Origin: Gemmatimonadaceae bacterium | GTDB taxonomy: Bacteria; Gemmatimonadota; Gemmatimonadetes; Gemmatimonadales; Gemmatimonadaceae | Assembly: GCA_025358925.1 (NCBI GenBank) | Contig: JANYHT010000018.1 | Coordinates: forward strand, 1 to 47,545 | Direction of reading: 5' to 3' | Length of the DNA stretch: 47,545 nucleotides | Part shown: in pieces, positions 1 to 47,545 of the stretch | How the letters are laid out: each line of letters begins with the position of its first letter | How positions within the stretch are numbered: position 1 is the stretch's first letter | Program-made: the position numbers and the translations under genes | Notes under the pieces: generated by a model | What the model was told of the DNA's origin: nothing | Seen by the model: only the letters and a program-made list of their open reading frames with translations | Databases searched by the model: none

Positions 1-1
1 G

Positions 2-280
2 CGCAATCCGCTTGAACTGCCCGCGCGCTCACTGACGTTTTTAGCATTGTCGGCATTGGCCACGGGCGCGTCATGGGTCTGCTACTTTCGCGCGCTCAAG
101 ATTGGCGATGCAGCAAAGGTGGCCCCTGTCGACAAACTGAGCGTGGTATTGGTGGCGATTTTTGCGGTGATATTTTTGGGTGAGCGACCGGGCGTGCGCG
201 AATGGTTTGGCATTGCCTTGGTGGGTGCGGGGGCGTTGGTACTGTCGATTAGGGATTGGGGAGTAGGGGTCAGGGGTTAG
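2..280 (+). CDS. EamA/DMT-family membrane transporter, C-terminal part
   Basis: The frame is open from the first complete codon of the window to TAG at 278, so the 5' part of the gene lies outside. The 92 visible residues hold about three hydrophobic segments: one around LALSALATGASWVCYFRAL, then LSVVLVAIFAVIFLGE, then WFGIALVGAGALVLS. The pattern of an AL-x-x-G-x-A-x-x-VAP stretch followed by a hydrophobic helix ending in GE is typical of the second repeat of EamA drug/metabolite exporters. The substrate cannot be told. The last ten codons (IRDWGVGVRG) are encoded by a G-rich heptad repeat, so the natural C-terminus may have been replaced or extended by that repeat. The gene converges on and overlaps the next, minus-strand gene by 11 bases. 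Confidence 0.8.
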   Translation, partial: RNPLELPARSLTFLALSALATGASWVCYFRALKIGDAAKVAPVDKLSVVLVAIFAVIFLGERPGVREWFGIALVGAGALVLSIRDWGVGVRG

Positions 281-281
281 G
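246..281 (+). repeat. G-rich heptad repeat with five G-tracts, potential G-quadruplex
   Basis: Five runs of three or four G are separated by three- or four-base spacers (GGG-ATT-GGGG-AGTA-GGGG-TCA-GGGG-TTA-GGG). This fits the standard quadruplex pattern on the + strand. It encodes the last codons and the stop of the EamA gene. On the minus strand it supplies the last residues (NP) and stop of the truncated HbpS-like gene. Related GGGATTA units occur near 8062, 25571, 30466 and 37584. Confidence 0.7.
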
Positions 282-572
282 GCCGTTCTTTGCTAAGTCG
301 GCGCCAACTTGTGCATCGATGGTCGCAATCGTGGCGAAGCCGCGAGTCTGCATGCGGCCTGCGTTTGCTGTACTCGCCTTCCGGCGGGACACGTCATTTG
401 CGATGTACGCCACACCATCCATGCGCCGCTTCGCGAGCACGTGTCCGCCAGCATCCACGACGGTGATCGCGATGGGCGGATGTCCGACGCGTGCGGCGTC
501 GACGGCGGCCTGCACCATTGCGGTGACGATCGCGTCTGTAAGTTCTATCGATACTGATGACGATTCGTGCAT
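270..572 (-). pseudogene. GlcG/HbpS (heme-binding-like) family protein, C-terminally truncated
   Basis: The 100-residue product shows the family core: ITVVDAGGHVLAKRRMDG at about residues 36-53, followed by an RRKA helix. A good ribosome site (GGAGAG) lies six bases upstream of the ATG at 572. HbpS/GlcG proteins are usually about 130-140 residues and end with a conserved PGG-x-P-I ... GAIGVSG block, which is missing here. Reading stops inside the G-rich repeat, which supplies the terminal Asn-Pro and the TGA. I infer loss of the 3' third by a rearrangement at the repeat. A short functional variant cannot be excluded. Confidence 0.6.
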
Positions 573-763
573 ACACTCTCCGCGCCAAATGATGAGACGA
601 GATTAACCCGAGTGTGAATTCGCGACGTGTCATGTGCGTTCCCGTCGGTGCTATTGCAACCGGAGAGCGCGCAACAACAGTGTTCGAGTACGCGCACGTG
701 CTGTATTTCTTGCTTCGACAAGTCACTGAAAAAATGCTTAATGACTGCCCAGGGCGCGCCCAA

Positions 764-1189
764 TTACTGCAACGGCAGGCGTATGATTTTTACGAGCGAG
801 CCGCCGTTCGGTTGCAGTGCAACGAGCGTCACCGTCCGCGTCGGCAGAGACGCTATTTTCTCGATGTGGAGTAACGGAATGGGTTTCAGCGAGCAAAGGC
901 TTCCCGACGATATTCCGATAAATCTGAGTCGCAACGAGTCATGCACAACCAACCGCTCGATGCGATTCAGCGTTTGGCGTCAGGTCGTTCCTACATAAAC
1001 GATGAAGCGCACGCTGATCGAATCTCTCTGCGTGCTCGAGGAATCGACCACAAGATCGTCGACGGTGACGACGTACTCACTTGGACCACTGAGCCCGCAC
1101 GCGGTGGATGTGGCAATCAGCAGTACAGCCAACCAACGGCATGCGCGTGCACCATGCTTGGAGTGTCGGCCAACGTGACTGTTATTCAT
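764..1189 (-). pseudogene. Small lipoprotein, paralogue A, interrupted by an in-frame TGA
   Basis: The start at 1189 is set by a strong AGGAG site six bases upstream. The N-terminus is a lipoprotein signal (RWLAVLLIATSTAC, lipidated Cys near residue 31). The frame is broken by TGA at 980-982 and then continues open to 764 with no shift. The downstream part (SLRLRFIG ... TRTVTLVALQPNG) clearly matches paralogue B at 7546-8008 (TLRIRFIG ... ARTVHLVVEQRSG). The upstream part matches too (CGL ... EYVVTVDD against CGL ... EYIALVDS). So the two halves were one gene of about 141 residues. No characterised family is recognised. Function is unknown, probably a periplasm-facing lipoprotein. It could also be read through, but nothing in the sequence supports that strongly. 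Confidence 0.6.
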
Positions 1190-1367
1190 GAACTCCTGAA
1201 AAATGACCGATGTACGCCGCATGTCCGCCGACGCGATGCCGAGCGCCGCGCGTGAATAGTGCGCGGGTGGCGTTGATTTGGTGTCGTCGGCGATTAGCCC
1301 ATGTGTAATTGTATGCTGCACAAGAACCACGGTAGCGCAGTTCCTTTCTCACCGACGTTCCATTAAT

Positions 1368-1388
1368 GTAATGGGTAATACCCATTAC
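1368..1388. promoter_or_regulatory. Perfect 21-base palindrome, likely operator of the toxin-antitoxin pair
   Basis: Two 10-base arms, GTAATGGGTA and TACCCATTAC, flank a single central A. The palindrome ends 15 bases before the antitoxin ATG and just before its AAGGAG site. AbrB/MazE-type antitoxins commonly repress their own operon by binding such palindromes, so autoregulation is a reasonable inference. Confidence 0.7.
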
Positions 1389-1403
1389 CGAAGGAGCGTC
1401 ACC

Positions 1404-1634
1404 ATGCCCACGTCCGCCATGACTTCGAAATATCAGGCTACCGTCCCCAAGGCCGTTCGGGAGACCCTGCAGTTAGACGCCGGTGATCGCATCGACTTTA
1501 CCATCGAAAGCGACGGCCGGGTGTGGCTGCAGAAGTCTGTACCAGTCATCTCCACCGAGCTTCAGGCGCTGGAGGCCACGCTGGCCCCAGAATGGAACTC
1601 AGAGTTCGACGACCGCGCGTACCGTGACCTATAG
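1404..1634 (+). CDS. AbrB/MazE-type antitoxin (SpoVT-AbrB domain)
   Basis: The 76-residue protein starts at an ATG seven bases after an AAGGAG site. Residues about 6-45 form a swapped-hairpin AbrB DNA-binding domain: SKYQATVPKAVRETLQLDAG, then DRIDFTIESDG. The acidic C-terminal tail (EWNSEFDDRAYRDL) is the part that normally binds and neutralises the toxin. It overlaps the downstream PemK/MazF-like gene by 11 bases, as is usual for coupled antitoxin-toxin operons. A perfect palindrome directly upstream suggests self-repression. Family and role are clear. The exact partner is inferred from adjacency. Confidence 0.88.
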   Translation: MPTSAMTSKYQATVPKAVRETLQLDAGDRIDFTIESDGRVWLQKSVPVISTELQALEATLAPEWNSEFDDRAYRDL

Positions 1635-1953
1635 TCCGGGCGACGTCGTCGTTGTGCCCTTCCCGTTCACCGATCGCGCAACGGCGAGGCGTCGGCCAGC
1701 GCTCGTGTGCTCCAGCGACGCGTTTAACCGGGACGCGCATCACCTCGTACTCGCCATGATTACAACGAAGGCGCATGACGCATGGCCGCGTGACGTGATT
1801 CTGCACGATCTCGGATCGGCGGGTTTGATTGCGCCGTCAATCGTGCGCTGGAAATTGTTTACACTCGCCGAGTCGTTCATCATCAAGCGCGTCGGTCGGC
1901 TCAGTATCCGCGATCAATCCGAGTGTCGCGTCGCGCATCCGGTGGCGTTGTAA
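1624..1953 (+). CDS. PemK/MazF-family toxin (mRNA interferase)
   Basis: It starts at GTG 1624 inside the antitoxin gene, giving an 11-base overlap. The 109-residue product has the family opening GDVVVVPFPFTD followed by RRPALV, the RNA-binding/catalytic face of PemK-type endoribonucleases. It ends with a helix (ESFIIKRVGRLSIRDQ) that fits the usual C-terminal Arg/Lys-rich helix. Length and order (antitoxin first) are standard. The expected role is sequence-specific mRNA cleavage in the cytoplasm when the labile antitoxin is lost. The target sequence cannot be predicted. The reading frame is intact, unlike several neighbours. Confidence 0.88.
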   Translation: MTYSPGDVVVVPFPFTDRATARRRPALVCSSDAFNRDAHHLVLAMITTKAHDAWPRDVILHDLGSAGLIAPSIVRWKLFTLAESFIIKRVGRLSIRDQSECRVAHPVAL

Positions 1954-2028
1954 ACGGTGTCGTCGAGATAGCCTGTTACGTTGATCCAGTCACGGCTTCG
2001 CGCGAAATGGCGAGCCACGAATCCATAC

Positions 2029-3498
2029 TCAGGTTTCGCGCTCGCGGCTTGCCCGAACGCATGCATCCGCTGCCTTCGTGATGGCTTGGGCCTGCGTCGG
2101 ATACGGATGCATCACGCGGCTGAGTGTGCGCAGGCCGACCCCCGCCACCATTGCCAACGTTATCTCGCTGATCATCTCGCCGGCGTGACGGGCGACAATC
2201 GTCGCGCCAAGTATGTGATCACTGCCCTCCTTGACGTGAATTTTCACGAAGCCCGCTTCTTCACTATCGGCGACCGCACGGTCTACGTCGTGCATTAATA
2301 CAGTGAAAGTCTTTACCGGAATATCGCGCTCGCGCGCTTGACGCACATACATGCCGACATGCGCGACCTCCGGATCAGTGTACGTGCACCACGGTATCGT
2401 CAATTTGCTTAATCGCTGCCTTCCGAATTGCAGCGCGTTGCGGACGGCCATGCGTGCGGTGGCATCGGCCATGTCGTTGAACTTACGTTCTAGGCAGACA
2501 TCGCCGGCGGCGTAGATGCGCCGGTTGCTCGTGCGCAAGAAATCGTTGACATGCACGCCGTGATCGCGGTCGAAGTCGACGCCGGCGGCCTCTAGACCGA
2601 GTCCGTCTATGCTCGGTACCCGGCCGGTGCCGGTGAGGATGGCATCGACCGCGATGGTGCTGTGATAATCGTCGCTGACTAGATGGACGATTTTCTGGCC
2701 ATCGTCAACGCGCACGCTGACGACTTCCGTATTCAGTCGCACTTCAATACCGTCACGTGCAAACGCGTCGGAGACGAGCTGCGCTGCGTCGCGCTCCTCC
2801 CGCGGCAGAAACAATGGCCAGTTCTGAACGATCGTGGTGCGTGCGCCGAAACGGCTGAAGGCCTGCGCCATTTCGCAGCCGAGCGGGCCGCCGCCGATGA
2901 CCAGCAGGCGGCGCGGCAGTTCCGTGAGATCGAAGACATCGGCGTTGGTGAAATAGCCAGCGGCGACGAGGCCATCGATCGATGGTATGTCCGGTTGCGC
3001 ACCGGTCGCGATCAGTGCCTTGCGGAAGCGCAAAGTTCCGCCATTGAGCTGCAGCGCATCGGTCCCGATGAAGCGCGCGTCGCCAAAAAACACGTCAACG
3101 CCGGCGGCACCGAGTTCGTGCACTGAGCTAGTGCGACTGAGACGGGCGCGAATATCCCGCATACGCTGCATCACCGCGGCAAAATCGACCCGGATATCGG
3201 CCGGTGCTTGCGCGCCGAAGTGCTCGGCATTGCGCATCTCGGCGTACAGCCTCGACGTGCGGATGAGTGCCTTTGACGGCACGCAGCCGATATTGAGACA
3301 GTTTCCGCCCAATAGGTGTCGCTCGATCAGTGCAACCTTCACGCCCAATGCCGCCGCCGCATGCGCCGCGACAAGACCCGTGGTACCGCCGCCGAGGATT
3401 ACAAGATCGTATCGGGCGACCGGCGTGGGATTGCACCAGTTTGGTGGATGGAGATGGTTCAACCGTTGCTGTTCGGCCTCATCGCGCGGGGTGGTCAT
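2029..3498 (-). CDS. MerA/Lpd-like FAD-dependent pyridine nucleotide-disulfide oxidoreductase
   Basis: The 489-residue flavoprotein has the full family layout. The FAD Rossmann motif GGGTTG is at residues 36-41. The redox-active disulfide CLNIGC has cysteines 67 and 72. An NAD(P)H motif GGGPLG lies near residue 200 and the second FAD motif AAGDV near 320. A dimerisation domain contains PWCTYTDPEVAHVG and HPYPTQ. Dihydrolipoamide dehydrogenases have His-Pro-Thr-x-x-Glu at the last motif; here the equivalent position is Gln. The C-terminal CysCys pair and N-terminal HMA domain of true mercuric reductases are absent. So it is best called MerA-like with unknown substrate. The ATG overlaps the upstream gene's TGA (ATGA), so it is translationally coupled to the glycosidase. 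Confidence 0.85.
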   Translation of the reverse strand: MTTPRDEAEQQRLNHLHPPNWCNPTPVARYDLVILGGGTTGLVAAHAAAALGVKVALIERHLLGGNCLNIGCVPSKALIRTSRLYAEMRNAEHFGAQAPADIRVDFAAVMQRMRDIRARLSRTSSVHELGAAGVDVFFGDARFIGTDALQLNGGTLRFRKALIATGAQPDIPSIDGLVAAGYFTNADVFDLTELPRRLLVIGGGPLGCEMAQAFSRFGARTTIVQNWPLFLPREERDAAQLVSDAFARDGIEVRLNTEVVSVRVDDGQKIVHLVSDDYHSTIAVDAILTGTGRVPSIDGLGLEAAGVDFDRDHGVHVNDFLRTSNRRIYAAGDVCLERKFNDMADATARMAVRNALQFGRQRLSKLTIPWCTYTDPEVAHVGMYVRQARERDIPVKTFTVLMHDVDRAVADSEEAGFVKIHVKEGSDHILGATIVARHAGEMISEITLAMVAGVGLRTLSRVMHPYPTQAQAITKAADACVRASRERET

Positions 3499-4832
3499 CG
3501 CTTTAACGGTGGAATGGACGTGCCCGATAACCACCCACCACGAAAGTCGGCGCGCCGCAAACCGCGGCGAATTGGCGGACTGTCGCGCAGCAGTCGCCAA
3601 ATCAAACCGCTGCGATGGTTTTCGATCATCATCAGCAGGATGCCTTGGTCGAGCCCGAAGTGACCGGTAGATACCCACGCCGCGCGATCCGCCTCGGCGA
3701 TGCTCGGATTGAAGCTGCTGGCGTATTGGTGCGCAGGCACCATTTCGGGATAGCGATCACGCATGCTACGGGCAGCGCGCAAGGCGATCTCGGGCGCGAA
3801 CGGAATCGACGCGAGCGCCGCCCAGCCACTGAGCGTGCCGTCATCGGGCCCATACGGCACACCGCGCGCAGTATAGCCGAACAGGCGGCGGCGCTCGCTG
3901 GCCCGCTCCGTCAGCGGCTGACTCGGACCGTCACAAGCCGTCAGTCCCCAACAGTCTTCGTCATAGCCTTTAAAGCCATGCGGGTTGCGCCGCGCATACT
4001 CGCGCTGCACCTCCGTCGCACGGCGACTATTTTCGAAATAGTCGCTGCGCTTTTCACGCATAAACCGATCGCGAATGCCGCGAAAGTCGATCCATGCGTG
4101 CGAAAACTGATGGATGAACAGCGGCCCGGCATACAAGAAGTCGATGCCGTACAGGTTTTCCCACTGGTACGTTGCGGTCCACGCCGCGTATTGTCCGCTC
4201 GCGATCGGATGCGTCGGCGAGCCCAGCGCCAGTATATACATCACGATCCCTTCGTTGTAACCATCCCAACCGTAGTTGAGAAATCCGCACTCAGGCTTCC
4301 AGCCTTGTCGGAGCGTTGACTTTGCATCCTGCGCCCAACACCAGTCAACGCGCTGGTACAGGACATCCACCAACTCGCGCAACTGAATTTCATCGCTCGT
4401 GTCCGACGCGAAGTAGCCAGCGGAGGTTAAAGCGCCCGCCAGCAACAACGCGGTGTCGATCATCGACAACTCCGAATTCCACACGCGTGTACCGCTCTGC
4501 ATGTCGAGGAAGTGGAAGTAGAAACCTTTGTAACCGGTTGCCTGCGGCTGCCCGCTTTGATCACTGTCGCGGAAGAATCGCAGCGCCGCGAGGCTCCGTT
4601 CGACCGCGTCGGCCCGTGTCATCCAGCCGCGCTCCACGGCAATCGGATAGACCGACAATGCAAATCCCACGACGGCAATACTGCATGGCGAGTTTTCGCG
4701 CGAAGTGTCGGCGATCAGTCCGTTGGTCGGGTTGTATGACCGCAAAAAGTAGCCAAACGCGGCACATTGTAAACGATCGAGCAGGTCGTCATCGCTCATC
4801 AAAAAGCTCACGGAATCAGACAAACGTCGCAT
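3495..4832 (-). CDS. Glucoamylase-like / GH144-type glycoside hydrolase
   Basis: The product resembles the bacterial putative glucoamylase domain, which includes GH144 endo-beta-1,2-glucanases. It opens with DLLDRLQCAAFGYFLRSYNP and GLIADTSREN. The conserved NYGWDGYNEGIVMYILALGSPTHPI lies near the middle, WENLYGIDFLYAGPLFIHQFSHAWID follows, and PYGPDDGTLSGWAALASIPF is near the end. It forms an (alpha/alpha)6 barrel in the family. Specificity cannot be read off. No clear signal peptide is present, so a cytoplasmic enzyme is possible. The start is uncertain: ATG 4832 is given, but GTG 4847 and ATG 4799 are in frame, and none has a strong ribosome site. It overlaps the flavoprotein gene by four bases. 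Confidence 0.8.
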   Translation of the reverse strand: MRRLSDSVSFLMSDDDLLDRLQCAAFGYFLRSYNPTNGLIADTSRENSPCSIAVVGFALSVYPIAVERGWMTRADAVERSLAALRFFRDSDQSGQPQATGYKGFYFHFLDMQSGTRVWNSELSMIDTALLLAGALTSAGYFASDTSDEIQLRELVDVLYQRVDWCWAQDAKSTLRQGWKPECGFLNYGWDGYNEGIVMYILALGSPTHPIASGQYAAWTATYQWENLYGIDFLYAGPLFIHQFSHAWIDFRGIRDRFMREKRSDYFENSRRATEVQREYARRNPHGFKGYDEDCWGLTACDGPSQPLTERASERRRLFGYTARGVPYGPDDGTLSGWAALASIPFAPEIALRAARSMRDRYPEMVPAHQYASSFNPSIAEADRAAWVSTGHFGLDQGILLMMIENHRSGLIWRLLRDSPPIRRGLRRADFRGGWLSGTSIPPLKR

Positions 4833-4847
4833 CGGTGAGCAGCGCAC

Positions 4848-5212
4848 TCACTCATCGCCGCGCCAGAGCGCAACATGGCCAACAAGATGGTGGAGCGACG
4901 CAACTGACGCGTAGGAATGGCGATGTGCCTGATGAGAAACGGGAGATGCGAGCGCGTCACGCGACAGAGTCGTGCTGCACGGGTAGCCGAACGTAGCAAC
5001 CCGTCCGCTCGCACTATTAACCGCATTGGCAGCGGCAACCCGGAAAAACCAAGGAAGCGCTTGACAGAAAACATAATCTCAAGGTGAGCGACCTAACGAG
5101 GATGTGGCTCTCCAAAATGAGGTTGGACTTCACTGAGTAAGCGTAAAGGCCCGACGACTCGGCTCATACCCGAGGCATCACCGTCGATGAAGCAGCGACC
5201 GTAATCACAAAA
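4848..5212. other. Intergenic stretch without a recognisable gene
   Basis: About 365 bases lie between the glycosidase start and the broken nuclease gene's 3' end. Open frames here have no good ribosome site or recognisable product. No RNA gene, strong hairpin or repeat was seen. It presumably holds the promoter of the glycosidase-flavoprotein pair. Confidence 0.5.
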
Positions 5213-6001
5213 TTACATATGCCATCGCGCTGTGTAGGCCTTGCACGTGCGCACGATAAAATCTTGGTAGTCTGCGTCCACATCAATACCGAGTGTGTTA
5301 GGACGCGGCAGCGTCGGCGGATGGACGTTGTCGATGTGCACGGGTACCAAGAGCACGGAATCGTACGCGACCAAATGCGTCTGCGCTGATCCACGAGTGG
5401 GCAGCGTGCGGAAAAGTTCGAGCGTTTTTTGTGCATCCAACGGACGATTGTGACTTACCGCCCACGAGAACTCCGAGAACTCCGAGAACAGCGACTCATC
5501 GCCGGAGGAGAGGCGAGGAAGGATATCCCGCTCAAACTCTTCCTCGCGATCTCGGTAGAATTTATGTACTTGATCCGGAATATTGAGCGTGCGATCCGCC
5601 AAGCCGATGAGCACAGTCGCGATCAGGAGCGCCTCTGGCCGCGCTCCCTGCACCGCAACGACAACCTTCTTCAGATCGTCGAATCGAGTGGTCGCGTTGC
5701 GATGCGCGGTGATCACCGACTTGTTCTCAATCGCGATGCGCACCTTCGTGATGTCAGGTTGACCGTCAGCATCCGGCTCACCGACGAACAGATCAACGCG
5801 TCGCTCGCGGTCACCTGGAGAAGCGACGTTCTTTCAGATCCGCACGATTCCACTCGCCAGATCGTCGCGAATCGTGGCACACTGTGCACGCAGGTCAGCG
5901 ATGATTCCGTCTGAGACGAGATCGGAGTGCGCTTCAAGCCGATGATTGTGGTAGCGCGCCGCGGCGATCGCCGAAATAACCGCATCAAATGGCGTCTTCA
6001 C
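5213..6001 (-). pseudogene. Restriction-endonuclease-like PD-(D/E)xK protein with in-frame TGA
   Basis: A GTG at 6001 overlaps the stop of the upstream methylase (GTGA), as expected for a coupled R-M pair. The frame runs 55 codons, meets TGA at 5834-5836, and then stays open in the same frame to 5213. The part after the stop holds a credible nuclease core: VDLF (Asp, codon 70), 21 residues, then IAIENKS (Glu 92, Lys 94), fitting D ... ExK. The TGA sits between Ile and Lys and could come from CGA by one transition. No ATG/GTG restart lies before the catalytic Asp; GTG 5743 comes after it. So a restarted product would lack the first catalytic residue. The exact nuclease family is not recognised. 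Partnership with the methylase is inferred from position. Confidence 0.62.
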
Positions 6002-7470
6002 GCGGGTCGCAATTCGAGTTCTATATTCTCATTGAAACCAGATACAGGAGCGAACGATGCCGGAAGTGGAATGCGCTTCAGCACATGACTCTGCAAACGC
6101 AGAAATCCACCTGCAGCTCGCTGGCAGTGAGCGCGAAGCCACGTGGCAACGATTGGTGAATTGAGATAATCGGCCAGTGGTTCTAAATCATTTGGGTTTA
6201 ACGGTACGATATAATACACCGACTGGCGTGGCACGATCGTACCATCACGATCGATGACAAAGAACGGCGACGCCGTGATGTCTTTACAGAGGAGTTTGGG
6301 CCGTCGAATGTCGGGGAGTGGCAGGTTGTCGTGAAACGCGTACCACGGTTTGTGTGTGACGCAGCTGCGCGCCTGTAGACGTTCGAGTCGACTCGGTTCA
6401 CGCAGAAATTGGCCGAGTGCACCGAGGTTTGGTTCAGCGAGAAGAGCGCCAGTGCCGTCGTATGGTGCGAGCAAGCTCGATTGCTGATCAAGCGTGCGCG
6501 CTGGAGAAATCTGTCGACCCGACAGTGTCGGGTGCGCAAACTTCAGAAGCTCGCTTGGTATCTCGTTCGTTGGCATGACAAAGACGGCGTCGGCACCGGT
6601 CGCGACACCGCAGCTAACGCGCACCGCGATGTCCGCGAGTGTCACGGTCGCAGTATCCCCGACGAATCCTTCAATGATGGGAAGCCATGTTGACGACACA
6701 TGAATTGCGCTGGTCGATACACGACCGTCTCGAGCAATAATTCGTGTGCGATCCTTGTTCGTCGTCCGTTCAATCGTCGAAATCAACGGATAGGCAACTC
6801 GCCCCTCGAACGTACTTTCGTTTGCGAAATGCAGTTCGTCGACGTGAACAGCGCGTAGTAGCTCACGAAGCGACTTCGCGGTTTCAACGTAGAGAAATTT
6901 TTCAGGCGTGATGAAGACAATGCGCCCTTCGTGCGCGAGCAGCCGCAATGCTTGCTCGAAAAACAGCACATATAAATCAAACCGACCAGTAGCCGTACGG
7001 TAGGTGCTGCGATACGTCAGACGTTCTTCCGCACTCAACTCGAGTATCGAAACGTACGGCGGGTTGCCGATGATGAAATCGAAGCGCTCGCGGGACGGCT
7101 GCAGAAAGTCGATGTTTCGAATCGTGACCTGCTCGACGGCGCGAAACCGTTTTCTCGCCGTGGTTGCACGCGCCGGATCGAGCTCGACTCCGACGATTAT
7201 CGGAATGGGCCAACGTCGTGCTGCACAGATTCGGAGCACGCCGGCGATGAACTCGCCATTGCCACAACCCGGATCGAGTACCCGTGCGGATGCACTGGCG
7301 GGGCGCTCGGCAAAGAGCTTTCCCACCATGAGATCCACGACGTTGTCTGGAGTAGGAACAAAGCCCTTCACGAGTTTCTCATTGCGAGCCGCTGATCGAC
7401 AGAAATTGGCGAACGAACACCGAAATATCGAGACGATCCGATAAATGAGCAAGGAGGCATGCGCACGCAC
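5998..7470 (-). CDS. N6-adenine DNA methyltransferase (TaqI/Eco57I-like, type II)
   Basis: The 490-residue protein has the SAM-binding motif I (VLDPGCGNGEF, residues about 64-74) and catalytic motif IV NPPY at 136-139, typical of gamma-class N6-adenine methylases. The region from about 250 to the end resembles TaqI-like target-recognition domains. It would methylate adenine in the recognition site of the neighbouring nuclease, protecting host DNA. The start at GTG 7470 is only the longest option. The family match begins near KGFVPTPDNVVDLM (residue 35), so a later start is possible. The 3' end overlaps the nuclease start. The gene looks intact although its nuclease partner is broken. Confidence 0.85.
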   Translation of the reverse strand: MRAHASLLIYRIVSIFRCSFANFCRSAARNEKLVKGFVPTPDNVVDLMVGKLFAERPASASARVLDPGCGNGEFIAGVLRICAARRWPIPIIVGVELDPARATTARKRFRAVEQVTIRNIDFLQPSRERFDFIIGNPPYVSILELSAEERLTYRSTYRTATGRFDLYVLFFEQALRLLAHEGRIVFITPEKFLYVETAKSLRELLRAVHVDELHFANESTFEGRVAYPLISTIERTTNKDRTRIIARDGRVSTSAIHVSSTWLPIIEGFVGDTATVTLADIAVRVSCGVATGADAVFVMPTNEIPSELLKFAHPTLSGRQISPARTLDQQSSLLAPYDGTGALLAEPNLGALGQFLREPSRLERLQARSCVTHKPWYAFHDNLPLPDIRRPKLLCKDITASPFFVIDRDGTIVPRQSVYYIVPLNPNDLEPLADYLNSPIVATWLRAHCQRAAGGFLRLQSHVLKRIPLPASFAPVSGFNENIELELRPA

Positions 7471-7545
7471 CCAAACGGCGACTGCATGGTAATGAACTTA
7501 CTGCGTTGCATTCACCACGACCCAGTGAAGCGCCGACAGTTTGCG

Positions 7546-8008
7546 CTACAACGCGGAGCGCGCTCTGGTTGCATTCCAAACGCCACTGTTGCCAGCACCA
7601 CTTCGCTGCTCGACCACGAGGTGTACCGTGCGCGCTGGGGAATTCGATAAGGAATCCACGTACCGCAAAATCGCCGGGGCTTGGATGCAATTCCCGTTCT
7701 TCTGGTGCCCGATGAATCGTATGCGAAGCGTGTCGGCCGGAAATGCCTGCCGCTCAACCCGGACCAGTTCTGCACAGGTGTTATTTCCGACGTAGCCATA
7801 AAACGTCGTCGTCACCGCACCGCCAGGACACATGGGGCGCGCGACCGCCACACTGTCCACAAGCGCGATATACTCGTCGCTGCTTGAGATGAGACCGCAC
7901 CCGCCAATATGGAAGACAGCTCATCAGCAGCAGCGCGACGCTTCGAAGGCGATGCAGCCAAATAGTACGAAGTCGGATCACGTCAATACTCACGGTGACG
8001 TTTCTCAC
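7546..8008 (-). pseudogene. Small lipoprotein, paralogue B, frameshifted
   Basis: Two frames together give the lipoprotein. An N-terminal signal (RLRSVALLLM) lies in one frame at 7925-8008. The mature part starting at GGCGLISSSDEYIALVDS is in the next frame, from about 7905 to 7546. The join needs a one-base change somewhere in 7897-7923, because the downstream frame has a TGA at 7921-7923. The mature part matches paralogue A (764-1189) over its length, including YVG, LRIRFIG and ARTVHLV. It has two cysteines, in NNTC and NGNC, that could pair. The start codon is not fixed, as no good ribosome site was found. No known family; function unknown. Confidence 0.55.
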
Positions 8009-8061
8009 CGACTGGTGCAGGTGAATGTCGGTGCGGCCGCGTTACGTCCCGCGCACCGAAG

Positions 8062-8078
8062 CCTAATCCCTACTTCCC
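8062..8078 (-). repeat. GGGATTA-type repeat supplying the msrA stop codon
   Basis: On the minus strand the sequence reads GGGAAG-TAG-GGATTAGG. The TAG is the msrA stop and the rest matches the heptad seen at 246, 30466 and 37584. Confidence 0.55.
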
Positions 8079-8675
8079 AGTCCACAACGCCGGAAACGTC
8101 TTATGCAAATCATCAAGCTTCGGCAAATCGTTATACACGATGTACGGCTGCGTTTTATGCGACGCGAGATAGTTCTGGTGATAGCTCTCGGCCTCGTAAA
8201 ACGAACCAAGTGACGCAACCTGCGTCACGATCGGCCTCGAGAATTTCCTGGCCTTGGTCAACTCGGCGATGTACGCCGTTGCAGCGGTTTGCTGTTCAGC
8301 ATTCACGAAGAAAATGGCTGAGCGATACTGCGTGCCGGTGTCCGGTCCCTGTCGATTGAGTTCGGTCGGATTGTGCGCGACCACGAAAAATACTTGCAAC
8401 AACGTTTCGTATGAAACGACGTTGGGGTCGAACACCACCTTCACCGATTCCGCGTGACCTGTGCGACCGGTACTGACAGTTTCGTAGTCGGGCTTCACCA
8501 CGGTGCCGCCAGCATAACCAGACACAACGCTTGTGACGCCCTTCACATGTTCAAACACGGCCTCAACACCCCAAAAACATCCACCCGCGAAGTACGCGGT
8601 TTGCAGCGGCTTTTGCGCGGCCGCCGGAAGCGACAACGTGGACAATGCGGCCAGCACAGCTAATTTGCGAAGCAC
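8070..8675 (-). CDS. msrA: Peptide methionine-S-sulfoxide reductase MsrA, exported
   Basis: The enzyme reduces the S-epimer of methionine sulfoxide in proteins. The family signature GGCFWGVEAVF follows a clear Sec signal peptide (residues 1-21, ending SLPAAAQ), so it acts outside the cytoplasm. The later motifs GHAESVKV and HNPTELNRQGPDTGTQYRS complete the active site. The Cys in GCFWG is the only cysteine in the protein, so the resolving cysteines of many MsrA enzymes are absent. Regeneration must use an external reductant. Start GTG 8675 is supported by an AGGAG site seven bases upstream. Two msrB genes lie 11 and 14 kb away. The TAG stop lies in a GGGATTA repeat. Confidence 0.93.
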   Translation of the reverse strand: MLRKLAVLAALSTLSLPAAAQKPLQTAYFAGGCFWGVEAVFEHVKGVTSVVSGYAGGTVVKPDYETVSTGRTGHAESVKVVFDPNVVSYETLLQVFFVVAHNPTELNRQGPDTGTQYRSAIFFVNAEQQTAATAYIAELTKARKFSRPIVTQVASLGSFYEAESYHQNYLASHKTQPYIVYNDLPKLDDLHKTFPALWTGK

Positions 8676-8777
8676 GGTAGTCTCCTGAAAGATGTCTCAG
8701 CGCCCACAACGTAGCGCTCGGGAGAGATAGCCGCGAACCGCGCCAGAAGTTCCTGCTCTTCACCCGGTGAGGCACAA

Positions 8778-9134
8778 ATGGACACGAAAACCGTCGGCAC
8801 CCAGCTCGTCGCTTTCTGCAACGCACGAGAAAACGCCAAAGCGCTCGACACGCTGTACCACAACGATATTTATAGCGTCGAAGTGAGTGACCCGATGCGC
8901 GAAATTCGCGGCATCGATGGCGTGAGAGGCAAAGCCAAATGGTAGTTTGACAATCACGACGTACACAGCGGCGTCACGCGTGGCCCGTGGATTAACGGCG
9001 ACACGTTTGTCGTCGAACACACTTACGACATCACGTTTAAGCCCACGGGCGTACGTCACATCATGAACGAAACCGCCATCTACAAAGTACGCGATGGCAA
9101 GATTGTCGAGGAACACTTCCTCAGCCCCGCGTAA
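8778..9134 (+). pseudogene. SnoaL-like (NTF2-fold) protein with in-frame TAG
   Basis: Start ATG 8778 follows a GGTGAGG site. The frame reads 55 codons with a normal SnoaL-like beginning (TLYHNDIYSVEVSD, then IRGIDGVRGKAKW). It stops at TAG 8943-8945, then continues in the same frame (FDNHDVHSGVTRGPWINGD, VEHTYDITFKPTGVRHIMNE, YKVRDGKIVEEHF) to TAA at 9132. Family members commonly have a second Trp right after the KxxW, so the TAG is most likely a mutated TGG. The whole gene of about 118 codons is otherwise well preserved, which points to recent loss. SnoaL-like proteins are small binding or catalytic folds; the substrate is unknown. Confidence 0.65.
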
Positions 9135-9144
9135 CACATCAGCG

Positions 9145-12100
9145 TCACGGCTGACCGCCCGTCTTCATCTTGTCTCGCGTTGGTGAATCATCCTCGTTCC
9201 ACGGAAACGGCGCGCCCTTTCTCATGCGCGGATAAATCTCGTTGAGCGTCGCACCTTCGTAGAGTCTGCCGTTCTTCATGACGTACTTGATGGAGTTGGT
9301 GTTTTGCAAATTCTCCAACGGGTTTTTGTCGAAGATCACTAAGTCCGCCATCTTGCCAACTTCAATTGACCCGACATCTTTGCCAAGTCCCAGTGCATTG
9401 GCGCCAAGGATGGTGCCGATGCGCATGGCGTCGATTGGACGCATGCCGTCGCCCATACCGATGTTCCAGAGTTCCCAATGGTAGCCGATGCCCTGTTGTT
9501 GACCATGTGAGCCAACACCAGCGCTGCCGCCAGCGTCGATAAGATGCTTGATATCGCCACCAATCACCTTCATGCCGTATTGCGAATCGTGGAACCATCC
9601 TGCTTGCCCCATTGTCGTCACTGCACCGGCCGACCCACCGCGCCGCAAGATCTTTCCCTCGAGATCACTCCATGGCGTGAACAGCTGCAACTTGGAATCG
9701 TGCAACAAGTCCATGTGCTCGTACCAATAGTTCTCACCCCACGGCGCACCGTACGCAACAATGATGGTTGGCGTGTACGCAATACCAGACTCTGCGAGCA
9801 AACGAATTACATCGGACTGCAACGGATACGTAGGAATGGTGTGCTCATGCCCGCTGTAACCGTCGATGGCTTCGGTCATGTTCATCTTCACGTCAAGCCC
9901 GCCTTCCGTCGTGGGCATGAGCTTCAGTTCGTTGGCCGCTTGAATCACCCATTGTCGCACTTCACGATTGCCCGTCTGATACTCCTTGATAGTTTTCGTG
10001 TCATAGTACTCAGCATACCGTTTCAATACCGTGCGCGCGTTCTCAAGACTGCGAATGTTTTCAGCGGCAAACACACCAGGCCCTGTTGAATAAATGCGCG
10101 GCGCCAGCACCGTGCCCGCCTTCTCCTGATCTTCGTACGACAACACGTCCGTCGACCCAGTTTGTGGATCACGCGCGGTGGTCACGCCATATGCAAGGTT
10201 GGCCGCATAACTCCACACCGGATCGCGATGCACGTTGGCCGCCACGCGCAAATGCGCGTGCGTATCAACGAAGCCGGGGCTGATCGTCTTCCCGCTCATG
10301 TCAATACTGCGCGCACCAGATGGCACTTTCACATTGCCGCTGAGCCCCACGTCAGTAATGCGATTGTTGACGACGACGATGTCACCTTTCGCAATCACTT
10401 CTTCCCCTTTCATGGTGATAATGCGTGCACCGCGCAACACGACACTTGCTTTCGGGATATCACGTTCTGCCGCTAAGCGAATACGTGTTTCGACCGGCTT
10501 ATACGACGGCAATAGTGCGCGATTTGCGCCACCGCGTCCACCAGTTACCGCGCCACCGGCAGAATCTCCAGCGGCCGCACCCGCGCCACGAACAGGATTT
10601 GCTTTGCGCACTGAATCATCAAAGGCGTACGCGCGGGCGACATCGTACACGACGTGCGCGTTACCAATCGACCAGTGAATATGTTTGCCGTCCGCACTCC
10701 AGCGCGGAAATTGCGCGCCAATATCCGTCAGCTTCTTCGACGGGAAATCCTGCGTAGCGCCAGCCCCACCTGCACCGCCGCCACGTCCTTCACCAACGGT
10801 GATTGTTGGCTCTGGTCCGCCGGGCCACGGAATGTCGGGGATGTAATAGAGATCAAGATTGACCTGCGCGAGAATGTGCTCACCGTCGGGCGAGAGCTGC
10901 GCCCAACTTGCCCCCGCGCCACCTCCGCCTCCGCCTCCAGCACCTAGCGCAGCAGCGCCAACAACACGAATGATTGGCTTGATGTCGGTGCCGTCCCATC
11001 GCATCGAGTACAGACCACGCGCACCGTTGTACGCAAAAATGCGCGATGTATCACGTTGCGAAAAATGCGCGTCGCCCGCGGCATTTGCGATGAACGTAGC
11101 CGCACCACCCGTAGCCGGAATCCAAACCAGTTCTCCACCACCACCACCACCACGTCCGCCACCGCCACCGCTCGTTGTTCGGAATGCACGCGATGACGTT
11201 CGGGTCGCTAAAATGCGCGTTCCACTCGGATTGTAAACCGGGTTCGTATATAAACCTTCTTGCGGTGTCAGGCGTTGCGGCGTTCCACTGCCATCACTGC
11301 GCGCACGATTGAGATACCCAATGCTATCAGCCCATGTGGTATACGTCAGCCACTGCCCATCGGGACTCCACGTTGGTTCAAATTCACCGGCCGACGCCAT
11401 GGTCACGCGTTTCGGTGCGCCGCTTGGATACTCCATCACATACACATGATCGAGCGCTACGAACGCCAAGCGCTTGCCGTCAGGACTTGGCGTCGCATCA
11501 CGAATTTGCTTCACCGTGAAGGTCAATGAATCGGGCATGCGATAGTCAAACGCGACGTGCGGGCCGAGCGCTTGGACTACCTCGGCCTCGAATGGAATTT
11601 CTGTGGCGAGTTTCGTGTCCATGGCAATGCGCCACAACTTTCCGCTCCATGTAGTGATCAGCGCCTTCGAGTCGGGCGTGAAGGACATGCCCGGATACAC
11701 GTCGAGCGTCGCCAGCGACTCCTGGTCGTCGCGCTGCACTGCACCGGTCAGCCACGACTCTTCATTGTTGGCGAGATTACGAATGCGCAACCGTGTTTGG
11801 TCGACGTAGCGCGTGCCGTACACCAACCACTTCCCATCAGGTGAGAGTGTTGGTCGAAATGCAGAGCCCCATCGATTTTCTTTCGTGGTGACGAGCCCTG
11901 TCTCGCGATCGTACTGCATCAGGTCGTAGTCGCCGAGTGGGGTGTTGTACACCCAGCGTCCCCGGCGTTGTGCGAAGTACACATAACGCGGATCGTGACC
12001 GAACGCCGGTCCTTCCTCACGAATCACATCGGCACCGCCGCCTGCAGCTCCGCGTCCTGCCGCAGCAGTTGCTTCTGTCCGAATCAGTTGAATGCCTGCT

Positions 12101-12636
12101 CCGCCCTCGGCTGGAAACATCCACAGTTTCGAACCGCGCGTGGCGATGATGTATTTTCCATCGGGTGTCCACACGGGCGATTCATACGTGTTGGTGTTGC
12201 CCGTAGTGATTTGTACGGTGTCTTTCTTGTCGACAGAAATTGTCCACAGATTGTAGCCGCCGGTGCGATCGCTAACGTACACAATCCGCTTGCCATCGGG
12301 CGAGAACCGCGGTTGCGCGTCGAAGCCCATACCGCGCGTGAGCGGCGTGGCTTTTCCGCCGGCGATGGGCATCGTATAGATGTCGCCCAACAAATCGAAC
12401 GTAATCAGACGTCCGTCGCGGCTCACGTCGACTGACATCCAGTTGCCAACTTTCGTCGTGAACGCAAGCGTACGTGTGGGTCGGAGGGGCAAGCCCTCTT
12501 GCATCGGATCGCGCGGCAATGCGGGTGTGGTCGCGCGCTGCGCGTGTAACGCGAGCGACAACGTTGCCACAAGAACGGCAGCGCGCGCGAGATGCGTGAC
12601 TCGACGAAACAGAGGGGCGACGTGCGATACTACCAT
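9145..12636 (-). CDS. Secreted TolB-propeller / amidohydrolase fusion protein
   Basis: The product is 1163 residues. It starts at ATG 12636 with an AGGA site and a Sec signal peptide (ARAAVLVATLSLALHAQ). Residues about 40-660 hold repeated PD40/WD40-like blades (FSPDGKRIVYVSD, WTPDGKYIIATRG, LSPDGKWLVYGT, FTPDSKALITTW). Glycine-rich loops lie near residues 490, 560 and 600. The C-terminal part (from about 740) is an amidohydrolase barrel with the metal motif DTHAHLR and the ending VGSIEVGKMADLVIFDKNPLENL. Such proteins are common exported metal-dependent hydrolases in Gemmatimonadota and Acidobacteriota. The substrate, peptide-like or imide-like, is unknown. A much longer open frame extends upstream, but the signal peptide fixes the start. 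Confidence 0.88.
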   Translation of the reverse strand: MVVSHVAPLFRRVTHLARAAVLVATLSLALHAQRATTPALPRDPMQEGLPLRPTRTLAFTTKVGNWMSVDVSRDGRLITFDLLGDIYTMPIAGGKATPLTRGMGFDAQPRFSPDGKRIVYVSDRTGGYNLWTISVDKKDTVQITTGNTNTYESPVWTPDGKYIIATRGSKLWMFPAEGGAGIQLIRTEATAAAGRGAAGGGADVIREEGPAFGHDPRYVYFAQRRGRWVYNTPLGDYDLMQYDRETGLVTTKENRWGSAFRPTLSPDGKWLVYGTRYVDQTRLRIRNLANNEESWLTGAVQRDDQESLATLDVYPGMSFTPDSKALITTWSGKLWRIAMDTKLATEIPFEAEVVQALGPHVAFDYRMPDSLTFTVKQIRDATPSPDGKRLAFVALDHVYVMEYPSGAPKRVTMASAGEFEPTWSPDGQWLTYTTWADSIGYLNRARSDGSGTPQRLTPQEGLYTNPVYNPSGTRILATRTSSRAFRTTSGGGGGRGGGGGGELVWIPATGGAATFIANAAGDAHFSQRDTSRIFAYNGARGLYSMRWDGTDIKPIIRVVGAAALGAGGGGGGGAGASWAQLSPDGEHILAQVNLDLYYIPDIPWPGGPEPTITVGEGRGGGAGGAGATQDFPSKKLTDIGAQFPRWSADGKHIHWSIGNAHVVYDVARAYAFDDSVRKANPVRGAGAAAGDSAGGAVTGGRGGANRALLPSYKPVETRIRLAAERDIPKASVVLRGARIITMKGEEVIAKGDIVVVNNRITDVGLSGNVKVPSGARSIDMSGKTISPGFVDTHAHLRVAANVHRDPVWSYAANLAYGVTTARDPQTGSTDVLSYEDQEKAGTVLAPRIYSTGPGVFAAENIRSLENARTVLKRYAEYYDTKTIKEYQTGNREVRQWVIQAANELKLMPTTEGGLDVKMNMTEAIDGYSGHEHTIPTYPLQSDVIRLLAESGIAYTPTIIVAYGAPWGENYWYEHMDLLHDSKLQLFTPWSDLEGKILRRGGSAGAVTTMGQAGWFHDSQYGMKVIGGDIKHLIDAGGSAGVGSHGQQQGIGYHWELWNIGMGDGMRPIDAMRIGTILGANALGLGKDVGSIEVGKMADLVIFDKNPLENLQNTNSIKYVMKNGRLYEGATLNEIYPRMRKGAPFPWNEDDSPTRDKMKTGGQP

Positions 12637-12765
12637 GACGATATCCTGAGAGGCGAAAGAGCACTGAGCGTCGACTCGGCAAAAGTGCGCGCGAGCGCTG
12701 GCTTGGGCAATGCCGATGCATGTGTGCTCTTCCCATTTGGTTGGGACGAGCGCATTGTGCGACGC

Positions 12766-13488
12766 ATGACGACGATCACTCCGCAGCCAACGCTGCACAC
12801 GCCGCGACTGACAGTGCGGCCGTATGTGCTCACTGACGCACCAGAGCTGCAGCGTTTGGCCGGGGCGTGGGAAATCGCGGACACGACAAAGCGCATTCCG
12901 CATCCGTATCCCGACGGTGCCGCCGACATTTGGATTGCGATGCAATCCGACGCATGGGAAACGCAGACGGCCGCGTCGTTCGCCATTGTTGATCGTGCAA
13001 ACAATCAATACATGGGTGGCATTGGACTGAGTATCGTGTCGGCAACAGTGAGCGCCGAGCTTGGATATTGGCTCGGCGTGCCGTATTGGGGGCGAGGGTA
13101 CTGCACGGAGGCGGCGCGTGCGATTCTTTCATTTGCATTTGACGCACTCAAACTGCATCGCGTGGCGGCGAACTACCTCACGCGCAACCCGGCGTCGGGG
13201 CGCGTGATGGAAAAACTCGGCATGCAGTTTGAGGGTGTACAGCGCGACGGCAGTTTGAAATGGGGCAAGTTTGAGGACATCGCCGTGTGCGCGATTTTAG
13301 AGGCGGAGTGGACACAGTTGTCGAACGATTTGCCACCAGATCCGGGAACATTCGCGTTCACTGAAGAAGAGGTCGCTGCAGCGTTAGCTCAATCGATGTC
13401 GGCGCATGAGGCAGCCGCGTTGGCGAAAGACATCTGCGACGGTGCTGACGCGTCAACGGCACCGTCTGGTGATCTGTTGCGGCGTTGA
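12766..13488 (+). CDS. GNAT N-acetyltransferase, RimJ/RimL type
   Basis: The 240-residue protein opens with TPRLTVRPYVLTDAPELQRL. It has the acetyl-CoA loop region YWGRGYCTEAARAILSFAF and the closing NPASGRVMEKLGMQFEGVQR, the standard RimJ/RimL-like layout (residues 8-180). The family acetylates N-termini of ribosomal proteins, amino acids or antibiotics; the substrate here is unknown. About 55 extra residues follow the domain, Ala-rich and acidic, ending in a low-complexity tail. That tail is longer than usual. It is transcribed away from the amidohydrolase gene. The ribosome site is weak, so the start is chosen from domain position. Confidence 0.85.
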   Translation: MTTITPQPTLHTPRLTVRPYVLTDAPELQRLAGAWEIADTTKRIPHPYPDGAADIWIAMQSDAWETQTAASFAIVDRANNQYMGGIGLSIVSATVSAELGYWLGVPYWGRGYCTEAARAILSFAFDALKLHRVAANYLTRNPASGRVMEKLGMQFEGVQRDGSLKWGKFEDIAVCAILEAEWTQLSNDLPPDPGTFAFTEEEVAAALAQSMSAHEAAALAKDICDGADASTAPSGDLLRR

Positions 13489-13555
13489 TGTCGCGCGTGA
13501 TGCGCGCAACATTGGGCGTTCGAATCCCTTTTTCTTCGTTCACTCGGAGACTTCG

Positions 13556-14500
13556 ATGCAACCCTTCGACTATCACATTGGCCAGCGCACGGTACAACAC
13601 GAAGCGAACTCGGTCCCTTGTGCGGATAAGCTGAGCACTTGGGTGGGACCGGTTGTAGAGTTTGCAACTGGAGCGGACCTCATCGTGCTCGCCCACGCAG
13701 GCAGCCGCGATGGCAATCATCCACTACGCACAGTGGCGCTCTCGGGTCCCGCTCCGCTCGTTAAAGCCCGCAGTGAGGAAGGTACGATTACACTCGGGCT
13801 ACCGCGCGAAGTGCTCGAGCACCTCCCCGTTAATGAGATGTGCGGCGGTATTGTGATAAATCCCGCGACGGCTCGGCGTTCACGCATCGCTGGCATCGCG
13901 CGCCAAGACGCCGAGGGCGTGGAGATATCGTGCGACATCGCGTTCACCAACTGTCGCAAGTACATGACGCCAACGTCGTCACAAGGCACGGCAACGCACA
14001 TCGGGCCGACGGGCGCTACCACCGTCTTACTGTCCGACGCATGGGCCCGGGACATGATCGAAGCTGGCGAGACGGCCTTTCTTGTCACGTCCACGCCGGC
14101 CGGCGTCGGTGATGTTTCCCATCGTGGAGGTCCTCCCGGTTTTCTGCGATTTGATCCCGCCAATAGCGCACTCACATGGACGGAATATCTTGGTGACGGC
14201 ATGTTTGTGAGCACCGGCAACCTCCGTCAAAATACCAGATGCGCGCTCATTATTGTGAACTTCACGAGCGGTGATGCACTGCGACTCGATGCCACGGCCG
14301 CTTACACAAATATTCGCGCCGATCGTAAGGCACGCGTAGACGCATTGCTACAAGCAAGCGAACCGTTTCCGGTGCAAGGGCGCATTCAATGTCACGTACA
14401 TCATGCACAACGTCTCGCGCAATTTTGCTTGCCTCGCACACGAGTGGCAACGCGCCAACGGATTACCTCCGTGGATACAACGGTGGTGCAACACCCGTAG
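13556..14500 (+). CDS. Pyridoxamine-5'-phosphate-oxidase-fold flavoprotein-like protein
   Basis: It starts at ATG 13556 after a CGGAGA site. Residues 1-275 fit the family of PNPOx-like proteins with a split-barrel flavin-binding fold: GIVINPATARRSRIAG, then ISCDIAFTNCRKYMTP in the first half, and FLVTSTPAGVGDVSHRGGPPGFLRF and GDGMFVSTGNLRQNTRCALIIVNF in the second. These proteins bind FMN or F420; the reaction here is unknown. The last 40 residues are rich in His, Arg and Gln and look out of frame. The +1 frame from 14379 gives a more protein-like end (HEWQRANGLPPWIQRW), stopping at 14522. A one-base error or frameshift at the GGG of 14378-14380 is possible. Confidence 0.7.
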   Translation: MQPFDYHIGQRTVQHEANSVPCADKLSTWVGPVVEFATGADLIVLAHAGSRDGNHPLRTVALSGPAPLVKARSEEGTITLGLPREVLEHLPVNEMCGGIVINPATARRSRIAGIARQDAEGVEISCDIAFTNCRKYMTPTSSQGTATHIGPTGATTVLLSDAWARDMIEAGETAFLVTSTPAGVGDVSHRGGPPGFLRFDPANSALTWTEYLGDGMFVSTGNLRQNTRCALIIVNFTSGDALRLDATAAYTNIRADRKARVDALLQASEPFPVQGRIQCHVHHAQRLAQFCLPRTRVATRQRITSVDTTVVQHP

Positions 14501-14514
14501 CGTAGAGAAGGGAG

Positions 14515-16107
14515 TTACGTGATTGCCGCACGCGTCATGGTGCCGTTGACCATACGCCAAATCCCAGCGTCGTTTGCATTGCGCAACGGTTCCGGCAACA
14601 ATGCCTGCGGAAAGTCCTGATAGCAGACGGGCCGTGTAAAGCGTGTCATTGCCGCACTGCCTACGGAGGTGCTGCGCGAATCGGTCGTTGCCGGGAACGG
14701 TCCACCGTGATGGATCGCGTGTCCAAATTCGACACCCGTTGGGTAGCCATTCACAATCAGTCGACCCGCTTTGTGTTGCAGCACGCGCACGAGTGCCTGC
14801 TGGTGCGCAAGTTCGGCGTCGGTCCCATGCAAGGAAGCGGTGAGTTGACCCTCCAGCGCCTTTGCCACGCGCAGCATTTCGTCGACCGACTCGCAAATCA
14901 CGAGCATCGTGACCGGGCCAAACATCTCGTGCTGCAACGATTGATCCGCGAGCAATACCGGCGCCATCACCGTGAGGAAAACGGGTTGCACTGTGTGGCC
15001 TTCCGCACTACCTGCGTCCAAACCTTGCGCAACTTGCTCCGCACCATGTTTTCGCGCGAGATACACGGCATCGCGAAATGACGTGCGCATGGTGGCACGC
15101 AGCATCGTGCCGGGTGCTGCGGTTGCGACGCGCGAGGCCAAACCTGATTGCAAACGATCAAACCCTTCGCCGCGAACGGCAATTACTAGTCCTGGGCTCG
15201 TGCAAAACTGGCCAACGCCCAGCAACATCGAAGTGGCGATGCCTTCCGCCAATGCATCCGGTCGCAACGCCAGCGCGCCCGGTAATACAAACATCGGATT
15301 GATACTGCCCATCTCTGCATAAACGGGAATAGGCTCAACACGTGCGCCGCCTTCATCAAACAAAATGCGACCGGCGCGTGGCGATCCGGTAAAACTGACG
15401 GCACGAGTGAGCGGATGCCGCACGAGCGACAATCCGACTTCATGCGAACGTCCGTGCAACAGGGAGAACACCGCCGGCGGCACTCCAGCAGTTGCCGCCG
15501 CTCGCACAATCGTCATGGCCGCAAGCTCTGACGTACCCGGATGCGCCTCGTGCGCTTTGCACACTACCGAACACCCCGCTGCAAATGCCGAGGCGGTATC
15601 TCCACCAGCAACAGAAAACGCGAGCGGAAAATTGCTTGCCGCAAAATTCACGATGGGGCCGAGTGGCACAAGCACGCGGCGAATGTCCGGACGCGGCGCT
15701 GGCAGACGCGCAGGCTCGGCCGTATCAATCCGTGCGTCCAGCCACGACCCGTCTTCGACATATTCCGCGAATGCGTGCAGCGTTTGCACCGTGCGAATGC
15801 GTTCGCGCGCGAGCCGATCGAGCGGCAATGCAGTCTCGAGGTGCGCGATCGTAAGCAGTGGTTCACCGAGCGCGGTGATCTCATCGGCGATAGCGCGGAG
15901 GAATGACGCTCGTTGTGCAAGGCTCGACGTCGCGTACGTGCGGAACGCGGCATCGGCGCCAATCAACGCGCGATCAATCTTGTCGTGGCCCGCGTCGAAA
16001 AACTGCGGTCCAAACTCTTCGCCCGTGGCGGGATTAACGGAGCGAAACGGCGCGCCGGATCCAGCGATCCACTCGCCGCCAACGTAGCTGCGTGCTGTAA
16101 TGTCCAT
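14515..16107 (-). CDS. Aldehyde dehydrogenase, 2-oxoglutarate-semialdehyde (2,5-dioxovalerate) type
   Basis: The 530-residue enzyme has the ALDH core: NFAASNFPLAFSVAGGDTASA for the active-site Asn and cofactor region, SFTGSPRAGRILFDE for the coenzyme turn, AEMGSINPMFVLPGAL for the general base Glu, and GVGQFCTSPG for the catalytic Cys. The N-terminal YVGGEWIAGSGAPFRSVNPATGE and C-terminal NGYPTGVEFGHAIHHGGPFPATTDSRSTSVG are characteristic of alpha-ketoglutaric semialdehyde dehydrogenases. These oxidise 2,5-dioxopentanoate to 2-oxoglutarate with NADP+ at the end of pentose or uronate breakdown. No sugar-catabolic neighbours are present, so the pathway is inferred from family only. The gene stands alone and converges on the PNPOx-like gene. 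Confidence 0.85.
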   Translation of the reverse strand: MDITARSYVGGEWIAGSGAPFRSVNPATGEEFGPQFFDAGHDKIDRALIGADAAFRTYATSSLAQRASFLRAIADEITALGEPLLTIAHLETALPLDRLARERIRTVQTLHAFAEYVEDGSWLDARIDTAEPARLPAPRPDIRRVLVPLGPIVNFAASNFPLAFSVAGGDTASAFAAGCSVVCKAHEAHPGTSELAAMTIVRAAATAGVPPAVFSLLHGRSHEVGLSLVRHPLTRAVSFTGSPRAGRILFDEGGARVEPIPVYAEMGSINPMFVLPGALALRPDALAEGIATSMLLGVGQFCTSPGLVIAVRGEGFDRLQSGLASRVATAAPGTMLRATMRTSFRDAVYLARKHGAEQVAQGLDAGSAEGHTVQPVFLTVMAPVLLADQSLQHEMFGPVTMLVICESVDEMLRVAKALEGQLTASLHGTDAELAHQQALVRVLQHKAGRLIVNGYPTGVEFGHAIHHGGPFPATTDSRSTSVGSAAMTRFTRPVCYQDFPQALLPEPLRNANDAGIWRMVNGTMTRAAIT

Positions 16108-16179
16108 AGCTCTACGATAGCGCCTTGCGAGGTGATCGGCACGCACGGCAACTTTTCGGACCATGCACCCCACCTCGCC

Positions 16180-17394
16180 ATGACCAAGCATCCGCCTCGT
16201 CGATACGTGTCTCGCATCGCACAGCGCATCGCCCTTTACCTCGCGTTTGCGGTCGTCGCGTCCCCGTTGCTCGTCGCGCAGACACCCGCGCCACCGCGAA
16301 CGGTGCGAATGCAATCCAAAATATTAGGAGAGCTCCGCACGCTGCACATCAACGTGCCGCCCAACTATCGAGTCGCCAAACAACGGTATCAAGTGACGTA
16401 CGTGTTGGATGGGCAGGTCAAGCCGTTCTTCGATCTTGCCGTGGCAGCGGCTGGCTATTCGCTGACGGGTGATCCGCGCGATTTCGCGATGCCACCGCAA
16501 ATCATTGTGGGGATTGAGCAAAACAATCGCGGTGAAGATCTTGCGCGCAACGACGAACGTTTCACGCGCTACGTCGTTGAGGAAGTCATTCCATACATCG
16601 AGCGCGAGTATCGAACGCTCCCGTACCGTACGCTCATCGGGCATTCACTCGCCGGTCGATTCGCGCTGCTCACGCTCTGTCGCGCACCCACCATTTTCCC
16701 GGCCATCATCGCGATCAGTCCGAGTGTGTCAGACTCGAGTACGTTTGACACGGTGCAGCGGTGTGCGCAAGCTCAGTTTGCGTCGACACCGCGGGTTCGA
16801 CAACTCGCACTATCCGCCGGCGACAAAGAGGTGCGGCTTCGCGAGGGCACTCGTCGCCTTTTCGCTTTCGTGCACGACTCCGCCCCACCAAACTGGCGCG
16901 TGCGCTTGGTTGACGGCACTGGACTCGGCCACACCGATACGCCGTTTGCAACGATTCCAGTGGGTCTGCGATTCACGCAGGAACCTGCGCTGTGGGAAAT
17001 GCCGACCGCATCTGCCGACAGCATGCTCAATCGTCTTGGAGATCCGTCGACGATTCTGACCGCGTGGCTTGACGTGCTCAGTGCACGCGTCGGCTATCGC
17101 GTGCCACCATCTTGCAAGTGGATGGAAGTCATTGTGCGTACGCGGCTGGCCCGTGATGGCGCGACCGCCGCAATCGCCGCCGCGCAAACCATGATTGACG
17201 CGTATCCAGAGGAGATCGTAGGGTACGGGCTGTTGGCCGATGCCCAAATTAAACGACTCAATCTTGCTGCTGCGCGAAAGGTCATTGGCGACGCATTGCA
17301 GATGTTGGAGCGACTCGAAGTGTTTGACGAAGGCGCACGCGATGCGCAGCGCGAGTCGTTACGATCATCACTCACAGCGTTAGGGCGGCCGTAA
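16180..17394 (+). CDS. Secreted alpha/beta-hydrolase esterase (IroE/BesA-like)
   Basis: The 404-residue protein has a Sec signal (IALYLAFAVVASPLLVAQ) and an esterase-D-like domain. YVLDGQVKPFFDLA lies near residue 70, IIVGIEQNNRGEDL near 105, and the nucleophile elbow GHSLAGRFAL (Ser) near 152. GLGHTDTPFATIPVGL near residue 250 probably carries the catalytic His. The family hydrolyses siderophore esters, acyl glucosides or similar compounds. The last 120 residues are helical and repeat-like (TRLARDGATAAIAAAQTMID, YPEEIVGYGLLADAQIKRLN), suggesting one or two TPR units. The substrate is unknown. The promoter region is shared with the divergent dehydrogenase gene. Confidence 0.82.
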   Translation: MTKHPPRRYVSRIAQRIALYLAFAVVASPLLVAQTPAPPRTVRMQSKILGELRTLHINVPPNYRVAKQRYQVTYVLDGQVKPFFDLAVAAAGYSLTGDPRDFAMPPQIIVGIEQNNRGEDLARNDERFTRYVVEEVIPYIEREYRTLPYRTLIGHSLAGRFALLTLCRAPTIFPAIIAISPSVSDSSTFDTVQRCAQAQFASTPRVRQLALSAGDKEVRLREGTRRLFAFVHDSAPPNWRVRLVDGTGLGHTDTPFATIPVGLRFTQEPALWEMPTASADSMLNRLGDPSTILTAWLDVLSARVGYRVPPSCKWMEVIVRTRLARDGATAAIAAAQTMIDAYPEEIVGYGLLADAQIKRLNLAAARKVIGDALQMLERLEVFDEGARDAQRESLRSSLTALGRP

Positions 17395-17421
17395 CAGCGC
17401 GTTACAGCACGCCCAGAGCGT

Positions 17422-18321
17422 TTATCGATTGCCGTACGGTTTTGGTGGGACTGTTTTAAGAAATCGATAGACGGATTCGACCTCCTCTGCCGTCATGAGT
17501 TTCGTCGCTTTGATTGGCATCAGCGAATCGAGCAGCGAGCCGTCGGGACGTCGGCCGCTTTGCAGTATTCGTGTGAAATCGCCAAGGGAGTAGCGACTAA
17601 GACCGGTGGGCGTCAGATTGGCCGCGGGCTTCCAATAGGGCGGCGCACCCGGAATCGGTCCGCCAGACAGTCCGGCGCCGTGGCAGCCCATGCACCCGTT
17701 CTTCGCGATGTACAACCCGTGCTGTTCCGAGATACCGGTCGGCGACACTGCGAGATGCTTTTCGTCGTGGTTGATTTCGGCGGCACCGATTGGAATCACT
17801 TTCCCCTGAAGCCACTGCACGCGGATGACCGGGCCAACGGACGACTTACTGCTGGTTTTGTCGACATTTGGCTGAGCTCTGATGTACGCGATAAGCGCCG
17901 TGACATCAGCATCCGACAAATTGTGAAATTCCCCCGATGGCATGAGGATCAGGTTCCGACCATCGTGACCAATGCCGTGTCGAATAGCGCGCTCAAGCGT
18001 CGCATCATCGTACGACGCGAGTACGCCACCGTTGCCTTTCGTCAAGTTAGTCGCAAATACGTGCCCGATTGGCGCGAAATCAATCACGACGTTTCCACCC
18101 AAATTTGCTCCATGGCACGCCGTACACTTAGCGATACTCCTCGCCACGTGTTCACCGCGCGCGATCGTAGCTGAATCATTGGCAACCGCTAATGCGGGTT
18201 CGGATGGCACGACGTATGCCTTGGTCAGCTTGCTGTTGGACATCGCATACACGGTCGCCGCGCCGGCCGCGACGACGACGATGAGTCCAAGAAAAACTTT
18301 CCCGATGCGACGCATCCACAT
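17422..18321 (-). CDS. Membrane-anchored diheme cytochrome c
   Basis: The 299-residue protein begins with an uncleaved-looking signal anchor (VFLGLIVVVAAGAATVYA) after a strong AGGAGG site. It has two heme c sites: CTACHGANLGG near residue 66 and CMGCHGAGLSGG near 183. Each is followed by a region with Met ligand candidates. The layout, about 115 residues between hemes, resembles diheme subunits that feed electrons from periplasmic dehydrogenases to oxidases. No dehydrogenase gene is adjacent. The neighbour upstream in the same direction is a DUF3108-like secreted protein 40 bases away, so the two may be co-transcribed. Confidence 0.88.
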   Translation of the reverse strand: MWMRRIGKVFLGLIVVVAAGAATVYAMSNSKLTKAYVVPSEPALAVANDSATIARGEHVARSIAKCTACHGANLGGNVVIDFAPIGHVFATNLTKGNGGVLASYDDATLERAIRHGIGHDGRNLILMPSGEFHNLSDADVTALIAYIRAQPNVDKTSSKSSVGPVIRVQWLQGKVIPIGAAEINHDEKHLAVSPTGISEQHGLYIAKNGCMGCHGAGLSGGPIPGAPPYWKPAANLTPTGLSRYSLGDFTRILQSGRRPDGSLLDSLMPIKATKLMTAEEVESVYRFLKTVPPKPYGNR

Positions 18322-18361
18322 TGACGTACCTCCTATGGTGAACGGAAGAAATACGACGCGA

Positions 18362-19084
18362 CTACTTCGCTAACACCAACTCTACTGGTTGCCCGCTGGG
18401 CGCGATTTTCACGAGCCGATGCGCCGCGTCCTTGGAAATAAACAGCGTTACGGTTGCCATAGGCATTTTCTGCTCGACCTTCCACGTCTCAAACGTTCCT
18501 GCCGGCACCGTCACCGTTTCGCTACCGACCACGGTGAACACGTTGGCGTCAATCGTGCCTTTGCCCGCATTGAACGTGTTCAACGTAAAAACGGACTTCT
18601 CGGCCCACGCCAGAAGCGGCAGCACAAACACCATCGCGTCCGCATTGATGGTACCGAGTGGTAACGTTGCATCCACCACTACGGACTGCGGACCGGTTGT
18701 CGTCATCGACATCGCGTTGCCCGTCGCATGTGCGCCGCTAAACGCGATCTCCGATTTCAGCGCCTGTCCCTGCATGGTACCGGATTGCAGCATCGACTTT
18801 GGATTGAACTTTGCATCCGTTTGCAGTGCCGTGGATTGGAGCATCATACCGTTCATCACATTGGTCGACTCACGCAGCATCCACCCGTTGGTCGTCGACT
18901 CCAACGCATACACGGATGAGCCGAGCGCGTTGCCCTGCACCATGACTACAAACGAATCACGTCGCGCTTCGAGTTTGGCAAAATTTAACGCCGGCTGCTG
19001 TGCGCCAAGCACGGACGACCACGCAAGCACCGCCACCAGCACAAGCAGCGGCGAACGACGTAAAACGGCAGTTCCAGCACGCAT
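18362..19084 (-). CDS. Secreted DUF3108-like protein
   Basis: The 240-residue product has a Sec signal (PLLVLVAVLAWSSVLGAQ). Its beta-rich body ends with VVGSETVTVPAGTFETWKVE and LFISKDAAHRLVKIAPSG, the closing pattern of DUF3108-type periplasmic proteins, which share a lipoprotein-carrier-like half-barrel. A CAGGGG ribosome site lies seven bases upstream. Its function is not known in the family. A role in binding lipids or outer-membrane components is often guessed. It sits directly upstream of the diheme cytochrome c gene on the same strand. Confidence 0.7.
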   Translation of the reverse strand: MRAGTAVLRRSPLLVLVAVLAWSSVLGAQQPALNFAKLEARRDSFVVMVQGNALGSSVYALESTTNGWMLRESTNVMNGMMLQSTALQTDAKFNPKSMLQSGTMQGQALKSEIAFSGAHATGNAMSMTTTGPQSVVVDATLPLGTINADAMVFVLPLLAWAEKSVFTLNTFNAGKGTIDANVFTVVGSETVTVPAGTFETWKVEQKMPMATVTLFISKDAAHRLVKIAPSGQPVELVLAK

Positions 19085-19190
19085 GCCAAGACCCCTGAAA
19101 AAAGAAAAAGCTAAATCGGCGAACTCCGCCGTTTCTGTCGGTGTATGTACGTAGCGATTCCGTTCAACGTTTCTGACGAAGGAGTTTTGT

Positions 19191-19607
19191 ATGACAGCGA
19201 TCGAAAAGTCAAAGTCCGACTGGCAAGCCCTGCTGCCGGCGGAGAGCTATACCGTCCTGTTTGAGCATGGCACAGAACGCGCCGGGAGCAGCTCCCTTGA
19301 CCGCGAAAAGCGCACGGGAACGTTTGTCTGCGCCGCGTGCTTTCTGCCGCTTTTTTCGTCGTCCATGAAATTTGACAGCGGTACCGGATGGCCCAGTTTC
19401 TTCGACTATCTGCCCGGCGCGCTCGGTCTGAAGAAAGATTACAAACTGATCTTACCGCGCACGGAATATCACTGCGTGCGCTGCGGTGGACATCAAGGCC
19501 ATGTCTTTAAGGATGGCCCCAAACCCACTGGCTTGCGATACTGTAACAACGGGGTCGCGGTATGCTTCATTGCTGATGGCGACGCACTGCCTGCGGCGCG
19601 ACCGTAG
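19191..19607 (+). CDS. msrB: Peptide methionine-R-sulfoxide reductase MsrB, zinc type, cytoplasmic
   Basis: The 138-residue enzyme reduces the R-epimer of methionine sulfoxide. It has both zinc-binding pairs (FVCAACF near residue 43 and HCVRCGG near 97), the substrate motif FDSGTGWPSFFD and the catalytic Cys in RYCNNG. There is no signal peptide, so it is cytoplasmic. The position often holding a resolving Cys in the GWPSF motif is Thr. It starts at ATG 19191 after an AAGGAG site. It is divergent from the DUF3108-like gene and ends nine bases before the converging M14 peptidase gene. A second, secreted MsrB is 2.4 kb downstream. Confidence 0.93.
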   Translation: MTAIEKSKSDWQALLPAESYTVLFEHGTERAGSSSLDREKRTGTFVCAACFLPLFSSSMKFDSGTGWPSFFDYLPGALGLKKDYKLILPRTEYHCVRCGGHQGHVFKDGPKPTGLRYCNNGVAVCFIADGDALPAARP

Positions 19608-19616
19608 CGCGTTACC

Positions 19617-21902
19617 CTAACGTAGAATCGCCGACCAGATCAGCGGCTGTGTGCCCATGGTCTGGCCGCGATACTGCGGACGAAAGCCAAACAACACGGC
19701 GTGTCCCTTTCCAACCACCACGTCCACCATCGCTGCCTTTCCGTGTAGCTTGGCACCGCCCAGCAGCCAACCCGAGAGCAACGGATCGCCAGTATTTGGA
19801 TAGATCGCGACGGCCGACGCACGTGATGCGTCGGTAATGTCAAACGCTGGTCCGTTTTCAAACCACGCCGCCGGAACCGACGCCGTCATGCGCGAGCTGA
19901 GCGGATGTTGTGGGTTTAACTCAATGGCAATCAGCGAACCTGGCGCGTAAAAATCGTTTTGCTTGACGCCCGATAAAATATTCTTCACCGGCAGCGCTAA
20001 CGTTTCGATTGCGTACTCGCTGGCCTCATTAAATGCGATCACCGTGCCGCCGCTTTCCGCAAACGATTTTAGTGATGCGCCGCCCGTCTCACCAAGCCCG
20101 CCTTTCAGCGAGTCGGGGTAACCCCCGCTCAATCCGCGCCGAAGTCCGTTGGCGTTTTGATCCGGCAAGATGATCACGTCAAACCGTGCGTTGAGTCCTC
20201 CCGCCTTCACATCCCGATCAACGATTGAGGTAAACGCAATGTGATTGACGTCAAACATCCATCGCGTCCAGCCTTCGTCCATTGTCGAGTTGTAGCTACG
20301 ATAGATCGCGATGCGTTTACCCGAGGTCCCGGATAGTCCCGCCACCGCATACACGGGCTCTTTTACATTCGCGATCACCGCACCCATTGCTGGCGCAGTG
20401 CCCATCACTGCCTGCACGTCAACACCGAACAAGAGCGGCAACGTATGCGCCGTCACGTCGTACGGACGCTTCGGCGGGCCGCCGGGGTATTCCAACAAAT
20501 TCGGGTATTGCTGCCGCTCCAACAGAGCCTTTGCATACGCGCCAAACGGTTGCATCGTCGGCACGATGTAACTCCCAGCCGGTACCGACGCATGAATCTC
20601 CACTTGCCCGTGCTGCAGTGTCCACAACAAACGCTGCACTGCTTGACTGTCCTTCTGCGCTCGGGGAATCACGAAGGCGGACGGCACTGCTGTTGTCGTC
20701 CACGGATGGTCCGCGGCCAACGCGCGTTCACCGAGCGTTGCGTAACTCTCAAGCCACTGACGACGATCCCGCGCTGCCTGTCCAAGCATGGCCCACGTGG
20801 CACTGCTCTGATACGCGACGATGTTGCCGATGGTCCACGTTCCACCCGGCCAGATGGCGGGAAAATTCCACGTCGATTCCCGCGCGTCATATCCACGTCC
20901 AGGACCAAGTCGCGTGAACGGCATATCCATCGGCGACGCAAGTCGCGCACTTGCGGTTTCCGTGAGAATACGCACGCCGCGATGATTCAAGGAGTACTGT
21001 CGCGCCGGCGACCATTGATCATAGGCCGCATTGGTTGCGATACCCGTCTTCCCCTCAGCGATCATCTTCCACCCCATCGCCATGCCGAGCGAGTTGGTGC
21101 CGATCGTGAGAATCGGATCGATATTGGGTTCCAGTGGATCCATGTACGGCGGAATAAAAATGCGTCCGGCGTTCGAGCCTTGTTGATGAATATCATTGAC
21201 GATTTCTGGGTCCCACGGCGTATATAAAGAGTCGACCGTATACCGCGTTTCCGGCTGCGTAAATGCATACCAGTCGCGGTTATTGTCATGCCCCGTATAC
21301 TTGTGATATAACTCTGGCGGCGCCGTTCCTTCGGCCGGCGTGTCCAACGTGTGGCGATACCAATCACCAACGATATCAACGCCGTCGGGATTCTGACTCG
21401 GCACCAACATGATGATCGTGTTTTTTAAAATCTCGCGCGACTCTTGTGTGTCTTCGCGCACGAGCTTGTCGGCTATGACAAAAGGCGTAAGAAATCCGCC
21501 TACTTCGGTGGAGTGAATGCTCGACGTTATGAGGATGATATTCTTCCCTTGCGCCAAGAGCTGTTCTTTGCTCATGGTTTTGGGAACGCGCGGATCCATC
21601 AGTTGCCGCTGGATTTGGCGATAACGTTCGAGATTCGCGAGGTTCGCCGAGTCGCTGATGAACGCGACGATAAACGGTCGACCCAACACGGTTTTTCCGA
21701 GCGTGCGCACGAGCACGTTCGGACTGGCTTTATCGATGGCGGCGAAATAGTCGGTGACCTGCTTCCAGCTAGGCAACTTCCGATCGGCACCTGGCGCCCA
21801 ACCGAGAATCGCGGTGGGCGTTGGCACTTTTGCGTGCTGTGCCGTCGCCAATGGCGCGACGCCAAGCGACAGGGCAAGAATGGCGGATATTGTGCGCTTC
21901 AC
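19617..21902 (-). CDS. Secreted M14-family zinc carboxypeptidase-like protein
   Basis: The 761-residue protein has a Sec signal ([15 protein letters not shown]). An M14 metallopeptidase domain lies at about residues 45-330. [10 protein letters not shown] gives the first zinc ligands (HxxE). [18 protein letters not shown] carries the NPDG substrate loop, and [13 protein letters not shown] gives the third zinc His. ILTETASAR likely carries the catalytic Glu. The remaining 430 residues are a second, uncharacterised half with VIVLPDQ-like and glutamine-amidotransferase-like beta strands ([11 protein letters not shown]). Such two-part M14 proteins are frequent in Gemmatimonadota. Start GTG 21902 has a CGGAG site. 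Confidence 0.88.
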
Positions 21903-21999
21903 GGGAACTCCGAGCGGGGTGGACGGATATCGTGAGTGGGAGAATAGATCAAAAAACCATTATCAACCAGACGCCGCGGGAATGCGGCGGGAGCGAGAT

Positions 22000-22602
22000 A
22001 TGCCAGCATTGACCGTTCAAATCCGTTATGCCGCCTCAACAATGGTAGTATGCACCGCCCTTGTTGCGTCCGCGCTTGGTGCCCAAGCGTCGGCGACGCA
22101 CGCGACGCACGCGATGTCGACGATGCAACCGTCAGATGCGATGGTTGCGTCATGGCGCACTTTTATGAAGCCGACCGATGCAGTACTCAAGAAAAAACTC
22201 ACGCCATTGCAGTATTCGGTAACGCAGCACGACGACACCGAGATGCCGTATCGCAACGAGCTGTGGGACAATCACGACGCGGGAATTTATGTGGACGTCG
22301 TCTCCGGCGAACCGCTCTTTAGCTCACTCGACAAGTACGATTCGCGAACGGGCTGGCCGAGCTTCACGAAGCCGTTGCTTGCGGCGAACGTGAAGACGAA
22401 GAACGATCCGTCGCTTGGTGCAGATCGGACGGAAGTGCGATCCATGCGCGCGAATTCGCACTTGGGGCATGTGTTTGACGACGGTCCGAAACCCACCGGT
22501 TTGCGTTACTGCATGAATTCGGCGGCCATGCGATTTATTCCTGCGAGCAGATTGGCGGCCGAGGGTTACGGCGAGTACGCGAAGTTGTTTGCGGCGAAGT
22601 AG
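22000..22602 (+). CDS. msrB: Peptide methionine-R-sulfoxide reductase MsrB, exported and lacking zinc cysteines
   Basis: The 200-residue protein has a Sec signal ([17 protein letters not shown]). The MsrB domain keeps [30 protein letters not shown] and the catalytic Cys. The two CxxC zinc pairs of the other MsrB are replaced: [12 protein letters not shown] stands where the first pair would be, and no CxxC precedes the HLGHVF motif. After signal removal the catalytic Cys is the only cysteine. The enzyme must act in the oxidising periplasm with an outside reductant, like MsrA at 8070. A GGGAG site precedes ATG 22000. A strong hairpin terminator follows. Confidence 0.92.
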
Positions 22603-22622
22603 TGCGGTACAAGGGCAAACAA

Positions 22623-22692
22623 CAGGCCGCGAATGCCGCGAATTGTGACGATGCAATTCGTGAGATTTGCGTGATTCGCGGCCTGATTTTTT
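22623..22692. terminator. Nested-stem bidirectional terminator
   Basis: A perfect 12-base stem (CAGGCCGCGAAT at 22623-22634 pairing with 22674-22685) is followed by a T-run on the + strand. Inside its loop is a second perfect 7-base stem (CGAATTG / CAATTCG). It lies between the converging msrB and VPS10-like genes. Confidence 0.75.
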
Positions 22693-22696
22693 GTGT

Positions 22697-25570
22697 TTAA
22701 CGCTTCACTAATCTCGGATCCGGCTTGACCGTGAACGTCTGCGTTTGACTTTGTCCATTGACGGTGAGCTTCGCGGTGAAGATGCCGACCAACGGAGTGC
22801 CTCCAGTACGACCGGCGCCAGCAGTTACCGGGCTCCACACAATGCGATGCATGCCCGCCGCAGCGGACATTGGTTCAGGCGTTGTGCGCCAAAGCGGCGA
22901 CGTGTTCGGAATGCCGCCGACACGAGGACCGCGTCCACCAACACGGTTGCCAGTCGGAGCACCAGCCGCAGTAGTGAACGTACGCAGACTCACGCCAGCT
23001 GCATCAAAGATTTCGATGGCGACCGCTGTCGTGGGCGTCGTTCGCAGATAGTAGTCAAGCACTGCACCGCTTTCGGGGTTTGGCGCTTGTGGCTCGTCCT
23101 TTTGCAGTGGCGTGCCGTTATCATCACCTTGCGAAAAATTTATCGCGTCGGCGGGCTTGAATAGAAAGGCATCCGCCTTCGAGACCGTGTCATTGAGTTG
23201 ACGCAACACGCTAATGTCATCGATCACCCAAATGCCACGACCGTGCGTGCCCATCACGAGATCGTTGCCGTAAATTTCGAAATCGCGTACCGAGGTGACA
23301 GGCAAATTGAGTTGCAAGGCCTGCCAATTGTCCCCATCATCGAACGACACGAACGCGCCGCGCTCTGTTCCCGCAAAGAGTAACCCTTGACGCGTCGGGT
23401 CTTCTTTCACCGTGTGCACGTACACGCCCGTCGGCAAACCCGTACTAATGCGCTGCCACGTTTTCCCTTGATCGCGCGTTCGATAAATGTACGGTTCAAA
23501 ATCCTGCAATTGATGCCGATCAACGCTTGCGTATGCCGTATTAAAATCGAAGTGCGACGCCTCAATCATCGTGACGCGACTCCAGGCCGACATGGCGGAC
23601 GGCGTCACATTCTGCCACGTCCGGCCATCATTGGTGGATACATGAATCCATCCATCGTCCGTGCCAACCCACACCATCGGCACGAAGAGCGGCGACGGCG
23701 CAATGGTGTAGATCACGCCACGTTTGCCATTGCGATCGACATGTGCGCTGGCCACTGCATCGAGCGTTGCGGGCGGTGCACCTTCGGGTCGCGTGAGGTC
23801 TGGGCTAATCTGCGCCCAGTTCACCGCGCCATCGGTGGTCTTGAACACGTACTGACTCGCGTAGTACAACGCGCGCGGATCGGCCTTCGAGAACACGAGC
23901 GGTTGCGTCCAATCCGCGCGCTCGTTGTCCGGTCCTTTCGGCGTCGTGGTACCGGGCACCGCGACATTGAGCTCGAGATCGTGACGACTACCAGTGCCAC
24001 CAAAAATGATACCCGGATGCAACGCATCGCCGGCAGTGTAGCCGCTCTCGCCGCCCGCACCAATCGGTTCCCAATCACGCATCGAAATTTCCGCGAACTT
24101 TCCACGTGAGCAGACAGCGACCGCCCCGCTATCCTGTTGCGCGCCCGTCACCCAATACGGAAATCGATAGTCCACCGAAATGTGATACATCTGCGCGGTG
24201 GGCTGATTGAGCCACGAACTCCACGTGACCTCGCGCGCATCGTCGACCGTGGCGTTACGCGTGACAATCGCGCCCTGATCGCTGGCGACAATCATCGTAT
24301 TGGAATCGTCTGGTGACACCCACGCTTGGTGATAGTCATCGCCGCCGGGCGATCCACGCAACGCGACCCACGTTTTCCCACCATCTTTCGAGCGATTCAC
24401 CGCCACGTTTGGCACGTAGACGATGTCCGCATTTTTCGGATCGACGGTCACTTTCTCGAAATACCATCCGCGGCCCCACAACGCTTGATCGCTCGACAGT
24501 TTCGTCCACGTTGCGCCGGCGTCATCAGAACGAAAAAAACCACCCTGTCCTGGAGCAGCAGTCGCACCACCCGGTCCAGTGGCGACTGGCGGTAACGCAG
24601 CAGTCGTCGTATCCGGAACCAAGCAGTCCACCACGGCATAGAGTCGATTCGAATTCGTTGGCGCGACGGCGATGCCGGTACGTCCAATGCCACGGGCCGG
24701 AAGCCCATTCGTGAGCGGCTTCCACGTGGTGCCACCGTCGATCGATTTATAAATGCCGCCGCCCGGGCCATTGGTTGGCGCGTACGTGAACCACGGTGGA
24801 CGTCGCGTATTCCAGAGCCCTGCGTAAACGATCTGCGAATTGCTCGGATCAATTACGACTTCAACGGCACCGATGTTCTCGTCCTTGAACAGCACCTTCT
24901 GCCACGTGGTGCCGCCGTCAGTGGAGCGAAACACTCCACGTTCTGCGCTGGGTGCATACAAATGACCGATCGCTGCGACAAACACGATATTCGGATTCTT
25001 GGGATCGACGGCGATCTTGCCGATGTGCTGCGTGTCCGCGAGTCCCAGATGCTTCCATGTTTTGCCCGCATCGATGGACTTATACACACCGTTGCCAAAG
25101 CCCACCGAATCGCGCAACGTAGATTCGCCGCTCCCGACATACACGATATCCGGCGCCGAAGCCGCAACAGCTATCGCACCAATCGACGCCACAGGCTGCG
25201 AGTCGAAAATTGGTGTCCATACGCGGCCGGCGTCCACAGATTTCCATACGCCGCCGTTTACCGCACCGAAATAAAACTCATTCGGTCGACCGGATACGCC
25301 GCTCGCGGCAGCAACTCGACCGCCACGAAACGGACCAAGGTTGCGCCACTTCAGGCCAGCGTACGCAGCGGTCGGTTGCGGCGTGCGCGTGGTTGCCTGC
25401 AGTGGCGCAATGCCATCGGACGTGAAAGCGGTCGGCAGTTCTCCCGTCCCTACACTCGGCGCTGATGACGCCTGCAGCGCACGGTGCAATACGGGATCCA
25501 GCACGGTGAGTGCGCATCCTACACGACCAGCCAACGTGAGGAAGGCGCGCCGCGAAACGTCATCGGACAC
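22697..25570 (-). CDS. Tat-exported VPS10/sortilin-like BNR-repeat protein
   Basis: The 957-residue protein has a twin-arginine signal (SRRAFLTLAGRVGCALTVLDP). A large propeller follows, with repeated Asp-box motifs: SIDAGKTWKH, STDGGTTWQK, SDDAGATWTK, SKDGGKTWVA, STNDGRTWQN, TRDQGKTWQR and SFDDGDNWQA. MGTHGRGIWVIDD marks the last blade. A C-terminal immunoglobulin-like region follows (AVAIEIFDAAGVSLRTF, HRIVWSP). Such proteins are annotated as sortilin-like or glycosyl-hydrolase BNR proteins and are abundant in Gemmatimonadota. Enzyme activity is not established. The start is GTG 25570 next to the Tat motif, with no clear ribosome site. Confidence 0.85.
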   Translation of the reverse strand: MSDDVSRRAFLTLAGRVGCALTVLDPVLHRALQASSAPSVGTGELPTAFTSDGIAPLQATTRTPQPTAAYAGLKWRNLGPFRGGRVAAASGVSGRPNEFYFGAVNGGVWKSVDAGRVWTPIFDSQPVASIGAIAVAASAPDIVYVGSGESTLRDSVGFGNGVYKSIDAGKTWKHLGLADTQHIGKIAVDPKNPNIVFVAAIGHLYAPSAERGVFRSTDGGTTWQKVLFKDENIGAVEVVIDPSNSQIVYAGLWNTRRPPWFTYAPTNGPGGGIYKSIDGGTTWKPLTNGLPARGIGRTGIAVAPTNSNRLYAVVDCLVPDTTTAALPPVATGPGGATAAPGQGGFFRSDDAGATWTKLSSDQALWGRGWYFEKVTVDPKNADIVYVPNVAVNRSKDGGKTWVALRGSPGGDDYHQAWVSPDDSNTMIVASDQGAIVTRNATVDDAREVTWSSWLNQPTAQMYHISVDYRFPYWVTGAQQDSGAVAVCSRGKFAEISMRDWEPIGAGGESGYTAGDALHPGIIFGGTGSRHDLELNVAVPGTTTPKGPDNERADWTQPLVFSKADPRALYYASQYVFKTTDGAVNWAQISPDLTRPEGAPPATLDAVASAHVDRNGKRGVIYTIAPSPLFVPMVWVGTDDGWIHVSTNDGRTWQNVTPSAMSAWSRVTMIEASHFDFNTAYASVDRHQLQDFEPYIYRTRDQGKTWQRISTGLPTGVYVHTVKEDPTRQGLLFAGTERGAFVSFDDGDNWQALQLNLPVTSVRDFEIYGNDLVMGTHGRGIWVIDDISVLRQLNDTVSKADAFLFKPADAINFSQGDDNGTPLQKDEPQAPNPESGAVLDYYLRTTPTTAVAIEIFDAAGVSLRTFTTAAGAPTGNRVGGRGPRVGGIPNTSPLWRTTPEPMSAAAGMHRIVWSPVTAGAGRTGGTPLVGIFTAKLTVNGQSQTQTFTVKPDPRLVKR

Positions 25571-25605
25571 AGGAGTAGGGAATGGGGAATAAGGACGAGG
25601 AACAG
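25571..25605 (+). repeat. Degenerate G-rich heptad repeat
   Basis: AGGAGTAGGGAATGGGGAATAAGGACGAGG-type sequence fills most of the 47-base gap between the VPS10-like gene and the histidine kinase. Unlike the other copies, its G-rich strand is opposite to the adjacent coding strand. Confidence 0.45.
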
Positions 25606-25617
25606 CAACCGCTACAA

Positions 25618-28392
25618 TTACATCGGCGTGCGGCGTTGTCCGGTGAGCGCTGCAGCGAGGGTCTGATAGAGGTCATCGACACGGAACGGCTTTTGAACAA
25701 AACCGGCAAGCCCCGCGCCAGTGAAAGTGCGCTCGACGTCAACGTCGCTGTATCCGGACATCAAAATTACCGGCACCGACATATCCGTCTTCCGTAGTTC
25801 ACGTAGCGCGTCCTCCCCGTCCATCACCGGCATGGTAAGATCGAGCAACACCGCGCGAATCTCGGCATGATGTCCGGCGAAGAGGTCGACCGCCTCGCGA
25901 CCGTTTTCCGCGAGCATTACCGTGAAGCCTCGTCGCACCAATAGCGCACGCGCAACGGAGCGTACCCCCGCGTCATCATCCACCACTAAAATCGTTCCGT
26001 GCCCATCGAGTGTGGCGGTGGCAACCATCGGTGCGTCGCGTCGCACGCCTTCGCTCGGGGGGAAGTACAGAGAAAACGTCGTGCCTGCGCCAACCGTGCT
26101 GGTGACCACGACTGCACCTCCGTGCCCCCGGACAATGCCGAGTGTCGCGGCAAGTCCGAGTCCGCGCCCGGTAAACTTTGTCGTGTAGAACGGGTCAAAA
26201 ATGCGTTGTAGCGTTTCATCGGCCATGCCCGATCCGCTGTCAATCACATCCATGACCACATAGCGACCGGGCAGTAACGGTCCACCAAACATGGTCGCGG
26301 AAGGCGCAGTGCGGTCGACGTTCGCTACCCGCGTTCGCAGTAAAATCTCGCCGTTGCGCTCATTCAAACTGTCGGAGGCATTCGTGATCAGGTTCATCAA
26401 GATCTGCCGAAGTTGCGTGGCATCTCCTTTGACCATCGGCAACCCGTCGGCGAGATCGAGCGTGAGCGTTGCGCGTTTCGACACCACCGTTTTCAACAGT
26501 TGCAGCATCTCGGATGCGATATCAGAGAGCGAGACTGACTCAATGATGAACCGACCCTTGCCCGAGTACGCCAAAAGTTGTCGCGTGAGGTCGGCGGCCC
26601 GTTGTGCGGCACGTTCAATGTTCAACACCGTCTCACGTGCTGGCGACGTTACCGGTAAGTCCAGCAACGCCATGCTGGCGTTCGTGAGCACGCCGACCAG
26701 CAAGTTGTTGAAGTCGTGCGCGATGCCGCCTGCAAGGACGCCCAGCGATTCGAGTTTTTGCGTCTGCCGCAATTGATTCTCGATCTGCGTGCGCTCAATT
26801 GCCGTTTCGGTTTCTTGCGTGATGTCTTCGATCGCACCAACGTGCCCTGCAAATCGGCCATCTGGCGTACGGACCGCCGCTACCGTCGCTCGCAGGTATC
26901 GCACGCGGCCGCTCGCACACAGCAGTCGATACTCGGCGCGCGTGTCACATTCGTCTCGCACGGCGTCCCGACCCACAAGCGCGATACGCTCGCGATCATC
27001 CGGATGCAGCCGCTCGCGCCATCGCTCCGCAAGAAACTCGTCAAGCGTACAATCAAAAAGTTCGAGTAGTCGCGGATTCGCGAAAATCGACGCACCGTGT
27101 GCATCAGTGAGCCGGATGCCAATCGGCGATGCCGCCCACAGCGTACGAAAGCGTTCCTCGCTCTCGCGCAGTGCTTGCTCTTGCGCCCGCTGCGCCGTGA
27201 TATCCGCAATCAATCCGTGCACCGAAACCGGTCGACCCATCTCGTCGCGATCCACTTCGCCCGACATGCGAATCACCAATCGACGACCACTGGGCAACAG
27301 CGTTTCGGCTTCCATCTCGTACGGTTCGCCCGTCGCAATCGAATGCTGTACGGCCTCCAAATAGCGTGCATTGCTGACCGGATCAAAGCGCGACAATGCC
27401 GCGTCAAGCGACGGCACTTCATCGGGCGCGAATTCGAGAATCGCGCGAGTCGTGGTTGACCACCACAGCTCACCGCTCTCCAACATGCGCACAAAACTCC
27501 CCATGCGCGCCCGTTGCTGCGCTCGTTCGAGTTCTCGTTCGGAGCGGCGTAGTGCATGTTCAGCGTGACGTCGTTCGGTCACGTCTTCCGCCGTGCCCGT
27601 CATCATGATTGGCGTCATCGCGCGGTCAAAAGTCACTTCACCACGCGTGTGCAAGATGCGTATGGCCCCGTCCGCGCCTCGCATTGGCATCTCAAAGTCG
27701 TAATTTGACTCGCCAGCCAGCGCACGTTGCAGCCGCACGACGAATTGCTGTCGGTGTCCGTCATCAATTGCCGATGCCAAGACGAGATCGCACGACGGCG
27801 TCGTTCCGGGATCGATGCCCATGATTCTGAACATTTCTTCTGACCATGTCACCACGTTCGTCGGCACGCACCACGACCAACTCCCGATGCCGGAAATACG
27901 TTGTGCGGATCGCAGTTGTTGTTCGCTTTGTTGCAACGCCTGCGCCGCACGACGCTCCTCGGTGATGTCCAACACAACACCGACCGCCCGACGCACTGGC
28001 ATGCGGATATCCCCCTGCACGTCCGCGTGAATTCGCACCCAGCCTTGCGTTCCGTCCGCGCGGGTGATGCGACAATCTTGCCGCAGCGGCCGCTCTGCTT
28101 GGCGCGACTCAAGACTTGCGTCGCGTAGCGCTCGCAGGTCGTCGGGATGCAATCGATCGCGAAACACCGACCAATGACTGACCACATGAGTAGCATCGAA
28201 GCCAAAGATCACACCAATGTTTGGCGTGAGGTACGAGGTGCCGGTACTCAAATCAAGATCGAACACCCCGGCACCGGTCGCGATGAGCACGTGATGGAGT
28301 TGCTCTTCACGCTTGCGCAATGCGCCCGCATCACCCACGTCGGGCGGCAGTATCGTTTCGTGGTCCCGCGGTGCCGTAGGGTTCTGGCTCAC
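25618..28392 (-). CDS. PAS-rich hybrid sensor histidine kinase
   Basis: The 924-residue protein has no membrane segment. Four PAS/PAC modules occupy about residues 30-150, 155-278, 285-404 and 410-535 (each ending in an IADITAQR- or VLDITEERR-like PAC tail). The HisKA-type phosphoacceptor follows (LAGGIAHDFNNLLVGVL, His near 560). The ATPase domain has LRQILMNLITNASDSL, DSGSGM and GRGLGLA. A receiver domain lies at about 795-920 (VDDDAGVRS, phosphorylated Asp in VLLDLTMPVMDG, Lys in VQKPF). Sensing is therefore cytoplasmic, for example redox, light or a small ligand. There is no adjacent response regulator with an output domain, so the target is unknown. Confidence 0.9.
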   Translation of the reverse strand: MSQNPTAPRDHETILPPDVGDAGALRKREEQLHHVLIATGAGVFDLDLSTGTSYLTPNIGVIFGFDATHVVSHWSVFRDRLHPDDLRALRDASLESRQAERPLRQDCRITRADGTQGWVRIHADVQGDIRMPVRRAVGVVLDITEERRAAQALQQSEQQLRSAQRISGIGSWSWCVPTNVVTWSEEMFRIMGIDPGTTPSCDLVLASAIDDGHRQQFVVRLQRALAGESNYDFEMPMRGADGAIRILHTRGEVTFDRAMTPIMMTGTAEDVTERRHAEHALRRSERELERAQQRARMGSFVRMLESGELWWSTTTRAILEFAPDEVPSLDAALSRFDPVSNARYLEAVQHSIATGEPYEMEAETLLPSGRRLVIRMSGEVDRDEMGRPVSVHGLIADITAQRAQEQALRESEERFRTLWAASPIGIRLTDAHGASIFANPRLLELFDCTLDEFLAERWRERLHPDDRERIALVGRDAVRDECDTRAEYRLLCASGRVRYLRATVAAVRTPDGRFAGHVGAIEDITQETETAIERTQIENQLRQTQKLESLGVLAGGIAHDFNNLLVGVLTNASMALLDLPVTSPARETVLNIERAAQRAADLTRQLLAYSGKGRFIIESVSLSDIASEMLQLLKTVVSKRATLTLDLADGLPMVKGDATQLRQILMNLITNASDSLNERNGEILLRTRVANVDRTAPSATMFGGPLLPGRYVVMDVIDSGSGMADETLQRIFDPFYTTKFTGRGLGLAATLGIVRGHGGAVVVTSTVGAGTTFSLYFPPSEGVRRDAPMVATATLDGHGTILVVDDDAGVRSVARALLVRRGFTVMLAENGREAVDLFAGHHAEIRAVLLDLTMPVMDGEDALRELRKTDMSVPVILMSGYSDVDVERTFTGAGLAGFVQKPFRVDDLYQTLAAALTGQRRTPM

Positions 28393-28641
28393 ACATCAAC
28401 GGTAGGAAGGGATTGCATCTGATGCCGCGCGTGCCGTGGAGCGAACAGCGCGTCGAGCTGGCACACACTGCCAACTTAGTACGCTGCATGGTCCGACAGC
28501 AGCACCCTTGGCTCGGAAGCGAGAGCGGCATGGTCGGACCATGCGCACTATCCACGTCCACTGCTAGCGTGCGCCGTGACGAATGTGCTACTTACGTCCA
28601 TCACACTGCCGCATACTCCCGCCCCTGACGCACGTCCCTCT

Positions 28642-30411
28642 ATGCATCTTGCACCGATCGACCTCGGCATCATCGCCTTCTCGATCCTCATCTCGTTTCT
28701 GCCGGCGCTATTCTTTTACAAGCGGGCGGGATCGAGCACGACCGAATTTTTCACATCAGGCCGCGCCGCGCCGTGGTGGTTAGTTGGTATTTCGATGGTA
28801 GCCACCACCTTCAGTACGGATACACCAAATTTCGTGACCAACATTGTCCGCGAAAAAGGTGTCTCGCAAAACTGGGTCTGGTGGTCGTTTCTGCTCACGG
28901 GAATGTTGACGGTGTTTTTCTACGCACGACTGTGGCGTCGGTCTGGCGTGGTCACAGATCTGGAATTTTACGAACGGCGATATTCCGGCAAAGCGGCAAC
29001 GTTCGTGCGCGGATTCCGCGCGATTTACCTCGGGTTGTTTTTCAACTGTGTGATCATGGCGACCGTCAACTTGGCCGCGGTGAAGATCGGCAACGTTGTA
29101 CTCGGCTGGCCCGAGTGGCAGACGCTGATTGTGTGTGCCACGATGACGATTTTCTTCGCGATGGTGTCTGGCTTGTGGGGCGTGCTGGTGACGGACTCCC
29201 TGCAATTTTCAATCACGATGACTGGTACGTTTGCGCTGGCGTATTACGCGTTGCATCACCCGGCTGTGGGTGGGTTATCCGGGATGTTACAAAAGGTCGA
29301 TCCCAAGTTGTTGAACGTGATGCCCGACTTCAGTGATTGGCCGACGGCGCTTGCCATTTTCATTATCCCGATCACGGTCCAGTGGTGGTCAGTGTGGTAT
29401 CCAGGCGCGGAGCCTGGAGGTGGGAGCTATATCGCGCAACGAATGTTGGCCTCCAAAACGGAAAATGATGCACTCGGCGGTACGCTTTTGTTCAACACCT
29501 TGCACTATGCGCTGCGTCCGTGGCCGTGGATCATTGTCGCCTTGTGTTCAACGATCGTGTATCCCACGTTAGCTAGTATTCGCACCGCGTTTCCATACGT
29601 CAATCCCAGCTTGATTGGCAACGATATGGCGTATCCCGCCATGCTGGTCTTTCTGCCAGCGGGGTTTTTGGGTTTCATGATTGCCGGCATGCTGGCCGCG
29701 TACCGCAGCACCATTGAAACGCACCTCAATTGGGGCACGTCGTACCTCGTGCATGACTTTTACCGTCGATTTATCAAGGCCGATGCGACGGAAAAACATT
29801 ATGTCTTCGTGGGTCGGATCACCACCGCGATGTTAATGGTGATTGCCGCGTTGCTCACGTTCACGTTGCAGACGGCCGCTGAGAGCTTCAATCTGATTTT
29901 GTCGATCGGCGCGGGTACCGGACTTATCTACTTGCTGCGGTGGTTTTGGTGGCGCATCAATGCGTGGAGCGAGGTGGCGGCGATGGGATCGTCGTTCGTC
30001 ATCTCCATCGGATTTTTCGTGGCAGGCAAATTGGGCCACGCGGTCCCAGCGCATTGGACACTCATACTCACCGTCGTCATCTCAACCATTATCTGGGTGA
30101 CCGTCACGTTTCTCACTGCGCCAACGGAACGTGCGACGCTGCTATCATTCTATAAGCTTGTGCGACCAGCCGGTCCGGGATGGACGGCCATTCGTGCAGA
30201 GGCAGGCGTCGGTCCGTCGCCAGATAGTCTGACCGTATCGTTGGCCGGTTGGGTAATTGGCTGCACGTTTGTGTACTCGGCGTTGTTCGGCACGGGCAGC
30301 TTTTTGTACGGTAAGACGAACATCGGATTCGCGTGGCTCGCGGTGTTTATCGTGAGCGGTTTTGGCTTGGTACAGGTGTTCCGCATGGGGAGCACGAAGA
30401 CGGCAGTGTAG
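28642..30411 (+). CDS. Sodium:solute symporter family protein
   Basis: The 589-residue membrane protein has about 13-14 hydrophobic segments and SSS-family features. TTEFFTSGRAAPWWLVGISMVATTFSTDTPN covers the first helices and sodium site. PAGFLGFMIAGMLAAYRSTIETHLNWGTSYLVHDFYRRF covers the helix 8-9 region. The family moves sugars, amino acids, vitamins or anions with Na+. The substrate is not predictable. ATG 28642 is chosen from the first membrane helix. GTG 28576 is an alternative, and neither has a strong ribosome site. It is divergent from the histidine kinase (249-base gap). Confidence 0.88.
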   Translation: MHLAPIDLGIIAFSILISFLPALFFYKRAGSSTTEFFTSGRAAPWWLVGISMVATTFSTDTPNFVTNIVREKGVSQNWVWWSFLLTGMLTVFFYARLWRRSGVVTDLEFYERRYSGKAATFVRGFRAIYLGLFFNCVIMATVNLAAVKIGNVVLGWPEWQTLIVCATMTIFFAMVSGLWGVLVTDSLQFSITMTGTFALAYYALHHPAVGGLSGMLQKVDPKLLNVMPDFSDWPTALAIFIIPITVQWWSVWYPGAEPGGGSYIAQRMLASKTENDALGGTLLFNTLHYALRPWPWIIVALCSTIVYPTLASIRTAFPYVNPSLIGNDMAYPAMLVFLPAGFLGFMIAGMLAAYRSTIETHLNWGTSYLVHDFYRRFIKADATEKHYVFVGRITTAMLMVIAALLTFTLQTAAESFNLILSIGAGTGLIYLLRWFWWRINAWSEVAAMGSSFVISIGFFVAGKLGHAVPAHWTLILTVVISTIIWVTVTFLTAPTERATLLSFYKLVRPAGPGWTAIRAEAGVGPSPDSLTVSLAGWVIGCTFVYSALFGTGSFLYGKTNIGFAWLAVFIVSGFGLVQVFRMGSTKTAV

Positions 30412-30422
30412 CGACGAATATC

Positions 30423-30463
30423 GAAGACCGCGCGCAAGCCCTGCGGATGACCTCGCGGTCTTC
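30423..30463. terminator. Hairpin between converging genes
   Basis: Perfect 10-base arms (GAAGACCGCG at 30423 and CGCGGTCTTC ending at 30463) enclose a 21-base loop. They lie between the symporter stop (30411) and the stop of the DUF6702-like gene (30477). There is only a weak T-rich tail, so the role as a bidirectional terminator is inferred from position. Confidence 0.55.
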
Positions 30464-30484
30464 ATTCCCCTAATCCCTATCCCC
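30464..30484 (-). repeat. GGGATTA-type repeat supplying the stop codon of the DUF6702-like gene
   Basis: On the minus strand the gene end reads ATC-GGG-GGA-TAG-GGATTAGGGG. The TAG is the stop and the repeat continues past it, as in msrA. Confidence 0.55.
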
Positions 30485-30998
30485 CGATCACCGCCGGTGC
30501 ACTACCCTTGGTAAATAACATCGTCTTTCGTGCGCCCTTGTTCTCCACCTGCACAATATTGACCTGATCTGTATGCAACTCCGTCAGCATCTGATTCCGC
30601 ACTTTGGCGCCACGCGCACTATTTGGTAGCACCACGCGAAAACAAATCCAGTACAATTCCTTGTCACGCCGCACGCCGCATGGCTGGAGCACGATTGGCA
30701 TGCCTGCAGCATTGGCCACTGTGAATTGTGCGCCGATGTAGCGCTGCACATCCGCGTCGAGCGCCGACGAATCTTTTGGTGGCTTCTTCCCGACGAATCG
30801 CGCCACGACCGTCGAAAAGTCATCCGCAAATGCACGCACACTAAACGTCGCGCCACTCGCATCCGGCGTGATCACCGTCAACGTGGTGTGAATCGGATGT
30901 GCCTGTGCAACACTCGCGGAGACCGCGACACCAACCAGCGCGCGTCGCAAAATCCGCCGCACCGAACGCACCACCGTGCGCGTCACAAGCCGTGTCAT
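30477..30998 (-). CDS. Exported DUF6702-like protein
   Basis: The 173-residue product starts at ATG 30998 after a strong GAGGTGAGG site. A signal peptide (RRALVGVAVSASVAQA) is followed by AHPIHTTLTVITPD, a start typical of DUF6702 proteins, which are small and periplasmic. The body is a predicted beta-sandwich with two conserved-looking segments (IGAQFTVANAAGMPIVLQPCG and ELYWICFRVVLP). It is the last gene of a minus-strand run and starts eight bases after the HupE/UreJ-like gene. The function is unknown in the family. Co-occurrence with HupE/UreJ-like membrane proteins suggests a joint envelope role. Confidence 0.7.
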   Translation of the reverse strand: MTRLVTRTVVRSVRRILRRALVGVAVSASVAQAHPIHTTLTVITPDASGATFSVRAFADDFSTVVARFVGKKPPKDSSALDADVQRYIGAQFTVANAAGMPIVLQPCGVRRDKELYWICFRVVLPNSARGAKVRNQMLTELHTDQVNIVQVENKGARKTMLFTKGSAPAVIGG

Positions 30999-31006
30999 GA
31001 ATCGCC

Positions 31007-31612
31007 TCACCTCGGAAACCGCTCCCACGCCCAGCCGGTCGCGACAACTGCGATCAATCCCGACACGCCCACCAATCGCATCTGAAACGCACTCGGACCG
31101 CCGACGCGACGCGGCAGCAACTGCAGCGCGCGATCCACAATCCAAAAGCACACCGCCGCACCACACAGCACCACGATCTGCCCGAGCTCAATACCGATAT
31201 TGAAGCCCAGCAGCGGCACCGCAATTTGCGCCACGAACAAACTCTTGAGATATCCCGCGAAGCCAGCGCCGTGCACCAGCCCGAACGCACCCGCAAAAAT
31301 TGGGCGATGTCGTGCGCCTGGCCCTTCTGCGGCGCGCTCGCGCAGAATCAAATTCTCGACGCCGGTCGCAACAATCGTGACCGGAATAAGAAACTCCACG
31401 AGTTTCGTCGGCAGTACCAAAATGTCGGTCACCGCCAACGCCAACGTAATAGAATGTCCGACGGTAAACGCGCTGATGACCCACATCGCCGCACGCCAAT
31501 CGCGACCGCGATAGATGGCGGCAAGCACGAGCAGAAACAGAATGTGATCCGCCGCATCGATCGCGACGATGTGATGAAATCCGACTTGCAGAAACGCCCA
31601 CATCTCCGACAC
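31007..31612 (-). CDS. HupE/UreJ-family membrane protein
   Basis: The 201-residue protein has about six membrane helices. It shows the family core: GFHHIVAIDAADHILFLLVLAAIY at the start, FTVGHSITLALAV in the middle, and FGLVHGAGFAGYL with NIGIELGQIVVL further on. The repeated His/Asp in helices (GFHH, DAADH, VGHS, VHGAGF) are candidate metal ligands. HupE and UreJ proteins are thought to be nickel or cobalt permeases linked to hydrogenase and urease. No such enzymes are here, so the cargo is open. GTG 31612 lies three bases after the stop of the TPR gene, with GGAGA inside that gene's end. It is clearly in one operon. Confidence 0.85.
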   Translation of the reverse strand: MSEMWAFLQVGFHHIVAIDAADHILFLLVLAAIYRGRDWRAAMWVISAFTVGHSITLALAVTDILVLPTKLVEFLIPVTIVATGVENLILRERAAEGPGARHRPIFAGAFGLVHGAGFAGYLKSLFVAQIAVPLLGFNIGIELGQIVVLCGAAVCFWIVDRALQLLPRRVGGPSAFQMRLVGVSGLIAVVATGWAWERFPR

Positions 31613-31615
31613 GAC

Positions 31616-32884
31616 TTAATTCTCCACCGCGCGTGCAGTTGCGCTGGCTATCAATGGTTGACCGGTAGCCGTCGCAATGGCCGCCGCATGGCGATCCAAC
31701 AGCGGATCAGGCGTGTGCAATTTCAACGCTTCACGCATCATCGCCATCGCCTCAGTGTTGCGACCCGACTTGTACAGCGCCCACGCCACCAGATCGTAGC
31801 CATAAATATCCTTGCGATCGACGAGTTCTTCCTGCGCCTTTCGCAACACGTCGCTCACGCGTAGTCCGTGGTCGAGTAGATACAAACTCCACGCGCGGTG
31901 AAACGGACCTGGTTGCGCAGTAACGGCCACTTCTAACGTATGAAAATACTCAGTGCTCTTCGCGGTATCGCCCAGCGCCGCGTACGCGTCGCCCACCAGT
32001 CCGAGCGTGCCGGGATCGAGTTGCATACCGATAGCGCGCTCGCCCCAGAGAATCACGTTCTTCTGGTCGCCACGACTAGCGGCTAAGCGCGCCATCGCAG
32101 CCTGCAGACGTGGATCATCCGGCTCGATGGCTACACCCGCACGATACGCGTCCTCGGCGGCACGTAAATGACCAGCGCGTAGTTCCAAGTCCCCCACACG
32201 CATGTTAAACCACGCTTTTGTTTCGTTGGCCACATCACGACGGGACATTGCGTCGTCCCGCGCCGCCGCCAACATGCGCCGTGCTTCGCGAATGTGTCCA
32301 TTCAGTTCCATCCATCGCGCCAAGCGCGGCGCGGTCGACAAACTGGCACGTTCACTCCACGCCGAATCGAACATCGACTGCGTCATTGCGTAATCACCCA
32401 GCTCCATCGACACTTCGCCAAGCAAAGATCGATACTGCGGAATATCTGGCTCGCGCTTCACCAGCGAAACGGCTTCATCACGCGCTTCGGTAAACCGATG
32501 TTGTGCCAATAGCACCGACACCAAGGTGACCGTCGTCGATGCATTCCGGTTCGTACGCTTGCCCATCGAACGACGAGCGTACGCCTCGGCCTGCAAATAG
32601 TCATCCCATGTCCCGCCTTCACGAGCGCGCTGCGCATGGAGCGCCGCCAATTGACCGAGCACTAACGCACTTGTTGGATCTGCTGCTAAGGCTTGGTTCC
32701 AGACACGGATTTGCGTATCGCGATCGGCTGCATCGGTAAACCCTGGTTCGCGACGCGCGCCCACCGCACCAACACTCGCGGGCGCCGCAAGGCGCGACAC
32801 CCACGAGGTGCGGGCGAGTGCCACGCCGCCGACAGCCACTGCAACGGCAACGACTCCGACGGTGAGGATCGCCCGGCGTTGCAT
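31616..32884 (-). CDS. Membrane-anchored TPR protein
   Basis: The 422-residue protein has an N-terminal signal anchor (AILTVGVVAVAVAVGGVAL) and TPR-type helical pairs from about residue 60 to 400. Examples are NQALAADPTSALVLGQLAALHAQ, AEDAYRAGVAIEPDDPRLQ, GTLGLVGDAYAALGDTAKSTEYF and DLVAWALYKSGRNTEAMAMM. It probably acts as a scaffold or partner-binding protein on the periplasmic side. Its ATG overlaps the last base of the upstream DUF4331-like gene's TAA (TAATG), so translation is coupled. It sits between the split DUF4331 genes and HupE/UreJ, an arrangement that I believe recurs in other phyla. Confidence 0.85.
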   Translation of the reverse strand: MQRRAILTVGVVAVAVAVGGVALARTSWVSRLAAPASVGAVGARREPGFTDAADRDTQIRVWNQALAADPTSALVLGQLAALHAQRAREGGTWDDYLQAEAYARRSMGKRTNRNASTTVTLVSVLLAQHRFTEARDEAVSLVKREPDIPQYRSLLGEVSMELGDYAMTQSMFDSAWSERASLSTAPRLARWMELNGHIREARRMLAAARDDAMSRRDVANETKAWFNMRVGDLELRAGHLRAAEDAYRAGVAIEPDDPRLQAAMARLAASRGDQKNVILWGERAIGMQLDPGTLGLVGDAYAALGDTAKSTEYFHTLEVAVTAQPGPFHRAWSLYLLDHGLRVSDVLRKAQEELVDRKDIYGYDLVAWALYKSGRNTEAMAMMREALKLHTPDPLLDRHAAAIATATGQPLIASATARAVEN

Positions 32885-33438
32885 TATCGCGCCGCTTCCA
32901 AATACGGGAACGTCGTCGAGTACGTGCGGACGCTGGTGCTGATGTTGTCCGACGTCAAACCCGGCAGCACCGTCGCGGCAGGATCCAGCAAGTTACCGAA
33001 AATTGCAGTCAGGCCGGCATCAACCACATCGTCCTTCAAATTGCGACCGCCGTAGCCGTTGGCAAGTGCCCAGCTCAACCATCCCGACGTTGAACCAGCA
33101 CGGTTCGGATACACGAGCAACATGTCGGGCACGAGCACTGCCGCGAGCGTGTTGGCGATCGTCGCGCCACGGTTGAACTGGTTGGTGAACGCCTTGATCT
33201 TGCCGCCAAAATCGTTGGCCACGTCAGTGGCAGGCGCGGTGGAGTTGTGCAACCCGTGATCGCGTTTCAGGAAGAACACTTCGCTCACCAGCGGATTGCC
33301 GAGTCGCTCGACCTGGCTGTAAATACGCGTGGACGTCGGTGTGGTGACGGTGGCGTTGTTGTTCTTGTCCGAACACGCCGCGATGAGCGGCAACAACAGC
33401 GCGAGGCAAGCAACGCGCGGAGAAAGCGAGATACGCAT
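32884..33438 (-). CDS. Lipoprotein resembling the C-terminal half of DUF4331
   Basis: The 184-residue product starts at ATG 33438 after a GGAG site. It has a lipoprotein signal (LALLLPLIAACSDKNN, Cys near residue 22). The segment RLGNPLVSEVFFLKRDHGLHN corresponds to the GNPLVNEV-type motif found in the second half of full-length DUF4331 proteins. LVYPNRAGSTSGWLSWALANGYGGRNLKDDVVDA and LPGLTSDNISTS are further matches to that end. The first half is encoded by the gene just upstream. So one family domain is split over two proteins, with this half lipid-anchored. The function is unknown. Confidence 0.7.
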   Translation of the reverse strand: MRISLSPRVACLALLLPLIAACSDKNNNATVTTPTSTRIYSQVERLGNPLVSEVFFLKRDHGLHNSTAPATDVANDFGGKIKAFTNQFNRGATIANTLAAVLVPDMLLVYPNRAGSTSGWLSWALANGYGGRNLKDDVVDAGLTAIFGNLLDPAATVLPGLTSDNISTSVRTYSTTFPYLEAAR

Positions 33439-33479
33439 GGTAGAGACTCCGAAAGTGTGATTGAGTAGTGTCGTGCGCA

Positions 33480-34202
33480 TCAACGGCTGATCGTGCCCCA
33501 CACGCCAATCTTGGCGGCGGCGTCAGTGCTGCTCAGGAGCTGATTCTTCGGCAATTCGATCACGATTGAAAGCGCGTTGAACGGCTTCAAGAAGTCGATG
33601 CCAGGATTACGAAACGCCATCGCGGTGGGTGTCAGCGGCGTTGACAACGGACCGGTAGACGGACGACGATCTGGCAGAATGTTGAAGAACTGCTCGAGAT
33701 CAATCACGAACGGATCAGCCTTCAATCCAGTAAACGTTTGCGTGCCCGTGGCCGAACCCGCGATGCTACCGACGTTGCCAGTCACCACGGTTCCGGCGGT
33801 CACCAACGTGGCCTTCGTGCCAGTCATCGCCGGCGCAACGGGACCACGAATCGTGTACTTCTGATTCGCGCCGGTGCCTTCGTCGAATGTGATTTGAAAT
33901 ACAAGATCTTCGACGGCGTCGCCAGTGTTATCAACCTTGATCTGATACAAAAGGTTTGGATCGAATGATGCCGTCTGACCAGCGATCGGACTCGACGTCG
34001 TCATCACGAGCGCGATGCGATCGGCGGACGAACCCGGGAATGCATAGACGTCGTTGATGTCCATGCGCGGGTTCAATTCAGTTTCTGGTGTGTCTTGATG
34101 GTCCGAAGCGAGTACACGCTGCGTTACCACTATCGTGGCGACAGCAGCCACCGCGAGCGCACCGAAGCGCAGCGAACGGCGAGTAATTGAAGGAAGCGGC
34201 AT
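33480..34202 (-). CDS. Exported DUF4331-family protein, N-terminal half
   Basis: The 240-residue protein has a signal peptide (GALAVAAVATIVVTQRVLAS). It begins with the DUF4331 hallmark SDHQDTPETELNPRMDINDVYAFPG. DPNLLYQIKVDNTGDAVEDLVFQITF and IDLEQFFNILPDRRP follow, and FNALSIVIELPKNQL with IGVWGTISR close the chain. Full DUF4331 proteins usually continue past this point with a GNPLVNEV segment, found here in the next gene. A GGAG site precedes ATG 34202. It is the first gene of the five-gene minus-strand run ending at 30477. Confidence 0.85.
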   Translation of the reverse strand: MPLPSITRRSLRFGALAVAAVATIVVTQRVLASDHQDTPETELNPRMDINDVYAFPGSSADRIALVMTTSSPIAGQTASFDPNLLYQIKVDNTGDAVEDLVFQITFDEGTGANQKYTIRGPVAPAMTGTKATLVTAGTVVTGNVGSIAGSATGTQTFTGLKADPFVIDLEQFFNILPDRRPSTGPLSTPLTPTAMAFRNPGIDFLKPFNALSIVIELPKNQLLSSTDAAAKIGVWGTISR

Positions 34203-34303
34203 ACAGAAACTCCGATGAGAGTAGTTGAGGAACGATGCTTCACACGGTCTACGACGCTACGTACAAATTGGATCTTTCCGCGTGCAAGCTCGACAACGCA
34301 AGA

Positions 34304-34337
34304 ACGCGGCCCGTCGGAAAGTTCCGATGGGCCGCGT
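34304..34337. terminator. Long 16-base stem hairpin
   Basis: Arms at 34304-34319 and 34322-34337 pair over 16 bases around a two-base loop. There is one G-T wobble as read on the + strand, a C/A mismatch on the minus strand. It lies 30 bases downstream of the minus-strand fasciclin gene, with a T-rich tail in that direction, so it probably separates that gene from the DUF4331 operon. Confidence 0.65.
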
Positions 34338-34367
34338 CTTCGAACGAACACCAGCAACGCAAATAGT

Positions 34368-34934
34368 TCAGCTTGGCATCAACACCTTGTCAACCACGAG
34401 AATCACACCGTTCGACTGATAGACGTCGTACACCGAAATGTTTGCAACGCCGCCCTTCGCATCCTTCACCTGAATGTTGCGCGCGCCGTTCATCATCACC
34501 GTCAGCACACCACCTTGTGCCGTCTTCAGCTTCGCCATGCCGCCCCCCTTCTTGATCAACGCCATCAACGCCTTGGCATCATAACGACCCGGCACGACAT
34601 GGTACGTGAGGACCGACGTCAACGTGCCCTTATTCTCCGCCTTCAGCAACGTTTCCACAGTACCGTCGGGGAGAAGCTTGAACGCGGCATTCGTCGGGGC
34701 AAACACAGTAAACGGACCTTTGCCCTTCAACGTCTCGACGAGGCCAGCGGCTTTCACCGCAGCGACGAGCGTGGTGTGATCCGCCGAGTTCACGGCATTG
34801 TCGACGATGTCCTTGTTGGCCATCATGGCCTGACCGCCAACCATCGGGTTCGGCATGGCCTGCGCGTGCGCCACCGTCGAAATACTGACCGCGAAAATCG
34901 TCGCGGCAAATACAGTAGAAAAAGAGCGCTTCAT
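34368..34934 (-). CDS. Secreted fasciclin-domain protein
   Basis: The 188-residue protein has a signal peptide ending VAHAQA. One complete fasciclin (FAS1) domain follows: IVDNAVNSADHTTLVAAVKAAGLVETLKG, the H1 motif GPFTVFAPTNAAF, LTSVLTYHVVPGRY, and the closing H2-like NISVYDVYQSNGVILVVDKVLMP. FAS1 domains mediate adhesion or ligand binding at the cell surface. A stem-loop lies just downstream, so the gene is probably a single transcription unit. It lies between the DUF4331 operon and another secreted protein, all on the minus strand. Confidence 0.93.
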   Translation of the reverse strand: MKRSFSTVFAATIFAVSISTVAHAQAMPNPMVGGQAMMANKDIVDNAVNSADHTTLVAAVKAAGLVETLKGKGPFTVFAPTNAAFKLLPDGTVETLLKAENKGTLTSVLTYHVVPGRYDAKALMALIKKGGGMAKLKTAQGGVLTVMMNGARNIQVKDAKGGVANISVYDVYQSNGVILVVDKVLMPS

Positions 34935-35015
34935 AAAAGCCCCAGGAACGTGAGAGTGATGTGCTGCACCTGCATTGACATCACTCCTACGCCGTCCCGC
35001 GCGCGCTGGATCTGT

Positions 35016-35822
35016 CTACTTAATCACCGAGATGGTTGTCGTCACCTTCGCCGTCACGAGCAGCGGCGCCGGTGCACCCGTCAACATCAGCTTCCGATCG
35101 TTCTGCTCGGATCGCGTACCGCCTAAGAACGCGCCGGTGTTGGACGTGAACCACGTCCCACTCCCACTCGATCCACCTTCCACATTTGCCTTGTTTGGAC
35201 CAACCATTTGCGTACCGGTTGACGTCGTCGCAAATGAAAAATCGATACGATTAGACGGTGCGCCATCATGTACTTCACTCCCGCGCGCCGTATACGACGT
35301 ACTGCGCTTGATCACGAGTTCACCGTTCGCGACCACCTGCGGTTTCTCACTCGTAATAGTCCAGGTGTCTCCGCTCTTATACCCTGCCTTCAAACGCGGG
35401 AAAAACTCATCAAACGTACTTCCTAACAGTGCACCTAACGTGCCGACACCGCTTGGCATCTTGAAATTGCTCACCGCTCCATCACTCGCGAGAAATCCTG
35501 TAAACGTTGCACCGCGCGCACTATCAATCGACGCGCTACCCATCGACGCACGCGTCTCACCGTCCGTACTCACTGAATCGATGATGGTGCGCATGGACTT
35601 GCCGCCTGCGGAATCGGTGAGCGTCACGCTCAGCCACCCCACGCGCTGCAGTGTGGACGATTGTTTCGCTCCGCCAAGGCCCGTCGCATCAATCGCCTGT
35701 TCAGTTTTTGATTCGTAGCGATAGCGCGTCGTCACCGGCGCACGCTGGGCCAGTAGTTGCGCGCTCACGCAGGCGAAAAGCGCGGAGGTGACGACTAACG
35801 TCACGGGACGAAATAGAGGCAT
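35016..35822 (-). CDS. Secreted protein of unknown function
   Basis: The 268-residue product has a signal peptide (VTLVVTSALFACVSAQLLAQ). The body is Ser/Thr- and Gly-rich and predicted to be mostly beta strand. Segments include RYRYESKTEQAIDATG, SKTMRT-like repeats of polar residues, GTLGALLGSTFDEFFPRLKAGYKSGDTW and FTSNTGAFLGGTRSEQNDRKLML. The pattern resembles periplasmic carrier-like proteins of the DUF3108/DUF6263 kind, but I cannot assign it. No close partner gene is evident. It is the most upstream gene of the minus-strand secreted cluster. Confidence 0.65.
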   Translation of the reverse strand: MPLFRPVTLVVTSALFACVSAQLLAQRAPVTTRYRYESKTEQAIDATGLGGAKQSSTLQRVGWLSVTLTDSAGGKSMRTIIDSVSTDGETRASMGSASIDSARGATFTGFLASDGAVSNFKMPSGVGTLGALLGSTFDEFFPRLKAGYKSGDTWTITSEKPQVVANGELVIKRSTSYTARGSEVHDGAPSNRIDFSFATTSTGTQMVGPNKANVEGGSSGSGTWFTSNTGAFLGGTRSEQNDRKLMLTGAPAPLLVTAKVTTTISVIK

Positions 35823-35964
35823 GGATGGGCCGAGTCGATGAGGGCAAATGAACTACTGGATTGTAACGACTTGTGCGACAAGCGAGCAGCATGTCGATTT
35901 TCGATAGGCGCCGCGTCGTACTCATACACGGGCGATCCAGCCCCCCAACTCGAAGGAGACTGCC

Positions 35965-36318
35965 ATGCAGTACGCGATCTTGATCTATGACAACGAAGCG
36001 GCGCTCGACGCTGCACCCGCCGATATGATGCAGGCTTACAATCTGTACACCAAAGCGCTGATCGATGCTGGAGTCATGCGCGGAGGCCACGAATTGAAGC
36101 GCGTGAAAACTGCCACGTCCGTGCAGGTACGGAACGGCAAAGTGCACATGACGGACGGTCCATTCGCCGAAACGCGCGAACAACTCGGCGGATTGTATGT
36201 GATCGAAACGTCAAGCCTGGAAGAGGCGCTCGACTGGGCCGCCAAGTGTCCCAGCGCACAGATCGGAACCATTGAAGTTCGGCCAATTCAACAAACACCC
36301 GCGCCAGTCCCAGCGTGA
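35965..36318 (+). CDS. DGPF/YCII-related protein
   Basis: The 117-residue protein has the YCII-like dimeric alpha-beta barrel with MQYAILIYDNEAAL at the start and the hallmark MTDGPFAETREQLGGLYVIE in the middle. ATG 35965 follows GAAGGAG. The next gene, 13 bases on, is a sigma factor with a C-terminal helical extension. DGPF proteins are regularly encoded next to ECF42 sigma factors, so a regulatory partnership or shared regulon is likely. Enzyme activity is not known. Confidence 0.88.
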   Translation: MQYAILIYDNEAALDAAPADMMQAYNLYTKALIDAGVMRGGHELKRVKTATSVQVRNGKVHMTDGPFAETREQLGGLYVIETSSLEEALDWAAKCPSAQIGTIEVRPIQQTPAPVPA

Positions 36319-36331
36319 GTACAGGATCGGC

Positions 36332-37597
36332 GTGGTAAATGCCATTCTCGAGGGCATAGCGCGCCGTGAAGGCGCGCGTGTCCTCGCGTCCCTCATTCGC
36401 ACCCTCGGCGACTTCGACCTTGCGGAGGACGCGCTGCAAGATGCGTACATTCGAGCGCTGCAGCGTTGGCCCACTACGGGCGTTCCAGACCGACCTGCCG
36501 CATGGTTGCTCACCGTCGCACGGCGCGCAGCGCTCGACAAATTGCGCGCCAACCGCATGATCGGTACGCAACAGTCGGACGATGTCGCGATAAATGATGC
36601 GTTGCGTGTTGCGCCGATCGAGTACGATGACACCACGCTCGACGACCCCGTCCAACGCTCGGGCGTTGACGATGATCGCCTACGTCTCATCTTCACGTGT
36701 TGTCACCCAGCGATCGCGCCAGCAGCGCAAGCATCGCTCGCTTTGCGCACGCTGTGTGGGTTGGAAACGCGCGAAATTGCGCGCGCCTTTCTTGAGCCCG
36801 AAGCCACCACAGCGCAACGACTCGTGCGCGCGAAACAAAAAATTCGGGAGGCCGGCATTCCGTTCGCGGTACCCGATCGCGAAAAACTGGCCGAACGCAC
36901 GTCGGTCGTTCTCGGCGTGATTTATCTGGTGTTCAATGAAGGATATGCGGCAACTGAGCACGCATCGTTTGTTCGCGCCACGCTGTGCGCAGAAGCAATT
37001 CGCTTGGCACGCCTCGTTGTCGAACTCTTGCCGGACGATGGCGAAGCGCGTGGTTTGTTAGCGTTGCTGCTGCTGACCGATGCTCGTCGCGCATCGCGGC
37101 TGGACGAATGCGGAATGATCGTGCCGCTCGAACTCCAAGATCGCACAAAGTGGGACATCGCACAGCGCAACGAGGGCAGCGCGCTCGTCGCACCCGCCTT
37201 GGCGGAGGGCTCAGGTCCGTATCGCATTCAAGCGGCCATAGCGGCGCTACACACGGAGGCTGCAACCGCTGCGGACACGGATTGGTTGCAAATCGTTGCG
37301 TTATACGCGGCGCTTCTTCAGCATACGCCGAGTGCGGTAGTTGAACTGAATACGGCTGCTGCACTCGCGATGGCCATCGGCCCAGAACACGGGTTGATGT
37401 GGATGAATCGGTTGGCGAACGACGGTCAACTCAAAGGATTTCACCTGCTCCCCGCCGCGCAGGCCGACCTATTGCGTCGTCTGGAACGTTGGGCCGAAGC
37501 AGCCGATGCATATCGCGCCGCGCTGCAGCTGGTGAAAGCGCCAGCAGAGCGACGGTATTTGGAATGGCGACTGGCAGGATTAGGGCTTAGGGAATAA
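36332..37597 (+). CDS. ECF42-type RNA polymerase sigma factor with C-terminal extension
   Basis: The 421-residue protein starts at GTG 36332 with an AGGA site. Residues about 1-65 form sigma region 2 (VLASLIRTLGDFDLAEDALQDAYIRAL). Residues about 120-180 form region 4 (FTCCHPAIAPAAQASLALRTLCGLETREIARAFLEPEATTAQRLVRAKQKI). The remaining 240 residues are helical and TPR-like (FNEGYAATE, EAIRLARLVVELLPDDGEARGLLALLLL, HLLPAAQADLLRRLERWAEAADAYRAAL), characteristic of ECF42. Such factors have no anti-sigma factor, and the C-terminal extension is needed for activity. The last codons (AGLGLRE) and stop are formed by a GGATTAGGG repeat. Confidence 0.92.
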   Translation: MVNAILEGIARREGARVLASLIRTLGDFDLAEDALQDAYIRALQRWPTTGVPDRPAAWLLTVARRAALDKLRANRMIGTQQSDDVAINDALRVAPIEYDDTTLDDPVQRSGVDDDRLRLIFTCCHPAIAPAAQASLALRTLCGLETREIARAFLEPEATTAQRLVRAKQKIREAGIPFAVPDREKLAERTSVVLGVIYLVFNEGYAATEHASFVRATLCAEAIRLARLVVELLPDDGEARGLLALLLLTDARRASRLDECGMIVPLELQDRTKWDIAQRNEGSALVAPALAEGSGPYRIQAAIAALHTEAATAADTDWLQIVALYAALLQHTPSAVVELNTAAALAMAIGPEHGLMWMNRLANDGQLKGFHLLPAAQADLLRRLERWAEAADAYRAALQLVKAPAERRYLEWRLAGLGLRE

Positions 37598-37676
37598 GGA
37601 TTAGGGATTAGGGAGCCGAGCATCTATCCTTCCTTTCCCTAATCCCTACCCCCTCGTCCCTCTGCCCTATCATCAC
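37577..37676. repeat. Inverted cluster of GGGATTA/CCCTAAT repeats with G-quadruplex potential on both strands
   Basis: G-tracts at 37579-37614 (GGATTAGGGCTTAGGG, then GGATTAGGGATTAGGG) are followed by C-tracts at 37637-37676. Arms TAGGGATTAGGGA (37602-37614) and TCCCTAATCCCTA (37636-37648) are perfectly complementary around a 21-base loop. The left part encodes the end and TAA of the sigma factor. Confidence 0.65.
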
Positions 37677-37707
37677 ACAGCACGATCGCGACCGCGCCAT
37701 TGCACGC

Positions 37708-38295
37708 TTGTCCGATGCGTTCGCGCAAGACGCGCTATCGGTCGAAGAGTTTGATCGTCGCCTCGATGCGGTGTACGCTGCGTCTGCGAGCACCGATGTC
37801 GCTGCGCTATTAGCCGACCTTCCGGTTGCGGTCACGGCGATTGCCGAACAACCGAGTGCCATCACCGCGCATCGCGTCACTTCAGTACTCGGCAACATCG
37901 AACGCAAAGGTGTGCGCGAGGTGCCCGCGCGGCTCGAGGTGCGCGCCGTTGCCGCGAACATCGAATTGGATTTGCGCACGGCACGCTTTAGCGCTGGCGT
38001 CACCGAAATTTTTGTACGAGCAGTCGCCGCCAACGTCGAGCTGCGACTACCGTACGGTGCGCGTGTTGAAAATCACGCGAGCAGCATTTTCGCGTCGATC
38101 GAATGTCGCGATAACGATGATCGGGGCACAGTGAGACGCGACGCGCCTACCATTCGCGTGACTGGATGGGCCGTCGCCAGCAACATTGAAGTGAAAGCGG
38201 CAAACGTGCCGAGTATCCCGCAGGTTGATCCGCCGATGCTGCTTCGCTCCGATCACGATGCATCCGAGAACCCAATGCCTCCGTATCGACCATGA
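37708..38295 (+). CDS. DUF1707 / LiaF-like protein
   Basis: The visible 195 residues begin at TTG 37708. The family pattern (DRDRAIARLSDAFAQDALSVEEFDRRLDAVYAA) starts about ten codons earlier, where no ATG, GTG or TTG exists, so the true start may be a rare codon near 37672 or the 5' end may be damaged. Residues about 1-45 are a DUF1707 helical hairpin. Residues 60-170 form LiaF-like beta repeats (VTSVLGNIERKGVREVPARLEVRAVAANIELDLRTARF, AVAANVELRLPYGARVENHASSIFASIECR). Such proteins are linked to envelope-stress signalling. The stop overlaps the next gene's ATG by four bases. Confidence 0.75.
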   Translation: MSDAFAQDALSVEEFDRRLDAVYAASASTDVAALLADLPVAVTAIAEQPSAITAHRVTSVLGNIERKGVREVPARLEVRAVAANIELDLRTARFSAGVTEIFVRAVAANVELRLPYGARVENHASSIFASIECRDNDDRGTVRRDAPTIRVTGWAVASNIEVKAANVPSIPQVDPPMLLRSDHDASENPMPPYRP

Positions 38296-39392
38296 GCGGT
38301 CGCACCATTCGCGCCGCCGTAATGCGCGCGCCGCATACGCCAATCAGCATCGAAGAGTTAGCGTGGCCCGTATTGACACCCGGCAGCGCAATGTTGCGCA
38401 CAATGTATTCCGAGGTGTGCGGTACCGATGTGCATCTGCATCATGGCCGGCTGTCTGGCGTGCCATACCCAATCGTGCCGGGGCACGTGTCCGTTGGGCA
38501 TCTCGACGAAATTCACGGCACCATCAACGATGTCGATGGTGTGCCATTTCGCGAGGGCGATCTGGTCACGTTTCTTGACGTGCACGAGACGTGTGGCGCG
38601 TGTTACGAATGCCTCGTCACGAAGCAAACCACGCGCTGCCCGCATCGCAAAGTCTACGGCATTACCTACGGCGTGAACGACGGACCACTCGGCGGCTGGG
38701 CTGATCAAATCTGGATGAAGCCAGGGGTGAAGCTGCTGCGCATTCCGGACGGAATGGACCCGTCGAAATTCATTGCCGGCGGCTGCGGGTTAGTCACGGC
38801 GTTGCATGCGGTTGAACGCGGCGCAATTAAGCTCGGTGCGAGTGTCGCGGTGTTGGGTGTTGGTCCCGTTGGTCAAGCGTCCATCGCGCTTGCGGCGTTG
38901 TCTGGGGCGCATCCGGTGATCGCCGTTGGTGCGCCGCATTCCCGACTAGACTTTGCGTTGCGCATGGGTGCCACGCATACCGTGTCGCTCGACATGCCGC
39001 CCGCAGCACGCGCAGATGCAGTGCGCGCAGCCAATGGCGGTCGCGGCGTGGACGTCGTCATCGAAGCGGCGGGCGATCCACGCGCGGTGGCCGACGCGTT
39101 AGAGATGGTGCGCGATGGCGGTGTGGTAGTGGTGGCCGGCCAGTACACCGATGCGGGCGACCTCACACTCAATCCGCATCGGCAGATCAATCGCAAACAC
39201 GTCGAAATTCGTGGTTGCTGGGGGTGCGACTATTCGCATTTTCATCGCGCGCTGCAAGTCCTCGCACATCAGGGCGCATCATTACCGTGGGTTGACGCAG
39301 TCTCCGCACGTTACGCACTTCAGGACGCAAATGCGGCACTCGCGGCCGTAGCCAATCGCGACGTCATCAAAGCGTTAATCGTGCCGAACTAA
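38292..39392 (+). CDS. Medium-chain (MDR) zinc-type alcohol dehydrogenase
   Basis: The 366-residue enzyme has the MDR layout. Catalytic zinc region SEVCGTDVHLHHG is near residue 43 and PGHVSVG near 63. The structural-zinc cysteines are in CGACYECLVTKQTTRC (residues about 100-115). The Rossmann motif is AVLGVGPVGQASIALAA near 185. In classical enzymes the His-Glu of GHExxG follows the catalytic His; here Glu is Val. This may alter zinc coordination or mark a subfamily. NAD(P)-dependent oxidation of an alcohol or polyol is expected, substrate unknown. ATG overlaps the upstream stop (ATGA). The 3' end overlaps the opposing DUF2127 gene by 18 bases. Confidence 0.88.
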   Translation: MSGRTIRAAVMRAPHTPISIEELAWPVLTPGSAMLRTMYSEVCGTDVHLHHGRLSGVPYPIVPGHVSVGHLDEIHGTINDVDGVPFREGDLVTFLDVHETCGACYECLVTKQTTRCPHRKVYGITYGVNDGPLGGWADQIWMKPGVKLLRIPDGMDPSKFIAGGCGLVTALHAVERGAIKLGASVAVLGVGPVGQASIALAALSGAHPVIAVGAPHSRLDFALRMGATHTVSLDMPPAARADAVRAANGGRGVDVVIEAAGDPRAVADALEMVRDGGVVVVAGQYTDAGDLTLNPHRQINRKHVEIRGCWGCDYSHFHRALQVLAHQGASLPWVDAVSARYALQDANAALAAVANRDVIKALIVPN

Positions 39393-39836
39393 CGCCAATC
39401 GAAGTTGGGCAAGCTTGCGTAGATGGACGACCAAGAGCGTCACAATCACGACGTTCGCCACAAATGCGGCAACGCGCAGCGGTGACAGATGATTCACGAC
39501 TTCGTAAATTTCCAGCGGAATCGGCAGTGCCGTGGCAACCACCGTCAACCACTCTGCCCACGTTTTTCGGCGCCACAAGCCGACGCCTTCAAGAAGAAAA
39601 AGCGCCGCGTACACCAACGCGCCGAAACCCAGCGCCACGACTTGTTGCGTACCGAGTCCCGTGGCCCATCCGATAAACTGCTGCACGAGATTCTGCTCGC
39701 TCTCGATAGGTAGCGTATCCATCCACTCTTGCACCATTGTGGCGATTTCCGGACGCAACAGCTGAAAGGCAGCGAGCGCCACCAACAACAGCGTCAGCGC
39801 CTGCATAAACTTGAATAGAGCGATAAAGCGAAGCAC
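39375..39836 (-). CDS. DUF2127 membrane protein
   Basis: The 153-residue protein has four hydrophobic helices: MLRFIALFKFMQALTLLLVALAAF, GTQQVVALGFGALVYAALFLLEGVGLW, EWLTVVATALPIPLEIYEV and LRVAAFVANVVIVTLLVVHL. The segment LEGVGLWRRKTWAEWLTVVATALPIPLEIYE is the DUF2127 hallmark. The function is unknown. GTG start at 39836. It is divergent from the MHS transporter and converges on the dehydrogenase. Confidence 0.85.
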   Translation of the reverse strand: MLRFIALFKFMQALTLLLVALAAFQLLRPEIATMVQEWMDTLPIESEQNLVQQFIGWATGLGTQQVVALGFGALVYAALFLLEGVGLWRRKTWAEWLTVVATALPIPLEIYEVVNHLSPLRVAAFVANVVIVTLLVVHLRKLAQLRLALVRHD

Positions 39837-39941
39837 CAGCGAGATATCTCTTGACGAGGGGAAGCGCGACTATCGACACCGCGCACGCTGAATGCTACCG
39901 TTCGCGCGGCCTCCGTGGCAGTTCCCCTCCCTCCCGATGCA

Positions 39942-41252
39942 ATGACGTCGCCCACGACCGATAGTAGCACGATCAGTACATCGCATCGACTGCGTTCCAT
40001 TTTTGGCGGATCCGTCGGCAATCTCGTCGAGTGGTATGACTGGTATGTCTATTCGGCGTTCTCGTTGTATTTCGCGAAAGCGTTCTTTCCCCCGGCAAAT
40101 CAAACAGCGCAACTGCTGAATGCCGCGGCCGTGTTCGCTGTTGGATTCTTGATGCGTCCCGTTGGCGGATGGTTGCTTGGACGTTACGCAGATCGGAAGG
40201 GACGTCGTGCTGCGCTGACGACGTCCGTACTGCTCATGTGTGGTGGTTCACTTTTGATTGCCATTACACCGAGTTATTCAACGATTGGTGTTGCCGCGCC
40301 AACGCTGTTAGTCATTGCGCGCCTCATGCAAGGGCTGAGCGTTGGTGGGGAATACGGGGCCAGTGCGACGTATCTCAGCGAGATGGCGGGACAACGTCGA
40401 CGCGGCTTTTGGTCCAGCTTTCAATACGTCACGCTCATTATGGGACAATTGCTCGCGCTGGGCGTACTTCTCGTGCTGCAACGCTCACTTGATGCACCGC
40501 AACTTGACGCGTGGGGATGGCGCATCCCATTTGTGATTGGGGCGATGTGTGCAGTTGTGGCGGTGTGGCTCCGGCGTGGGCTCGAAGAGACTGCCGCGTT
40601 CAAGAGTGCGACGGCCACGTCTCATAAAAGTGCTGGGTCGACAATCAAAGCGCTGCTGCAACATCCGCGCGCGATTGCAACGGTTGTCGGCCTAACTGCA
40701 GGGGGTACCGTCGCATTTTACACGTTTACGACGTACGCACAAAAGTTTCTGGTCAACACCGCAGGCTTTAGTAAATCAGACGCGACGCTCATTTCTGCCG
40801 CATCGCTCGCCGTCTTCATGTGCATACAACCACTGGTTGGCGCACTCTCAGATATCGTTGGCCGTCGACCAGTGCTCACGACATTTGGCGTACTTGGCAC
40901 CATCGGCACGGTGCCGATGCTGTCCACGCTGGGCTCCACGACCAGCGCGATGAGTGCGTTCCTGCTGCTCACGCTCGCGTTGCTTGTCATAAGCGGTTAC
41001 ACCGCCATCAACGCTGTCGTGAAGGCCGAACTTTTCCCCACCAGCATTCGCGCGCTCGGCGTCGGTTTCCCGTATGCGATCGCCGTGTCGGTGTTTGGAG
41101 GTACGGCCGAGTATCTCGCACTGTGGTTCAAGAACATGGGGCATGAGCGTTGGTTTTACTGGTACGTCACCGCGTGTATTGTTGGTTCGCTGGTAGTGTA
41201 TGTCACCATGCCTGAAACGCAGAAGACGGTGAACATGGCGGACGCGGAGTGA
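39942..41252 (+). CDS. MHS-family (KgtP/ProP/ShiA-like) proton symporter of the MFS
   Basis: The 436-residue transporter has 12 helices. It carries the metabolite:H+ symporter signature NLVEWYDWYVYSAFSLYFAKAFFP in helix 1. The MFS motif GRYADRKGRRAALTTSVLLM lies after helix 2 and RLMQGLSVGGEYGASATYLSEMA in helix 4. SDIVGRRPVLTTFG repeats the motif in the second half, and AVKAELFPTSIRALGVGFPYA is near helix 10. The family takes up 2-oxoglutarate, shikimate, proline or betaine. The helix 1 motif fits a 2-oxoglutarate-like dicarboxylate carrier but does not prove it. ATG 39942 is preferred over the in-frame GTG 39915. Confidence 0.88.
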   Translation: MTSPTTDSSTISTSHRLRSIFGGSVGNLVEWYDWYVYSAFSLYFAKAFFPPANQTAQLLNAAAVFAVGFLMRPVGGWLLGRYADRKGRRAALTTSVLLMCGGSLLIAITPSYSTIGVAAPTLLVIARLMQGLSVGGEYGASATYLSEMAGQRRRGFWSSFQYVTLIMGQLLALGVLLVLQRSLDAPQLDAWGWRIPFVIGAMCAVVAVWLRRGLEETAAFKSATATSHKSAGSTIKALLQHPRAIATVVGLTAGGTVAFYTFTTYAQKFLVNTAGFSKSDATLISAASLAVFMCIQPLVGALSDIVGRRPVLTTFGVLGTIGTVPMLSTLGSTTSAMSAFLLLTLALLVISGYTAINAVVKAELFPTSIRALGVGFPYAIAVSVFGGTAEYLALWFKNMGHERWFYWYVTACIVGSLVVYVTMPETQKTVNMADAE

Positions 41253-41282
41253 TTTACCGAAGTCACTTGTTTGAAATTACGC

Positions 41283-41475
41283 TAGTAGCTTCGGATTTAA
41301 CTGAACTTGACCCGTTTTGACGGAGAAGTGGTTTACACTGCTCGCGCCAGGTGACGGAGCTGGTGTTCGTTCCTCACGCTCCAAGCGCGGCAGCTCGCTC
41401 CGCAATCGCCTCTGACGGGGGAACACGTCCGGCAGCGTCGCGTTGCCCTGCGTTTCCCCCTCTGCCAATATGATG
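41283..41475 (-). pseudogene. IS3-family orfA remnant, second piece (cut off by the inserted IS)
   Basis: On the minus strand a degenerate OrfA C-terminus can be read: TLPDVFPRQRRLRSEL, then LEREE, followed in a shifted frame by HQLRHLARAV. It continues the remnant at 42948-43105 and would join it if the intact IS at 41476-42947 were removed. Confidence 0.5.
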
Positions 41476-41534
41476 TGAGACGATTTCCATCGCCTAATTA
41501 GTGAGCATATTGGGGGGCGCAGGAGGTCGCACGT

Positions 41535-41936
41535 ATGTCCAGTTCATCCAGTAATCCGATCGTCGAGACGGGTGTCACCGCGCGGTCCGGTCGTCGTCGA
41601 TTGACGGTCGAATACAAAACGTGGCTCGTGCAAGAAGCCGAGCGCCTGCGCGGGAGCGGCGATATCGGCGCGCTCTTGCGGCGCGAAGGCGTGTACTCCT
41701 CGCAATTGGCGACGTGGCGCAAGCAATACGTGGCCGGTGCACGCCAAGCGCTCTCCCAGAAACGTGGCCCGAAAGCGACGAAGACCGCCGCCTCCGCAGA
41801 GGTCCCGCGGTTGCAGCGCGAGAATGCGAAGTTGCGCGCGCAGCTCGCACGCGCCGAGCTGTTGATTGAGATCCAAAAAAAAGTCGCCGCGTTGATGGCG
41901 GACTCCGCGACCGAGACACCTGGCAGTGCCACGTGA
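41535..41936 (+). CDS. IS3-family transposase OrfA
   Basis: The 133-residue protein starts at ATG 41535 after AGGAGG. It has a helix-turn-helix (TVEYKTWLVQEAERLRGSGDIGALLRREGVYSSQLATWRKQYV) and a coiled-coil (VPRLQRENAKLRAQLARAELLIEIQKKVAALM), the standard OrfA layout for terminal-repeat binding and multimerisation. The A8 run at 41875-41882 inside the coiled-coil codons is placed for a -1 shift into orfB. The first 38 residues nearly match a second copy on the other strand at 43110-43229. Confidence 0.88.
   Translation: MSSSSSNPIVETGVTARSGRRRLTVEYKTWLVQEAERLRGSGDIGALLRREGVYSSQLATWRKQYVAGARQALSQKRGPKATKTAASAEVPRLQRENAKLRAQLARAELLIEIQKKVAALMADSATETPGSAT
41875..41883 (+). promoter_or_regulatory. 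A8G slippery site for programmed -1 frameshifting
   Basis: Eight A followed by G lie 52 bases before the orfA stop. A -1 shift there enters the frame of VTPVLATYPEALSVPAV, the expected start of IS3 OrfB, so an OrfAB fusion could once be made. Confidence 0.6.
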
Positions 41937-42926
41937 CGCCGGTGCTCGCGACGTATCCGGAGGCACTCAGCGTGCCCGCCGTGAGTGCGGCGCGCGACGG
42001 CGTATCGGTGGCAAGGAGAACAATGCGTGGCCCGCATGTCGGTACGACGCGCATCGTCACGCGCATTGACCGTGCCGGAGCAGACGGCGGTGTTGACGCA
42101 GTTTCAGAGCGAGCGGTTCGTCGATTGCGCACCGGCGCAGGTGTATGTGACGCTGCACGAAGAGGACACGTATCTCTGCAGTCCGCGCACGATGTATCGC
42201 GTACTCGCGGCGTACCACCAAGTGCGCGAGCGCCGCGCACAGCGCACGCATCCGCCGTATGCGGTACCGCGCCTCGTGGCGACGCAGCCGAATGCGGTGT
42301 GGACGTGGGACATCACGGAGCGCAAAGGGCCGCACAAAGGTGATCACGACAAACTATATGTCGTGCTCGATCTCTATAGTCGCTACGTTGTCGGGTGGAT
42401 GCTCGCATCGCGCGAGTCGGTGGCGCTTGCGCAGCGCCTCATCAAAACCGCGTGTCATCGCCACGGCATCGCGCGGGACCAACTCACCGGACACAGTGAT
42501 CGCGGCAGCGTGCAAACAGCGAAGGACTGGCACGCGCTCTACGAAGACTTGGGGAGCGTGCGCTCACTCTCGCGACCGCGCGTGAGCAATGACAATCCGC
42601 ATTCCGAAGCGCTCTTCAAGACCACGAAATACGCGCCGACCTATCCGGGTCGATTTGCATCCTTCGCGGACGCAGAGCGCTGGTGTTGCACATTTTTCCA
42701 GTCTTACAATCACGCACACCGGCACTCGGGCATCGCGTATTGCACACCCAGCGCTGTGTTTCAGGGCGAAGCCGCGACGCAGCTCGCCCAGCGCAACGCC
42801 ACCATGCGCACCGCGTATCAACAGCACCCCGAACGCTTCGTGCACGGCGCGCCAAAACCCACCACGCTCCCGACGGCCGTCTACATCAACCGCGCGGAGG
42901 CGCACACCGTCGTCATCGCACCGTAA
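41933..42926 (+). pseudogene. IS3-family transposase OrfB, frameshifted
   Basis: The start (GTG at 41933) reads VTPVLATYPEALSVPAVSAA in the -1 frame of orfA. The rest, from about 41985, is in another frame: RRATAYRWQ, then the full DDE integrase core (WTWDIT, first Asp; HSDRGS, second Asp; NPHSEALFKTTKY, the Glu) and HSGIAYCTPSAVF. The frame of 41985 has a TGA at 41982. A deletion of about 13 bases between two GTGCGG copies would explain the join, but this is conjecture. The DDE domain itself is complete, so loss is recent. Confidence 0.75.
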
Positions 42927-42947
42927 ACGTTCATCCGGATCGTCTCA

Positions 42948-43289
42948 TTTTCATTGACAGGTTCCGTTTCGAGCTGCTGTTTCCACGCGCGGAGCATCTC
43001 CGGTCGCATATCGATCTCGCGAGTACATCCGCTGCAAACTCACGCCCTGCGCGCCCCACTCCGCCATCCGACGCACCGCCTCCTGCTCAAACTCGCCGCT
43101 TCGGTGCAGGCGCTCCGCTTCTGGGACGAGCGACGTTTTGTATTTGACGGTCCATCGACGACGACCGGACCGCGCTGTGACACCCGTCTCGACGATCGGA
43201 CTACTGGATAAACTGACTGAACTCGACATCAGTGCGCCCTCCTGTGCCCCAACATATGCTCACTGATTCGGCGAGGGGAAATCGTCCCA
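42948..43289 (-). pseudogene. Mosaic IS3-family remnant (first piece), inverted relative to the intact IS
   Basis: A terminus TGGGACGATTTCC at 43289 aligns with the left end of the intact IS. The leader (AGTGAGCATAT, then AGGAGG) and the first 38 residues of OrfA (PIVETGVTARSGRRRWTVKYKT, from ATG 43229) match too. After about 43105 the protein turns into another OrfA type (EFEQEAVRRMAEWGAQG, then MRPEMLRAWKQQLETEPVNE in a shifted frame). The intact IS cuts this sequence at 42947/42948 and the rest is at 41283-41475. Confidence 0.6.
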
Positions 43290-43397
43290 CCGCGTATTGG
43301 AAGAGGGAGCCGTTACCGATTGCGCAACGTTTGATAAAGGTGAACAAGCGCACTTCGCGTATTCCTGCGTCTGCAATTTTTACAGCGGCCCACTCAT

Positions 43398-44669
43398 TCA
43401 GCGACGGAATTTGGAAACCATTAATTGATACGCTGCTCCGGCAGCGTACGATTTCGGCTGAGCCAGCATTGTAAGAGCAACCCCAGTCGGACCATCGGTT
43501 GAAAGCGCTGCATCAATTGCCCTTAAAGAAGGAAACAAATGCTGTTGAGTTTGCCAGCCCTCCGACCAAACAACGTGATCTAAAAAACCATTGGGATCAA
43601 AATTGGGATAGTTCTGAAAAACGATGTGAATTCTATTACGCTCATCCATAATGGAAACGGCGCAGTTTAAGTCTCCAGACACAGGTAATTTCGAAGGGTT
43701 CGACCACGCGTCTGCGCCTCTATTAAATCGGGCGTGCATCAGTAGCGAAGACGAGCCTTCAAAATTGCGATGCCATACTAAATGGAAATCTCCGACGTTA
43801 TCAGCGAAAACTTGGACAAAATTTGCAGGATTTCGACCGGACTGAACAACAAGTAACGGTGGTACTGTGAAGTCTCCCGAAAATGTATCTCTCAACGTCC
43901 AGATGCTATTGACATCGGAGTCCGGCCCCGTTGCAGCCGCTAAGAACGCAATAATGAGATGAGTGTCACTTAACGCTATATTCGCGACGACTGGATTCAC
44001 TTGCAGTTCGATAGTACTCGCTCTCCAGTGCGATCCGTTGAATCGAAGCAAAACCAGTCCAACCAAAGTATGCTGTTTGTTTGAGGCAAGAGGAACTGCC
44101 AAGGCCAACTCGTTTTGGCGCGCCGCGATCTCTCCAACCGCGAACTTCTCCCAAATGACTGGGCCGTCGAAAATCTTTTCGGGAATGCTCCAACCATTGA
44201 CCGGCGAAAAGTGCGCGCTCCAGAGCGCGTCCACACGAACGGCATTCCAATCGATCAGTTCAGGACTTGTGTCCGCTTCAGCTGATTCTCCCCAAACCAT
44301 GGTTAGACCGCCACTAGGTCTTGGAGCGATTTTAGGAAAGAGGAACGCAAAAGACCCCGTGGGCCGCGTGATCGGTCTACCGGCATCTCCCAACATGCCT
44401 ATCACCAGCACGTCCTTGTAACGGCTACGAACCAGAAGTGACTGAACATTGCTGCCAGCTAAAACGAGATCTGGTCCAATCCGACGAAGACTACCGAACC
44501 GAGCGAATTCAGGTTCGCCCGCGCCATTTCGCCTGAACGCCAATTCCGGGACACTCCAGTCGTCAAGTCCCTGCTTCGCACGCAGAGAAGTTGATCCGTC
44601 TGTCGATGTGCCCACCATTGGTAAGAGCAGGCACAAGAAGAGGCTCCTAAAGCTATGGGACGATCTCAT
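43398..44669 (-). CDS. Secreted protein of unknown function, A/T-richer than neighbours
   Basis: The 423-residue product begins with a probable signal peptide (SFRSLFLCLLLPMVGTSTDGS). The body reads as repeated beta-strand blades: DVLVIGMLGDAG, GGLTMVWGES, FHLVWHRNFEGSSSLLMHARF and NRIHIVFQNYPNFDPNGFLDHVVW. The spacing and the LVWH/IVFQ/TMVWGE motifs suggest a beta-propeller of the sialidase-like kind, but no Asp-box or catalytic set is seen. Base composition is visibly A/T-richer than the rest of the window and the gene lies next to the IS nest, which suggests recent gain. ATG 44669 has no clear ribosome site. Confidence 0.65.
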   Translation of the reverse strand: MRSSHSFRSLFLCLLLPMVGTSTDGSTSLRAKQGLDDWSVPELAFRRNGAGEPEFARFGSLRRIGPDLVLAGSNVQSLLVRSRYKDVLVIGMLGDAGRPITRPTGSFAFLFPKIAPRPSGGLTMVWGESAEADTSPELIDWNAVRVDALWSAHFSPVNGWSIPEKIFDGPVIWEKFAVGEIAARQNELALAVPLASNKQHTLVGLVLLRFNGSHWRASTIELQVNPVVANIALSDTHLIIAFLAAATGPDSDVNSIWTLRDTFSGDFTVPPLLVVQSGRNPANFVQVFADNVGDFHLVWHRNFEGSSSLLMHARFNRGADAWSNPSKLPVSGDLNCAVSIMDERNRIHIVFQNYPNFDPNGFLDHVVWSEGWQTQQHLFPSLRAIDAALSTDGPTGVALTMLAQPKSYAAGAAYQLMVSKFRR

Positions 44670-44959
44670 GGTTTAAAGATGGCCGGTGAAACGTGCAATC
44701 GGCCTGCAGACGAGCAAACGATCGAACTCACTTTTGCAGTTGATCGAATTATGGAGTCTCGTTACGGCGACGCATCCAGCTGCCGAGTGCTATGCGAAGC
44801 TCACAAACCAAATTCCGACCTATCGCTGCATACCGATTGTTGGACGCACGCGCCGTATCGGTTGCACCAAGCTCACATCAACACTGCGCACCACGCCATA
44901 ACCCGGAAGCAGTGTCGGTCTTGCCGAAAGCAGACGTACCCGCGCGATCCGCGAACGCC
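44670..44959. other. Intergenic stretch with no recognised feature
   Basis: About 290 bases between the orphan secreted gene and the end of the GHL10-type gene. Short open frames here look random. No RNA or hairpin recognised. Confidence 0.5.
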
Positions 44960-46534
44960 CTACGGCGTACTTGCACGCCACACCGCCGGCTCACTCGCGT
45001 TCCCCACGCGATCAATGGCTTGTACCACCACCGCATCAACCTTCGCGCCATTCACGGTGACCGGTATCTCCACGAGCCGCGAATCGGCGGACACCGCGCG
45101 CAATGTCCACACCGTGCCCGCACGAAAGCGCACGGCCCACAACGAGAGCGGTTTCCCCGCGTCGCCCGCAATTGTCACGCGTTGCAACGTCGGTGAGCCG
45201 GTGATCGATCCAACAGCGATGGTCGGTGCTGCAGGCAGGCGCGCATCTAACCATGTGGTTGCTGGTACAATGGCAGCATCACTAAACACGCCAGCACTCA
45301 ACGCGTTTATTAACCCGCCTTTGTTGAGCAACAACGTATTCGTGTTGTAAATCGCCGTACCTGTCGGACCACCAGCGGTCGTACTGCGTTGACGCGCGAG
45401 AGAAATCTGTGATGGTATTTCCGCCCCGGAAAATGCACTCGTTGTACCGTCGGCGACGCGATACGCCGCCAACCCGGGCCACAAATGCCGACGCATCGTA
45501 TTTTGCTGCGTCCACCAATCCAGCAGCGCCGGGAAACTCTGGCCCGTTGACGCGATCGACCAATACAATTGCGGCGCAAAATAGTCCACCCAACCGCGCT
45601 GCAACCACAATTTCGAGTCCGCGTAAATCGACGCGTACGAATCGAGACCAACAATTCCCGCCGGATTACCCGGGCGCCAAATACCAAACGGACTGATGCC
45701 GACACGCACAGTTGGCGACACGAGATGCACCTCGCGATACAACCGTTCAATAAACCGGTTCACGTTATCGCGACGCCAATCACCACGCGACAACACCCCA
45801 CCGCGCCCCGTGTAGCGCGCGAATCCCGCACTGTCCGGGAAATCGAGATTCGGGCACTTCGTATCGGGATACGGATAGAAGAAATCATCGAGATGTACGG
45901 CGTCGATGGCATAGCGCTGCACGACATCGCGAATGACCGCAATGGCCTGATCCTGCACCTCCGCCTCCGCCGGATCAAACCACAACTGCCCGCAATAGTA
46001 TCGCGCCAGATCCGGTCGCCGACGCGCAAAATGCATCGGCGCTAATCGCAACGTGTCGCTCAGATTGCCAGCACGAAACGGATTAAACCACGCATGCAAC
46101 TCCACGCCATGCGATCGCGCCTGCGTCACCGCGAACGCGAGCGGATCCCACCCCGGGTCCGCACCCTGCGTGCCATTAAATGACTTCGACCACGGCTCCA
46201 ATTGTGACGGGAATAGCGCATCACCGCTCGCTCGTACCTGTAAAATCACGGCGTTGAGTTTGGTGGACTGCGCTAAATCAAAAATCGTTGTCAACTCTGC
46301 TTGTTGCGCAGCAATCGATAAACCGGTGCGCGAAGGCCAGTCAATATTCGCCACCGTCGCCACCCACAACCCGCGAAACTCACGCGCCAATTCAGGGATC
46401 ACCAGCGCCGCGGGCGGCACCGGAACGATCGGTGTCACTTGCGCCGTTGGCGAATTTTTTTCGCACGCGGCGACCCCTAGCACCAGCACCCACAGCGCCG
46501 CGGCGCGTCGGCGATCACATTTCCGGAGATTCAT
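44960..46534 (-). CDS. GHL10-family (YngK-like) glycoside-hydrolase-type lipoprotein
   Basis: The 524-residue protein has a lipoprotein signal (LWVLVLGVAACEKN, Cys near residue 24) and a GHL10/DUF187 TIM-barrel. It begins REFRGLWVATVANIDWPS; LNAVILQVRASGDALFPSQLEPWSK follows. GVELHAWFNPFRAG and YAIDAVHLDDFFYPYP (candidate acidic active-site residues) lie in the middle. VRVGISPFGIWRPGNPAGIVGLDSYASIYADSKLWLQRGWVDYFAPQLYWS closes it. A small beta domain of about 90 residues follows the barrel. GHL10 proteins are thought to act on cell-wall or surface glycans. It is divergent from tgt. Confidence 0.88.
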   Translation of the reverse strand: MNLRKCDRRRAAALWVLVLGVAACEKNSPTAQVTPIVPVPPAALVIPELAREFRGLWVATVANIDWPSRTGLSIAAQQAELTTIFDLAQSTKLNAVILQVRASGDALFPSQLEPWSKSFNGTQGADPGWDPLAFAVTQARSHGVELHAWFNPFRAGNLSDTLRLAPMHFARRRPDLARYYCGQLWFDPAEAEVQDQAIAVIRDVVQRYAIDAVHLDDFFYPYPDTKCPNLDFPDSAGFARYTGRGGVLSRGDWRRDNVNRFIERLYREVHLVSPTVRVGISPFGIWRPGNPAGIVGLDSYASIYADSKLWLQRGWVDYFAPQLYWSIASTGQSFPALLDWWTQQNTMRRHLWPGLAAYRVADGTTSAFSGAEIPSQISLARQRSTTAGGPTGTAIYNTNTLLLNKGGLINALSAGVFSDAAIVPATTWLDARLPAAPTIAVGSITGSPTLQRVTIAGDAGKPLSLWAVRFRAGTVWTLRAVSADSRLVEIPVTVNGAKVDAVVVQAIDRVGNASEPAVWRASTP

Positions 46535-46582
46535 AGATGCATAGTTAGGCTCGACTCCCCACAGAGATCAACCCCGCTGCAT

Positions 46583-47545
46583 GTGAAGGATTTCACCTTT
46601 CGCACCTCCCACACCGACGGTCTCGCACGACTCGGCTGGTTTGACACCCCACACGGCCTCGTGGCTACACCCGATTTCATGCCTGTCGGTACGCACGGCA
46701 TCGTGCGAGGTCTATCGGTTGACGAGGTGGAAGCAACCGGTGCAAAGATGATGCTCTCCAATGCATACCATTTGTATTTGCGGCCGGGCGATATGACGAT
46801 TCGGGCACTTGGTGGCTTGCATGCATTCACGCGATGGTCAGGCCCGATGTTGACCGACTCCGGCGGATTTCAGGTTTTCTCGTTGGCCAAGTTGCGCAGC
46901 GTGACGGAACATGGTGTTGAATTCCGCAGTCATATCGACGGGTCGCTACACGAATACACGCCCGAGAGCGTCATGCGCATTGAACGCAACTTGGGCGCGG
47001 ATGTCGTCATGCAACTCGATGAACTCATTGCGGGGCAATCCGACGTATCCGCATCGCGCACCGCGATGGAACGCAGTCTTCGGTGGCTCGCGCGTTGTCA
47101 GGGTGAGTTTGATCGTATTTCGCAGGACGGACGTGCGCCACTGCCCGTTTTTCCGCTCGCTGAAGGCGCACCACCACTTGCATCGCATGACGCCGTGCGC
47201 GATCAGATCGCACCGGTTCAAGCACTTTTTCCAATCGTGCAAGGTGGGACAGATGTCGACCTTCGGCGCGCCTCCGTTCGCGGTATCCTCGACATCGGTG
47301 ACTGGCGAGGCATTGCCATCGGGGGATTGTCAGTTGGCGAATCCAAGCACGACATGTACGCAACACTTGACGCGTGCACGCCGGAATTACCGCAAGCGCT
47401 GCCCCGCTACATGATGGGCGTTGGTTTTCCGGATGACCTGGTGGAAGGTGTTCGCCGCGGCGTTGATCTGTTCGACTGCGTTGCCCCTACACGCATGGGG
47501 CGACACGGTACGGCATTCACGCACGACGGCACCATGCAAATTCGT
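46583..47545 (+). CDS. tgt: Queuine/archaeosine-type tRNA-guanine transglycosylase, 3' end outside
   Basis: The frame from GTG 46583 stays open to the window end (321 codons visible of about 370-400). Family motifs are GLSVDEVEATGAKMMLSNAYHLYLRPG, the general-base region LTDSGGFQVFSL, FPIVQGGTDVDLRRAS, IAIGGLSVGE, the substrate loop MMGVGFPDDLVEGVRRGVDLFDCVAPTRMGRHG (nucleophile Asp in FDC), and the start of the zinc region beyond the edge. The enzyme swaps G34 for preQ1 in tRNAs with GUN anticodons. An insertion of about 20 residues (QDGRAPLPVFPLAEGAPPLA) breaks the usual spacing between the fifth and sixth strands. The start lacks a strong ribosome site. Confidence 0.92.
   Translation, partial: MKDFTFRTSHTDGLARLGWFDTPHGLVATPDFMPVGTHGIVRGLSVDEVEATGAKMMLSNAYHLYLRPGDMTIRALGGLHAFTRWSGPMLTDSGGFQVFSLAKLRSVTEHGVEFRSHIDGSLHEYTPESVMRIERNLGADVVMQLDELIAGQSDVSASRTAMERSLRWLARCQGEFDRISQDGRAPLPVFPLAEGAPPLASHDAVRDQIAPVQALFPIVQGGTDVDLRRASVRGILDIGDWRGIAIGGLSVGESKHDMYATLDACTPELPQALPRYMMGVGFPDDLVEGVRRGVDLFDCVAPTRMGRHGTAFTHDGTMQIR

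Follow-up and report, generated by a model that had tools for sequence, protein, structure and literature searches.

The DNA analysed here (the window) is a stretch of 47,545 nucleotides that makes up an entire contig (C65) of a genome comprising 72 contigs and 4.0 Mb, placed in the Gemmatimonadaceae by its relatives. Between positions 34202 and 30477, its minus strand carries five consecutive open reading frames with gaps of 41, -1, 3 and 8 bases. The first (33480-34202) encodes the N-terminal part of a DUF4331 protein, which matches positions 1-236 of the Pfam profile PF14224 (E=1e-31) and is predicted by rule to be exported by means of a signal peptide cleaved at ...RVLA|SDHQD, giving a mature protein encoded by 33483-34106. 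The C-terminal part of DUF4331 (profile positions 245-420, E=8e-14) is encoded separately (32884-33438, ATG at 33438) as a predicted lipoprotein with the rule-based lipobox LIAAC, whose lipid-attachment cysteine is encoded at 33373-33375. Overlapping this gene by one base is that of a protein with Pfam TPR matches and an N-terminal signal or anchor segment (31616-32884), which is followed after 3 bases by the gene for a membrane permease without an ectodomain (31007-31612). This permease belongs to the HupE_UreJ_2 family (PF13795, E=7e-43) and not to the classical HupE_UreJ family, PF04955. The last gene, 8 bases further on, encodes a DUF6702 protein (30477-30998, ATG at 30998; PF20420, E=3e-22), the mature form of which is predicted to start with the histidine encoded at 30897-30899 (AQA|HPIH). 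All Pfam scores exceed the curated gathering scores (111 and 52 bits against 27 for the two DUF4331 genes, 146 against 24.5 for HupE_UreJ_2, and 79 against 24 for DUF6702), and these matches, together with the coordinates, bear out the five same-strand genes and the spacing described in an earlier, sequence-only reading of this DNA. A secreted fasciclin-domain protein is encoded just upstream on the same strand (34368-34934); it was considered as an operon member and rejected, as such a gene lies near DUF4331 only in the nearest relative, L072, among the loci searched. Divergent from the operon, a YCII-domain protein and then an ECF-type sigma factor with a DUF6596 extension are encoded at 35965-37597, and these are not conserved neighbours.

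The two adjacent DUF4331 genes jointly cover the whole of the 421-position PF14224 profile, and this coverage, the signal peptide and the lipobox confirm the earlier description of a DUF4331 protein split into an exported N-terminal half and a lipoprotein C-terminal half. A Pfam search found DUF4331 in 23 of 150 Gemmatimonadota genomes, the source genome included, and in most of these the profile is broken at about positions 242-250, with a stop between the parts. Of 72 C parts encoded separately, 66 show a lipobox by a strict pattern, and two of the other six have an LLAC lipobox, which this pattern passes over. The C part keeps its own start and lipobox in Gemmatimonadota, in Armatimonadota-type genomes and in some genomes of the cyanobacterial phylum, where divergent members (L211-L213) likewise have split forms with lipoprotein C parts. 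The split is real. A tree of N domains requires four switches between the fused and the split state, of which at least three fall on well-supported branches. When two chains have repeatedly been fused or separated in evolution, this is classical evidence of joint action, and because the state of DUF4331 has switched at least three times in the tree, its halves probably work together. Furthermore, a model of an intact relative of 355 residues (L138; pTM 0.88, pLDDT 84.7) has weak matches to immunoglobulin-type sandwiches (Z up to 6.4) that extend from about residue 14 to about residue 290, a range given by its end points only, and so past the split near residue 206. Since these matches run across the split, both halves seem to build one body, which is suggestive modelling evidence for the earlier view that the two parts form a single fold. 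Among solved structures, nothing scored above Z 6.4, antibody-like sandwiches stood on top, and the PDB search returned no sequence relative of DUF4331. An internal duplication of DUF4331, in which the N and C parts would be repeats, was rejected, as hhalign found no similarity between them.

The predicted mature N part begins with Ser-Asp-His (34098-34106), an ATCUN-type NH2-X-X-His motif. Its histidine (His35) is the same in 118 of 118 aligned N parts and likewise in nine further loci. Three residues ahead of it, 111 of 114 sequences have Ala or Gly, and the residue five ahead is small or aliphatic. Signal peptidase I prefers such residues, small ones before the cleavage site and small or aliphatic ones further back, and the cleavage sites given here are rule-based predictions. 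DUF4331 members that have no signal peptide start M-SHH or M-SNH, so that removal of the methionine would again put histidine third, and the pattern agrees in members from the cyanobacterial phylum that were found through the Pfam profile alone. The third-position histidine is thus kept across two routes to the N-terminus, signal peptidase (A|SDH, A|SSH) and methionine removal (M|SHH, M|SNH). A histidine at residue 3 of a free N-terminus defines the ATCUN motif for Cu(II) and Ni(II) (PMC7701195), and the sequence with its rule-based cleavage places one there. We infer that the DUF4331 N-terminus is an ATCUN-type site that would bind copper or nickel.

The five-gene order, from the DUF4331 N and C parts through TPR and HupE to DUF6702, is the arrangement in most Gemmatimonadota loci checked. 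It is complete in 17 of them, the window counted, which supplies the conserved neighbourhood that the sequence-only reading had called for, and because the full order recurs in this way the arrangement is not chance. A wider scan of 84,980 species genomes, from which the best 80 loci were kept, adds Armatimonadota, Abditibacteriota, Cyanobacteriota and Planctomycetota. Additionally, annotated plasmids of Gamma- and Betaproteobacteria carry DUF4331, TPR and an ectodomain-bearing HupE, and those of Actinomycetota carry DUF4331-TPR. Almost every locus of sufficient length has a TPR gene next to DUF4331. The parts also occur separately: TPR-HupE-DUF6702 (L182) and HupE-DUF6702 (L183) are found without DUF4331, and HupE with a separate DUF6702 is therefore a unit of its own; conversely, DUF4331 is found without any permease, and an operon of this kind is lacking around the short cytosolic DUF4331 proteins. 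Because DUF4331 and HupE-DUF6702 each occur apart, the system is built of modules, and DUF4331 may also serve other ends. The earlier picture of a five-gene operon is incomplete for other genomes, in which a TonB receptor or an ECF/RskA pair is often part of it. Of the 12 full operons flanked on each side by at least 2.5 kb of sequence, a TonB receptor adjoins seven, an ECF sigma factor or RskA-type anti-sigma factor four, and one or the other nine; the window operon is adjoined by neither.

The permease of the window begins its HupE domain 7 bases past the TPR stop, which leaves no room for an ectodomain, and it is not an anglerase-permease fusion of the Ang-1 type, as the same chain holds no N-terminal-His capture domain. 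Five His and Asp residues in the membrane domain of HupE_UreJ_2 (H14, D22, H23, H53 and H114) are invariant in 26 sequences. The AlphaFold2 model of DUF6702 (pLDDT 93.7) shows a beta-sandwich in which helices lie between strands 2 and 3, and its best solved match is Ang-1 (9GCE; Z 11.8, rmsd 3.4, 130 of 140 residues). Model residues 1-140 align with chain residues 1-156, residue 1 standing first in both, and unrelated structures appear from Z 6.1. The modelled protein thus has the fold of an Ang-1-like capture domain with His1 at its start. By sequence, DUF6702 has no significant homology to HupE ectodomains, and the likeness lies in the fold alone. Residues H1, H4, D27, D111 and N114 are invariant in the DUF6702 proteins of these loci.

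The distribution of DUF6702 complements that of the HupE ectodomain. Where no more than about 130 bases separate the TPR stop from the HupE domain, and HupE lacks an ectodomain, 29 of 29 judgeable loci have a DUF6702 gene next, and two more loci end before it; where HupE bears one (L054, L065, L067, L106, L210, L212 and L213), a DUF6702 gene is present in none of seven. The associated p value of 1e-7 is overstated, since the loci are all related and some are near copies. Because a separate DUF6702 and a HupE ectodomain exclude each other, DUF6702 most likely serves HupE in trans as a detached, ectodomain-like partner. DUF6702, listed earlier simply as one more component of the operon, is indeed present, but it resembles a missing piece of the permease rather than an extra part.

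The permease itself can be exchanged. In cyanobacteria with the operon, as well as in L105 and L128, a NicO protein fills the slot after TPR, and the slot-filling NicO proteins that were read possess an ectodomain of their own, which begins A|HPLGNFT or A|HPMGNFS. Elsewhere in the cyanobacterial phylum, HupE (L212, L213) and NicO (L216-L218) proteins share one ectodomain, starting HWADL or HWSDL, with 40% identity from His1 (E=2e-35), and their membrane parts belong to different Pfam families. In Rhizobium (L063), a cytosolic DUF4331 adjoins a full NicO transporter. The constant theme of these loci, as judged from their sequences, is a putative metal permease with an N-terminal-His capture domain, DUF4331 and a TPR protein.

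Several known systems resemble parts of this arrangement. The anglerase-HupE/UreJ-2 proteins (Ang-1, Ang-2) have in common with the window the permease family and, by fold, an N-terminal-His capture domain that has been proposed to fish for metal and feed the permease (Franco Cairo et al. 2025, PMC12537917). Their capture domain is fused to the permease, whereas the window has a separate DUF6702 gene, the DUF4331 halves and a TPR protein. Ang-1, a HupE/UreJ-2 ectodomain, binds Cu at 74 nM and Ni at 220 nM, and PaDUF6702 binds Ni at 5.6 pM, Co at 3.6 nM and Cu at 3.3 nM (PMC12537917). PaDUF6702 belongs to the same Pfam family as the window protein and likewise has an N-terminal histidine and a beta-sandwich, but the neighbours reported there are M1 peptidase and HAD genes and not HupE, beside which the window DUF6702 lies. 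The window protein retains His1 and has Phe at residue 28 and Val at residue 32, where PaDUF6702 has His1, His28 and His32, as compared by residue number. The report notes a loose structural likeness of DUF6702 and Ang-1, and its main text mentions no DUF6702 beside HupE, no DUF4331, no TPR protein and no Gemmatimonadota (PMC12537917). The next best fold matches of DUF6702 are the periplasmic zinc-binding proteins ZrgA and PA4063 (Z 9.2-10.5; 8F1B, 8EZW, 7BGO, 7AMX), which are zinc proteins with an identity to DUF6702 of only about 10%. Finally, transporters of the NicO and HoxN/NixA nickel/cobalt kind hold the equivalent operon slot in cyanobacteria and in some Armatimonadota-type genomes, and they belong to a Pfam family other than HupE_UreJ_2. 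The earlier statement that neither DUF4331 nor DUF6702 has a function is thus out of date for DUF6702, reported in 2025 as an N-terminal-His metal sequesterase (PMC12537917), and stands for DUF4331, on which our literature search found no paper. DUF4331 is the new element of an otherwise known capture-domain-plus-permease kind.

The third-position histidine of DUF4331, the Ang-1-like fold of DUF6702, its complementarity with the HupE ectodomain, the exchange of HupE for NicO and the metal binding measured for another DUF6702 lend good support to a putative role in metal handling. We consider it reasonably probable that the operon encodes a cell-envelope system in which a divalent transition metal is captured and delivered to an inner-membrane permease, most likely for nickel or cobalt uptake, with copper a possible substrate. 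In relatives that have one, a TonB receptor would bring the metal or a chelate across the outer membrane. The soluble Ser-Asp-His half and the lipid-anchored half of DUF4331 would then join, as their fold and the gene fusions suggest, into a body that may hold the metal, with the TPR protein presumably docking the parts. DUF6702 would take over the metal through its N-terminal histidine as the detached capture domain of HupE acting in trans, a transfer proposed because of the similar fold and the gene complementarity, and HupE, judged by its family, would move the metal to the cytoplasm. More tentatively, and with confidence somewhat short of even, we propose that this is an undescribed, modular envelope system of several phyla, in which DUF4331 would be an ATCUN metal carrier, the TPR protein a scaffold, HupE_UreJ_2 and NicO interchangeable permeases, and the capture domain either fused or supplied in trans as DUF6702. 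The earlier proposal of one machine is retained in so far as the unit is conserved, metal-related and composed of two exported halves, a TPR protein and a permease, but the suggested redox ligand found no support; likewise, HupE stands as the membrane transport part, for which, as a permease, the term channel was loose.

HupE_UreJ_2 is present in 20 of 23 Gemmatimonadota genomes with DUF4331, against 71 of 127 others (p=0.005, without correction for kinship). NiFe hydrogenase is no commoner in the DUF4331 genomes of this phylum (5 of 23) than in the others (39 of 127; p=0.46), and hardly any of the Gemmatimonadota genomes searched has a true urease; a dedicated nickel supply to urease or hydrogenase in Gemmatimonadota is not supported. 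No riboswitch of known metal specificity was found near the operon in the window and 22 loci.

The same parts could instead serve metal efflux or envelope detoxification, with the exported proteins buffering excess nickel, cobalt or copper and the permease expelling it. The cyanobacterial NicO proteins are indeed nearest to the nickel/cobalt efflux subfamily PRK10019, though below its cut-off, regulation by an ECF/RskA pair fits a stress response, and L036, a second DUF4331 locus, lies 3' of an E1-E2 P-type ATPase gene. We nevertheless judge efflux rather unlikely, given that the TonB receptors adjoining 7 of 12 operons import, that capture domains facing the periplasm fit uptake, and that Rhizobium HupE is cited as a nickel transporter required for hydrogenase activity (both PMC12537917). 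The receptors raise a further alternative, in which an organic or chelated cofactor (PQQ-like or a metallophore ligand) would be taken up and free metal would be secondary. Four adjoining receptors score best against PqqU, at 319-381 bits far below the cut-off of 1200, and one matches a PQQ transporter structure; but those of L094, L095 and L082 do not prefer PqqU, metal-transporter families occupy the permease slot, and neither the window nor the cyanobacterial operons have a receptor, which together make cofactor uptake improbable.

Two other explanations concern DUF4331 itself. It might be an enzyme or adhesion module in which the third-position histidine is catalytic or structural and the metal proteins are mere neighbours, in line with its occurrence without a permease, with TPR-HupE-DUF6702 lacking it in L182, and with several other residues that are as conserved as this histidine. 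Against such a role stands a histidine fixed at processed position 3 in secreted and cytosolic members alike, and we hold it to be very unlikely. Lastly, split genes can arise through frameshift, assembly error or decay, and a Nostoc DUF4331 gene (L120, 5848-7122) is visibly broken within its N part, which sets it apart from the genuinely split genes. That the split observed here has such an origin is exceedingly improbable, however, in view of a C part with its own start and lipobox across several phyla and of invariant residues in both halves.

What began as a guess about metal handling has become a specific model that can be tested. If it is true, DUF4331 gains a function that can be checked with one protein and one point mutation, and DUF6702 sequesterases, anglerase domains and NicO/HupE permeases unite as one system with swappable parts, hinting at how soil Gemmatimonadota and cyanobacteria get or control nickel, cobalt or copper. 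The divided DUF4331 would also be a natural case of a seemingly single fold shared between a soluble and a lipid-anchored chain.

Several further loci were observed. On Rhodobacterales plasmids (L064 and L069), an intact DUF4331 adjoins type II secretion genes and not metal genes. The sequence-only reading had noted no urease or hydrogenase in the window, but contig C53 of the source genome encodes a NiFe-hydrogenase large-subunit homologue of a weaker-matching group (200656-202209), about 45 kb from a second split DUF4331N-DUF4331C-TPR locus (L061, about 245-248 kb). This second locus stands without HupE or DUF6702, and its N domain falls on another branch of the tree than the window copy.
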